A stretch of DNA of 64,000 nucleotides from Planoprotostelium fungivorum (lineage: Eukaryota; Evosea; Variosea; Cavosteliida; Cavosteliaceae). The DNA lies in the NCBI GenBank assembly GCA_003024175.1, contig MDYQ01000364.1, positions 1 to 64,000 on the forward strand, given 5' to 3'. Under the pieces are notes generated by a model, which worked only from the letters and a program-made list of their open reading frames with translations, had not been told where the DNA came from and did no database searches. A program made the position numbers and the translations under genes. The first letter of the stretch is position 1. Every line of letters starts with the position of its first letter. Positions 1 to 64,000 of the stretch are shown here, in pieces.

Positions 1-3000
1 TGGAGTGCGAATGCCCGCGATAGATGCTCGCCACACGTTACGTTTAGATTCAGATACATCCAACAAAGATGAGAAGAAGAAGAAGTTCAAAGCTCACAAA
101 GAGAGGGTGGCAACCATCGAAGAGAACACGCAAGACTTGTGGAGAGCGTTAGAAAAGTATTTAACGATTCAGAAAGGTGATCCAATCCTTGCGCTCCTCT
201 AATCATCTCCAGAATTGTTGGCCGCCGAGACCGTTTTACATCAATCATTGACCAAGTTTTACACCCAGAACGAGGTGACGACTTCACGATTGTATTGTCG
301 CTGAAGCATCTGAACAGCTAATTCTTGGAAGTAACAATCACCTGGCTTTAGAATTCATCAGGGCCAAGGGCGATGAACAGCTCACTTTGAGCACAATCGT
401 ACGTTCATCGGACGTACATCAATCCATCTGACGGCGACAGTTGGACACCATTTCTGCTTCAGTGACGAAAGTTCAAGAAGATTATCACGATACTATACAG
501 GGATTCAAATCGAGATTAACAACCAACGTGATCGACCATTCTGTCATCAGAGATTTTTCGGTGTGGGAGGAGAGTCACCAAGAGACATTCGATCCTGTCT
601 TGTTGCTGGTGTGCATCTCGATCCACTGATCCTTCGTGATATCATCATCACTCCATTCAACCATCGTGACCACCATCTGACGATATGAACTAGTTAGTCA
701 GATTGAACGAGTGCAGAGCACCCTTCTCTCTCAATGAATGGTTCTTATCTGGTGGTCTCATCTCGGAGATCAACTTCTCCACCAACATCTTGTCTAAACC
801 CGGCATCGATGAGGTGGCATCACCCTCCCACCTTTTATATAGTCTCACTCATCATCAGGTGTTGCACAACGGACACGGAGTCAATTATTTCAGAACTTTT
901 CTCAAGACCGAATTTTCGGTGGAAAATCTCAATTTCTACCTGGCCGTGGAGAGATACAGAGCCATCACAGACGAATCAACGCGGAAAACGAAAGCGGAAG
1001 AGATATTCAATAGTTACATCAAGTGAGATCGCGATGACGATCAGCAGCTGATCACCGATCAGACCGAATGCACCGCAGGAATTGAACATCGATCAGTCTA
1101 TTTTAGAAGACATTCGAAAGAAGGTGAAGTCTCTTCATCTTGATCACCCTTCACACCATCACAGATGGATCACCCTACGGTCCAATTATTCGATCCTGTT
1201 CAGAGCGCCATACACGTCCTCATGCGAGACGATTCGTTTCCCAGATTTTTAAAGGTGAGAGAGAAATCTCGTGGAAATCTCGCAGAGATGTGACGGACAC
1301 AGAGTGGAATCTTCCACAGGCTACAGAATCGAGTGACCAACATATCTCTGTCACCTCCCACACAGAGGTCACCCTCTCTCATATCACGAGCTACTCCCGA
1401 AGTGGAGTCCAATACCAAGTCCCTCTACGCTCTAACACATAACGAATGGGTGATCATCATCATCTCTCCTCTGTGCATCTCTATCGTTCACATCTACGAT
1501 TGATATCGTCATCGATTTGATTGACTCGGTTCTTCTCTTCCTTCGATTGAAATGAGATGTGTCATAGTTACTGAAATCGAACAGAAAATGTTGAGTGACT
1601 GCTCCGAATCGCACTACCTGTCGCAAGGGGAGACGATCAAGAGGAAGAATACGCGGTGTCTGTACCATCTCAAACAGGGAAAGGTCACACTCGCAGGTCT
1701 ATCCCAAACTATTCATATCGAGCAGGTGCCGCCTTCGCATCCATCAACTCCATCTCATCCATCCACTCATCCATCATCTCGGCCAACATCACACAGGGTG
1801 ATTTCTTCGGAGAGGCAGATTTCCTCAACTTGGGATTCTCAAATCGTCTAATCTACACCATATCCGGCGCACGCACGCAGATCGTTCGGTTAGAAGAAGA
1901 AGGTCTCATCCGTGTCTTGTGTCGAGATCATCGATTTGGAGAGAAGTTCTACAAGATGATGTGCAATCAACTGTCTCATCACTTGTACCGATTGCCCATC
2001 CGAGATGCCGTGAAGAGATTCGACTACACGGTGATATGCGAACGCAATCGATTCGTCTGAATGTCATCAGAACAACGGATCGTTCAGTGGAGAAGAAGAA
2101 CCACCCGAGTTGGTGAAGATGAGGAAGAAGCTGTCGATCGCGGAGGATGTTCCGTTCTTGAAGAGTGAGAAGAAGGAGTCGAGCGTGACTCATCAGACGA
2201 TCAGAACTGGAATGCAGTATCACCAAGACGGTTCGAGTGGAAGGTAACCTGTACATATTCGAGAAGATGCTCTTGTTCTACTCCAAATACTTTGGCGTCA
2301 CCCACAAGATTCCAATTCAGATGGAGGAGATACACGTGAGCTCATCATCTCTCTGTGTAACTCCCGTTGACATGTAACAGACGGTCACCACGAAAGATCG
2401 TAACATCACTTTCCACACGGAGAAGCAGAAGCACACGTTCAATTTCCCCGCCGAGATGCACTCGGAGGCTTACAATTACATCAATACCCTGTGGAAGAAA
2501 TGGTACGCTCAACAGCAGCAGACATTGAGGAGTGCCGGGCTGAAGAGAGCCAATACGATGTCACCCTCGAAAAGGAGAGAGAGAGTCAATTCGGCGCAAG
2601 CTGCGGACCTGCAAGAGATCATAAGAGATACAGAAGGTGTGTCGAATGTCTAGGCCACAATGCTGATGAAGGAGTAGAAGTGAGGTCCTCCACGGATGAC
2701 TCATCACACGAGAGCATGTGGTCTCAGATCCTGCAGGTGAGACGAAAGTTGGATATCTCTCGGCTCAATCGATCAGCTGGCCACGTTGAACACTTACAAG
2801 AGGGGAGACATCATCGCAAGGAGGGAAGACATGTCGCCCAAACTGTATCAAGTCTTAGAAGGTGTCGTGCGATACAATAATCCCGACAAGGTGGGGAAGA
2901 AGAGAAGGAGAGAACTGAAGAGAGGAAGGCTCCAAGCATTCCGACGGAGATCTACCGAGCGGGAGACATATTTGGAGACATCAACTTTTGGTTCGGTGGA

Positions 3001-3636
3001 GGAGCACCTGCAGACATCGTAGTAGACAACGATGTGAGACATCGAATCGTTCGTCCGTTGACGTGAAGCAGATGTCTGCCAAGGTCTACTGCTTTGAAAA
3101 ATCTTCACTCGAAAATCTGTTCAAGCAGAACGGCCAAACGGCACAGAAGTTCTTCCACTACCTCTCGAGATCGATCTGTAGGAAACTCATGAGCGATAGA
3201 GGAACCATCAGAAGTCTGACGCCAGATCCCACGTTGAACGGGGAGGAGCTCGTGACGCCCAGGGGCAAGAAGAAACACTCGTTCGTCGGCACCATCAGCA
3301 GGTGAGGCCTTTTCGATTCGCTATTCCTCACCCCAACCAGGGCATCGTCCGTCGCTCAGAACAAGAAGATCGCAGCTCAGTCGTCTCAAGATAATGCGGT
3401 GAATGGAAGGGAGATGACGATGAGGGACTGATGATGAGAAGGCACATTCAGAGTATCCCTTGGACATGATGAAGGAAGACGCTTTCGGACTGACAAAGAG
3501 TCTGGGAGAAGCGAGAGTGGCGGAGGAGATGGCAGGGGACAGAGAGGGGAAGGGGAGAGTGGGACAGCTGAGAGAGGAGAGGGAGAGGTCCATGTCCTTT
3601 CCAGAGTTACAGCTACCACGCAATCTGGAAATATGA
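1..3636 (+). CDS. RGS protein with cNMP-binding, GRAM and second cNMP-binding domains (5' partial)
   Basis: Multi-exon gene already open at the left edge. The first exons (about 5-175, 205-265 and 440-600) encode charged helices that loosely resemble a BAR-type coiled coil. The RGS domain follows: one exon (about 870-1023) with FRTFLKTEFSVENLNFYLAV, then after two short introns LMRDDSFPRFLK near 1240. A cyclic-nucleotide-binding fold follows (1560-2060, with GDFFGEADFL at 1800). Next is a GRAM domain (2240-2500, LYIFEKMLLFYSKYFGVTHK) and a second cyclic-nucleotide-binding fold (2785-3200, GDIFGDINFW). Both cNMP pockets look degenerate: the usual R-A pair after FGE is missing. The order cNMP-GRAM-cNMP is known from Dictyostelium GbpC and GbpD, where it follows a RasGEF; here RGS takes that place. 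An RGS domain would accelerate GTP hydrolysis by a G-alpha subunit. The last exon and stop (3636, or 3431 if the last intron is not used) are uncertain. Confidence 0.8.
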
Positions 3637-3639
3637 TCG

Positions 3640-4975
3640 ATTTTCTCACCTGGATCACCTCCTGGCTCTTTCAAATAAAATTCGCTCGAGGGGCACACCC
3701 GTAAATCGACAAAATGTACGGTCATGCCTCTCAGATAGAAAGTCTGTATTTAACCTTTTGTATCACCATCCGCTGGACCGCGTCCGTGCTTGGATGACTT
3801 CAATATCAGGTGTCTGCCCACCGTCGCATCGTTGACGTGACTGAAAGCTGCAGGCCCGTTTCGGGTCGATATCGAGGTGCACGTCGATGTACCATTGCAT
3901 CTTGTTCTTCTTCGTTTGGAATCGGCGAAATACGTTCATGAGGGTGAGGTGGTCACCGGAGGGATGGATGAGATCCTTCAAACTCGTCTTCTCTTCCTTG
4001 TGCGGAAGTAGATTGGTTGGAGAATCAGTCAAGAGAACGGAAGAAATATCGACGCCTTGTGAGAGGCAATCCATGTTCGAGCAAGCCGTTAAGAACCTCA
4101 TTTCGATTCAGCACGGTGTGAACGATAGACTGCGATGGGAAGAGAATGAACCGCTGATACGATCTCATCTGCACAGCTCGATGTGCATTCCGATGTCCAA
4201 CATCACTCTTCCTTCTCTCATGATATTCTCCGCATCGTCGATGGCGGCTGTACAGCTTCAGCATCTAACACGCACCCTTCAGTGTATCTGATGGGATCGG
4301 ATCCATCAACTTGAATGGTTCGTCCACCGATTTGATGTGCAGGACGATCGGATCATTGGTCACGAGGGAGAACGTTGAGAGAGATCACCTTCAAGAGATT
4401 ACCGGTGTGAATCTTTGGTAGAGGTCTGGCCTCCATCTTCTCTTCTTCCTCCTTCGAAAAGAGCTTGATGCACACACCGGCACAGACTCTACCGCATCTT
4501 CCTGATCTCTGTTTGGCTGAAGAGAGTGTCTCTCTGCAGACGCTCATCATGGTCACATTGGTTGGTCACTGTCTTCATAAGATGATGAGAAGATAAGTGA
4601 GAAATGATGGACAAGGTGAGTTAAAATAGACAGGGAAGAGATGATAGAGGACACGCACCTGGATCCCATTCGACTCTCTTCTCTAACCCCATCAGAAGTT
4701 TGATTCAGGATCTGGATGGCACACTCTGCGGCCGTAGAAGAGAGGACCTGAAGACTTGAGAGAGGACGATACACGTGAGGTTTACCTTTCCGACACCGCT
4801 GGATCCCACGGAAGGGTCGATTACGTGTCTTCGCAGTAGATATCGTGCACCGGAAAATTACTCCCTCCAACTTGAACCGCCTTCGTCGATTTCCATCTTC
4901 TTTCACACCCAAGAATATCAGAGCTGAAAGAAAACACATTGACTTGGTGCATTCGAAGGTTGACGTGATGACCAA
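3640..4975 (-). pseudogene. Remnant of a DEAH-box RNA helicase (C-terminal part)
   Basis: Reading right to left, the minus strand shows pieces of a DEAH-box helicase in the correct order. These are a VGGSNFPVHDIYCEDT-like stretch near 4850, helicase motif VI (AKQRSGRCGR, about 4500), the following EARPLPKIHTGNLLKV block (about 4400), and the HA2 hallmark HPSGDHLTLMNVF (about 3940). A weak OB-fold-like end lies near 3680. Motifs I, Ia, II (DEAH) and III are absent. The segment between the N-lobe remnant and motif VI is too short and the reading frame changes several times, not always explainable by GTGAG..CAG introns. I read it as a decayed, N-terminally truncated copy of a host helicase. Which DEAH subfamily it came from cannot be told. 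A functional but strongly divergent gene is less likely. Confidence 0.55.
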
Positions 4976-5377
4976 TTCGTTCTACGCCTGGCACGGAACA
5001 ATCTGAGGAAGGAATTCTGGGTATCTGTCACGATAGCTTCGATCCCGCCAGGAGGGCGGGACAAGCATACGGCCCAGGAGAATACTTCTCTGACGCGAAT
5101 GGCACATACGTTGGTCTATTCAGGAAACTGGGGAAAGAACATCGAGATCGATCTCGAAGTGAAAGGACAGAACAATGTCCGACCGTATGTCGACAGCAAC
5201 GTGGGAAACATTGCCATCAACCAAAGCAGTTTTCTTCACAAGAAGGAAGCAGCTGCGGGAGAGCCCTCCATGAGCGTCTCCAAGTCCATCTCTCACTGCC
5301 AGAAGAAGAAATACGTCTTCTACTACGACACGCAGGAGAACGTGAGCGTGTGCATCCAGAGGATCAACAAATACTGA
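4930..5377 (+). pseudogene. Frameshifted PARP catalytic-domain fragment
   Basis: Three consecutive reading frames carry the parts of a poly(ADP-ribose) polymerase catalytic domain. FYAWHGT starts at 4980. After one surplus base the canonical EEGILGICHDSFDPARRAGQ and YGPGEYFS follow (5005-5090). After a second frame change comes a beta-strand region beginning MAHTLVYSGNWGK (5099) and running to a stop at 5377. The His of WHGT and the GQxYGPGxYFS loop are typical of PARPs that transfer ADP-ribose from NAD. The N-terminal half of the catalytic domain and any targeting domains are absent because the diverging helicase remnant starts there. Two +1 shifts in about 100 nt point to a pseudogene, although assembly errors are possible. 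Confidence 0.6.
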
Positions 5378-5722
5378 AGAAGAGGGTGGAAGTGTGTATC
5401 ACCTGTGAGTTCCGCAGTGACCACTTGCTGGGCTCGAAACAGAAATATGGACAGAAATGGTGGTTGTAATCCCGCCAATAGATCTACACAAAATCGTTTC
5501 AGCAAGTCGATGGTTGTAGTAGAAAGGACCTTTAGGCTCCTGTACGTGATCTGATAAATTGTGAAAAAGCTTTTTTTTTGCAGTGTTGAAGCGTGACGGG
5601 CATTGTAGTCTGCCATCTGTCTCTTGTTCCGTTCCAGGAGAGATCTAAGTGCATATTTCTCATTCAGCTAACGTGGGATCGTGTGAAGTGCACTCATTCT
5701 TCGGGCGCCAAAAGATCTGCAG
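5378..5722. other. Intergenic, no supported gene
   Basis: This holds the 3' flank of the PARP remnant and the upstream region of the surface-protein gene. There is a run of T at about 5570 but no coding or RNA feature I can support. Confidence 0.5.
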
Positions 5723-7886
5723 ATGCAAATGAGAGCCTTCCTCTTCCTCTTGGCAGCGGTAACCTCAGTGTTCGCTGTAGATGTGAGTTCATACATCAGC
5801 ATCACCGTCTGACGCTCCTCTTCAGACGTACTCCTTCCCGTATGTTCCGATCAGTGGTGCATTCGTTCCCCCATACATCACGGACGACGTCAGCTACTAC
5901 TCCATAGTCGTCCGCTATGTTAATGGCGTCCAATTCAAGCACGTCTGCGATGGAGTACCCGGCTCTTCACTCCCATCTTACGTCGCTTGCAAACACTTTG
6001 AAGTGGCGGCACTACCTTACACCTTCTACCTTGGAGCACAAGTCAATCTGACCATCAACATCACTCGATTGGGTGAGTTTGAGAAACACCATCGGATCTC
6101 TCATTGGACATCACAGACTTTGTGCAAGCCTCTGAGGGCGGTAGCTACACTATCGATAGACCGACCTATTTTCAGTACAACACCACTCATTTCCGGCCCG
6201 TATACGCCAATCGTACCCCCATTTCGAGTCTATCCAATCCAACCTCCTCCGTTTATATAGCCACACAACCCGGCAACTACAACTTCACAGAATCATCAGG
6301 TGAGACTCTCACACATGTCATCACGTAATGTTGAACCGATGGACAGACTATCCTTCGATTTCCCCCGGCCAGATCGCCAATGTGATGTATAACAACTCTG
6401 ACTCCACTCATTGGTACTTCAATGGTGTCCCATATGGCTTTCCCATCAGTTTCTGTGCGACTCAAACGGGTCTCATCTTCGCGGTCATTCCTTACGCTGG
6501 CCGCGCCTCCTCCGTCATCACATCTCCCACCCTCTTAACTGCCGGCTCATGCTTCTCGTTCCCCAACTACGGAGTCAACACCAACGTCACCCTCTTGGAC
6601 CCCGCCCTCTTCCCTTCGACCTCCACATCGGCCAACTTGACCATCACTTGTCAATCTGCAGGTTTAAACAGCACCAACTTGTGGGCCGCTGTGACTCTGA
6701 CGTCTAACGAGCCGGACAACCGCCCTGGACCCTTCACTGTCTCCATCAACCAGGGCTACCCCACCATCACCCCCGTGAACGGACAGAAGGTTATTTCTCT
6801 ACCTTGCAACACCCCCACAGTCATGAATATCACCGTCCTCTATGCAGGATGTGGGTGCGAGATGATGTGATGGAACATTGATGATCCGACAGATCAGCCG
6901 CTCGCCATCACTCGGAGTGTAGCCGTATATGCTCGTGCTGGGTTCTATACTTACACTCGGGAGGCTGGTACCATGTCTAATGACAATGGTGTCTGCACGT
7001 GAGAAGAGCCCATCATCATCATCTCACATCTTCCAGAACATCCTCTTCTTCCGGATCGATCGTAATCACTTCTGGAATATACTATTATCGTGAGTCCGAC
7101 ACACCATCACGTCCAATCATCATCCGATCTGATGACATCATCCAGCATGTGCCGTGGTCAACGGTTACGCCAACTCCGCCTCTTTGAATCGCTTTTCAGC
7201 AAGCTCCTTTTACTACTTCCTCCAACCACCCAAAGCCACCTGCCTCTACGTGGACACGTCTCAACTCGACGGTTACTTTGCCTCTTACGGCAGTGCCATC
7301 CCCAATATCCTCGTCAACCAAAATAAGGTCTACCTCTTCTGCCAAGCACAGACGGTCCAAGTTGCATTTTACGGAACCTCTTTCACCTTCCAAGCCGCCC
7401 GCGTCGATCGATTCGGACAGTGGGGACAGAACTACACGTCTAACGGATTGACTATCATCGCTTATCCACCCTCTAACGTGTCTCTCTCCACCGTTACGAC
7501 CGTCACGAGCAACGGTACGAACGTCTACGGTTTCTATCCGAACAATCTATTGTCCCTACCTTTGAATCTGACGACCGTCGGTTATCAGAGCCCCACGGTT
7601 GCTTTCGGTGCGATCAAGACAAATAACCCGAGTGCCTTCGTTCAAGTCATCGTTGGAAACGGAACATTTGTGTCCACCTTAAACAACGGTGAGATGATGA
7701 TCATGATGACGATGATGGAGCTGACGAGGAGAAGGTCTGGGAACGAACGTGGGGTATGACGATACCTATTACACTTGGCCTGCACCGCAGACGATGCCGA
7801 ATGCCGTACAACCCAATACGAGCTCTGCTGCTCAATTGACCCTGGGGCTATTGTCTATGGCCCTAGCCTTCTTCTCCCTCGTATGA
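5723..7886 (+). CDS. Secreted GPI-anchored cell-surface protein, Thr/Ser/Asn-rich
   Basis: Starts with a clear signal peptide (MQMRAFLFLLAAVTSVFA) at 5723. About seven exons are joined by GTGAG..CAG introns (for example 5783-5826, 6074-6118 and 6299-6346). The mature chain is rich in aromatic residues, Ser/Thr and N-glycosylation sequons (NITR, NNSD, NVTL, NLTI). It ends with SSAAQLTLGLLSMALAFFSL and then V-stop at 7886, a typical C-terminal hydrophobic GPI-attachment signal after a small-residue site. No enzyme motif is visible. The long beta-rich repeats suggest an adhesion or coat role at the plasma membrane, which is an inference. The family was not recognised. Confidence 0.75.
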
Positions 7887-8372
7887 TAAATGCCAATCGA
7901 TCTGTTTCTCTATATCATCGTCATGCTTTCCCCTTCTCGTTAGCCAACAATCATCATCAACAGCATTACGTTGATCAGAAACTTCGTAACCATCCGCGTG
8001 TTGCGTGTGTCTGATTCAGTAAGAGGACGGAAACTGAGACTTCCCTGAGTAAACAGATCGGCACCCTGTAGCTGCGATAGAAAGCAGCAGAGAATCATCG
8101 ATGGCGACACCAATGAACTCTTCATACGAGTTGTTCATCGACTCGTCTCATATGACAACGGAAGCCCACTGCATCCCCAAGAGATGTTTAGGGAGTCGTC
8201 AAGAAGATCATCGCGCACTGCCACATCAACGATAGAAATAGAAAATAAATCCCCCTTCTTCGCTCGGTGACGAGGCGTTCCGGAACCAAAACACCGAAGA
8301 GGAAGACCCGCTTTCTCGCTATCTCTTTAGACGGCAACCAGTTCATAACTCTCCACACTTTCGATCCATAAC
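7887..8372. other. Intergenic, no supported gene
   Basis: Short ORFs exist on both strands, but none has a start, splice pattern or motif that I can support. Confidence 0.4.
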
Positions 8373-8633
8373 ATGGTTCGTCTCTCATCCACATCTCCTC
8401 TTCTAATCGAGATGCAGTCCGATCAACAAGAGAAAGATCGCCTCGAGTCGCGCTCGAATACCACGCTTCAGCGTTGTGATCTCTTTAAACCACCCGCTGA
8501 GTCCACACCAGAGAGATGCGATCTCTTTAAGCCACCGGCTGAACCTACACCAGAGCGCTGCGATCTCTTCAAGCCAGCTGAGCCTACACCAGAGCGTTGT
8601 GATCTCTTCAAACCACCTGCTGAGGACAATTAA
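8373..8633 (+). CDS. Small ORF with tandem RCDLFKPPAE repeats
   Basis: An 86-codon ORF whose second half is about five tandem copies of a peptide of roughly 14 residues, ERCDLFKPPAEPTP. One copy is 13 residues long, lacking one Pro. The nucleotide repeats differ mainly at third positions (for example gcgttgtgatctc against gcgctgcgatctc), which suggests selection on the peptide. It has no signal peptide or known domain. Each repeat carries one Cys, a Lys-Pro and acidic residues, as in a short scaffold or docking repeat. It may be one exon of a larger gene or non-coding repeat DNA. The opposite strand is also open but reads as less ordered hydrophobic sequence. Confidence 0.35.
   Translation: MVRLSSTSPLLIEMQSDQQEKDRLESRSNTTLQRCDLFKPPAESTPERCDLFKPPAEPTPERCDLFKPAEPTPERCDLFKPPAEDN
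8459..8632 (+). repeat. Tandem repeat of about 42 bp
   Basis: About 4-5 direct copies of a 42-bp unit (one copy 39 bp) of the form RCDLFKPPAE-TPE when translated on the plus strand. Length changes are multiples of three. Confidence 0.85.
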
Positions 8634-8753
8634 AAGGCATACAGAAAGACATTTTCGCTCATACATCTCTTCACATCTCCTAACGAACACGACAACACGT
8701 GATGTGCGTGAATATCTATTCTCCACGCAGAGAAATCGAGAGAAAGATTCTCC

Positions 8754-9135
8754 TCAATGGTATCCATTGAAGGTCCTCTGATCGATGCCGTACGCCCCAG
8801 CAGCCTTCTTCAGAAATCCTCTGTACCTCTCGTTGTGGATATCTCCATTTCCTTTAGCGACCTCGATCTTACGTTCGATTCTGGCCTGAACCTCTCTCGC
8901 AGGCACGTAATAACCGGCGTTGGTGTTGAGGCTACCACCCCTCATGCTGTGGGAGGAAGACTGACTGACGTAAGAGGTGGTTGTCGATGCAAGTGTGGAC
9001 GCTCTGATTGGTGGCGGCGTTGTTGTTGCGATAGTTGAAGGGACCATCATTACCATTGGCCAGACGGAAATGAGATCTCTCCGCGGCGCTGATGATGTGG
9101 GATGTGTGAGTGTTGTGAGCCGGTGTATTTGTCAC
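8754..9135 (-). CDS. Small uncharacterised protein
   Basis: Two overlapping minus-strand reading frames suggest one small gene. The right part begins MTNTPAHNTHTSH at 9135. The left part ends ERYRGFLKKAAGAYGIDQRT and then the FNGYH stop at 8754, preceded by an Arg/Glu-rich helix near EVQARIERKIEVAKGNGD. Joining them needs a frame change near 8960 that would require an unusually short intron, so either the true start lies at 9056 or the gene is broken. No known family was recognised. It lies downstream of the FAD oxidase on the same strand, and an alternative 3' end of that gene cannot be excluded. Confidence 0.3.
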
Positions 9136-9313
9136 TGCAGTTCTTCTGGTGGTTCATGACGAACCAAATGATCGCCGATCATCAGATCGTGAGCGTGCGA
9201 TGGTAACAGAGCATCATCCACGCAGCACGACAGTCGTGCAGGACCATTCCAACTACATCTCTCGCTGCCAGAAGAAATTCACAATCGATACGAGAGAAGG
9301 TCAGATGACTTCT

Positions 9314-11863
9314 TTATCTTGTCTGTGCGATTCTCATCTCCTGAAGTGATCTCAATACTTCGGGTGCAGTGTTTCCGTGGAGGCTCGCGCTGTGTCCCGC
9401 CATCGCCGCCGCCTCTCTCATCTTCTGTGCTTCCACATCCTTCAGCACGGTCAGTCCATCTACAACCAGCCACGATGATCTCACCTGGACCGCGTGGCCG
9501 TTGGACGTGGTGTGACCTCGCGTCGACTCTGTCGACGCAGAAAATTCTCCGAATCTTTCTCCGCCCGACACAGGACCGTTCTCCAGCAGCTGGGAGAATT
9601 TGTGGGACAAGAATTTTCCGTTGGGATCGACCGTTCTTCTGAACTCGACAAAGTTTTTTCTGATGACCTTTGCATTCGATCAGTCATCGCGATCGTCACA
9701 TCATATGTGTTGATCATTAGGATGATGATGATGGTGATTGAGATGACGATCTCACCTTCTTCTTCAATAACTCGTCGATTCCTGGAATCAAATGCCATCC
9801 CTTCGCCCAGTGGGGTAATCCTCCCATCTCAATCCATTTGCCCGTGATCCTGTGCACGGCCTCCAACCAACTCTTCTCCAACTGTCCCAAATGAGTTTTT
9901 CCCGCCAATTTTCCTCCTCCATCTCACCGCAGAATCTTCTAGGCCAGACAGAGAACTTCTCAAGAACTCCATGTGGACCCACTTGTTCGACGTCTCGTGT
10001 GGATGCTGAGACATCGATACCTTCGTCCCCCTGGTGAATCTCATCTCACAAGTGAGGTTGACGGGGTACAGAGCGTCCTACCCCGGGTCAGAAATTTCCG
10101 GGAGAATTCTACGTCGACATTTTACCTTGGCTTCAATGTCTTCGATGGTTTCTTTCAGTACTCTGAAGCCGTTCGCTGCGTTCACGTAATCGTCGTCGAC
10201 TGGGAGGGAGAATTCAGTGTCTTCTACCTGCGTGGTGTGAGATTTCATCGAGATTTCACGGGAAAATACCGGGAAATTGTCGATGTAGTCGCGGTAGTGA
10301 GTCGCGTCGTAGCGGTGGTAGTGGTGGACGATCGGTTTCTTTGAAAATTCCACGCTCATCATCTTGAATACCTTGTGTAGGTACACTTTACCAAACTTGT
10401 GTCTCTTGTCTTCACTCAAATGTCTTCCTGCCCACTCGATCAGCATCATCACACGACCCACGATGATCATCGCGATCACCATCATCACGATCGTCGATCG
10501 TCATCGTATCTCACCTGGTCTCAGATCATACATCAACCTGCCCGCTCTTCCCAACACCATGTCACTGGTGTGATGGTGTGGTTTGTCTCTCTTCGTTCCT
10601 TCCTTTGCAATCTCCCACGTCTTCAGCCAGATGTTATCGTTGAATGGCACCCAGAATATCTCCAGCCAACCGTTGTACTTCTCCACTAGTTCTTTCAATT
10701 TGACGGGATCCAAGAGGGTCTCGACTGGCTCCAACTGGAATCACGTGAGTGACTGATCGACGTGATGCACGATGATGATGGAGGTGATGATCATGAGATG
10801 ATGATGGACTCACTCTGTCTCTCATGCAGATGATGTCTGCGGGTACCAGAGACATTGTCATGGCGTAGATCACTCCAAACAGTCCGAACGATCCCCTCAC
10901 GTGATTCATCACTTCCGGCGTGACCACCTGCATCACCGTCACCATCATCGTCCGTCCTCTATCACCTCACCTCGACTCTGGACCTCGTCAAGAGCTCCTC
11001 CGACAGAGGCAGACTCCTTGGATCCTGATCGGTGTAGGTGATGATCTCCCCCTTCGCATCGACCAATGTGATGGACCGAACGAAATCGGAGACGGTTCCC
11101 CAATCGTAGCCGGCACCGTGACAGACGCAGGCCGTCAGACCAACGAGAAAGACTTCGGTGAGAACTACATTGGCGGGCAATGTCATCGGGATGTCCTCGC
11201 GGCGCAGCCAGTCCTCCAGGTCCTGGAGAGAGGTGAGAAGGAGAGAAGATGAAGATGAAGATGGATCGAAGAGATGGATGGACTCACTTGGATGGATGTG
11301 GCACATTGGAATGTGACGGCATTGGTCGCTCTCACTTGTTCGGGGGTGGAGAGGATCTTCTTCAATTGGTAACATTCTGATGGTCTTTGAGATGGAGACA
11401 CGTGTGTGATATGATCTCACCCTTCAGATCGATGAGGGAGAACGCAGCATCGTCTTCTGTGGCCACGATGGGGCTCCATGAGTGACCGTAACCTGATAGA
11501 ATGTGACTCGGGGGTCCTATTCCGTGAGACTCACCTGCCACTCGAACTTTGTCCGATGTCTTTACGATGCCGATGATTTCATCCAAGTTGGTGGGATGAT
11601 GGAGGGTGGCTCGACTGCAAGTCTGGTTGTTGTTCCAATTGGTCCTGTGAGAGTTCAGCTCTACATGCCGAGGTTGGTGTGATGCATCACCATTCTTGTT
11701 GATTCCAATGCTTCTTCAGGATGCGGTGTTTTCTGTGAGTTCTCCCCTCTTCGTCGTGGTGATGGAATTTGTCCTTCAGCTTCTGTTTCATGGTCGATAC
11801 GGAGGCCACCAGGCTGTGATGGTGACACCGATGGTCCGAACACGAGTCGTCTGTAGCCTGCAT
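9314..11863 (-). CDS. FAD-linked oxidase of the aldonolactone/VAO type
   Basis: About nine short exons read right to left. The start at 11863 gives a His/Lys-rich N-terminus (MQATDDSCSDHRCHHHS). The FAD-binding PCMH fold follows: TNWNNNQTCSRATLHHPTNL, then VRVAG, an intron, and YGHSWSPI. The His of GHS corresponds to the flavin-linking position in this superfamily. Later segments include VCHGAGYDWGTVSDFV (about 11100), VRGSFGLFGVIYAMTM (about 10880), and near the C-terminus GGLPHWAKGWHLIP (about 9800), the HWxK signature of sugar-lactone oxidases. NFVEFRRTVDPNGKF closes the fold. The family oxidises sugar lactones, sterols or related alcohols with O2 or cytochrome as acceptor; the substrate here is unknown. 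A C-terminal extension of about 60 residues follows before the stop at 9314. Confidence 0.8.
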
Positions 11864-12172
11864 GCTTCTATTCCTCGTTCACGTGTGGCTTCTGCTGTGT
11901 ATTACCGTTTTCAATTAACTATGTGACGCTCCTACCGTCTTTCCAAGGCCTGATTCGAGTTTTCGTTCAAATCCACTACAGCGGAAGCGTATCCTTTTAT
12001 TCTCTGTTGACAGCCGATGAATTGAAAAGAATAAAATAGATGTATTTCGTTTTATTGTTTCGTAGGGGGGGGAGGGAAAAAAAGGGAGGGAGGGAATTTG
12101 AGTCGTGGGCACCATTCCTTGGTCAACCAAAGACACACACACAGCCGTTCATCAAAGCTATCATATTCCAGA
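11864..12172. promoter_or_regulatory. Divergent promoter region between FAD oxidase and 14-3-3
   Basis: This spacer of about 310 bp separates two divergently transcribed genes. A G-run followed by purine-rich sequence (12064-12095) lies about 80-110 bp before the 14-3-3 start. No tandem motif or RNA gene is visible. Confidence 0.4.
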
Positions 12173-13174
12173 ATGGCCGACGCACGCGAAGAGAATGTCT
12201 ATATGGCTAAGCTCGCCGAGCAGGCTGAGCGTTACGACGGTGAGTCACCTTCTTCCATTCTCATTTGAACATCCGAAACGTTTCATATTGTGAGCCGAGG
12301 ATCGAGGAAGATTGAAAACGGGATCTAGAAGGTTGTTTGCAGCGGATCTGACTCGATTACAGAGATGGTCGAAGCTATGAAGCGTGTCGCTTCCCTGGAC
12401 GTTGAGTTGACTGTTGAGGAGAGAAACCTCCTCTCCGTCGCTTACAAGAACGTCATTGGAGCCCGCCGTGCCTCCTGGAGAATCATTTCCTCTATCGAGT
12501 CCAAGGAGGAGAACAAGGGTAACGAGAGCCACGTCGCTCGCATCAAGGAGTACAGAGTCAAGGTCGAGACCGAGCTGTCCAATATCTGCCACGATATCCT
12601 TAACGTCCTCGACAAGCACCTCATCCAGACCGCCACCACCGGCGAGTCCAAGGTTTTCTACTACAAGATGTGAGTCCCCTCCTCCACTCTCGTCCGCTCC
12701 ATTTCTCTTATCCTCTATCAGGAAGGGAGACTACCACAGATACCTCGCCGAGTTTGCCGCCGGAAACGGAAGAAAGGAGGCCGCCGAGAACTCCCTCATC
12801 GCATACAAGTCCGCCTCTGACATTGCCACGACCGAGCTGCCACCCACCCACCCCATCCGTCTGGGTCTTGCCCTCAACTTCAGCGTCTTCTACTATGAGA
12901 TCCTGAACTCGCCAGACCGTGCTTGCCAACTCGCCAAGCAGGCTTTCGATGACGCCATCGCCGAGCTGGACACCCTCTCCGAGGACTCTTACAAGGACTC
13001 CACACTCATCATGCAGCTGCTGAGAGACAACCTTACCCTGTGGACATCTGACATGTCAAATGAGGGTGAGAGAGAACGTGCTCGAGTCGGTGTCTGATGG
13101 ATGGTGCAGGAAAGACTGGTGCCGGAGGTGATGATGGAACCAGACTCGAGGAGGCTGAGGAGGACAAGGAATAA
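12173..13174 (+). CDS. 14-3-3 protein
   Basis: Four exons: 12173-12239, 12363-12669, 12722-13065 and 13110-13174. The product has all family hallmarks in order: an acidic helix start with [32 protein letters not shown] (basic groove Lys and Arg), [24 protein letters not shown], and the C-terminal NLTLWTSD block. A short acidic tail (EEAEEDKE) follows. 14-3-3 dimers bind phosphoserine/threonine motifs on client proteins in the cytosol. The length of about 260 residues is normal. AATAAA overlaps the stop codon (13170-13175), so the 3' UTR is very short. No irregularity is seen. Confidence 0.97.
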
Positions 13175-13598
13175 ATCCTTCACCTTGAAAACATTCAATT
13201 ATAAAAAAGTTATCATTGTATCAAGCTCCTTCTATGCCGTTGTGGTCCTCGTGATGGAAGAGATGAGAGGTCGCATGAGGTGAAGAGTGGCTTAGAGAAT
13301 GGTTTCTCTATTCATGTGTGTGGGTATCTTTAGATGCTGAGTGGATGGCTCAGTGTGGGAGGATAACGGTTAAGGTAGTGACGTTTCAAAAATGATATTT
13401 TGTTGCACCTTTACAGTGACTCGTTCCTATGTGATTTGTGCCCACAGATAGACGATTCACGCAGTGAGAGGAGCTCCATCGACAGCGAGAGGAGAGGATA
13501 TAGAAGATAACAAGAGAAGAAGAGGTTGCATCATCGAGCGGTCTTCTGGTCTGCTCTTCCGACGACATTGGCCGATCCTCTAAATCATCATATGCGAG
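13175..13598. other. Intergenic between 14-3-3 and the PAK-like kinase
   Basis: Holds the 14-3-3 3' flank and the upstream region of the kinase gene. No coding or RNA feature is supported. Confidence 0.4.
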
Positions 13599-16581
13599 AT
13601 GAGTGGCAACGGCGACAGTTCGACGTCAGCTGCGAAGAAGCAAGGAGTGAAGGGCTTCTTTATGAGATTGATCGCTCCCAAATCTCCAAAACGATCTAGC
13701 GGTAAAGATTCTGCACCAGCATCACCTGACCCCAACGGATCTCATTCACCACCTCAGAGACGTTCATCATTCGACGAGACATCTCCACGTGCCTCACAGG
13801 CGGGTTATGTACCCACAAAGAATGCAACCGAAGGAGCCGATGGTTCTAATGTAACTATTCCAAGTCCAGAACAGAGAGCGGCAGACAGACAGAAGAAGGC
13901 AACATTATTGAGGGAGGGGTCGGGACTTCACCGACCGACGGCTCATTCCAGTCTCAGAGGCACGAAAGACGTCATTCCTCCTGCACCGTCGAAAAATGAG
14001 ACGAAACAGACGACAAACACTGCAAAGGTGAGTCGAATTGTCTATTGTGTGAATCGCACGATGAAGTGACACGAACAGATGATGAATCCAGAATGGGAGA
14101 TGATGTTGGCTTCATCGGGTATCTCAGAGGAGGAGAGGAACAAGAATGCAAAGAAGATCAATCAGATCATGGCCTTCCAAGAGAAGCTCATCACGGGAGA
14201 CATTCGCAAACAGGCCAATTTCAACGTCTTCGAGTGCGTCCTCCATCATCATTATCATCCAAAATGTCCATTCGAAAATGACATCATCCAGGTCCATGAG
14301 TGCAGGTGCTGCAGAGATGCCAGACTGGAGGAAAAAATTAGCCGCCAAGAACAAAGGACAGACGAACAGCATGGTACCTGAGACGACGCCAACCAAGCTC
14401 CCCGACAAACCCGTCTTCAGAACTCTAAAGAACTCGGCCCTCGCCTCTGCTCACTCCACCGATGGTTCCCGTTCATCACAGCCGACAGACAAGCGAGTCA
14501 TGAACGAGAACACGTTCAAAGATGAGAAACCAAAGGTCGTCCCAGCCACGATGAGAGCCCGGCAAGAGCCAGAGAAGGTGAAGACCAACTTTAAAATGGA
14601 AGAAATTCATTTTATTGTTCAGAAACCCGTTCCAGAATGGACGAAACCGAACAACGTGAGCCACTTTCCACAGAAGACACCCATGGGTGTGTCTCCTTCC
14701 GCTCCAAACCTCTCGAGCAGCACGAACGCCCTCCCACACTTTAAGAAGGACACTCGCCTCCACGTCACAGCTCAATCGATACAGTCGAGCTCTTCTGCCA
14801 ACGATGTCGCTGGGGTGAGAAAATTGGCGGGAAAATTTTTAATGGAGAAAGGTCGTGGAGAGAAAAGTCAGCGCGCCTGCCTCTTTCATCAAGTCTGTAG
14901 AGACTGCTCCACAGATCACGAGCGTCGTTGTAGAGAGTGAAGACACGAAACCTGGAATATCTCTCGCCGCTCTCATCAAGAAGGACATCAATGCCGCCAT
15001 CGGTGAGATTTGAATTTTGAATTTTTGAGCTGACCGATGCAGCGGAGATCGTTACGAAGGGAGACCCGGATCAATATTTCGGAGAATTAACCATCGTGGG
15101 AGCCGGGTGATGATTTATTTCATTTTATTTCTATTCATCTCATCATCACGATCGGACGATCACATGTTCCATCTCGAGCTGAAATCTCTTCAGTGGATCA
15201 GGATCTGTATATAAGGCCAAAGACCTGCGACCGGAGCACAAGGTGAGGGGGTCCCAATTCCGTCACGTCCCAATTTTTTTCCCGCCACTCCGTCTCACCT
15301 TGAACAGGGAAGAGAAGTGGCAGTGAAGAAGATGATTATGAGCCAGCAACCGAACAAACAGGCCGTTGTCTCTGAAGTTGTCATCATGAAGGAGTTGCAT
15401 CACCCCAACATCATCAACTTTGTGGACAGCTTTTATAATCTGGGAACTCTGTGGGTGAGTGGTACATTTCATTCTTCGATTTTTTCTCCACACGACTTCT
15501 TTTCTTCTGAATCTCTACAAAATTCATCTTTTTCACGATACATTTTATTTCCACTATATTTCTATGATTCTTCATCGAAATTTCTGACTGTACAGGTGGT
15601 GATGGAATACGTGGAAGGCTCTTCGTTGACAGATGTCATTGAACACACGGATCAGATTCCGGAGAATGTATCTGCTCACATCTGTAGATCGGTCAGTACG
15701 GGCCGGTGGCACGAAAGATTGACCCGCGACAGGTTCTACAGGGTCTGGTTTACCTCCACAAGAACGACATCATCCACAGGTCGAGTTTTATTCGACGAAA
15801 TTTCACTGACATCTCGACAGAGACATCAAGTCAGATAACGTCCTCGTCAATATTCACGGACTCGTGAAAATCAGTGAGGATTTATTTCATTTTATTTCTA
15901 CCACCCACGTTCATCGTGAAACTTTTCCTCACATCCAATCGAATAGAAAGATAAGACTCGAGAGTTTCGATTGATTTCAAACAGCGGATTTCGGTTACAG
16001 CGCCGCCCTGACGCCAGAGGCCAGCAAGAGAACAACGACGGTCGGTACAACTTACTGGATGGCCCCTGAAGTCATCGCGGGAGAGGCTATGTACGATCAC
16101 AAGGTGGACATATGGAGTTTGGGTGTCATGTGTCTCGAGTTGGTCGAGAAGGAACCACCCTTCTTCGAGATGGCAGCTCTAAAAGGTGATCATCGTCACG
16201 ATCGTGTGATGATGCTCAACATCATCATCACCATCATCATCACCATCATTACACCATCATGATGATGACGATCGTAAGCTGATGACGATGACAGCTCTCC
16301 TCATGATCGTCTCTCAAGGTATTCCACCCTTTAAGAACCCCGGCTCGATGTCACCTGAGATCCAGAATTTCATCCGAGTGTGCACCAGGATGAGTGCAGA
16401 CGATCGACCACCGGCGACGGAGCTGTTGGAGGTGGAAATTCTATCGAGATCTCGCGGAAAACTGACGTGAAACCAGCATCCTTTCATCACCAGATGTACA
16501 GTAGAAGCGGCGAAGAAGAGTCTGTCCTCTCTGGCGGTCACGGCACAACAGAAGAAGGGACCGATCGAGGAGTATGAATAA
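13599..16581 (+). CDS. PAK/STE20-like serine/threonine kinase
   Basis: About eleven exons. The N-terminal region of some 400 residues is Ser/Pro/Lys-rich. It carries a segment like the C-terminal half of a p21-binding (CRIB/PBD) region, PEWEMMLASSGISEEERNKN at about 14090; the canonical ISxP...HxxH half is not visible. The kinase domain starts at GELTIVGAGSGSVYKA (15080-15230). It contains VAVKKM, the catalytic HRDIKSDN loop (split by an intron at 15780-15825), ADFGYS, and TVGTTYWMAPEV, the STE20-group activation segment. AATAAA overlaps the stop at 16581. PAK kinases are effectors of Rac/Cdc42 GTPases acting on the actin and myosin cytoskeleton. Whether this one binds a GTPase is uncertain given the half CRIB. 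Confidence 0.88.
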
Positions 16582-17154
16582 AAGATGGAGTGAAATTGTT
16601 TTATTTCTCCGATCCACCAGAAACGTCGAGGTGGGAGACCATGGGTGACGATGCAGAAGACGTGATCCTCAGATATAACGTAGTTAAGAGCGGGAGGTGA
16701 TTAGTGTGAAAGGTGTCTCCACACTGAACGAGAAAACACAGAGGTGAATCTGCCCCATCCACCGAACACGTCCCGATTTAAGACGAACGAGCTGATCGGC
16801 GCGTGACGTCAGAACATATTCGAGTACTCTCATGTCGGGCGGGAGGCCCTCAACGGAGAGAATGGGGCGAGATGAACCTTAAAGAAAGTACAAACGGGTA
16901 AGTCCCACGAGTTGGGGCGGTTGCTTTGACGGGTCTCAATGCTATCATATATTAACATTCGCGAAGAAGTGGCAGCAAAAGTGTGAGTACCTGGCATGTT
17001 TGATATGTTTACCAGAGAATCCCAAATATAAGCGCGGAACTTACTTCAATCTGCCGACCCGTCAATTTCAGGTAACATGTGCTATAAGGCGAAATACGAT
17101 GGAAACTAGTACGTTGGCAGCTATTCGCCCGATTTATCATTCTCCTCCCGAAGC
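16582..17154 (+). promoter_or_regulatory. Upstream region of EGF-7TM copy 1, duplicated at 18788-19420
   Basis: This interval shares conserved blocks with the region before copy 2. They include CACACTGAACGAG, ACAGAGGTGAAT, CGATTTAAGACGAACGAG and AGTACAAACGGGTAAGTCCC, in the same order and spacing class. Only these blocks are preserved while the DNA between has drifted, so they are candidate shared promoter elements. An AT-rich TCATATATTAAC lies at about 16947. Confidence 0.5.
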
Positions 17155-18787
17155 ATGAAGCTTCAACATCTTCTCCTCTTCTTCCTCTTTGCAGGAGTGT
17201 ACTCCCAATCAGTGAACAACGGAACCTCGACCGTCACAAACTCGACCTCCACTGCTACGAAGGTAGTCACCTATGTGCCCGACTGCTCTCTGAGGAATCC
17301 CACTTGCAACGACAGAGGTGTTTGCATGAGCGATGGCTCTTGTCGTTGTTGGTATGGGTGGGTTACATCTCATTGTCATCGCATGTTCACTGTCTCGCAG
17401 GTTCTTTGGATACTCTATGGTTCCCGGTCTGTCGTGGTCTTTTGGCAGTTCCATCGACAACTGCTACCTGAGTGAGACACAGGAACAGTTTGTCTTCGAG
17501 ATGTTGAGTTCTTCCAGGTACCAGCCAACTCTCACCATACAACGTGCAGCTGAAACAATTGAGAATATTCCAAGGCATCATCTTCGGCTTCATCACGCTC
17601 TTGATGGCTTACCGGTTGGTCTTAGAGTTCTGGCTGAGTTCCGCAAAGGGATCGGGAGCCATCGTCGCAAAATACTGTATGATCCTGCTCTTCATCTTGT
17701 GTCTGTGTGAGTCGCCGTCATCACCATTCCCTCTCAACGTTATAACTCGAGTGGCTGAAACTTCTCAGGGCAGACTGTTCAGTGCGGAGATTTCTTCGGC
17801 AATTTTGGAAACTTGAGTCCAAAGGGCTACTATGTCCTCTACTACTTCAAAGATAACCTCCTTCTGTTCATCTTCTCGACTCTCCTCTTCCACTGGTGAG
17901 TCCACCATGATGCACGAGAGAATCACATCTGACGTCGAAACAGGGCGGAACTATACCATGAAGCTATCCGTAAGATGAGGAGAGAGGAGATGTTAAAGAA
18001 GATCAAACCTCATTACGAGCCTGATCTGTCCGTCGAAGACATCTTACTGAAGATGTCCCACGTATCGAAGTTTCGATTTGCTTACGTCTTTGTCTGTGGT
18101 CTATCCTTCCTAGTGTATGTCGGCATCGTGAGTACCCTTCTCATTCGGTTCGCTGACGCATTCACCAGGAGGTCATCGAGCTCACTTCTAGATCTCAGTC
18201 AGCGTGGAAGGCATACATCGTCTTCTACTTCTCTTTCTACACTGCCGTGTGGATTCTCTTCAGCATCGGCTATGTCTACTACGGTATGCATCTATTGAGC
18301 ATCATTCCAGCTGTCATGCAGGGGAGAATCAAAGCGGTGAGGCCTTCTTTCTATTCTACAGACTGAAAGAGAGAAGGTGATGGCGCTGACGGGTCTGTTC
18401 TCTCTCTTTGGTGTGGCGAACGCGGTCTTGAACATCATCATACAAGCTGATCCGGGGAAAAACACCATCAACATCAAGGTGGGACACCCACATACACGTC
18501 GGTCCGACTGACTGAGTATAGACTCTATACGCTCTGTACGCTCTCGTGTGGATGATGGCCTTCTTCTCTCTCAACATCTTCATGCCAAGTGAGAGCCTCT
18601 CCATCTCTCTCTTTCAGAGTACTTATCTTCTTCAGTCTGGGAATGGCATCTGTGGTTCAACCCTAAAGTGATTCGATCGATGAGGAGGACATCTCAATCT
18701 CACACACCCAACTCGCCAGATTCGGAGGCAGCCAACAGTCCAGACACGCACACAGAGGGCTCACCGAGAGAAGGAAATAATTTTTGA
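17155..18787 (+). CDS. EGF-like domain seven-transmembrane receptor, copy 1
   Basis: The signal peptide MKLQHLLLFFLFAGVYSQS is followed by a Thr/Ser-rich stalk. A Cys-rich EGF-like module comes next (CSLRNPTCNDRGVCMSDGS then CRCWYG). Splicing through short introns (17348-17399, 17473-17517 and later) leads to seven hydrophobic helices, among them IFQGIIFGFITLLMAYRLVL, FRFAYVFVCGLSFLVYVGI, YIVFYFSFYTAVWILFSIGY and LYALYALVWMMAFFSLNIF. A Ser/Pro-rich cytosolic tail ends at GNNF. The helix YYFKDNLLLFIF...FHWAELYHEA resembles the THH1/TOM1/TOM3-type membrane domain, which is tentative. The topology (outside N-terminus with EGF, seven helices, phosphorylatable tail) is that of a receptor. AATAAA lies 10 nt after the stop. 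Confidence 0.8.
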
Positions 18788-19420
18788 AGAGGTTTGAATA
18801 AAGACGGATGTATAATGACGATCTGTTCTGAGACCTTGTCATCAGAGTGTGATGATATAACGTAGATAAGAGGAATCGAAGGTACCTCCACACTGAACGA
18901 GGAGATACAGAGGTGAATACGCCCCGTCCATCTAACTCGCCCCGATTTAAGACGAACGAGATTGATGATCACGGAGTCAAAACATATTAATACATAGAGC
19001 AGTTCATATGAAGGAATCATGCCAACCTCGTAAGGTAGTGATGGGAACGGGGTAAGATAAACCTTAAGAAGTACAAACGGGTAAGTCCCACGAACCCCGA
19101 CTTAAAGAAAAGCGTGAGGCGTCCAAATCAGGAGAAGTCTTTGAGGCGGTCGCAGTCGCATTTATGATGACGTGCCTCTATGTACCGTATATTATCATAC
19201 GAAGAGGTGTGACATGAAACAGTGTCGGTGGGATCAGTCTGGCATGTGTTTGATATATATACAAGAGGGTGAATCCCAAACTGGTGCGGAACTTCGAACC
19301 AACCTGCCGAACTCGTCAAATTCAGTGAACCAGTGAGATATAAGGTGAAAATCGGTGGGAAACTGTGTGTCGGCAGCCGCGTAGAGATTCACCCCAACTG
19401 TATCATTTTCCTCCCGAAGC
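18788..19420 (+). promoter_or_regulatory. Upstream region of EGF-7TM copy 2
   Basis: Counterpart of 16582-17154 with the same conserved blocks (CACACTGAACGAG, CGATTTAAGACGAACGAG and GGGTAAGTCCCACGA). It is about 60 bp longer because of small insertions. No separate gene is seen. Confidence 0.5.
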
Positions 19421-21040
19421 ATGAAGCTTCAACATCTTCTCCTCTTCTTCCTCTTTGCAGGAGTGTACTCCCAATCAGAGAACAACGCAACCTCGACCGT
19501 CACAAACTCGACCTCCACTGCTACGAAGGTAGTCACCTATGTGCCCGACTGCTCTCTGAGGAATCCCACTTGCAACGACAGAGGTGTTTGCATGAGCGAT
19601 GGCTCTTGTCGTTGTTGGTATGGGTGGGTTACATCTCATTGTCATCGCATGTTCACTGTCTCGCAGGTTCTTTGGATACTCTATGGTTCCCGGTCTGTCG
19701 TGGTCTTTTGGCAGTTCCATCGACAACTGCTACCTGAGTGAGACACAGGAACAGTTTGTCGTCCTGATGTTGAATTCTTCCAGGTACCAGTCAACTCTCA
19801 CCATACAACGTGCAGCTGAAGCAATTGAGAATATTCCAAGGCATCATCTTCGGCTTCATCACTCTCCTGATGGCTTACCGGTTGGTCTTAGAGTTCTGGC
19901 TGACTTCAGCTAAGGGATCGGGAGCCGTCATCACGAAGTATTCCATGATCCTGCTCTTCATCTTGTGTCTGTGTGAGTCGCCGTCATCATCGTCACGAGT
20001 GGCTGAAATTTCTTCTCAGGGCAGACCGTTCAGTGTGGAGATTTCTTTGGCAATTTTGGAAACTTGAGTCCAAAGGGCTACTATGTCCTCTACTACTTCA
20101 AAGACAACCTCCTTCTGTTCGTCTTCTCTGCTCTCCTCTTTCACTGGTACGTCTCCCGATGATCGGGAGAGTCGCATCTGACGTCCAAACAGGGCGGAGC
20201 TTTACCATGAAGCCATACGTAAGATGAAGAGAGAAGAGATGCTAAAAAAAATCAAACCTGATTACGAGCCTCACCTGACAGTCGAAGATATCTTACTGAA
20301 GATGTCCTACGTATCGAAGTTTCGATTCGCTTATGTCTTTGTCTGTGGTCTATCCTTCCTAGTGTATGTCGGCATCGTGAGTACTCTTCTCATTCCGTCT
20401 TCGCTGATGCGTTCACCAGGAGGTCATCGAGCTCACGTCCAGATCTCAGTCAGCGTGGAAAGCATACATCGTCTTCTACTTCTCCTTCTACACTGCCGTG
20501 TGGATTCTCTTCAGCATCGGCTATGTCTACTACGGTATACACCTGTTAAGTATCATTCCAGCTGTCATGCAGGGAAGAATCAAAGCGGTGAGACCTTCTG
20601 TTTATTCTACAGACTGAAAGAGAGAAGGTGATGGCACTGACGGGTCTGTTCTCTCTCTTTGGTGTGGCGAACGCGGTCTTGAACATCATCATACAGGCCG
20701 AGCCGGGGAAAAACACCATCAATATCAAGGTGGGACAGACTCACATACACGTCGGTCCGACTGACTGAGTATAGACTCTATACGCTCTGTACGCTCTCGT
20801 GTGGATGATGGCCTTCTTCTCTCTCAACATCTTCATGCCAAGTGAGAGCCTCTCCATCTCTCTCTTTCAGAGTACTTATCTTCTTCAGTCTGGGAATGGC
20901 ATCTGTGGTTCAACCCTAAAGTGATTCGATCGATGAGGAGGACGTCACACTCACACACACCCAACTCGCCAGATTCGGAGGCGCCCAACAGTCCAGACAT
21001 GCAGCTGGAGGTTCTACCGAGGGAAGGAAGCAATTTTTGA
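19421..21040 (+). CDS. EGF-like domain seven-transmembrane receptor, copy 2
   Basis: A near-identical tandem paralogue of the gene 2266 bp upstream, with the same exon pattern, signal peptide, EGF-like module and seven helices. Differences concentrate in the stalk (SENNAT instead of SVNNGT), in the introns and in the C-terminal tail (MQLEVLPREGSNF instead of THTEGSPREGNNF). The frame is intact through all exons, so both copies look functional. AATAAA follows at 21050. Confidence 0.8.
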
Positions 21041-21109
21041 AGAGGTTTGAATAAAGACGGATGTATAATGGTGATCTGTTCTACGATCTTGTCATCAAAG
21101 GGGTGATGA

Positions 21110-23720
21110 CGTCGCGACGTGAAACGAGATAGACAGCTGGCTCCCCTTCCGCAAGAATTTGTCAACAATAAAATACCAGCGATGTCACGTCATTTTCTCG
21201 ACCAACCAGCATGAGAGCGTCTGTCCTCTTGATCTGCACTGTGTTCGCCCTCGTCGCTGCATCTGGAAAGAGAGGTGAGAGGGAGGATGCACAATGCGCG
21301 TCCGAATGTAGCTGATACCTGACCATCTCGCTAGGTCTTGGCATCGGCAGCCCATTCAATGCGTCTACCGACTTCAAGCCCTTTCAGGCCACAAAAGCAG
21401 TCTCTTGGTACTACAACTGGAGTCTGAAGCCCCTTCAGCCAGCTCCAAAATGCATCGAGTTCGTCCCCATGCAGTATAATGGCAACGGCATTGAAAACTT
21501 AGAGGTGAATGAGAGATGGATCCATCTTCACTGTACTCAGATGAGACAGAAAACTCTCTTGGCGCTGAAGGCCAATCGAGTGCTGGGATTCAACGAGCCA
21601 GACCAGCCAGCCAGCGTCGGAGGAACCAGCATGGACGCTCAGACAGCATGCAACTTGTGGATGAAGTATTTCGTTCCTCTGAAGACAAAGTATGGCATCA
21701 AGTTGGGACTCCCTGCAGTGTCTGCTGGCGGTCTGAGCTGGCTGAACAACTTCCTCATTGCCTGCCCCAATCACAAGGTTTGACATCATACAAACATGTT
21801 GGATTCTTTCTCACGCAGACAGGCCGACTTCTTACCCATCCACTGGTATGGTGCTCCTTTCTGGGGCGTATACGGTGAGTGCTTGCATCCATCGAGGTCT
21901 CATTCTACATCAGATTTCCTGTGGAGCTTCCACGGAAACCACCCTAACATCCCCGTCTGGGTCACAGAATGGGCCATCAACGACGTCACTGACTACCCCA
22001 CCATGGCGAATGGTTTATCCTCTACCGCCACCTATTTTGACGGTCTAGACTGGATCGAGAGGGTGAGATCATCATCTCTCCTCTCTTCATTTTATTGTCT
22101 GGCTAACGAATGCAGTACGCTTGGTTCGGCTCTTACCGTGCGAACCAAAACTGGGGTGAGACCATCCCCCTCCCATCATCATTCATCCATCTCGTCCATG
22201 TCTCTGAATCTCCACAGCCAACGCCGAATTATCTGCTACCGGAGCTCTCACTGCCGTCGGATCTACTTACGTCAACACACCATTCAACAACACCATCACC
22301 CTGTCTAAAACTGTCTGCCCGTCCTCCTCTGTATGATGATATGATGGAATAAATACGTTCTGCTATCTGCGTCTCTCAGCCGATCGTCGTGAACGGACCA
22401 TACTCTCATCTGTTCTTCGTGCTGAGATCTCAACAGGCTGGCTCTCATCGTCAGAGGTGATGATGTCTGTATGTAAAACGAGACAGACAGCTGGCTCCCC
22501 TTCCGCAAGAATTTGCCTCGGGGTTGTCAACAATAAATACCAGCGGGTCACGTCATTTTCTCGGGCGATCGGTAGCGAGCCAGCATGAGAGCGTCTGTCC
22601 TCTTAATTTGTACTATCTTTGCCCTCGTCGCTGCATCTGGAAAGAGAGGTGAGGCAGGATGCACAATGCGCGTCCGACTGTAGCTGATACCTGACCATCT
22701 GAGCAGGCCTCGGCATCGGCAGCCCATTCAATGCGTCTACCGACTTCAAGCCCTTTCAGGCCACAAAAGCAGTCTCTTGGTACTACAACTGGAGTCTGAA
22801 GCCCCTTCAACCCGCTCCCGCATGCATAGAGTTCGTCCCCATGCAGTTCAACGGCAATGATATTGAGAATTTAGAGGTGAATGAGATGTCCATTTTCGAT
22901 GGACTGAGATGAGACAGAAAACTCTCTTGGCGTTGAAGGCCAATCGGGTGCTGGGATTCAACGAGCCAGACCAGCCAGCCAGCGTCGGAGGAACCGCCAT
23001 GGACTATCAGACATCGTGCAACCTCTGGATGCAATACTTTGTTCCTCTGAAGACGAAGTACGGCATCAAGCTGGGACTTCCTGCAGTGTCTGCTGGCGGT
23101 CTTGGCTGGCTGAACAACTTCCTCACTGCCTGCCCCAACCATCAGGTTCGCATCATATCGTCACATTGAATTCTTTCTCACGCAGACAGGCCGACTTCTT
23201 ACCCATCCACTGGTATGGCACTCCCTTCTATGGTGTCTACGGTGAGCACCTGCATCCATCAAGATCTCATTCGACGTCAGATTTCTTGTGGAGCTTCCAC
23301 GGAAACCACCCTAACATCCCCGTCTGGGTCACAGAATGGGCCGTCAACAACGTCAACAACTACACTGTCATGGCCGACGATCTGAAATCCACCGCCACCT
23401 ACTTTGACAGTCTAGACTGGATCGAGAGGGTGAGATCATCATCTCGTCTCTCTTCATCTGACTCTCTGGCTAACGAGAGTAGTACGCTTGGTTCGGTTCT
23501 TACCGTGCCAACCAGGACTGGGGTGAGTCCAACACCCTCCCATCATCATTCACCCATCTTGTCCATGTCACATCATCTCACATCATCGTCCATCTTGTCC
23601 ACACAAGTCTGATCCTCTATAGCTAACGCCGAATTATCTGCTACCGGAGCTCTCACTGCCGTTGGAACTGCGTACATCAACACACCATTCAACAACACCA
23701 TCACCCTGTCTGAGACTGTG
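21110..23720 (+). repeat. Tandem duplication of the GH128 gene, unit about 1.37 kb
   Basis: Coding exons and the leader sequences are shared. ACAGCTGGCTCCCCTTCCGC and GTCACGTCATTTTCTCG precede both start codons at 21211 and 22585. The copy-1 3' end diverges abruptly near 22310. Confidence 0.85.
21211..22336 (+). CDS. GH128-type (Asl1-like) glycoside hydrolase, copy 1, no GPI tail
   Basis: The signal peptide MRASVLLICTVFALVAASGK is encoded in exon 1. Then AVSWYYNWSLKP and FVPMQYNGN follow, with the catalytic acid/base motif LGFNEPDQP (about 21585), the substrate strand PIHWYGAPF (about 21840) and the nucleophile motif VWVTEWAI (about 21960). This is the pattern of the glycosyl-hydrolase catalytic core of GH128, which cleaves beta-1,3-glucans such as fungal or own-wall polymers. 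Six short introns are visible. The protein ends shortly after KTVCPSSSV, so it lacks the hydrophobic C-terminus present in the second copy and should be freely secreted. AATAAA lies at 22348. Confidence 0.85.
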
Positions 23721-23834
23721 TGTCCTTCCCTCTCTGATAACCCCGATTCCGTTGTAAAGGGAGATGCTGCCTCATCCGCTCGATCTCTCTTCCTCATTGT
23801 ACTCTGTATTGTCGGTCTGTTCCTTCAATTGTAA
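22585..23834 (+). CDS. GH128-type (Asl1-like) glycoside hydrolase, copy 2, GPI-anchored
   Basis: Tandem paralogue of the preceding gene with the same start, exon pattern and both catalytic Glu motifs (LGFNEPDQP near 22960 and VWVTEWAV near 23330). After ETVCPSLSDNPDSVVKGDAA it continues into ARSLFLIVLCIVGLFLQL, a hydrophobic C-terminus preceded by small residues. This fits a GPI-attachment signal, so the enzyme would sit on the cell surface. The two genes thus give a secreted and a surface-bound form of one activity (inference). Confidence 0.87.
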
Positions 23835-24074
23835 GGTTACGACGTGAATAAACATGTCGGCAACAGATATATATATATTGACTCAATCCACTCTTGAGCT
23901 GGATGCCGTGTTGAATTGATTCATTTGTTCGATAATGAAAACAAGTCATTGTAGATGATGAAAACTCCTGTGGAACTCAAAGTTACAAATCTCACCGAGT
24001 TTTCCAGGTTCAACACCGGTCATTTCAATCCACCTCCACTCATTATTTTCAACAACCACAACCACACACACAAC

Positions 24075-24290
24075 ATGCAAACCGTTAAGGACGCCGTCAA
24101 CTACGTCTCAGAGAGCATCCAGGGAGGATCCGCCGCCGCATCCAAGGAGGTCAACAAGGAGATCGCCAAGGACAGCGATGTCTCCGTTGGAACCAGACTC
24201 CACGCCGGAGTCGATGCCGTCAAGGACAAGATGGACGAGACCTCGCACGACGCCAAGGCTGAGGGCTACAAGCAGAAGCTGAGCCACTAA
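24075..24290 (+). CDS. Grg1/CCG-1-like glucose-repressible stress protein
   Basis: Single-exon gene of 71 codons starting MQTVKDAVNYVSESIQG. It is followed by KEVNKEIAKDSDVSVGTRL and AKAEGYKQKLSH. This order (TVK..NYVSES.QG, ASKE.NKE.AKDS, GTR, DAV.DK.DE) matches the fungal Grg1 family (Neurospora grg-1/ccg-1), small hydrophilic proteins induced by starvation, stress and the clock. No membrane segment is present and the protein is likely cytosolic and partly disordered. The leader is rich in ACAACC/CACA, as in strongly expressed genes here. An origin by transfer from fungi, which protosteloid amoebae eat, is possible but unproven. Confidence 0.85.
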   Translation: MQTVKDAVNYVSESIQGGSAAASKEVNKEIAKDSDVSVGTRLHAGVDAVKDKMDETSHDAKAEGYKQKLSH

Positions 24291-24562
24291 ATACAATGCC
24301 CCACCGCTTTTCAATTTGTCTCTTCTTTTGTAACATGACTATTAATATTGGCTCTTCTGACCTTACAAGTTTGTAATGATTCGGCTCAGTGGCGGATGCA
24401 CGTTAGAGCCTTCAGTATGAGTCAGTATTTTATTCTCACTTTGGGGAACTATTCTTCTATGCAGACGAAGCTCATCCTCCCGAACCACAAGAAGCAACTG
24501 CATGTGATCTCGTTGAACGCAAATGCACAGAGTTGATGAGACGATTCGCCACGACTCTTAAT

Positions 24563-26807
24563 CTATTGTACAATGGGCTCGGATGTGCCTCCCCTCTCTT
24601 CCGTATAACCGAAGGCAGCCATTCCCTTAGTCATGACGTTGAATTGAACTTTAACAACTCCTTTACTCCTCACTTTAGTCACTGTTCGACATCGTCAGTC
24701 ATGCGAGACCTATAAAGTGACGTGCGATGATCTTGATGGTGGGATGATGATGATGTGGTGCGATGATGTCGATCGATGTGATATCTGACGCCTCACAATG
24801 CCTTCCTTCTGCTTGGCACACAAACGTTGGATCTCGAAACTCCGCCCTCTGTCCATTGAAATAACTCATCCATTCCGTCATCGTCACGTTGTGCATCGGA
24901 CAGAACAGCCGAACGTATTTGACAAATCTGCATCATCACATCAATCACATCACCGTCACATCTCGTCACACCTCCCCGGACTAACAGGCACGTGAGTGTA
25001 ACCGTAGCCATAGACAACGTCGTTGCCCTTCCAATCTGGACCGTATAGAACCACCGACAGCTGCGGCCAGCCGTGGACGTTCGTGCTCTTGAAGCTGGCC
25101 TCTATTGGAAAATTCCACACCATGGAGCGATCGCTCGAAAATGTTGAACGATTCGAATATTGAGTGAGGCCGTGTTTGATTCCCTAAGACGTGATGAGAC
25201 GAGATGGATGAAATGAGATGTGATGGTGAGATCGTGCATCTTACCGAGATCATCTCCCAGTCGTTACCGTGCACGAAATGATACTTGCAGTAGAGAGATT
25301 CGGTGCCCAGCATCTGGGCGCATTAGAAGATGAGATGATGGAGGTGATGTCACCTCGCATGATTCGATCTGGCCATATAGAGAGACCAAGAAAGAAGTGG
25401 CCGTGTAATCGTGATCGAGAGGGGGAGGTAGATATCTGATGAAGCATCAGGTGATGACCGTTGTGATGGACGTGGATGATCGGTGACACTCACTTGGGTG
25501 GTTCATATGTGACGGCAACTTTCTTGTCTTTCTTCTCGTCTCCGCTGCTATCTCCCTGCTCCTTCTTCTCTTTCTTCTCTTTCTTCTCTTTCTTCTCTTT
25601 CTTCTCTTTCTTCTCCTTCTTCTCCTTCTTCTCCTTCTTCTCCTTCTTCTCTTCATCCTCCTTCTCCTTCTTCTCTTCATCCTCCTTCTCCTTCTTCTCT
25701 TCATCCTCCTTCTCTTCTTCTGCATTAGTCAACCATTTTCATCCTCTCTCACTCACCTGCTGTTCTCCTCGTGCGGTTCATTCTATCTCTCTCTGAGCTC
25801 CTACTCGGGTTCATCGGTGATGGTGGCACCCTCTCTCTCTGCCCAACGAACCTCTTTGACTTGGGAGAGCTTTCCGAGTGTCCTCCTTCGGTCTCGCTCT
25901 GTGATGGAGTCAATCGAAGGAAGCATGAGGCGACGAGAGATCACCTGAGACTGATCGTAAGCTTCCAAATAGACGTTTGTCTCTTTCGGTTTCTTCTTCG
26001 AACTCTTCTCTTTCTTGGTCTTCTTTTCTGTCTTTTCCTTCTTGGATGATTTCTGAACACATGAGCCGATGCATTAGATGGTGATGCAAGATCACCTCTT
26101 TCTTTGACTTCTTTCCTCCTTCGTCGGGTGACAGAGGTTCTTCTTCGTTGTCTGGCTCGGCCTCAGATTTCGAGCTCTTCTCTTTCTTCTCCTTCTTTTC
26201 TTTCTTTGAATTCTCGCTCGGCTTTGGTGAGGTCTCTACCTCTTCAGTGTCTGGCTGCGGAGCTGACGTATCATCGTCTTCCACCTTTTCAGCTTCACAC
26301 GAGTCAATTACGAATGCATCGTGAAAGATGTTCACCTTTGTCTTTCTTCGACTTCTTCTGAACTGCCGTTCGTATCAGTCAATCGATCTTGTATCACCTC
26401 ACAGTGATGTATGTCGCACCTGAATCTCTACGGGACATGGACATTCTACTCCTCCTCCTGGCCATCTCGGGAGTTCCACTGGGAGGTGGAGACCCTCCTT
26501 CATCATCTGTAGCTACAACCTCCACCATTTTAGTCGTGGTGAAATCGTCTCTCTCACCTCTCTTCTCCTCCTCGGTGCAGGAGATGCAGTTCGCGTTGCA
26601 TTTCGCGAATTCTGACCCGGATCGATCTGGATCACATCAGATTCTATCGTGATGCGTGGAATGTGACACCTCTTCTTCTTCTTTACCACCGGATAGCGAA
26701 GGCTCGCTCCTGATTTGGCTCGCTCGATCACCTCTGCCCCTCTTTGGACTATCTTCGTAACGTCGAGGAGAAGTGTCCCTCGCTGGAGGCTCGCTGTCGT
26801 CCATCAT
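24563..26807 (-). CDS. B9D1: B9 domain protein B9D1 with charged N-terminal extension
   Basis: About eleven exons read right to left. The N-terminal part (26807 to about 25490) is low-complexity Ser/Glu/Lys-rich, ending in a long (KKEKKE)n run, and contains no known domain. The C-terminal part (about 25420-24563) is a full B9 domain. It shows FLVSLYGQIESCE, LYCKYHFVHGNDWEM, SMVWNFPIEASFKSTN, VHGWPQLSVVLYGPD, GNDVVYGYGYTH and finally VRSKGVVKVQFNVMTKGM. This order and spacing is that of B9D1 rather than MKS1 or B9D2. B9D1 belongs to the MKS complex at the transition zone at the base of cilia. The charged extension is not found in typical B9D1. It could also be a separate upstream gene, but splice sites keep the frame open across the junction. 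Confidence 0.85.
25555..25725 (-). repeat. Codon repeat encoding Lys/Glu-rich tract
   Basis: Plus-strand (TTCTTCTCT/TTCTTCTCC)n, on the minus strand AAG-AAG-GAG units inside the B9D1 extension exon. A longer unit (GAGGATGAAGAGAAG) is repeated three times at its 5' end. Confidence 0.9.
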
Positions 26808-27568
26808 GATGACGGGCTGAAGGGCTAAAACGGTAACTGCCTTGGCGGGAATAAAATCATTGTAGATTTGATTTTATTGTTCGGTTTATCATCTTTTCGT
26901 ATCAGTCGAGCTGAAAAAAGAGACTTCTGAATGCATTCGTGTCTTCACCTCACCATGCTGACTATTCCTACGCTGCGGCCCATTCTGGTTCTCCTCCCAA
27001 ATTCAGGGCAGAATGTTTCTCCGTACGGGTCGTCAATTCTTCTGATGTCACTGTCAGACATCACATCCTCTTCAAAGCACAAGCATCGCTCGTCATTTGC
27101 ATCCTCTTTGTCCTTGTCATAGGACAAAAGTAGGGCGCTTTCTTTTCCTTCTGTTCTCTTAATGCTCGCGTTCACAAGTGTATGCGAAATGAGCGGTGCT
27201 GTCTGACGAGGCCGTGATGGTCGTTTGGTATAAAACGTCGCGGAGCTTCAGACTGCGCCTCTGTCCTTGGAAACAGCGATCGAAACTTCCTCCGATAGGT
27301 GATAGTTTACCCGAAAGCAGGCCGTTTGCCAGAGCTCACCGTTGGTCGTGTGCTGATGTTATGGAGCGAGGAGCATTGAGAGAGTTTTGAGCGCAATGTG
27401 GGGGAACACTGCCCGCTGCGGAAGCTTCTTTGTTCCTCTTCGGGGAGATCTGTGGGAAGGTTATATTCCGGTTGTGTCCTGTCTGCTGCCTTTCCTTTGA
27501 CAAAGATTTTCGCCAACAGAAAAGACGGCCCGTTCTCCCCATCACCTAGTAAAATCGCACAAACATCC
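26808..27568. other. Intergenic, short ORFs only
   Basis: Divergent spacer between B9D1 and the Cys/His-rich gene. A plus-strand frame stays open from about 27398 into the coding region but has no ATG before 27569. Small ORFs near 26930-27175 on both strands lack support. Confidence 0.4.
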
Positions 27569-29102
27569 ATGATGGACAAGTCCTCTGTTGATATCAAGAG
27601 TGCTTCAGAGGCCTTGCTGAGTCTATCGGACGAGACACAAGACAAGAAGGTGATCGGATGTCTGGATGAGAGGGGATATGGACGACCTCTGAAGAAGGGG
27701 AAAGGTTCTGACGGACGATTACAGGAGGATTACAAAGTCAGAGAGACTTTACCCAAGTTGGGCGAACTCATAAATGATATGCCAAGGATCATACAGAGAC
27801 TTGATGAAGGCAGAGGAGACTCCTCATACAACCCACACAAAAACAGTGAAGATGCACACTTGGTCTTAGAAAGTTGTAAAAAGAATCATATGATGGAGAG
27901 CAGCACCAACTTCACCAGTCTAACGTCGAAATACTTTCGATTTGGCATCGCAGATCCCTCTCCTACTCTGACTGAGGTGCGTTCGCATTTTCGACGAATG
28001 GGAGTAACCCCGTTCCAGTGGAACTCTTGGGCTCCCCATCTCATCAAATTCTCAGACACCCAACGACCACCTCACTTCCAGCAGGTACACTCTTAAACAT
28101 ACTACCGCAACTGACACCCACTAGAACGGAATGCATATCACCATCCCCTCCGAATACATGTACGAAGGAAGTGGCTACCATCCCGCCGGGGGTAGACCAC
28201 CTCACATTGCCGAGCGTGTCGTCCCTCATCCCAGATACGTCCAACCATACTACTGGGTCGATGGTGCCAAGAGGTGCATCTCTCCATCGATAGACGTTCT
28301 AAACACGAGCAGAGTCGTAGAGGATCACTCATCCGGGGACGAGGGAGCCAACAAGAAGAGGAGGAAGGAGTTTCCCTGGAGTTCAGTCAAAGAAGTGAGG
28401 CCGAAGGTGAGGCCGACATCGTCTCACCTTCCATCGTGTTGACATCTCCATCGCAGGTGGTGGTAGAGAAGGGAGCCGTCCAATGCATCGGCACAAACCG
28501 AAAGAAGGGACTCCAATGCAGAAACGCCGCTCTGAAAGAGTACATCGGTCCCCGCCCCTCTTACTGTGCAGAACACATCGAATTGGACCCTCAGTCTCTC
28601 TACAAGAAGTGCACCTCACCCTACCAGAAAGAACCCGGAGACAAGAAGGGATGCAAGGAGGTAAGATTCTTCCATTTCTCTCCTTCGAGTCTCAATCAGG
28701 TCATCACATGCCACCTACATCATCACATCACGTCTAAATCGTCTGCAGGTCGTTTTGAAAGAGTTTGGAGTGTGCCACAAACACTTTGCCGACCTCTCCG
28801 AGACGATGATCAAAGACAAAGACATCGAGCGAGTCCGCTACCTGTCTGGCAGAATCACACAGATTCACCTGCAATTGGACACGGAAGCTGCTGCGGCGAA
28901 GCAGATCGACATGGACCTCTATCAGAGAAAGATCAAGCTCCTCCCAAAGTTTTCAGAGATGAAAGTCATGGTGACCAAAGCTCTCGAGAAATTAGAGAAG
29001 GAAGGTCTCGACGTGAAGAGAGAGGCGGGGGAGTTGACAGAAGGAGAGAGAAGGGAGACGGTTACGCAGGAGAACGTAGACGGAGAGGATAAGAACGAGT
29101 GA
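27569..29102 (+). CDS. Uncharacterised protein with paired C-C-C-H zinc-like motifs
   Basis: Starts MMDKSSVDIKSASEALLSLS at 27569 (Met codon in the first sensible context). Introns lie at about 28085-28123, 28398-28455 and 28661-28748. The middle has HITIPSEYMYEGSGYHPAG and a Lys/Arg patch (NKKRRKEF), a likely nuclear signal. Then come two copies of a C-x(8-11)-C-x(~13)-C-x2-H pattern: VQCIGTNRKKGLQC..SYCAEH and KKCTSPYQK..GCKE..GVCHKH. A helical, Lys/Glu-rich C-terminus follows. Such paired motifs occur in zinc-binding domains of chromatin factors such as INO80D/KANSL2; the assignment is only by pattern. AATAAA lies at about 29180. Confidence 0.65.
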
Positions 29103-29738
29103 GTTGGAGATGAAGAGATGGTGTCTGATGAGATGTCAGATGAAGAAGGTACTGGGCCTGTGTATCGAAATAAGGTGTAAATAAACGTCCGCTACGATTT
29201 AATCTGTTTTAATCTCGAAACGCGTCGAATTCCATTTGATTCAACTCGGTTCACCGCAGTCGCCTCTATAGAACCACCGACACCTGCACCTCCGTGTCTC
29301 TCTCCTCTCAATCACTCTAACTTTCCACAATTGATAGATTCTAATAGGTGTCTCTGTTCAAAGTCCATTGACATTTCCGCCTCCGAAAGGTAGCTCACCC
29401 CACATCATCTCCTTCATCATCGTCCACAGACATATCCTCTGACACAACACAGCCGCAATCCTCTCTTCATCCCGCATCTATCTGCTCATGTTGACCACAT
29501 GCAGCACGTGCTGTTGCCGGGAATCTCTGCGGATTTCTGGTTCTACGCGAGTTTTCAGCACCTTTCGCTCTCCTGTCTCTTCAGCGCTTTCATTCGCTCG
29601 CCTCACCACGAAGAGACAACCCAACACAACCACACGACGCACGCACAACATCATCGTTCTATTTATACTTAAAGAACTACACACGGTGAGGGATCTTTAG
29701 AGGGGAAGAAGATCGACTTGCTGATATGCAAATATAGA
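29103..29738. other. Intergenic with pyrimidine-rich leader
   Basis: C/T-rich sequence with a CACGTG hexamer at about 29505 and TATTTATACTTAA at about 29660, the best TATA-like candidate for the downstream membrane protein gene. Confidence 0.4.
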
Positions 29739-30503
29739 ATGTCTACGATACCTGAACAAAACCTTCCTCCCCCAGCGCCCGCGCAGAAGCCAGCCACCAG
29801 ACGTCCGACGACTAGAAACATCCTCTATATCATCGTTATGAATGTCATCGGAGCCACCATCCTCGATGCAGGCATTAACTTGGGTATTGCTGCCGCTATG
29901 TATACCAACGCCTACCCCGTCCGAGTATGGGAGTTTCCCAACACAATGGCTGGAGACGCAGCCGTCACCGTCTTCATTCAAGGCATCCTCACGTGGGTCA
30001 TCAGTGGTATGCTCACCTCTCGCGATCTTCGTCTCGCCGCCTTTGGAATCTCACCCATCCGCGCCCCTCGCTCGATCAGAGAGGGACCCCGTATTGTCCA
30101 ATGGTTCTTTGGAGGCAACTTGGACATCCTCGAGAGACGTATCGGCCACTCTGAGAGATTGAGAAGACTCGTCTCTTCCATCGTCCACGGAGTCATCTAC
30201 TCCATTGCCATCTTCTTCATCGCCTGGCCCATTGGTGTCGGTATCTTGGCTGCCACCGCCGGACCCGGTGGTTTCATCGCTGGTTGGCCCACCGCTGCCT
30301 ACTTCAAGGCCGCCTTTGGAGGTGGTATGGGCTTCTGGCAGACACCTATCATCGTAGTCATTGCCATGATGAGAAAGGGATGGCCAGAGAGAGACGAGTA
30401 CGAGGCCAGAAAGATCGCCGACAAGATCAAGCACAAGCAAGGACAACAGACTGTCGTGAACGCCCCAGTTGCCTCAGACAGACTGCCACCTGTTTCGGTC
30501 TAA
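29739..30503 (+). CDS. Multipass membrane protein of the fungal DUF2456 type
   Basis: Intronless gene. An in-frame Met at 29718 also exists, but MSTIPEQNLPPP is the more natural start. Several hydrophobic segments follow: ILYIIVMNVIGATILDAGIN, DAAVTVFIQGILTWVISGML, IYSIAIFFIAWPIGVGILAA and a Gly-rich stretch YFKAAFGGGMGF. The conserved VWEFPNTMAGDAAVTVFIQG lies at about 29930. The length (about 254 aa) and segment order resemble a fungal membrane family (DUF2456) of unknown function, recalled from memory. The lack of introns is unlike its neighbours and fits either strong expression or acquisition. Confidence 0.65.
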   Translation: MSTIPEQNLPPPAPAQKPATRRPTTRNILYIIVMNVIGATILDAGINLGIAAAMYTNAYPVRVWEFPNTMAGDAAVTVFIQGILTWVISGMLTSRDLRLAAFGISPIRAPRSIREGPRIVQWFFGGNLDILERRIGHSERLRRLVSSIVHGVIYSIAIFFIAWPIGVGILAATAGPGGFIAGWPTAAYFKAAFGGGMGFWQTPIIVVIAMMRKGWPERDEYEARKIADKIKHKQGQQTVVNAPVASDRLPPVSV

Positions 30504-30675
30504 GCCACGATGAAAATATAAAGAGGAAAATTTAAAACGTTCTCTGTTTTGAAATGAGAGTCTTCACTGCTTCATGCAATACTTCATGGGTGACTTCAAC
30601 TGCATGTTCTAAGGCATTCAGCGTTCATACCAAACATGTTTGAGACGCAAGCACACAGTCTACAGATAATAATAT

Positions 30676-33600
30676 TTATATGTATCCATCGTCAGTGACC
30701 GATGTAACATCTGATGAGCCGATGTAAACGTTCTGCTTCTCTTGCGAGATGCTCGCGCTCGTTTTAGAAGGAGTAGATATACGTGGATAGACGTCAAATG
30801 TGTTGTCGGTGCGCAGGATCGAACAGATCTCATCAAAGTCCGGCCTCTCCGTGTGATCTTTCTTCCAACATCCTGCAATCACTCAGCATCACGTCCACAT
30901 CGATGACGCTGAAGCTCTATAGAACACGGACGATGATGGTGACAGTATCGCATGCGAATAGACGACCCACTCGTCATGAGATCTCTCAGGTCCTCCGGTG
31001 CATCTTCCGGTATAGACAGTCTCTTGTCCTTGTGTATCACATCGGCCGCGATGCTCACAGCATCTTCGTGTGGATACGGATCCCTCACCGTTAGAATCTC
31101 CCACACGACAACACCGAACGAGAAGGCTGCCATCCTCTTAACACGACACCTCTCCTCTCTTCTCACCGTCCGATTTGACAGAGTACTGCTTCTTCTGTAT
31201 GGCCTCTGGTGCCATCCATTTGACGGGGCCAATCATGGACATGGTCACAGACATTCCATCTACATCGGAGTTTTCTTGTGATCGAGAGAGACCGAAATCG
31301 GCCACCTGACACGGTTTAGATATAGAGGTAGGATGTCCCGTCACCTTTGCCTCTAAATGGGAGCTGAGGAGGATGTTACGCACGGCGAGGTCTCTGTGTA
31401 TGATCTGTGGTGTGTCTCAATTCGATTGCACGAGATATCGTCTGATTACCTTCTCCTTGTGTAGATGAAGCATTCCGAGGGAAATCTCTTTCATAAACTT
31501 GTACTTTTCATCGATGGTTATCTCTGTCTCGTTCTGTCTCAAATGTTCCCACAGGCAGCCTCCGCTGCAGAACTCTGTCGTGACGTCAGATGGTGTAATG
31601 ATGACGTCATCATCTCACCGGTGACGAGACTGAGAGGCTGTGGAGGGAAAGTGACTCCAATGAAGACGACTGCGTAGGTTAAAGTGGTCCGTTGTATCGT
31701 GGGGGAGCTCACCGATGTTTGGATGACTCTTGAGACCTTGTAGTATGGCGACCTCGTGGAGGAAATCTTGGACTTGTTTCTGGGTGATGTATTCGGCTCG
31801 AATCTGTTTGACCTGATCGAGCGTCACGATCATCGAGGTGATGATGGTGATGAGAGCGAGGAGATGATGCAGATCGAAGGTGTTCGATGATGTCGATGAT
31901 CGATCGATGATGGTGATGCATGATGTGATCGTGATGGTGGCGTTGATGAATGGTGATGTGATCTCGATCGCGATCATGATGCTCATCTCACCGCCACTTG
32001 TGTCTCCCTCCACCTGGCCTTGTAAACCACACCGAACGCCCCCGATCCGATCATGTTCATGTTCTTCAGCTCGTCGAAATTGATGAATGACTTCTTCACG
32101 GTGTCCGTGTTGAGTTGAGAGATGTCCACCATGGCCATGCTGTTGACTCTCTTCTTCAATTTACTCAGACGGCGTCGATAGAGAACGCAAGTGATGCATA
32201 TGGCACTGATGAGGCACAGCATACCCACTGGAGGATTTTAGCTATCTCATCAAGTGAAAGGAGAGGTATAAAATGATGATGCATGATGGATATATTGAGA
32301 CGTGTGATGATGAGATGCATGATGATGAAATAGGTTGAGATGTATGACGAAAGAAGGTTCTTCACCTCCAATACCAACACCCACTCCCACCAGAGTGATT
32401 CCATTCCCCGGATTCGGTATCGTGTACTGATTCACCTTCTCGACCAGGTCTATACCAGAAGCGTTGAACACGGCCATTGAAGTAGAAATGAAGATATTCA
32501 TCGTCTCTTCCACAGATCCTTGGTTCGGTCCATTCACCGGCGAGATCCTCACCGTGGCCACGACGCTGCCGGATCTGAAATTTCACTCAGATTCCACCGA
32601 AATCTCGATGAAAACTCACATCAAGCTGACGATGGACAGACGCTGCTGATCGATGGAACCGATGGCAGCGAGTGATGTCAAGAAACGAGTGGAGTTGAAG
32701 GTGGGCAGGTCTCCTCTCATGTGAAAGATGACGTCGGTGGCTGTGTCGTTACCGGATACGGAGCAGTTGGCGGAGCATTTGTTGATGAAAGACAAGTCCA
32801 TGGGGCAGTGGAAGAGGTTGTGGTCCATGTTGCATGTGGCGGAGCCGTTGTAAGGCTGTGAGTGGTGATGAGACGATGTGATGATGATGTGATGATGTGA
32901 TGGATGAGATGATGTGATGATGTGATGGATGAGATGATGAGATGATGAGATGTGATGATGAGATGATGTGATGATGTGGTGATATGAGAATAATGAAGTC
33001 GATGTGATGGAATGATGAAATCTCACCACTCTCGCGATAGTAATCTGGTTGTAAGACAGATCTAACGTATTGATAGGCGAGCCCACGAAAGAAGGAACCG
33101 AATCCTGTAGGAGATTGTGACTGTCACCCAAATCAATCTCACCCTCAAATCAAACTTCACCTCAAATTCAGATATTTCAGATTCTGCAATTGATTGAAAT
33201 CTGGAAGCTGTCCGCTCAATCGATTGCAAGCCTGACGATCGTTATCTTCTCCTCTGATGGACGTCTCACCATGTCGATGGATTGTAAATTCTTTCGGGAG
33301 AAGAGAGAAGGTACAGAACCGTTGAACGTGTTGTTGTTCAATAACAGATACGTGATGGAAGATAATTGGGAGACGAAAGAGAGAGGTCCACTGAATTGAT
33401 TGAAACTGAGATCGATGTACTGTTTCGAATGTCAACCGCGGGATCACATGATGGAGATGATTTCGATCGATGTCATCTCACGGATGGATGTGTGAATAGA
33501 AGCATCTATCTTCATATCTGATGACAAGAGATAGAGAGACATTACCTTTGGATCGCCTTGAAAATCGGATACGGTTCCACTCAATGTGTTGTAACTCTAC

Positions 33601-36600
33601 AGAGATGTAAATCCACCACCATCGCGTGCACACGCGATGTTTCGTCACGTTATCGTACGATACATGAGATATATGACACTCACCAAGTCCAAATAAGTCA
33701 AACCGAGCAGAGTGTTGGAAAGCGCAGAAGGAATACTTCCAGATAAAGAATTGTGTGATAAGTCCAAGATCAACAGACCCGTACCTGTGTGCGTGTCACA
33801 TCTCTCTCATTCGAATTCGACTGACCCATCTGACTCGGAATCTGTCCTTCTATTGCGTTCCTGTCTCACGTCACTCGCGTACATCCTTCATTCTTCTCAC
33901 ATGGAGAGATTGATGTAAATCAGATTATTCATCACGGAGAGGAAATTCAAATTTTTCGCATTGAAATCGTTATCGCTCAAGTCCAAGTAGATCAACTGTG
34001 TCAGTGTAGATATCTCGTTCGGTATTGATCCTGCAAGGATGAGAAGAATGATTATAATGCAATAAGATGTTCTCACCACTGAAATGGTTACCCTGCAGGT
34101 AGAATAACGTCAAGCTGGAGAATTGTCCGATCGAAGAGGGTAAGCTGTTGAACAATTGATTGTGTGATAGATCGACGACAGAGAGTCTGGATGTCTGTGA
34201 CCACTGTGTGGGGAATATATCGATGAACTGATGAGAGTTACGAGTTGGAAGATGAGAGTGGATCACCTGACAGTTGCTGAAGTTTGCCGTGCGTATATCT
34301 GAGGGTAAGGATGTGGGGAGTAGACCGGTGAAACCATTCGATGATATTTCGACGATCTGTGAATGTCATCGGAGACATGATTGACGATGACATGGATGAT
34401 GATGACATGGATGATGATGACATGGATGATGATGACATGGATGATGATGGATGAAGGATGATTCGCGGATCATGCTGAAGAAGTTCTCTCACTTGGATCG
34501 AATCTGAATCGCGAGGGAGGAAAAACAACCCGGTCAGATTGTTCCTCTGCGGCCACGTCAGCCAATCATCTCCGTGAGAAACTCACCGATAAGTCAAATT
34601 GCAGCAAGAAAGGTAATCCGTTCATCGAGTTGGGCTTCAGCTGTCCCGTCAGTCGATTGTTTGACACATCTACAATTCTCAATCTCCTCGTGGGTTGATT
34701 CTGATTGATGTTGTTCAGTATCCACAGCTGACGTGACGATCAGCATCATGATGTGGGCGACATCGATCACATTGTTTCCGTAGATATCGTTGCCTTCGTT
34801 ACCGATGCGATTGTTGCTGAGTATGAAATATTCTAGATTGGATTGAGAGGCCCAGTTGGAGCTGATGTGTCCATCAAATTGATTGTAACTCGCATCGAAA
34901 TACTGATGGACATCAATCGATGGGCTGTGGATGTATTCAAATCACCGTGAGGGAGTTATTACCGAGGTTCTGGAATCGAATCAATCCATGTGATGACGAT
35001 GTGGATGATGATGTGATGATGTGATGACGATTTTTACCTCTGGTATCTGGCCGGTAAATTGGTTGTGTGACACTCTCAATATTCTCACGTTCGAATTGAA
35101 CGGAGGCATCGTTCCACTGATGTTGTTCTGGCTGATATCGAACTCCTACTCGAATGAGATTTTCAAATTGAACGTCTCCGTCTTCCATTTCAATACGAAA
35201 GGGAGTGATATATGTCTATCGATATCGGCTTCATACAACGAACCGTTATGCTTGTGAGTTGAGACAGATTCTGCGGTAGAGATCCACTGAAGCTACACTG
35301 TGACCCGTAGAACTGAACGAGATTCGTCAAGTTTGCGAGAAAGTCCAGGGAGCCTCCCAATCGGGTGTTGGATGATACGTTGAGATGGAGGAGGGGGGAT
35401 GGATTGACCGGGTCGGTGTGAACGATTGGAAAGACTCCGGATAAACTATTGAATGAGATGTCGATGTCTGGAAAAACGTCAGAGATCCAATGTCCATGAT
35501 GATCATGATCATGATCCATGTCCGTGACGATCATGAACATGATCACGTTCATGTCCATGATCATCATGTGCACTCACATGCGAGACTGCGAGAGTTGAGT
35601 AGAGTCTCTGGTATCGATCCCGATAGCTGAAAAGTCAGATTCCACTCTTCATCATCGTCTCACCTGATTGTTACTTAGGCCTAACTTGGCCAACTGCGTC
35701 ATATTGCCTGTCATACGTCAACGACATCCATCATCGTATACAACTCACCGAAATAAGGTGGAATCGGTCCATTGAACAGATTCTGGAGAGGCGTCAGATC
35801 GCGATGCATGGATGGACATCACCTGATCCAACATGATCTCTTCCATCTCGCTGAATTGAAAGTAAGAGGGTATGAGACCTGTGAGGGAGTTCTGAACTGT
35901 TGAGTTGAATCTTCTTTCGTCATGTCACCTTGGACAGGTCCAACCGCGTCAAGTTGTAAAGACCTGCTGGTTGATCTGAAGGCATCTCTCCCCCGATGAG
36001 ATTTTTGGCCAAGATGAGAGACATGAGGGTCGTGCTGTTGAGAAGAGAGAGGGGCAGGCTGCCATCCAAAAAGTTGTATGAGAGATCGAGATGGACGAGT
36101 TGTTCATAGAAAGTACCGCTGGGAAGTGTTCCTTGAAGAAAATTGTTCCTGATCGGTGTCAGATGTTGAGATGCACAATGTCACCTCATGTTGATGCTGG
36201 TGAGTTGGGTGAAATCGTCAAAGATGCCGGTGATGTTACCGTTCAATTGGTTGAAAGAGACATCGATGACTCTGAGATTCTTCATCTTCGACCAACTCTT
36301 GGGTGTCTGGCCGGCGAAGCTGTCATCAAATCAGCAGAATGATTCCGATGCAACTGCACCTGTTGCTGTTCAAATAGACATATTGGAGTTGAGAAGAGCG
36401 GTGAAATTCGGGTAGAGAGCCGCGCAGAAGATTATGAGACAAGTCCAAACTGATCAGAGACGAGATGTTGAGAATGTTTGAAGAGCTGATGTCACCGATC
36501 AAGTTATTGTTGGTCAGATTGACCGTGGCGATAGAGTTACTCGAATCACATGTGATTCCATAACATTGGCATGGATTGAAGCCAGTGACATTCCATCCAG

Positions 36601-36759
36601 TCTTGTTTAACCAATTCTGACCTGAGATCGTCAATGGGCCGATGTTGTTCATTCACATTCACCCCCCGACAATGTATAAAAATCGATCAACGAGATAGAG
36701 TCAACGGCGATCGATACGTGTAAGATCGATAAGATCAATAGAATAGAGCATGTCTTCAT
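30676..36759 (-). CDS. LRR receptor-like kinase with tyrosine-kinase signatures
   Basis: Large gene with more than 20 short introns. The signal peptide (MKTCSILLILSILHVSIA) begins at 36759. An LRR-N cap follows (GQNWLNKTGWNVTGFNPCQC) and many leucine-rich repeats to about 33000 (LISLDLSHNLLRGSLPEF, LDLSDNDFNAKNLNFL and others). A beta-rich region and a transmembrane helix (MGMLCLISAICITCVLYRRR, about 32170) come next. The cytosolic kinase has GSGAFGVVYKARW, VQDFLHEVAILQGLKSHPNI, the catalytic loop HRDLAVRN (about 31385), ADFGLSRS, GPVKWMAPEAI (about 31205), and VVVWEILTVRDPYPHEDA. HRDLAxRN plus PVKWMAPE are hallmarks of true tyrosine kinases, unlike the TKL kinases usual in amoebae. Ligand unknown. 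Confidence 0.88.
32865..32995 (-). repeat. GATGAT-rich simple repeat in an intron
   Basis: An irregular (GATGATGTGATGATGAGAT)n tract within an intron of the LRR receptor kinase. A second, 18-bp repeat (GATGATGACATG units) lies at 34380-34450. Confidence 0.8.
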
Positions 36760-37418
36760 GCGTCCGTCTGGTCAATATCACGGAGTTTCGGGTGCTGCGC
36801 CAGAGAAAAGAAAGTTTCCGTGAACAGCCGCGGGACCCGCAGGCTCATTTGTTCAAGGAATCCAGCTTCAGGACACTCATGAATTGTAAAGTACTCTCAC
36901 ACCGTCAAATCAAGTGAAGGACGATAGACGTCGTCACCTCACGTGTGATGGTATTGTGATACGAGAATGTCTGTTGTGGATGTGGTGGTAATTGTGAAGG
37001 AACTTGACGAAAGAAGAGCAGACGAAGGCTCTCGAATGTGTGAACACGTGTCACGTTGTGTTAGTCTAATCGAAGTGTTCAAGTTCTGTGGTCTCTATGG
37101 AAGCAAAGATTCGTCCGCTGCCATGGCAAACGAGCTGCGAAATCAGCCACCACGCTTTTCGATTGCGTCTTCGATCACTGACAACACAAGCCCCCGTGGT
37201 CATCCTCTATAACATGTGTCCGTCTCGACGTAATGAAACTGATAGTCGAATCGGCAGCTGCGTGACAAGTTCATTGCGAAAATTCATCTAAAGCCTCGGA
37301 CAGTCTGCAAAACAAATGACATTCCGTGTGCAGATACCCCTTCACGTTTCTGGCCATGCTCGAATCATAACACACAAACACCACACACGCACGAATACAC
37401 GTCTAACGAACCAACAAC
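36760..37418. promoter_or_regulatory. Divergent intergenic region
   Basis: Shared upstream region of the LRR receptor kinase (-) and the coiled charged protein (+). The last 60 bp before 37419 are ACACAC/AACAAC-rich, the leader type also seen before the Grg1-like gene. No RNA gene or repeat is visible. Confidence 0.4.
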
Positions 37419-38427
37419 ATGCAGAAAGTCAAGTCCACCTTCTTTGATGCCAACGGAAACAGAAAGCACCTGTTGAAGCGTCACAGAGTCCCCCAGGCTC
37501 CTCAAGCTCCCGTCGCTGCTCTCACCCACGAGCTGCCCGCCGAGCCCATCACCGGTAATGTCTTAATGGAGCAGAAGGAAGTCCTCGCCCCCGTGTCTGC
37601 CCCCGAGTACAACCTCAACCAGACCTTCAACCGCAATGTCGACTACTCTTTCTCGTCCGGACAGTACAACAATGGAACCACCATCTCTTCATCCACCTTC
37701 ACCACCACCTCTTTCGCCAGACAAGAGCCCGTCATTTTGGAGAGAGTCGAGAGAGACGTCGTCGTCCAGGAGAGAATCCACCCCGTAGAGAAGGAAGAGA
37801 TCCAGCCCATCATCTACAGAGAGAGAGAGCAGCTCGATGTCAAGCAGATCACTCAGATGTTGCACGAGACCGAGATCCGTCCCACCGTCTTGGAGCAGAG
37901 AGAGCTTCCGGCTGAGAGACGCGAGGCCGTCATCGAGAGAGGAGCTCCTATCCAAGAGAACATCATCCTAGCCACACGTGAAGTCGATGCCGTCGCACGT
38001 TCTTCCGTTGTCCACGCCCCCATCGTAGAGGAGACCATCAAGAAGACCGTCATCGAGGAGGTCCAGCCCGTCTTGGAGAGAGACGTGAGTCCATTATCCC
38101 ATCAACCATCTTCTAACGTTCCATCAGATCTTCGTCCCCACAGTCCTCCAGCAGACCCAACCCATCTACGAGAAGATCGTAGAAGCCCCCGTCCTCTACA
38201 GAGAGACCCGCACTGTCAGAGAGCTCGGCACCGAGTACACCAACGCACCATTCGTCGATGGAGAGTTGAACTGGGAGAGAAAGAGGTACGGAAAGTTGGA
38301 GACACCCGCCGCCTTCACCCGAGTCAGCCAGTTTGAGAAGAACGAGACCTTCTACAGTCCATCTCTGCAAGGAAAGAGCACCATCACCGATCTGAAGAGA
38401 AACTTTGAGGCCACACGTGCCCTCTAA
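37419..38427 (+). CDS. Charged repetitive protein resembling fungal allergen-like proteins
   Basis: Two exons, 37419-38084 and 38128-38427, about 321 aa. Starts MQKVKSTFFDANGNRKHLLK. The centre is built of repeated ERxVVxER / EEIQPxIYRxRE / ExRPTVLEQRELPAERREAV units, alternating acidic and basic with many Pro, Val and Ile. No membrane segment or signal peptide. Codon usage is strongly biased to C/G-ending codons and the leader is AC-rich, which suggests high expression. The DVKQITQxLHETEIRP pattern resembles fungal proteins annotated as allergens or antigens; I am not certain of the family. A filamentous or stress-related structural role is conceivable (inference). Confidence 0.7.
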
Positions 38428-38501
38428 AGGAAGACTTGAAATATAAAACGACTATTTATCATTCTGGACGTTTATTCTGTCTCCATCATCGACACGATGT
38501 C

Positions 38502-41500
38502 TTAATTAGAGATGTCGATCGATCTTCTGTCCGTGGCCAATCGCTCGTATGTATTGGCCGTCTTCCTTTTACGATAGAGGACGAAACCGATGATGGCGAT
38601 GGCAGGGACAGCGATTCCGATGATGGGTAGGACGATGACGTACCACTCGACTCCATGGTGTGTCTTAGGACCCCTTGCATCACCGTCCGTCGTGGTGGAA
38701 GGTGAGTCGATTGAGGAGGAGGAGGGGACGTGGACGATGGTGGTGTTCGTGTGGTCACTCTGGCTCTTCTTGTACGAATACCCCACAGCACACACAGATT
38801 GATACTCCAAGCTGAAATTGTCCACACTGACCTGTCCATCATGATGAGCCGATGGCGAACGATGAGACGACTGTACCTGTACGGACTCGTATCCCTGTTG
38901 AGTCGTAACTTGGCTGGAATAGGAGTAGCTGTAGAAGATAGAGGAGTAGAGGCGAACCTCTCCTGTGGCCTCTGAGCAGTGACAATTGACCTTTGGGAAT
39001 TGAAAACGGACGGTTGTAGCGTCATCTCTATAATAAGGAGCGATGAAGGTGATCTGGGGTGGGCCCACTTGGTCAGGCTGAATTCAGCTTCAGATCGAAG
39101 CTGTGGCTCGTTGTAGACTCACCACGGGAATCCACATCTTATCACTGATGGTAGCCGGATAGCTAGCATAAGCCGAACCATCTACGACCCAAACGGCCTG
39201 TATCGATACGGTCTGTGATCTACAGGCAAGAGTGGGAGCCAAATATTGTTTCTCAGACAGCCCGACTCGCTGTCCATCAATAGAGAGGTAAGAAGGTAGG
39301 TTACCGCAAGTTCGAACTTGTTCTAATAAACTGTCGTCCCATCGAAATTGTACACCGCCCGGGACGCTCTCCGCGTACTCTGTGAGATGGTCTGGCAGAG
39401 GTACAGACTGGTATCGATAGGCAGGGACCATGTGGCTGAACCAATCAGATGTCATTAGATGAGATGAGAAGGTGACGTACACAGTGGGAGGTGTTGTGGT
39501 GTCCAACGTCTCGTTGCTTCCTAGGGGTGACATCACTGCACTGATGAATACGTTCGAATTGCGGCATCCAGTCCAGATTGAGAAGTCGACTACTTGGACG
39601 AATTGACTGGAATAATATTCTTGGTCCACCGCAGTGATGAATTGATCGGTACCGTTGTCTATATTGAATTTCCACTGTACGACGGTGTAACACGTTGGCT
39701 GTGTGACTACTGAGATTTCAGTGACATTCTCGTAGATGGTTGAATTACCGCTCAGTTTCAATATGGAGATACCGCGGTACGTTTCAGTCACTGACACGGG
39801 GGAGTAGTGTACGGTGGGTCTGAATAGACAGTGAGTTTTCATCGACATTTCATCGTGTTCCACCTGTCCATCGACATCTCGACTGTGGTAGAATTCGAAC
39901 GGGGGTAGCCATCCACACACTGTTCTGCCGCTCCAAACAATAAGACCGTCGTCGACTTAGTTAGATTCTTTCCGGAGATCAAGATCGATCCCTCGCCCTG
40001 GTACAATTTCCAATCTGATGCAGTCTCCACCTCCGTGTACACGTAGCCTACAATAACGTCAGCATCTGTTCATCACGCGATTTCGTCTCACTGATGTCCA
40101 CCGGTTGATGGGTTGTAAAGTCGATTCTGCTTCGATCGTACAGTTGAATGGTGTTGACGGTCAATCCACCGATGGTCCACGTCACTCGGTTCTTCGTTTG
40201 GACGGCGATGACGTAAGCCGAGACTGCTCCACCACCGTTCAATTCAGATACAGTTAACGTATTTTCCTTCTGCATTCGATTCAGTTCGTACGTGGAAGAA
40301 GAGGAGACGAACGTCGACGGTAAGTGTGGAGCCTTCAGAGATCGTCAGGGTAGAGAAGGTAGCCGAACCACTGAGGACGATGTCGTTGCTGTACCGAGTC
40401 AGACTCGACGTAGGATGATGTCTCACATGAAAGTGACCGATGGGTTGGACCCTGCATCGTTGGCGGGGAAAGTTGCGATCAAATTGGCCGGGCCGACAAA
40501 GACGTTATCTGTTCCGTATATTTTAGAAACTGTGACGGTGCCAGACAACACGAGGCGACAGCCTTCCGCATAGAGACTCTCAGCTTGAGCATCGCGGAGG
40601 TTGAGGGTCTGGGAGAGGTCAGAGTGGCTCGTTGTAGACGAGAGATTCTCCACCTGATTGGTAACGGACAAGGATGTTTCGGAAGAGGTTGTTCTCGAGT
40701 AGGTGATGTCCATGAAGTAGCTTTCACCCTCGGCAGCTGCCGCGGCGACCAACTGGAACGGTTTAGACATGACATCATGATGCGTCTCTCACGGTGAGAC
40801 CTCCTGTATACACGCCACCCTCGTCGGTGATCGTGCATCGTCTAAAGTCGAAATGGGAGACGAGTGCAGAGACGCCACCGCTGTAGAGGAAGGAGGCTCC
40901 CCTCGTGCATCCCAGACCCAAATCGGTGTTCAAATTTCCTGTGTGAAATGAGCGACACGGATGATATCACGCGACACTGACCCGAGAGTCTAATAGAACT
41001 AGATGTTCCACCGTTGACGATGCGATGGTCTTCAGTGCCGATGAGATTGATGTAACCCTTGGTGAAGTAGAGGAGCCCATTGTTGATAATATCTGCATCA
41101 ACTTGGAACTGGGCTGGGGTTCGATCGGTGGAGTTTGCTGCGGAGAAGGTCAAAGTGGCTCCTAGGTGGTTCTCAAAGGTTCCGTTGACTCTGAACTGAT
41201 ATGATGCATCAGTCGACTGTCATTCGAGTGGCTCACAGTGGATCTGTGGCTGAGGGTACTCGTTCCATAGTTGTTGAATGTTCCAGTTGAGATCATTGTG
41301 CTCTGCTGCTGAAGGCGTCCATTCACGGTGACATCATCGGATACGAAGATACTTGAACCAGAAGTGATCAAGACAGAGGTCGCGTCCACAGATAAGTTGC
41401 CCACTTTCAGTGTCGAAGAAGTGATGCGTAGGTCACTGCTCTCGATCCGCAGGGCTTGCCACACGATGCTGTCTTCGGAGGACAGCTCTGCACTTGCCCC

Positions 41501-41700
41501 ACGGAACAAGACTGTGTCGTTCCATGTGGGGACGTGCGGCTTCCACACAGCGAGCTATAGAGGTCGGCGTCTGTGAGAATCATCTTTGTGATACCCACAT
41601 CAGTCAGAGAGACCTGGTCTGCTGTTCCGACATAAGTGCAGACATCTGCAACGGCCAAAGCGAAGAGGAGGAAGAGGAGACACAGCCGTGCTTGCTGCAT
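38502..41700 (-). CDS. Type I transmembrane surface protein, beta-rich
   Basis: Signal peptide MQQARLCLLFLLFALAVADV at 41700. About ten exons encode a long Thr/Ser/Val-rich ectodomain with sequons (NLSV, NGTF, NSTD). It includes a right-handed-repeat-like start (DLRITSSTLKVGNLSVDATS) and a possible IPT/TIG-like unit (GEGSILISGKNLTKSTTVLL, about 40000). Near the C-terminus are a transmembrane helix, VIVLPIIGIAVPAIAIIGFV, a stop-transfer YRKRK and a short tail ending RRSIDISN. Receptor or adhesion functions are plausible. No catalytic motif is visible. It converges tail to tail with the upstream gene with only about 75 bp between stops. Confidence 0.75.
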
Positions 41701-41996
41701 GCGGAATGTTTGACGAATGATCGCAACCGGAAGAGAATCGTTTGTCGGGTTAGCGAGATGTCAATACATGTTGACATCTTAATCTACAACTTGTACAGGG
41801 CACTGTTGCCGTGCAACAGCTTCGGCCGGTGAATCTATTATGTATAACACTAAACGACACATTCGACTCTGTGATCATCGTGTGCATCAGCAAACGACCT
41901 ATATTTCTGATACAACACCCTCATCTTCCACCATCATGATGATTCTAACGGTTCATTACATTTATTCCTCCAACTCTTCATCGTCGTCACAGGGCC

Positions 41997-43030
41997 ATCG
42001 ATATCTTATCCAGAAGCACTTGTGTGTCCACTGGTGACAGCTCCGGCTTGTTCTCTATCGCTTCTATGATATCTTCCACCGTGAACATCTTAAACTGTTC
42101 CAAGCTGCCGTCTTTTCTCTTCAACTGGAGGAAAATAAATCAAAATAAATCCTCGCGGAGTCATCGACTCACATCTTCCCTCATGATGGTTGCAGACGGA
42201 CTCGCTTCACTCAAAATCTGCGTCAAATACTTCTGCAGACGTGATTTAGAAGGTGATGATGATGAGTCATCTCACTCGAATGCACATGTCTAAATATTGG
42301 ATGGCCTCGGGGTGAACGTGACACAGCGAGGCCTGCGCGGCGATGAGATTTGTTCTGTGGGTGAGAGCCAAATGCTCGCAGATGGGCGTCGTGTTCACGA
42401 TCTCCTCCATTGGTTCCGTGCTTTTCGTCGTTGTCGTTGTCTATACGATGGTGTCGGTGATGGAATGCAATGGATCATCGTGATCGATCACCTCGATCTT
42501 TTCTTCGGTTGGTTTTCGTGCGTCCTTTGTGCTCTTTCTCACGCTCTTCGTGGAGCTCTCTGAGGCAACACTGCGAGTTCATGATCAGTCGAATGATGAA
42601 AGAGGGATCGTCCTCACATCTGATTATATGCTGTCGTGCCTCTTCGAATAGAGAGTGGACCGGAATACGGTGATTGGATATTGTTTATGATGGCTTTGAC
42701 AAATAAATTATGAAGGGCGACTGTTCTTCTGATCAATCGCACGGAATCGATTGATCGACCCACTGTTCTCTGACGTCTTCAGTAATGAGAGGGCCGTTGA
42801 ATCCATTTCAGGTTTTGTCAATTTGGCTTGGGCGAATCGTTTGAAACAACTCCAATAAAGTTGAACGCCATCCTCTCTCCCTGAGCTCTTTTCGAGGACG
42901 ATGTTGAGTTTATTTCGAATGAGCTGTGCGAATGGTAAATCGGTAGGAGATGTAGGGATGAAAGGATAGGATGAATGGAAGATCGAACCTGAAGGTTGAT
43001 CCGACCGTCATTGGAGGGTAACACGTCCAT
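41997..43030 (-). CDS. TADA1: SAGA complex subunit TADA1 (Ada1-like)
   Basis: Starts MDVLPSNDGRINLQ at 43030, then an intron (about 42924-42988). The core reads LIRNKLNIVLEKSSGREDGV, LYWSCFKRFAQAKLTKPEMD and, after an intron of about 46 nt, VALHNLFVKAIINNIQ. This is the pattern of the SAGA-Tad1 family (helix pair, QYW...F...KL.K.E.D, then LHN.F..AI). Later exons hold CEHLALTHRTNLIAAQASLC and the C-terminal EDIIEAIENKPELSPVDTQV. TADA1 is the histone-fold partner that anchors the core of the SAGA coactivator in the nucleus. Length, about 240-260 aa, is on the short side. The assignment rests on the pattern only. Confidence 0.75.
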
Positions 43031-43385
43031 TTCTAACGGCTATCGTGATGTGATGTGATCTCAAAAATGAAATAAAATATTCCGCTCACAACGATCGCTC
43101 TTGGGATGAGTTCGACAGAAGAAGCTAAGAAGAGCTTCCCTTATTCTGTTCTAATCCATCTCTGATTCCATCTATTGACTGACGAACATAAACTCTACAC
43201 AATCAGATCATCTTGCATATTCTTAATAATATTGCACTTTCTTCCTTCTATGAATCGCACAAACTGAATACGTTCTGCCAATGTGATGTATCTTCATCGA
43301 TAAAAGATCTTCGCCTGCCGTCTTTTGTTGGGGTCTCAAATGATTGGGCTTCTTCGAAATCTGAACAGAAGACACACGAACCACC
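43031..43385. promoter_or_regulatory. Divergent spacer between TADA1 and MSH4
   Basis: 355 bp between two divergent nuclear genes. No distinct motif beyond AT-rich stretches. Confidence 0.35.
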
Positions 43386-46300
43386 ATGCAGAGGGCACGT
43401 TACGACGTACACGAAGCGAATGGAAGCGAACCTCCGAACAAGAGGTCTCGAAACAATCACGCGGCGGTGAACAACAGATCGACGGAAACGATATACGTTG
43501 TGTCCATCAGTGAGAACAAGTCAAGAGAAGTGAGTGAGAGGCGAAAGTATCACAGTTCTGACTCAATATAGATCGGACTGGCTACCATCGATCTCAAGTC
43601 GCCCAACGTCATCATCTCTCAATTCGTAGACACGCACACGTTCATTCATACCCTTAGCAAGCTCTATATCTATCAACCTGTGGAGGTGATATCATAGACA
43701 CCCCTTTCTCTGAAACGTCCACCAGATCATCGTATCAGAGACAGCCACGGCCTCCGACCTCAGCGTTCTCATCCAAAATCGTTTCCCAGACGCCAACTTC
43801 ACTTCTGTTCAGAGGAAGTATTTCAATGAAGACAAAGGTGGATGGCCAATCGTGCCGTCGTGCAATGACACGGAGACAGGTCTCCTTTCTCTTAAGAACC
43901 TGGTCGTGCCCGAAATGTTCTCTTCTATGGAGTTGGAATCTTCAAACAAGTTGAATGCCTCATCATGAAGAAGACTAAACGCCACGTCAGATATCTCGCC
44001 TTGGCCTCGACCGCGGCCCTTATCAAATACGTGGAATACATTCAATCCATATCCTTCTCCAGCCACTCTCTCAGGGTAAGCTGATTCTTTCTCTCCTCTC
44101 TCTTCTCTTCTTTCTCTTCTCACTTTTCCTTCTTCTTCCCTTATGATGACAGCTGACCGTCCTCTCTGCCCACTGTTCCATCATCATGGACTCGGAGACC
44201 ATCCAACACCTCGAGATCATCACAAATCGCAGGAACAACGGTAGGGAGCACACTCTCTTGGGCGTAATGGACCACACGAAGACGGCCGTAGGAGCTCGAT
44301 TATTGAAATCGAATCTCGTGCAACCTCTCTGCAGTGAGACGATCGAAACATTGTGCTAAGCTGATATTACGGCAGACATCAACACGTTAGAGGCCAGGCT
44401 CGACGTGGTCGACGTCTTCTGCAGGGACGAAAAGCTCCTCTCCACTTGCAGACAGATCCTATCTCAGATCACAGACATGGACCAATTGATACACTCCATG
44501 CAGTTGATCACCGTACCCACACAAGCATCTCTTCGTGAATCGACGACGATCATCAAAGCCATCGTATCCTCACGCATCATCTCACTTCACTCGAATTCAT
44601 CTTTTCATTCCATTTCATTCCATTTCATTCGATGGACTTTGACTCGAATAGATCAAGATGAAGCACACGATCGAATTGGTCTCCAGAATGGCTCCGGTCG
44701 TCAGAGATCAACCGTGCGAGCTATTGAGAGCCATCCACGACACGTTAAGTGACGCCACTCTTCCTCGATTGAGAGACAGAATCTGTGAGGTGATATTTTT
44801 CGTCTCTCATCACTGTGACGAGAAACCCATCACATCATCACATCGACACACGATCAGATCATCGACGAGAAGACTGTATGGAGCAAGGGAGGTGATGGTC
44901 ATCCCATCGATCTACATCAACTCACCATACGTACCAGCCAGTAACGTTCGAAATCTCATCTGCTTCGCCGTGAAGGTGAAATTTCTCCTTCTCTTCTCTT
45001 AATTCTACAAACAGCCTGGCATCAACGGCCTCTTGGACGTAGCGAGGAAGACATACTTGGAGACCTCCGAAGGTGAAGTTGATCGTTCGGTTGTAGATCT
45101 GACTCACGTCAAAGACATGAACGCTCTGTTGAGAGACTATCAAGTCAAATACAACATGCCCCAACTCAAACTGCAGTACAACGCAAAGTGGACCTCTCCA
45201 CTCTCTCTTGTCTTTCTGACGTTTGCTTCAGGCGGGGATTCTTCCTCACGCTGGATCGTCAGATCAAGTGCCTCCCGTCCGATTTCATTCAAACAATCCA
45301 ACAGGGAAAGAAAATCAAGTGCACGACCGTCGATCTACAGAGGTGAACGAGATGATATGTCTCCATCTACAACGCTGATGTAGATAGATCGAATCACAGG
45401 ATGAACGATTCGATGAACGAGATCATCATGCTGACGGGGAGAATTGTAGAAGAACTGAGTCACGACATAAGGACGTCCTTGGGTTGTATCTACAAGACGA
45501 TCGATGCCGTGGCCATATTAGACATGCTTCAGTCATTCGCTATCTACACCAAGGGATGCACGAACGCAGGTGTCTAATCTTTCTGTCGAAAGAGGAGAAG
45601 ATGTCTTCTCTTCGATTTTATCTCGAAAATATTTCGTGAATTTGAAATTCTTTCGAAACTTTTCTTGAAAATATTCGGCAGCTCGGCCCGAGTTCAGTGA
45701 TAACGGACCGTTGGTCATCAAGCAGGGAAGGCATCCCATAGCAGAGAAGATCTCTCCTTCTTCCTTTGTTCCGGTGTTTTATTCTATTTTATTTCTTTCT
45801 ATCCGATCGCCTGACGTGTTGTACAGAACGATACGTACGTTACGGATGCATCCAATTTCCACGTTATCACCGGTCCCAACATGGTGAGAATTTGAATTTT
45901 GAATTTTGAATCGAGCGGGAACAGTCTGGAAAGAGTACGTACATCAAGCAAGTCGCTCTGCTCACCGTCATGGCTTTCGTGGGAAGGTATTTTTGTTACA
46001 TTTTATTTCATTTTATTTACATCTGACCCATCCAGTTACGTTCCCGCTCAGTACGCCTCTTTACGTATGGTCGACCGTATTTTGACCCGCCTGGGAACTG
46101 GTGATCAGGTGAAAAAAATCTCAATCTTTTCTTCACTTTTTCTTCACCTTTTATCCATTAGAAGAGATATTGAAAAAAAGTCAGATCGAAACGAGATCTT
46201 CTTCCTTCTTCAAAGAAATGTCTGAAATGTCGTACATTTTGGGACACGTCACCGACAACAGCCTCGTTGTAGTGGACGAATTGGGACGGGCTACGTCTAC

Positions 46301-47031
46301 AATGGATGGACTGAGCATCGCTTGGTCCATCAGTGAACACTTGGCATGCACCACGAAGGCTCACACTCTCTTCGTCACTCACTTTGACGTGAATTTTTTC
46401 TCCTTTCTTTTTTATATCGATGTTCAATTTTTCTTTCAATTTTGAAAAAGAAGAAATTTTTATCTCATTCTTCTTACAGGAGCTGACGGAGCTGAAGGCG
46501 ATTTATCCCAACATCGATAATTACCACATGATGGCGAGTTGTAGATGGAATATTCTCCGAATAATCTCGCTCAGGTGGAACGTATGGTTGGTACAGACGA
46601 CACACGCTCTCTCTACCAGATCGGACAGGGCGTTGTCGAACCGACACAGTGAGAAATTTCAAATACATTGATTTTACTCTTCACGGAAATGTCATGGAAT
46701 TTTCGAGGAAATCTCTGAATGGGAGGCAGCTACGGTATCATGCTGGCGGCTCGGGCAGGTTTAGACAAGGACATCGTGAGGGAGGCTTTAGACATCTGCA
46801 CGTCTTTAGAGAAGGAACAAGAAGAAGAGAGGACGAAGATGAAGGAAGTGTATGAGCCCTCCATCCTCTATCACGAGATCGCCCACCGTCTATATGGCCT
46901 CAAGTGGGTCCATTTCCATCATCGTTCGATGATGGGAGACTGACCGAACGAGAAGGAATTCAACATTAGATCAAGAGTCCTTGAGACACTTTATGATCGA
47001 GATGAGAAAGAACTACAAGGTCGACGTCTAA
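43386..47031 (+). CDS. MSH4: MutS homologue MSH4, meiotic recombination
   Basis: More than ten exons. It begins MQRARYDVHEANGSEPPNKR and quickly enters domain II: IGLATIDLKSPNVIISQFVD, IIVSETATASDLSVLIQNRF and FTSVQRKYFNEDK. These match MSH4 and not MSH2/3/6, and the mismatch-recognition domain I is absent. The lever and clamp region spans 43960-45700. The ATPase has Walker A GPNMSGKSTYIKQ, split by an intron between NM and SGK (about 45883-45926). Walker B is LVVVDELGRATSTMDG (about 46265), with Ala in place of the usual Gly of GRGT. THFDELTELK and a C-terminal GSYGIMLAARAGLD follow. MSH4 with MSH5 stabilises recombination intermediates in meiosis, so the organism probably has a meiotic programme. 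Confidence 0.92.
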
Positions 47032-47151
47032 TGTGACGATGATGTGATGAGACGAAATAAAAAGAAATAAAATAGAGTTTACCCGAAAGTAGCAGTGACG
47101 TTTGGTTCAAGGAGAAATCAAACATCTAATCCGGCACAAGAGACAAGCAGC

Positions 47152-49732
47152 ATGGGCAACCAACAACCGGGTGGCACAGCACCTGCGAACCACAGATCAC
47201 CCAGAGGTCCAACGGCTTCAACAGCCAGACAGGCGCAGACTGGCCCCCACAATGAAGCACAAGCCAAACCCCACTCACATCACGCTCCAGCCGCACGTAC
47301 AGAGGCTTCACACGCCGAACAAAATAAAGAGAGAGCTCACACAACGAGACCGGCCGAAACGGTGAGTTATGGATGAGAAAATGATTCGTCTAACGGTGAA
47401 AATGTAGAAACCGACGACCACTGTGATCAAACAGGACGCTGACCGATACAATGATAACATTCCAGTGGAGATTCCCAGTGAAGACATTGAAACCTCAGAT
47501 TTTCTCGGAGAAGGAGTGTACAGTGAAGTCTACAAAGGTATCTCATCGTCTTTCAATGCATCTGGAGTTGACATTTCCAGGATATGTCTATGGAACCCAA
47601 GTAGCTGTGAAAAAATTCAAAAACCAAGGATTGGACCCAGCCGTCCTCCGTGAAATCAGAAAGGAAGTCGGTATCATGAGGTGATTGGACCATCTGACAT
47701 TGTCTTCGATACTGATTCCATGGAGGTCTCTTCGTCACCCCAACCTCCTCCTCTTCCTTGGAGCTTGTACAGAGAAGCCCGGACACCTCATGATCGTCAC
47801 CGAGTTGATGGAGACCTCGTTTCACGAGATGAACAGCGCAGATCTGATGACGAAACTGAAGAACGCACGTCTGGCAGCCAGAGGAATGTCGTGGCTCCAC
47901 TCTAGAACTCCCGTTATCATCCACAGGTGAGACATCCATCTTCATACACCATCACTCTTCTTACTCTCTATCGTATCCTTCAAACTTTCCTCTTCTCCTT
48001 CCCATCTCCTCTTTCCTCTTCCGCGTTGTTCTCCATCATCTCGACTCATTCTTCCATCAGAGATCTCAAGCCGGAAAACATTCTCGTGGACAGCACCGGT
48101 AGCGTCAAGGTTGCCGATTTCGGTCTGTCCCTCGTGAAGGACCACAGCAAGCAGGAAGCCGAGGAGATGAGAAAGATCAGAGGTTCCCCCGCTTTCATGA
48201 GCCCCGAAGCACTCCTGGGACAAGAATTGACACCCAAAGTGAGAGCGACCCATCTCATCATCACGACGCCATCATCTCATCACACGAACACATCATCATC
48301 GTCTTATCATCTCATCATACGACACATCATCGCTCGACCACCACCATCCAAACTGACACGATGATAGACCGACGTCTACAGCTTCGGTATGATCATGTGG
48401 GAGCTCGTCAGCAACAAGTCACCTTACGATGACCTCCACATCGAGAGCTTCGAGCAGCTGATCGACGTCATCTGCGTCAAGAAGATCCGAGAGAAGATTC
48501 CGGCTCACCTTCCCCCCACTCTACGTCAGCTCATCGAAGCCTGCTGGCAACCCGACCCCGCCCAGAGACCCACGTACGTAACTCGAAATCTCCTCGAAAT
48601 CTCACGTTCGCCAGCTTCTTGAACATCATCGTACTGCTCGAGACCGCCATCTTAGAGGCTGGTATAGAAGATAAGGAGGCCAGAGTGTGGTGGCAAAAGT
48701 GCTTCTCTCAAAACAACACGTTGAGGACAGACGTACCGTTCGAGACGTTCCTCATGCACTTGTCGAACCACCTACGAGTGGCTTCCAATTTGAAGATCTT
48801 CCAGGGATTGAGATCCATGTTGGGTGGGTGCATTTTATTTCATTTTATTCTCTCCGCACGATATCCCCCTCTCATTTCATTTTATTCTCCGTGGCGCACG
48901 ATAGGATGATTCGATCTATTTTATTTCATTTTAAACTCTTCGCAGTGAAGAACGATAGAGAGATCGTTCACATGGAAGACTTTGGAAACCTCCTCAAGTG
49001 GTTCGGTCCACTAGAAGAGCCAGAGAAGAATTTCCTCGGAACGGTGATTGTTCCCGGGAAATCACCCCCTGACTCGTTGTAGATGCAGAACCTCTTCAAC
49101 AAGAGGTGGTTCCACGGAGATGTCTCGCAGGAGTCCGCAGAGAACACTCTCGCTGGATCCGAGCCGGGCACCTACCTCATCCGTTTCTCATCGACTCCGG
49201 GTAATTTCGCCCTGTCTAAGGTAATGACGCCTGCATCATCTCATCACACGTGTCTCATCACATGATCTTTCATGAACACATCATATCATCCTCACATCAC
49301 ATCATCAACACATCACATCATCAACACATCACATCTCCAACATCACATCATCAACACATCACATCTCCAACATCACATCATCAACACATCACATCATCTA
49401 CAACACTAGACATCATCTACAACACTAGACAACAACAACAACACTGACAACCATTACAGGTAGTAGAGAACCAGAACAAGGAGAGGATGGTCCTCCACAT
49501 CCGTATCCCTCACACCGTAGGAAAGGGTTACAGCCTCACCCTCGATGGAACCACTCACCAATTCCCCTCCCTAGAGGAATTAGTCAAGACCCCCATCTTG
49601 CAGCTGGGCTCGGCTGCACCCGGATCAAAGTACTACGCCCAGTTGAGGTGAGACGCGGACACCATGAGGAGGATTAAGAGGTGCAGGTTGAAGCAGATCG
49701 TGACGGGCTACGTGAACACGGTGAACCAGTGA
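47152..49732 (+). CDS. SHK-type kinase with C-terminal SH2 domain
   Basis: Starts MGNQQPGGTAPANHR; Gly2 makes N-myristoylation plausible. The linker of about 70 residues is Ala/His/Thr-rich. The kinase follows: FLGEGVYSEVYKG (47500), VAVKKF, IVTELM, HRDLKPENILVD (about 48060), VADFGLSLV, GSPAFMSPEAL and CWQPDPAQRPT. The SH2 domain is in the last third: RWFHGDVSQESAENTL, the phosphotyrosine pocket motif TYLIRFS (about 49170) and HIRIPHTVGKGYSL. The order kinase then SH2 is that of Dictyostelium SHK1 (shkA) and relatives, dual-specificity kinases at the membrane that affect chemotaxis and phagocytosis. A last tiny intron (49649-49681) gives an end at GYVNTVNQ with AATAAA right after the stop. 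If it is not spliced, the protein stops at 49651. Confidence 0.92.
49255..49440 (+). repeat. Simple ATCACATC/ATCAACAC repeat in the SHK intron
   Basis: Several copies of a unit of about 30 bp (CATCATCAACACATCACATCTCCAA) lie inside the intron that splits the SH2 domain, followed by ACAACACTAGACATCATCT duplicates. Confidence 0.85.
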
Positions 49733-50089
49733 AATAAAGACGTGTCGGTGTTTCAGTTTCAGATGATGAGAGGTGTCGGTGTTTCAAAGAGGTGCCGGAA
49801 GCATTCAGCAATTGGACGTGTGTCAAACAAGCAGACGCCCCTCTTCTCAGGGTGCCATGCGCAAGCATTGTTGTATTTCACTATTTCATATCGAAGACGT
49901 GCAGATAGAGGGTGGTGTGTAGGTCAGGAACAGGTAGGGAAAGAGGAGAGAAATAACAGAAGTTGACGTTCAGGGTTTCGTGCGTGCCGAGTTTTCCTCC
50001 GATTTCACAGATAGTAGCAGTTCCCCGAACCCAAACAGAAGGACACAGATCTCGCGTGGAGAAAAGGACTGGTCACATCAACAGGCACC
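49733..50089. other. Intergenic, duplicated AGAGGTGTCGGTGTTTC motif
   Basis: Contains the SHK polyadenylation signal (49733-49738) and two nearby copies of GTGTCGGTGTTTCA (about 49742 and 49775). No gene is seen. Confidence 0.4.
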
Positions 50090-52643
50090 ATGTACCCGGA
50101 GTGTGACCCCAGACTCTATTGGGCCAATTGTTCCGAAGATTGGCAGTATCAATCGAGGATCTTCTATCTCGCACTCTGCATATGGAACTCGGTGACTCTG
50201 ATCACCATCTTCTCTCACGGTGCCTTCACATTCAGTCGTAAGGGATGGCCTCCGGTGACTCCAGAGATCCTCATCATCCCCATGGCAGTTGGAGGTCTCG
50301 TATTGGGTACTTACGCCTTCACAATGGCATGGGCTCATGGCTATTGGGGATACTTCTCTCCCGAGCTATTGGCCTCTCTTCCATTCGCCATCTCGATCGC
50401 GTGCCACCTCTCTCTATCATTTTTGATCGGATCACTCCAGACGGCGAAGGTGTCGGATCAGATGAGCCCGAAGGCTCTAAAGAGGACGGCCATGATTAAA
50501 TCGGTTATCGTTGGGGTGAGTGTCGGTTTTCGTCTAAACAACAACCATTTTAGATTGATCATCAATAGAGTATCCCCGTATTGGCCACGTTCGCAGGCGC
50601 AGCTTTCATTAGCAGGTATGGATGACATCTCTTACGTTCTCAATGGGGCCTCTATGGACACTTATTCAGATATCCTCAATGGAGTCGTTACAGCTACATC
50701 GTAACCACCGGTACAACTGCCTTTTTTGGCCTCATCTTCGTCGTCTACATGTCCATTGTCATCCGAAAGCTGAAGAGCATGAATCTCAAAGGCACAGTCA
50801 TCAAGAAGATGACATCTAAGTTGGTCCAAGCCGTCGTCTTCCAAGTGAGAATCTACATGTTCTATGTCCATGGACACATTATCATCTGTTGTGAGATGTA
50901 ATCATCTCACCTCCCCCAGACCATCTACGTCATAGCCGTCATCGTCCACGCCGCCGCTTACGATAACATCTTAAACATCGACTCCATCGGTGCATGGATG
51001 GGTGTCTATGCCGTCGAATATTTCGCGGGTACCTGGGGCATGGTCACTCTCACGTCTCTCTTAGAGAAGGAAGAGTTCACTTCGAAGGGTCTACAGAAGC
51101 TGAAACCCAGCATCATCATCTACATGGATGACACACCGGGCAGCACAGCTACCGTGGAGATTCAGACCATCGATTCCAGTATCGGTGAGTCTGAATGTGA
51201 ACATCACTTGATCACATCACGATCCATCATCATCGATCACCACGGTAACATCATGATGACATCCACCAGATGTGGACGTCAGAACTGCAAAGAGTCGATC
51301 CGTTCGATTCCCGGAAGCCAGTAAGACCAACAGCAACAGCGGTGGTGACAGTTCCGATGGAGGTAACCCTGACGCCTGCGTCGCCGGCCGTTGCCCCCCC
51401 GTCAAGGTACCCGCGAAATTTCCCCGAACCCCCGCTAAACCCTAAAACCAGATCGACGTACAGACCGCTCAGGAGCTCGCCCGGCCTCTTTGGAAGAATT
51501 GGCCCAAATCCATGAAGGACTTGTTTCGTTTCCCTCATCCTATCAATGAATGGGAGTGGAGAGCTGTCGCCACCTTCACTGGCATGATCGATGTCACTGT
51601 GCTGGTGGTGGGTGCAGCCAGGCCGGACGTCAACATCTGGTACCTGTATGCCATCATCGCGTACGGCTATCTGGTTCGTATCGCTTGCGGACCGAGGTTC
51701 GACATACAAGGTTGGGCCGTAGCTCTCCTCATCATGCCGTTATTACCCAAGTGAGTCATCGCGATGAGATCATCATCATCGTGATCGGATGATCTTGATA
51801 TGATGATCTCGATCTGATGATCTCGATCTGATGATCTCGATCTGATGATCTCGATCTGATGATCTCGATCTGATGATCTCGATCTGATGATCTCGATCTG
51901 ATGATCTCGATCTGATGATCTCGATCTGATGATCTCGATCTGATGATCTCGATCTGATGATCGTGATCTGATGATCTTGATGATGAAGTGGCGGTGACTG
52001 ATGAAGTACAGACCGATCTATGTCTCGGGATATCCAAAGAGATGGGGCCACTTTTTGTGTTTCGTCTTAGCCATCGGTGGTTTCTTGTGTTACGTCTGCG
52101 GACAACACACCGCCGGACAATTTTTCATCGCCGGGTTACTCATCGGTAACGCCTGCCAGGCTCTTCACTCGGTGAGTGTCATGAAGAGATGAGACAATCT
52201 CATCGTCATGGATCAACATCACCATGCGATCATCACCATGCGATCATCACGATGATCGAGATCACATCGAGATCACCATCCTATCGAGATGATCATCATG
52301 ATGACAATGTCTACAGGTGTGCTGGGCCTGCTTCTCATGGCATCTCTTTGTCGTCCTGGGTTTCGTCTCTGAAGACATCCGAATCGCCAGCCAGGCCGAA
52401 TTCGTCCGAAAGGGAGAAGCCACGGGCTACCGGTGAGTCCATCTACAACCAGCCGGATCTATATTTAGACTCTCCAGCTCCATGATGTGGGCGGCTTCAC
52501 CCAGGACAACCAGATCGAAGACTGGAGACTCGGAGAACAACAGCCTGCAGAACTCCATCAAGGCCTCGAATCGGTTAGAGATGAACGACTTGGAGAGGTC
52601 TGAGAATGGGAGCGAATCGCCGAACAATTCCGCTTCACCATAA
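50090..52643 (+). CDS. Seven-helix membrane protein fused to a DUF4395 membrane domain
   Basis: Nine exons. The N-terminal half starts MYPECDPRLYWANCSEDW at 50090 (no signal peptide, two Cys outside) and has seven hydrophobic helices, such as ILIIPMAVGGLVLGTYAFTM, IVTTGTTAFFGLIFVVYMSI and TIYVIAVIVHAAAYDNI. A hydrophilic linker with TNSNSGGDSSDGG and a CVAGRC motif spans 51270-51406. The intron 51407-51451 joins it in frame to IDVQTAQELARPLWKNWPKS. The DUF4395 domain follows: FPHPINEWEWRAVATFTGMI, GYLVRIACGPRFDIQGWAV, PKRWGHFLCFVLAIGG and the C-terminal CWACFSWHLF. DUF4395 is chiefly a bacterial membrane domain of unknown function. A Ser/Asn-rich tail ends at NNSASP. The frame is open through every junction. 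Confidence 0.8.
51795..51985 (+). repeat. 14-bp GATC-rich tandem repeat (GATGATCTCGATCT)n in an intron
   Basis: About 12-13 near-perfect copies of GATGATCTCGATCT fill the 51751-52011 intron of the 7TM-DUF4395 gene. Every unit contains two GATC tetramers, with slightly diverged units at both ends. Confidence 0.92.
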
Positions 52644-52741
52644 TAGAGATAGTTTTGTATGAGTTGTTCTATTTCGATACAAAGTGGATCATGAATTCAT
52701 CGTGAAGAGAGGAAGAGAGATACATGAGGTTTTATATACAA

Positions 52742-53098
52742 TTAGAAGACGAACGATGAGAGCAGCATGGGAGTGTTTGTCAGCTCGAAGCCAGCAGACA
52801 GAGCCGCCAAGATGAGACAGATGATGATGAAATGGGTGCAGATGTTTTGGAATTCCACCAGCTGCGTGTCTGAATGTAATGGCGGTGTTGGATTAGAGGA
52901 TCTGCGTATCGTTCGCTCCGTAGTGGTATCCATCGAAGGCCTTGTCGGTGATTCTGCTCCCTCCACTGGCCTCATGAACTTCCTCTTTACGATGGGACTC
53001 GTGGTCGGTGATACGATTGGAGATGCAATCGGTGACGTCTCATTCGATCGGCTCTTCTTATTGGACAACAGTTTCTGGATGAAGGAGTTCTTTCCCAT
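52742..53098 (-). CDS. Tail-anchored membrane protein, uncharacterised
   Basis: Single-exon ORF of 118 aa starting MGKNSFIQKLLSNKKSRS (Gly2 and basic N-terminus). A Ser/Pro/Thr-rich stretch with SPIASPIVSPTTSPIV follows, then one hydrophobic helix CTHFIIICLILAALSAGF close to the C-terminus, ending MLLSSFVF. The layout suggests a tail-anchored protein with a disordered, phosphorylatable cytosolic part. No family was recognised. It ends about 100 bp from the convergent 7TM-DUF4395 gene. Confidence 0.6.
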   Translation of the reverse strand: MGKNSFIQKLLSNKKSRSNETSPIASPIVSPTTSPIVKRKFMRPVEGAESPTRPSMDTTTERTIRRSSNPTPPLHSDTQLVEFQNICTHFIIICLILAALSAGFELTNTPMLLSSFVF

Positions 53099-53308
53099 GG
53101 CTTGCTCTCGTGTGGTTCGACTGAGAATGAGGCACTCCCTGCGTCCACGTTTCGGCTGAATGTCTTAGTGACACTTCGGCATGGTATGTGATCTCCTTAA
53201 ACCACACTTACAAGGAGGCTGCAACTTTTCGCAAGAAAGACTCCCTCGTACTCCCTGATGGATGATGATGATGATACAGTCGTTCGTTATTGTTGATACA
53301 GAAGACAT

Positions 53309-54986
53309 TTATTGTGAGGCGCCGCACAATTGAAAGAGGATATCACACAGATGTGATTCTACGTATCGAATTCTTCCTTTGACTCTCTCAGACGAACATT
53401 CCACCATGTGAACGCCCCACTGCTGGAATTTTTCCTTTTCGATGGAGATCTCACTGTCTCTGGCGTAGATGACATGAGTTAGATAGTCCTTTACACCGTT
53501 TTTGAGAGCCTTCTTTGTCTTCAGTCGTGTCGTTGGTGATGATGCTTGTTCTTTATGATGATGGTGATGATGTGTTTGGATGTGTAATGTTCATGATGTC
53601 GTATGTTCACCTGTCCGCGATTCAATGCGTTCACGATGGCTGTGACGTAATCTGCTCCTTTCATCCCAAGAGTCTCTCTATCAGGGTATCCATTCAGAAC
53701 CAAAATCTTATTGCATCGATTCTCTTGTATGGCTTCACCGACACCATTCAGAATGAGACAGGGGACGATACTGAGTGATGTCATCATCATGTCATCAATG
53801 GATCAGGGCGTATCACCTCGTATAGAGTGACCCCATCGAGTAGACGATGGCCTGAGTAGGTCATCTTCAGGATGAAGGATGTGGATGATGATCGATGTGA
53901 GTGATGATCGATGAGGATCTCACTCGTTCTTCTCTCAATTTCTTGATAACTTCTGGATTTGCCGAAAGAAATATCTATAAGAATTCAGAACTGATGGAGG
54001 TGATCGCCATCCATCACCTCGTGACCATCTTCGTTGAGATAAAATATCCTCTTGATCGGTGATTGCAATGGAGCTCCTTCATCCTCCTATTGGATCCATC
54101 AATATCATCATCGACATCATGCCACCGTTCACCTTGTCGACTATATTGCCCCCGTTCTGTATGTCATTCGGGTTCGTAAATCTGCCCGGGTGACTGATGG
54201 TGTTCTGACCCAAGATGCATGTTCCATCCGTCAGCTCCGCGCCGATGTTGATCTCTTTATTACTCGAGATGGCGGGGGCTATGAACGTCTTTCGAGGGAT
54301 CTCAGACACACGACTGAACCAAAAGATGGCTGTCTCTAAAGAATTAAAGAACATGCGAGCTCCACTGATTATGGATGTATCAGCGTCAGAAGACGTAGAA
54401 AGAGTGGGTCACCTGAAGAAGAAATTGCCCACGCTGCCGTTGGACCAATCGAATGGTTTGAGTTTTCTCATCTCGCCGTGGTTGTGTTGGCTTCGCATTA
54501 CTTCAGTGTTGAAGTGGACGAGAAACATCCGGATGGTCTCTTTGTACGTCTCTGAGATACCTACATGTCTTCAATCGAACATGTGATACAGCAGTATGCA
54601 ACTGTCTGTTACCCTTCCACAATACGTGAGAACCATCCACAATATCTAACCACTCGTGCTTGGGATGAGGTACACCCACTCCAGCACATGCGGACAGTCT
54701 GTATTGCAGTAATGCTTGCACCGCACGATTCTCTTCAGTCGTTTCATCTGCCAATCGGATGAGACGACTTCTGATGTCTCCAATGGCGGGTCCTCCGGTG
54801 ACCCTGACGATCTCCGCCGTAGATCCACCATTATCTGATCGATCTTCAACGCGGACAGAGAGAGGAGATATATTCACCACTGATGGGAAGGACATAGGTG
54901 ATGTCACTCAGACTGCCTTTCAGGTGGCTGATGATGCTGTTCAATGCGGTACCTCCTGAGAAAAAGAGAGCTCTTGAATCAGACAT
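53309..54986 (-). CDS. CofD/YvcK (UPF0052)-like protein
   Basis: Starts MSDSRALFFSGGTALNSIIS at 54986: the FSGGTALN nucleotide-binding strand, then YVLPIS. An intron (about 54832-54875) joins it to DNGGSTAEIVRVTGGPAIGD and IRSRLIRLADE. Later exons hold DIVDGSHVLWK, FDWSNGSVGNFFF, AIFWFSRVSEIPRKTFIAPA and GTCILGQNTISHPG. The C-terminal KILVLNGYPDRETLGMKGAD and EKEKFQQWGVHMVECS close the fold. DDGGS-like and GDIR motifs define the CofD/YvcK fold: CofD makes coenzyme F420 precursors, YvcK binds UDP-GlcNAc in bacterial envelope and carbon regulation. Eukaryotic members are poorly known; F420 synthesis is unlikely here. No break is seen. Confidence 0.85.
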
Positions 54987-55236
54987 GGCTGATGTTGATA
55001 TAATGAACTCTGATGGTCTCTCCTCTCTTTCTCATGGACGTGTGACACGAAGCCCCAAAATGAGAGCACATTGAGTTGTAGTGGTCAAATTCGATGAAAA
55101 TGTGGCAATCATCCAACATCATCATATCTCTCCGTGTGGGCCAGCGGCCCCTGCAAAACTATTGAGATCAGTCAACTCGGCATCACAAGAGAAGTAAGAG
55201 GTAGATCGCATCGCAAAGCGTCCAATCGATTCTTCA

Positions 55237-56515
55237 ATGCCAGAGGGAGAGGCGATAGAGGAGAGGACGGCGGATGTTCTACAGAGTCTATCCTCTTCGA
55301 AAGAATCGATCAGTAAGGCAGCCAAATTCGCATTGGACCACAAAGCGCATGCTCAAGATATCTTCTTAGCTCTCCTCGATCGGATGAAGAAGGTATTCTG
55401 CGATGTAAAGACGATCGAACTGACAGGAATAGGTGTCCAATCACAAGAACAGAGTCTCATTATTGTACTTACTGGACTCCATCTGTCAAAATGCAAAGTC
55501 GAAGAACTGTGAAGAATATCTGCAGCTAACAGAGAAGAACATCCAAGACATAGCCGTGTTATTGGCTCCCAAAGCTGAAGAGTATGCAGAGTCCTCCAAG
55601 ATTATTGCAATCACGAGAAAGGTGAGGGGTGACTCACATGATGGAAAATCTAACGGCGAAAAGGTCTTTAAGATCTGGGAGAAACGAAACATCTTCGATA
55701 AAGGGGTTCTGTCTCCCATCTTTCTCATGATAGAGCAGGTGAAGACATTCTATCCATCATGTAAGAAAACTGAAACGTGAGAAGATAGAGGACAGTAACA
55801 ACCAGATCACAAATATTCCCGCCTTCGATGAATGGGAACAGTCTCAGCCGGGCCAGCCACCCTCTAATGGACACAAGTCCAACACCCCCCGAACCCCTCC
55901 ACATGAGCTAAAGAGGTCTTCTTCTTCGGGAAACGAACTCTCTAAGCTCTCCACGGACGAGAGACTCAAAGCCATGGAGGAGTACAGAAGAGAGGTGATG
56001 TGATATGATGCATCCTCCATCACGATGGACACTCGTTGACCTCTTTACAGAGTAAGAGACAGAGGTGGGAAGAGAGACTCCGTCCTCCCGATGAGCCCCT
56101 CCACTCTGAATTCGAAGAGATGTGGAAAGGCCTCGATGATGATTTTGTCATCTCGGTGGTGGGAGACACTATCCAAAGGAAGGCAACTCTTCACTTTAGT
56201 CGTGACGCCGTGCCCGTATTATACAGAATCGAACCGCCGCCGCCGCCTCCCTTACCTCATGCAGAGTCTCGGCAAGGTCAGACGAGTTCTATATTCTTTA
56301 AAACTTTAAAATATTCGAGCACGAGATTGAAGAATAGACAGGGAGTCGAAGTGCACCTCAGTCACCGTTCTCACCAACTCACGGCACAGGGCATCCGTTG
56401 TGAGTACCCTCCATGTGTTTGTGTCTTCATCATCATCGCGTGAGCTCACATGTCATGCACAGCGTCAGACGATAACAGGAGTGAAGAGAGAATCGTATTT
56501 ATTTCCGCCTCGTGA
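55237..56515 (+). CDS. CID-domain RNA polymerase II CTD-interacting protein
   Basis: Starts MPEGEAIEERTADVLQSLSS. The CID helical domain is spread over the first exons: KAAKFALDHKAHAQDIFLAL, then VSLLYLLDSICQNAKSKNCE (about 55445), IIAITRK and VFKIWEKRNIFDKGVLSPIF (about 55660). This is the order seen in Rtt103/RPRD/SCAF proteins, which bind the phosphorylated C-terminal domain of RNA polymerase II during 3'-end formation and termination. A Ser/Pro-rich linker follows, then RWEERLRPPDEPLHSEFEEM (about 56060) and a Pro run RIEPPPPPPLP. The 3' part is uncertain: with a last intron at about 56399-56460 the stop is at 56515, otherwise 56443. Confidence 0.75.
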
Positions 56516-57078
56516 GCGAGAGGCATGGGTGCGTGTCCATCATGCTGGAACCCTCGGATGTTTGTGTACATTTGAATCGAATAGATGTAGCCTGCTTGTC
56601 ATCTTCGCGTTGATGCATCCTTCATCGTATCCCATCGACATCGTCGTGCGAGATGTAGGTATCGTCGAGAAAGGTCGTACACGATCGTCCGATAATCACA
56701 TCATCATTACTCGACACACACTCCATCACGATATAGATACAGATATAGAAGGTACGACCGTGCAAAAAGGTAGCACAAAGTGAGACGCCACCCTTCACTC
56801 TCTCATAGTTAATACGTGTTAGTAATCTCTAATCTGCCCATAAGTAGTTCTCTTCTATGGTCCCCGCCGGGAACCAGGCTTAACTATCAGCTATCAACGA
56901 ACAGATACTGCTTAAGAGGACAGCCGGTTTTACTATATAAAACACCCCAAAGGTGGTACCAAAGGACCACTTAAAAAGTCGAAACCAACCGACTTCTCAT
57001 CCAACAGTTCCTCACTTTCCATCACATAGAAGAACCTTGAGCTACCACTAGACACGTATTATAGACGAACGAATCAGA
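56516..57078 (+). promoter_or_regulatory. Upstream region of the RasGEF gene with TATA box and hairpin leader
   Basis: ACTATATAAAACACC at 56933-56946 is the best TATA box in the window, about 140 bp before the start codon. Two inverted repeats follow: AGGTGGT/ACCACTT (56951-56957 with 56966-56972) and AAGTCG/CGACTT (56976-56981 with 56990-56995). No tRNA or other RNA gene was recognised. Confidence 0.5.
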
Positions 57079-59200
57079 AATGAAATCAGATGTGTCAGAG
57101 AGACATCGAGCGAAATCATTATCCTCAAAGGATGATATGAGATCGGGCCACTTTGAAACGTTTGCAAAGAACATCATGGTGACTTGTGTGAAAGAATCAC
57201 GTGAGTCATTTCAAATCGAATGATAAAGGCTACGATGGAGTACTAACGTGATTCGAACAGTTGAGACGAAGGTTTTTCTGTATACATATAGAAGATATAG
57301 ACCACCCGAAATTCTCGTGGAGCTGTGGGCGACCACCGCCCAATCCATGTTATCTACGAATGATCCAGCTCTTAACAAGTGCGTTCCTTGATATATCTCA
57401 CGTCCAGATCCAACTCAACGAGAACAGCGTCACTACATTCCTCTACATGTGGATGACTGACTTCTGGAATCATGGAGATTTCAGAACCAGCGATCAAGAA
57501 GTCATCCAAAAGATGATCCCACAACTACCCAACTCCAATGGATTCAAATTCCTCCTCTTACGTTTGGCATCAGAGAAGAGAACTCCGAAGAGTTGTAAAG
57601 TCTATTCATCACAAGAGGAGAGGATGGAGAAGATGAAACACCTTCGTTCAAAGTCTTTCTCTCCACAACGTCCAGGTGAGACTCCATCTTCCCTCCATAT
57701 CACACAGCACGTCTCATTTTCCCAGCATCACCTCAGAACATGTCCAACCTCTCTTCGAACAACCTCAAGATCCCCACTCTCATCAGCTCCGATCCCAATC
57801 ATTCCATCACCACTCGATCTTCAACTCGCAACGTTCGATCGCCGACCATCGACGCAGGAGAGGCATCCGTCTCCATTACTCTCAACGAATATAAACCCAT
57901 GGGACGATCGCGATCGAACACGCGAGCTGATGATGGACCTCCCATCATCTTCTCTCAAGTGACTGCCCTGGCCGATTTCGGCCGCTTCACCGATTTAGAG
58001 CTGGCGAGCGCCATCACGTATCAGTTTTCAAAGAGGTTCATGATGTTGAGCCCGGTCCACATCTGCCAGCACGTCGGCTGGACTCTCGGGAAGAAAGAGT
58101 CGAGTAAGGAGATCGTGGAGTTGATCGCAACTTTCAATAAGGTGAGAAGACTTTGTCATGATGTTTGTGTTCACGTCCATCATCATCATCGTTATGATGA
58201 TGATCATGATGACGATGACGATGATGATGATGAGCATAGACTGAATGTAACGTGTAGACGAGTCGATGGGTTATCACGGAGATACTCTCTCAGAGTGAAA
58301 GGGAGGCACAGATCAATGTCATCTGCAAGATGATCGCCATCGCCAAGCACTGCGAAGCGTTGCAGAATTTCGACGGATGTCTGGCCATACTGTGTGGTCT
58401 CTCACACTATTCGGTACAAAACATGAAAGAGGTGAGAGATACACATCTACCGTATATCATTTATTTACTTTTATTCTATCGATCTACTCGTGATGTCATC
58501 CTTTCAAATTTATTTATTCACTGTGTCCCAATCAATGCTTCTACCTCTCTCGACCTCGATGTTGATGTGTACGACAGCTGTGGCATCAACTACCGGAGAA
58601 TGCAATGAAGGAGTACAAAGAATTAGAGGCAGTGATGTCACCCCTCAAAAACTTCAGAGGCTACAACGAGAAGGTTGCCAAGGGTATAGATGCACCTGCC
58701 GTTCCATACCTGGGCATCATCATGAGGTGCGTGATCGTCATCGCGATCAACTCGATCTCCATCTCATCCGCGATCGCCCGCGATCGGATCACACAATGCA
58801 TGATCGAAGACACGACACGATGATGATCATGAATTGATGATGGAACAGGGACATCACCTTCATGATGGAGAACAAGATCTACACTTCTGACGGACACATG
58901 AACGTCGATCTGATGACACAGATCTATCACAAACTCAGCATCATCAAGACATGTCAGGGATCTGTCTACGATCTCATTGTTCCGGTGAGAGACTCTCATG
59001 ATGATCATCAATCACGATCACGATCATGGATGATGATGATGCTGACACAAGGACAGCCGATTCTGATGGGATTCTTAGACAGCGTCAAGGTGATGAGCGA
59101 TGATGAGAGACTGCATGAGATCTTCCTGGAGAGGTCCAACACGAAGACGAGGAGGAAGGCTTTCTCTTTTCGGTCGATCAGAAAAGTGTTCACCGGATAA
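57079..59200 (+). CDS. Ras guanine-nucleotide exchange factor (RasGEF)
   Basis: Start MKSDVSERHRAKSLSSKDDM. The RasGEF-N domain runs over three exons: VETKVFLYTYRRYRPPEILV, NKIQLNENSVTTFLYMWMTD and FLLLRLASEKRTPKSCK. A Ser-rich linker precedes the Cdc25-homology domain: ALADFGRFTDLELASAITYQ (57970), MIAIAKHCEALQNFDGCLAI (58330), MKEYKELEAVMSPLKNFRGY and APAVPYLGIIMRDITFM (58690-58860). These are the SCR motifs that open the Ras switch regions. The protein should load Ras with GTP at the plasma membrane, as in the GEFs that drive chemotaxis and macropinocytosis in Dictyostelium. No catalytic break is seen. The 58140-58258 intron is a GATGAT-rich simple tract. Confidence 0.9.
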
Positions 59201-59305
59201 ATCTCTTGTTCATATGAAGAAAGAAATCGAATCGGCCGATCCGTGGGGCATGTTTCTTCTGTGTCCTTTTTGTATTGGAACTATCCCGTTGAGCACACCA
59301 ACACG

Positions 59306-60375
59306 TCATCTCTGATTGTGGAATGGGTGGCCTGAAGTTGTTGGTTGCCACTTGAAATGCGATGTGGAACTCGGACCACTGTTTGGGAAACGGATACTCA
59401 TTCGTGAGTACCTCGTACAGGACAAGACGACCATTTTCTCGTTGTATTCCAATCCCGTGATCACTGAACCAGATGAGAACGGGCGTGAAAGGAAAGTAGC
59501 CTCACCTTCGGGTGCCATGAAGCGTGGTGTTCCCATGGTTCTCATGGTGGTATCTGTGGATGTCTCCTTGACCTAAAAGATGATTCAGGTGTCCCTCCTT
59601 CTAAATCGTTCGACACCCACCCTGGATAGACCAAAGTCGCTGATTTTGCCTTCTTCAGTGTGTCCATCAGGATGTTGGCGCTCTTGACGTCTCTGTGGAT
59701 GATGCCCTGATACCCGAGAACGTTGTAACCGTGAAGATAAGCCAGTCCCTTTGCGATAGACCTCATCCATGTGACGATATCGTATAGCGTCTGGTAATCG
59801 TGTCTCTTCTCGTGCAGCACTTTGTGCAGACTGCCGTTCCTACATAGGGGAAAAGCGAGGTACAGTCCATCCTCTTCCGTCGTGACGACCCCCATCAACC
59901 GGATGATGTTCTCGTGATGCAGCGTGGACAGCAGCTCTGCCTCTACCTTGATCTCTTCGATCGCATTGGCCATCGAGATCGACAGTGCATCCTGCGGATC
60001 TTCTTGATTGCCACCCTCGTTCGATGCAGCCTGCCAAAGAATCAGTACCGTCTGCTGCCGGGCTGAAATACCCAGGTCGATGTTGAGATCGGACAACTTC
60101 TCCAGTGTGACCAGTGACACTTCTGCCCTCTCTCTACCCTGAGAGCCGCTGCTGCCGCCCGCCGCAGACGAGCCTTTCATTTCCTTCTCTGTGGCCTGTA
60201 GCTCGGAGAGGATATTATCGAACGAAGGTCTCTGCTCTGGATCTTGATCCCAGCACCTCTGTACCAGTCGGACGAAGCGAGCAGGAAGGCCCTCGACTGA
60301 GGGAAGATGGGACGGATATTGTTGTGGACGACCGCGCGAGCCAATGTACCTTGTTGAGCGTACTCTGAGTAAGGA
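59306..60375 (-). pseudogene. Fragment of a tandem TKL-type kinase, both ends missing
   Basis: Read right to left: the tail of one kinase domain (VVHNNIRP, then, after a frame change of one base, LPARFVRLVQRCWDQDPEQR). A linker with SSAAGGSSGSQGRE leads to a second kinase, which has ELLSTLHHENIIRLMGVV, the catalytic loop IIHRDVKSANILMD, KISDFGLSR, MGTPRFMAPE and YEVLTNEYPFPKQW. The frame stops after VATNNFRPPIP near 59330. The glycine loop and VAIK strand of kinase 2 cannot be found, and the beginning of kinase 1 is not in the next 600 bp. This looks like a gene fragment cut inside two neighbouring kinase domains. A real gene with much longer introns is a weaker alternative. Confidence 0.6.
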
Positions 60376-61014
60376 GTCTTAGAATCTTTTTAGTTATAAA
60401 TAACAAAGAAGATTTCAGCACTTCGACGAATATAATACACTCATCAGCTCTGATTAAATAAAGGCTGATACCACATCCATCTACTCGTAATGGCAAAAGT
60501 TTATCCCTTCTGCAACGTTGAGCTGGGCACTAAGTTACATTGCAACCATCAATTTCGGCAGTGTAGTACGAGTGACACTGGCTGCGCGCCTTCTTTCTCG
60601 GTGCTCAAGATTATTCGCTCTGTTCTCTTCGCTGGTAGCAACGAAAAATTATCTGCCGATGGCTCGCTATTGCACAAACGAGCCTCGTCTGCTGACATTT
60701 GGATGAAACAAGTATCAGTAGCGTTTGGTGCGGAAGAGGCAGGAGGGCTCATTTTGAAAACTCGAGCTAATACGCGGACGTAAGGGTACATTATATGATT
60801 CTATTTATCAACGAGAGTATCTAGTCCATTTAAATCCAACCCAGCTATCAAATCACTCGTTAGGTAGAGGAAGGACTGCTATCCTTCTCCTCTTTATCCA
60901 TCCATAGTTCCACTTATGTACAGGCTCTTTGTCCCAGCACCGTCATTGCGAATTGGCTGTTGTAGATGGTGAGATTTTTATCGGGCTATCGGATCGATCA
61001 TCGTCATCAGCAAC
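60376..61014. other. Intergenic, no supported gene
   Basis: A plus-strand ORF at 60490-60783 and minus-strand ORFs exist but have no recognisable domain or splice context. TATGTACAGG and a C/T-rich leader lie just before the next gene. Confidence 0.4.
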
Positions 61015-64000
61015 AATGGCAAAAGGGGGACAGAAGAAAGGTGGAAACAAGAAGAAGGCCAAGCCTAAGCACAAGAATGATCCCCCAAAATCAGAACCTG
61101 AGGTGCAGGAGCAAGCACCCAAACAAGCTCCCAAAGAGAAGCCCAGTACGAGCAGTAATCACAGTCACGATCACTCACACGATCATTCGCACAGTCATGG
61201 ACATGGTCCCTGTGGGGGTCACGGGCACAGCCATGATCACTCCCATTCTCACGGACACTCTCACGCACGTGGAAACGTTCCCAAAGGCATGCCACGTGAG
61301 TTTCTTTCGCTTCGATGGAATGATACGAGTTTGTCAGTGATAAATCGACAGGTGGAATGGAAGATCTCTTTGCAGCGATGATGGGCGGAGGATTCGATGA
61401 TGATGACGAGGACGATGAAGACTTTCAATATCATGCCATCCACCATCTCTTTCACGTGTGTCACATATCGCCCGATCGTCCTCTCCTGATGTTCATTCAG
61501 GAGAGCATGCATTCTCCCGAAACTTGGGAGCCCATCTTGAGCAATCTCAACAGTGCCCTCTTCGTCGATACCTTCCAAGCCATCATGGCCGCTCCATCTT
61601 ATCAAGTGATCGATCTCATATCCACATCTCTCTCATCTGACTCTTCAGGTGGCAGCAGCCCACAAAGAACCCGCTCTGTCCCACGTGATCAAAGACATCA
61701 AGGTGATCCATCCCTCCATCACAATGAACGCAAGAGATGCATCCATCTCGTCCATCGCATGAATCCACACGAGATCTCACCTCTTCAGAACGCCATCGAA
61801 CAGAAGTGGCTGCACCCGTCTCAGCCTTCGAAAGCCATGTTAGATAGAGCAGTGTCTCAGTGCCCCACCCTCAATCGTCTACCGAACGTGACGTTTCCAA
61901 AGGAAATGCACGATCGATGCAAGAGCTTACTGGAGACGAAGAAAGCCAGGTGAGAGGTCGAGTGGAAGGATCGCATGTCTTACTCCTGCGAATGCAGAGT
62001 CATCCAGATGGCTCCGTTCTGGAACGATGACATGGATCAGGTGAATTCACGAGAACATTTTATTCACTTTTATTCTTCACATCCACACGAAAGCGGCATC
62101 GATCGTATGATCAACCGAACGAAGAGAAAATTTTTCCTCTCCCATCCAATCGATGTCCATCGTCCCCACACGCTGTCTCACTGCATCTGACGAACCATTC
62201 AGGAGATCGTAACGTGGGACGAGGATCTACACTACCGCCGCGATCGAGACAAGATCATTCATGACGATTGGGTTCAGGTGAGTGACACACCACCGTAGAT
62301 CTCATCGAAATATCAGCCCGGAATTCCGTTGGGAAGAATTCGAGTGGGTCAGTGGTCGCCTGATCACGATTACGAGGGCCAGACGAGGTTGAAATACGAT
62401 CCTGCCACTTCTCTCTTTCACTTTTACTTTTGCGTGGAGAAGGCAGAGCAGTTGAACGCACAGACGGCCAACCGTGGAGCGAAGGGAGAAGAAGAAGTAG
62501 AGAAGGTGAGGAAATTACGGAGAATATAGAATCGAAAGAGATAGGAGAAAATAGTTGGAGAAAATATGAAAAAAGAGAAGGAGAGATCTGACGCGATGTA
62601 GATTCTGGACCAGTTGGTACAAAAGTTCAAGGCGGGAAGGTTCATGAGATGGGACGTGAAAGTGAAGGACATCAAGGGAATGATCTATTACGAGTGAGTC
62701 CATCCATCACAACGTGAACGTCCGACCTGATGATGATGATGTCTACATCACATCATCACATGAAGCATGATCACCAACATGCTGCATGATCATCACATGA
62801 TGAACCGAACACATCGAGAGTAAAGACGATCGATTCACAATCGACAGATTGAAAGATGATATGAGTCTCTTGGTCTTCGATACGAACGTCTCCCCTCCCA
62901 TCTACACACGCCGTGTATGCGTAACTGCCGAAGAGCGCTGCAGCTGGAGATTACGAAGAGATTTCACACCTGGGGAGCAGATATCTACACAAGGAAGATA
63001 TTTCATCATGGCAGAGACGATCGAGATCGAGAGGATGATCACAGCCATGATGCAAGCTGAAGGTGAGTGATATAGATTGTGAAGATGAGAGATAGAGAAG
63101 AGATAGAGAAGAGATAGAGAAGAGATAGAGAAGAAATAGATGGGAGAAGATATAAATCGATTCGATATAGAAGAGAAGAACAAGAGAAATTTATTTGAAA
63201 TGAAGAACAAACGAAAAGGAGAAATGCAAATTGGAGACTGAAAGAGAGACAGGGGAAGCATTCAAATCGATGTACCTGAGAGGAATCCCCGATCTACACT
63301 CTGCCACCGGCCCCACTTTTCCCGCCAAAACCGTACGGTCCTTCCAGACTCGAGTCCACTGCGACACCATCCCCGTCCTCCACAGGTGTGACCCCGCACT
63401 ACAACTCGCCACTCACCCTCCTCCCCCAGCTACCTCTTATGTGACGCAAATTTCACACCGACTGAAGACATCGATTATGAAGAACTGAGACCACACTTGA
63501 TCGAAAGCTTAAGAGACGACACTTGCTTCAAGAGACTATTGATAGAGACAACCCAACAAGTGAAGGCGGTGCTGAGTTTTCCTCCGGATGTCACGGGGAA
63601 GGTGAGGGAGGCGTCGCAAATATTCGTGACGCCGGGGTAGCCGCAGATGGAGGGGATGAAGAGTTACGGGGAGGTCATCCAGAAATTGGGGACGAGCGTG
63701 GGAAATTTCAAGTTCTCGTTCGATCAAGTGGAGGTGATCACGATCTCATCACGTATCATCAGCTGATGACGATATTGTATTCATCAGCAGCATCATCTGC
63801 CGATCTTGCTCATCATGATGACACAATCCTCATCATCATCATCGGGTCGTGACACAATCACAGTTCATAGAAGATCAGCATCACATCGACGGAGAAGAGA
63901 TGTGCAGCGCCAAGCCTAAGCCATCCGATCACATCTGCACACACTGCAATCATCCAGTACCATCCACTGAACTCTTCTGCAACAACTGTGGCGTCCTCAA
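61015..64000 (+). CDS. His-rich N-terminus protein with C-terminal zinc ribbon (3' partial)
   Basis: Start MAKGGQKKGGNKKKAKPKHK at 61015, then a striking tract of repeated Asp/Ser/Gly-His pairs (HSHDHSHDHSHSHGHG). After an intron (61292-61351) a Met/Gly and Asp-rich segment follows (MMGGGFDDDDEDDEDF). Helical exons include PETWEPILSNLNSALFVDTF and KWLHPSQPSKAMLD. GTGAG..CAG introns join these in frame to APFWNDDMDQ, GIPLGRIRVGQWSPDHDYEG and FKAGRFMRWDVKVKDIKGMI. Further exons include YLRGIPDLHSATGPTFPAKT and LLCDANFTPTEDIDYEEL. The last visible exon has CTHCNHPVPSTELFCNNCG, a C-x2-C-x12-C-x2-C zinc ribbon. The family was not recognised. The His-rich tract could bind Zn, Ni or Cu. The gene could be two genes split near 61953. 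Confidence 0.6.
63063..63251 (+). repeat. Purine repeat (AGAGATAGAGAAG)n in an intron
   Basis: At least four direct copies of a 12-13-bp AGAGATAGAGAA unit (63095-63135) sit in a long purine-rich intron of the His-rich/zinc-ribbon gene. Confidence 0.75.

Follow-up and report, generated by a model that had tools for sequence, protein, structure and literature searches.

The 64,000-nucleotide stretch of Planoprotostelium fungivorum DNA analysed here (contig MDYQ01000364.1; hereafter the window) contains a nine-exon gene at 50090-52643 (+), with splicing at GT-AG signals, that encodes a protein of 596 residues. A preliminary description of this DNA had proposed a seven-helix receptor-like protein fused to a bacterial-type DUF4395 domain at this locus, and its coordinates for the gene were correct. 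All eight introns are of the GT-AG type, and our gene model was derived from these signals together with conservation. Exons 1-4 (50090-50515, 50569-50615, 50670-50844 and 50920-51184, +) encode a seven-helix module with an N-terminal CDPR..W..C cysteine pair and the start of a linker, as delimited by the spliced model, hydropathy and paralogs. They are followed by a first junction intron (intron 4, 51185-51269, +; 85 nt, phase 1, GTGAGT donor and CAG acceptor), by exon 5 (51270-51406, +), which encodes linker sequence with the cysteine pair CVAGRCPP (CVAGRC being residues 341-346), and by a second junction intron (intron 5, 51407-51451, +; 45 nt, phase 0). The length of the former is not divisible by three, and the latter introduces an in-frame stop if retained. 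The in-frame join by two introns described earlier is thus borne out, with the second lying exactly where it had been placed. DUF4395 (Pfam PF14340) is encoded by exons 6-8 (51452-51750, 52012-52171 and 52317-52432, +) and has a conserved VCWACFSWH motif, containing a CxxC, after its fourth helix; exon 9 (52478-52643, +) encodes the C-terminal tail and ends with the stop codon TAA at 52641-52643. Most of intron 6 in the spliced model (51751-52011, +) is taken up by a 14-nt tandem array, comprising 14.2 copies of GATCTGATGATCTC (51783-51981, +; 96% matches).

A Pfam scan of the window protein placed DUF4395 at residues 381-513 with 43.7 bits (gathering cut-off 24.5; E 4.3e-11) and found no other family above cut-off. 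Mean hydropathy over 8 of the 11 complete copies of this gene in the genome (see below) showed seven peaks in the first part of the protein and another four to five across DUF4395, counted with overlapping segments merged by eye, in agreement with the roughly 11 membrane passes proposed previously.

Other open frames in the window matched known families. Just upstream of the gene, frames at 48368-48622 and 49083-49220 (+) matched protein kinase and SH2 domains, respectively; they may be exons of one gene like the Shk kinases of Dictyostelium. Further matches were to a protein kinase domain (59545-60378, -), DUF2456 (29673-30500, +; E 5e-11) and a glycosyl hydrolase catalytic core (22908-23609, +; E 3e-7).

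The 7TM-DUF4395 family in the Planoprotostelium genome

Further fusions of this kind, for which a search had been proposed, were found in the same genome. We searched the assembly (36.86 Mb, 471 contigs) with the Pfam family, each half of the window protein, a divergent seven-helix half and a bacterial DUF4395, reading the matches exon by exon and scoring only the best candidates; the window's own split exons were absent from the matches of the Pfam-family search. Among the matches listed, 15 loci belonged to the family. Eleven of these are complete (the window copy on contig C329, C63, C66, two on C24, two on C268, C9, C90, C233 and C226), and three are cut by contig ends (the first copy on C24, the third on C268, and C371). 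The remaining locus, on C444 (102200-105200, L068), is missing roughly 0.5 kb from the region bounded by helix 6 and mid-DUF4395 (two aligned blocks lie ~50 nt apart, compared with ~560 nt in C233) and is probably a dead copy. Except at contig ends, neither DUF4395 nor the seven-helix stretch occurred alone among the matches listed. Since C371 and C226 are 97-99% identical, and C24 and C268 share stretches of 87-92% identity, some of the loci may be alleles of one another. Neither half had a relative in the viral contigs searched, DUF4395 had none in the phage records searched, and a first scan of genome contigs with amoebal rows gave no match. As the searches covered this assembly, bacterial genomes, viral contigs and phage records, further fusions of this kind may exist in other eukaryotes.

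The two halves almost certainly form one fused gene. The order of seven-helix module, linker and DUF4395 is the same in all 11 complete copies, the introns around the linker measure 38-139 nt across them, and the linker motif is conserved. The rival reading, that two neighbouring genes merely appear joined, draws on the nature of the models: all joins are splice predictions, and the paralog models come from scripted splicing with the window protein or a paralog as guide, a procedure biased towards an uninterrupted frame (the models of C9 and C268a also have gaps in the seven-helix part, and the linker of C90 is uncertain). As evidence for one gene that is independent of the guided joins, a methionine just before the conserved CDPR/DPR, present in 10 of 10 complete paralogs and in the cut copy C268c, lies outside the guided part or at its edge. 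In five of the 11 copies the unspliced frame does contain an in-frame ATG upstream of the linker cysteines, as two genes would allow, but it has none in the other six, including the window copy. In the window, where no such ATG precedes the cysteines before a stop is reached, linker and DUF4395 half would therefore have no start of their own.

The halves have also diverged jointly. Their distance matrices agree over the 11 copies (Mantel r 0.94; 0 of 20000 permutations) and over the eight divergent copies (r 0.84; 2 of 40320 orders, counting the true one). We computed dN/dS for seven copy pairs by region (helices, linker, DUF4395). Values were ~0.07-0.2 in all three regions for C24b/C268b, C24c/C268a and C24b/C24c, and ~0.09 in the helices and linker of C66/C24b and the linker of C66/C24c; they were 0.24-0.29 in the helices and DUF4395 of the window copy and C63, and 0.12 in the DUF4395 of C90/C233. 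Because dS was saturated in the remaining comparisons and linker dN was high in C90/C233 (0.50) and between the window copy and C63 (0.65), the evidence for constraint across the junction is limited to close pairs, in which linker dN/dS is well under 1. A phase 1 intron located 15 residues into DUF4395 is common to 10 of the 11 copies and absent from the window copy. We reject the two-gene reading, now extremely improbable, on the grounds of copy number, joint divergence, linker dN/dS in close pairs and the lack of an ATG in six of 11 copies; the single fused gene proposed in the preliminary description is supported on the same grounds.

The seven-helix half resembles receptors in helix number rather than in kinship. 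Loops 1, 3 and 5 are basic (mean Lys/Arg versus Asp/Glu over eight copies: 2.4/1.0, 4.0/1.1 and 5.9/0.9) and the N terminus is acidic (1.8 versus 3.5), so that the N terminus is predicted to lie outside and the linker to be cytosolic; loop 4 too is slightly basic (1.4 versus 0.4) and the linker as a whole slightly acidic (15.1 versus 18.7). The N-terminal CDPR..[WY]..C pair is found in nine of 11 copies, and both of its cysteines are absent together from C90 (L064) and C233 (L065), as would be expected if the two form a disulfide. When the seven-helix halves of seven of the 11 complete members were scanned against Pfam, seven families were matched, each in a single member and none shared; no GPCR family rose above noise (one at E 0.93), nor did the members agree on a transporter family. 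A profile of this half gave two matches in the PDB at E about 0.8 (best E 0.79). Assignment to a known family was accordingly rejected, as was the possibility that this half is a remote copy of DUF4395 (hhalign probability 0.07%). Of the earlier label 'seven-helix receptor-like', the seven predicted helices stand and kinship with receptors is unsupported: since there is neither a shared Pfam match nor a PDB chain better than E 0.79, 'receptor-like' describes the number of helices.

Bacterial relatives of the DUF4395 half and its cysteine pairs

The bacterial character of the second half, already noted from the sequence, is clear from profile comparison as well as from the Pfam match. Against 72 bacterial rows, a profile of seven amoebal DUF4395 copies aligned over its full length (36% identity across 151 columns; hhalign probability 100, E 6.1e-40), and FPHPVNE, GPRF, PGPPKRFAQ and the CxxC after transmembrane helix 4 (TM4) are retained in most amoebal copies. 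In a quick tree of 95 rows, made without bootstrap, the 11 amoebal domains formed one clade (SH-aLRT 100), which falls together with the FPNPVNE-carrying bacterial members in a group of 69 rows (SH-aLRT 95); long branches were flagged, and the clade has no fixed place within that group. The phylogeny against bacteria that had been called for thus yields a single amoebal clade and identifies no donor bacterium. By this tree, amoebal DUF4395 appears to group with the Actinomycetota/Chloroflexota (FPNPVNE) type, a closeness that is partly a product of selection, since the alignment used to retrieve the bacterial set held three amoebal rows. In tblastn searches, identity was 39% to a Tsukamurella member versus 25% to that of Thiothrix (E 0.5). 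DUF4395 scored above cut-off in 39 of the 101 sampled genomes from the phylum of a Chloroflexota member. Because the spread of DUF4395 is bacterial, transfer from bacteria to the amoeba is the likely direction, judged from a sample of bacterial relatives.

An AlphaFold model of a bacterial DUF4395 member, built with 72 sequences (pLDDT 87.9), shows four long helices plus a shorter helix at 59-71. Its first CxxC (131-134) begins a short helix right after TM4, and its second (151-154) lies in the tail helix. A Foldseek search of this model against solved structures gave no match at E 0.001 or better (best E 1.2), and the amoebal DUF4395 profile matched no PDB sequence up to E 10.

The cysteine pairs follow different patterns in the two groups. 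In the bacterial FPNPVNE rows, the CxxC after TM4 and a CxxC in the C-terminal tail are both invariant (72 of 72 aligned rows, from 80 loci after removal of near-copies and one mis-called row). The TM4 pair is likewise present in all 11 complete amoebal copies, and the tail of the same copies contains no cysteine over the 12-31 residues that each model reaches. Every amoebal copy instead has a cysteine pair in the linker, directly before DUF4395 (CX4C in ten, CX5C in C63), so that the CxxxxC-bearing linker reported for the window copy turns out to be a feature of the family. Such a pair was found in none of 46 rows of one bacterial set within the 80 residues before the domain, and in two of 80 rows of a second set, both times in long called starts of doubtful reality. 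Tail CX4C pairs occur in Thiothrix and Sulfurovum as well as in rows from Methylobacterium, from Microbacterium and from one genome in the phylum of G004, apparently Chloroflexota (CPGGVC twice, CAHGAC, CPGDTC and CQGEIC), and further bacterial groups carry only the TM4 pair. The CPGGVC of the Thiothrix tail is close to CAGGVC, the form found in the linkers of four amoebal copies. Because the charge-based topology puts the linker in the cytosol, the linker and TM4 pairs of the amoebal protein are both predicted to face the cytosol.

Gene context in bacteria was suggestive of thiol or sulfur chemistry in several groups. Among 97 same-strand neighbouring ORFs at 26 loci, several of which are close kin, Thioredoxin was the commonest family (10 of 97, as a raw count), and PALP (3) and rhodanese (2) also occurred. 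In one group, from the phylum of G004, a thioredoxin-like match lies behind DUF4395 in the same frame in five of five scanned proteins (E 9e-5 to 1.3e-3, all below Pfam's cut-off); four other DUF4395 proteins in that scan had no such match. At L207, L184, L181, L208 and L185, the bacterial DUF4395 protein continues into a thioredoxin/glutaredoxin-like match below threshold that contains an HPLCTDC motif. Members from the phylum of G004 also have PALP genes adjoining two DUF4395 genes and a JAB gene adjoining one. On a Thiothrix plasmid (L070:7651-8546), DUF4395 lies between genes for a GDCCVxC protein and a thioredoxin-domain protein; the GDCCVxC (seleno)protein gene overlaps the annotated start of the DUF4395 gene, and a literature search for GDCCVxC found no match. 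Plasmid copies are flanked in Microbacterium by thioredoxin, a metallo-beta-lactamase fold protein, TauE/SafE and rhodanese, and in M. ulcerans by cysK, cysE and thioredoxin; the Methylobacterium copy lies among copper and heavy-metal genes (a copper-binding protein, DUF411, a heavy-metal P-type ATPase). At the Sulfurovum locus nothing linked to thioredoxin or sulfur is annotated near DUF4395, and the same holds for the Tsukamurella locus, where a flavodoxin-domain gene is the only one of note; the Nocardia locus carried no annotation. Among 115 neighbouring ORFs at 46 mainly FPNPVNE loci (114 of 130 listed ORFs and one other), no family recurred at E 1e-5, with at most 4 of 115 for any of the best 25 of 108 families.

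A possible thiol-disulfide exchange module

Taken together, these data lead us to propose that an Actinomycetota/Chloroflexota-type DUF4395 was acquired once and fused behind a seven-helix module, and that the fused gene then multiplied; a single capture followed by these steps is probable. The resulting protein would consist of a seven-helix module with its N terminus outside, a cytosolic CX4C linker and a four-helix DUF4395 with its CxxC on the same cytosolic face. DUF4395 itself may be a membrane thiol-disulfide exchange module, in which electrons would pass between the CxxC after TM4 and another cysteine pair that is soluble. This second pair would be provided in bacteria by the C-terminal tail, a neighbouring thioredoxin or a fused thioredoxin-like domain, and in the amoeba by the linker. 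The seven-helix module may then couple a signal, a cargo or its outer cysteine pair to thiol exchange. Judged from the sequences compared here, what the cases share is the DUF4395 membrane CxxC; a second pair accompanies it often but not always. The most economical reading of this pattern is an exchange of thiols and disulfides on the cytosolic side, and the redox role guessed at in the preliminary description gains indirect support from the cysteine pattern and from the neighbours of some bacterial DUF4395 genes. Counting against the mechanism are the lack of a recurrent neighbour family at the mainly FPNPVNE loci, the type nearest to the amoebal domain, the Sulfurovum and Tsukamurella loci, the sub-threshold level of the fused thioredoxin matches and the failure of the bacterial model to match a solved structure. 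We hold the mechanism tentatively, at rather less than an even chance, and the complete account (one fused gene of about 11 passes, single capture, multiplication and exchange chemistry) at much the same strength.

The same four cysteines could equally hold a metal. The linker and TM4 pairs might form a site for zinc, copper or an iron-sulfur centre on the cytosolic face of a membrane protein that senses or handles metal. The CxxC-x16-CxxC arrangement of the bacterial FPNPVNE members, invariant in all 72 rows, has a spacing usual for metal knuckles, and the copper-binding protein, DUF411 and P-type ATPase around the Methylobacterium gene are consistent with such a role. However, several bacterial groups have only the TM4 pair, and since among these are genes that neighbour thioredoxin or are fused to a thioredoxin-like domain, redox chemistry fits better than a four-ligand site, which we consider unlikely. 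Another proposal is that the protein carries a thiol, persulfide or sulfane-sulfur compound across the membrane, with the cysteines as transient acceptors and the seven-helix part as a second carrier half. The rhodanese, metallo-beta-lactamase/rhodanese, TauE/SafE exporter, cysK and cysE neighbours point this way, as do the PALP genes (three of 97 neighbouring ORFs, and beside two of the members from the phylum of G004, with JAB beside one), but this sulfur context was seen in other bacterial groups than the type nearest to the amoebal domain, and with no consistent transporter match we find a carrier less likely again. Finally, the seven hydropathy peaks, the excess of Lys/Arg over Asp/Glu in loops 1, 3 and 5 and the acidic N terminus would suit a GPCR-like protein to which DUF4395 is appended for structure or targeting and contributes no chemistry. 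The lack of a GPCR family above noise in the seven members scanned (one at E 0.93) or of a PDB chain better than E 0.79, and the retention of the linker and TM4 cysteines in all 11 copies, make this improbable.

Returning to thiol-disulfide exchange, a bolder form of the proposal is that these proteins represent a new eukaryotic class, a seven-helix sensor wired to a captured bacterial thiol-disulfide module. Electrons would pass between the linker and DUF4395 pairs, such that the thiol redox state of the cell would set the state of the seven helices or, conversely, a ligand would set thiol exchange. We regard this as quite doubtful, if slightly less so than the appendage reading. DUF4395 is widespread in some bacteria as a domain of unknown function, for which the fusion hints at a membrane thiol-redox device. 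From the fusion and the bacterial context together, it may be that a second pair cooperates with the membrane CxxC of DUF4395, whether located N-terminal to it, C-terminal to it or in a partner protein. In this one eukaryotic genome, the bacterial-type membrane domain was found only within a fused, multiplied gene family.

A literature search that left most subscription papers outside its scope yielded no description of a 7TM-DUF4395 fusion, and the main text of a survey of amoebozoan GPCRs (PMC10445921) contains no 'DUF'. DUF4395 does appear as an entry in a published list of proteins exclusive to thermophilic Anaerolineaceae and in one published Deinococcus expression table.

Among known systems, the FPNPVNE-type proteins of Actinomycetota and Chloroflexota share the same domain at full length. 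They are stand-alone proteins, however (159-216 residues as called), with a CxxC in the C-terminal tail, whereas the amoebal proteins lack the tail pair and carry DUF4395 behind a seven-helix module and a cysteine-bearing linker. The CX4C (CPGGVC) of Thiothrix and Sulfurovum resembles that of the amoebal linker, but it lies behind the domain rather than in front of it, and the Thiothrix domain is more distant. The DUF4395-thioredoxin fusions from the phylum of G004 similarly place DUF4395 in one frame with another cysteine-pair module, although there the partner is a sub-threshold thioredoxin-like match behind the domain and not a seven-helix module before it. With the G-protein-coupled receptors of Amoebozoa the fusion shares seven helices and an N terminus predicted outside, but no match to a GPCR family or solved structure. 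In DsbD/CcdA and VKOR, a membrane cysteine pair works with a soluble pair. Although DUF4395 matches neither these, thioredoxin nor any other solved structure in sequence or fold, it is by analogy with DsbD/CcdA and VKOR that we propose the mechanism, with a predicted redox activity in which the linker pair would take the soluble part.
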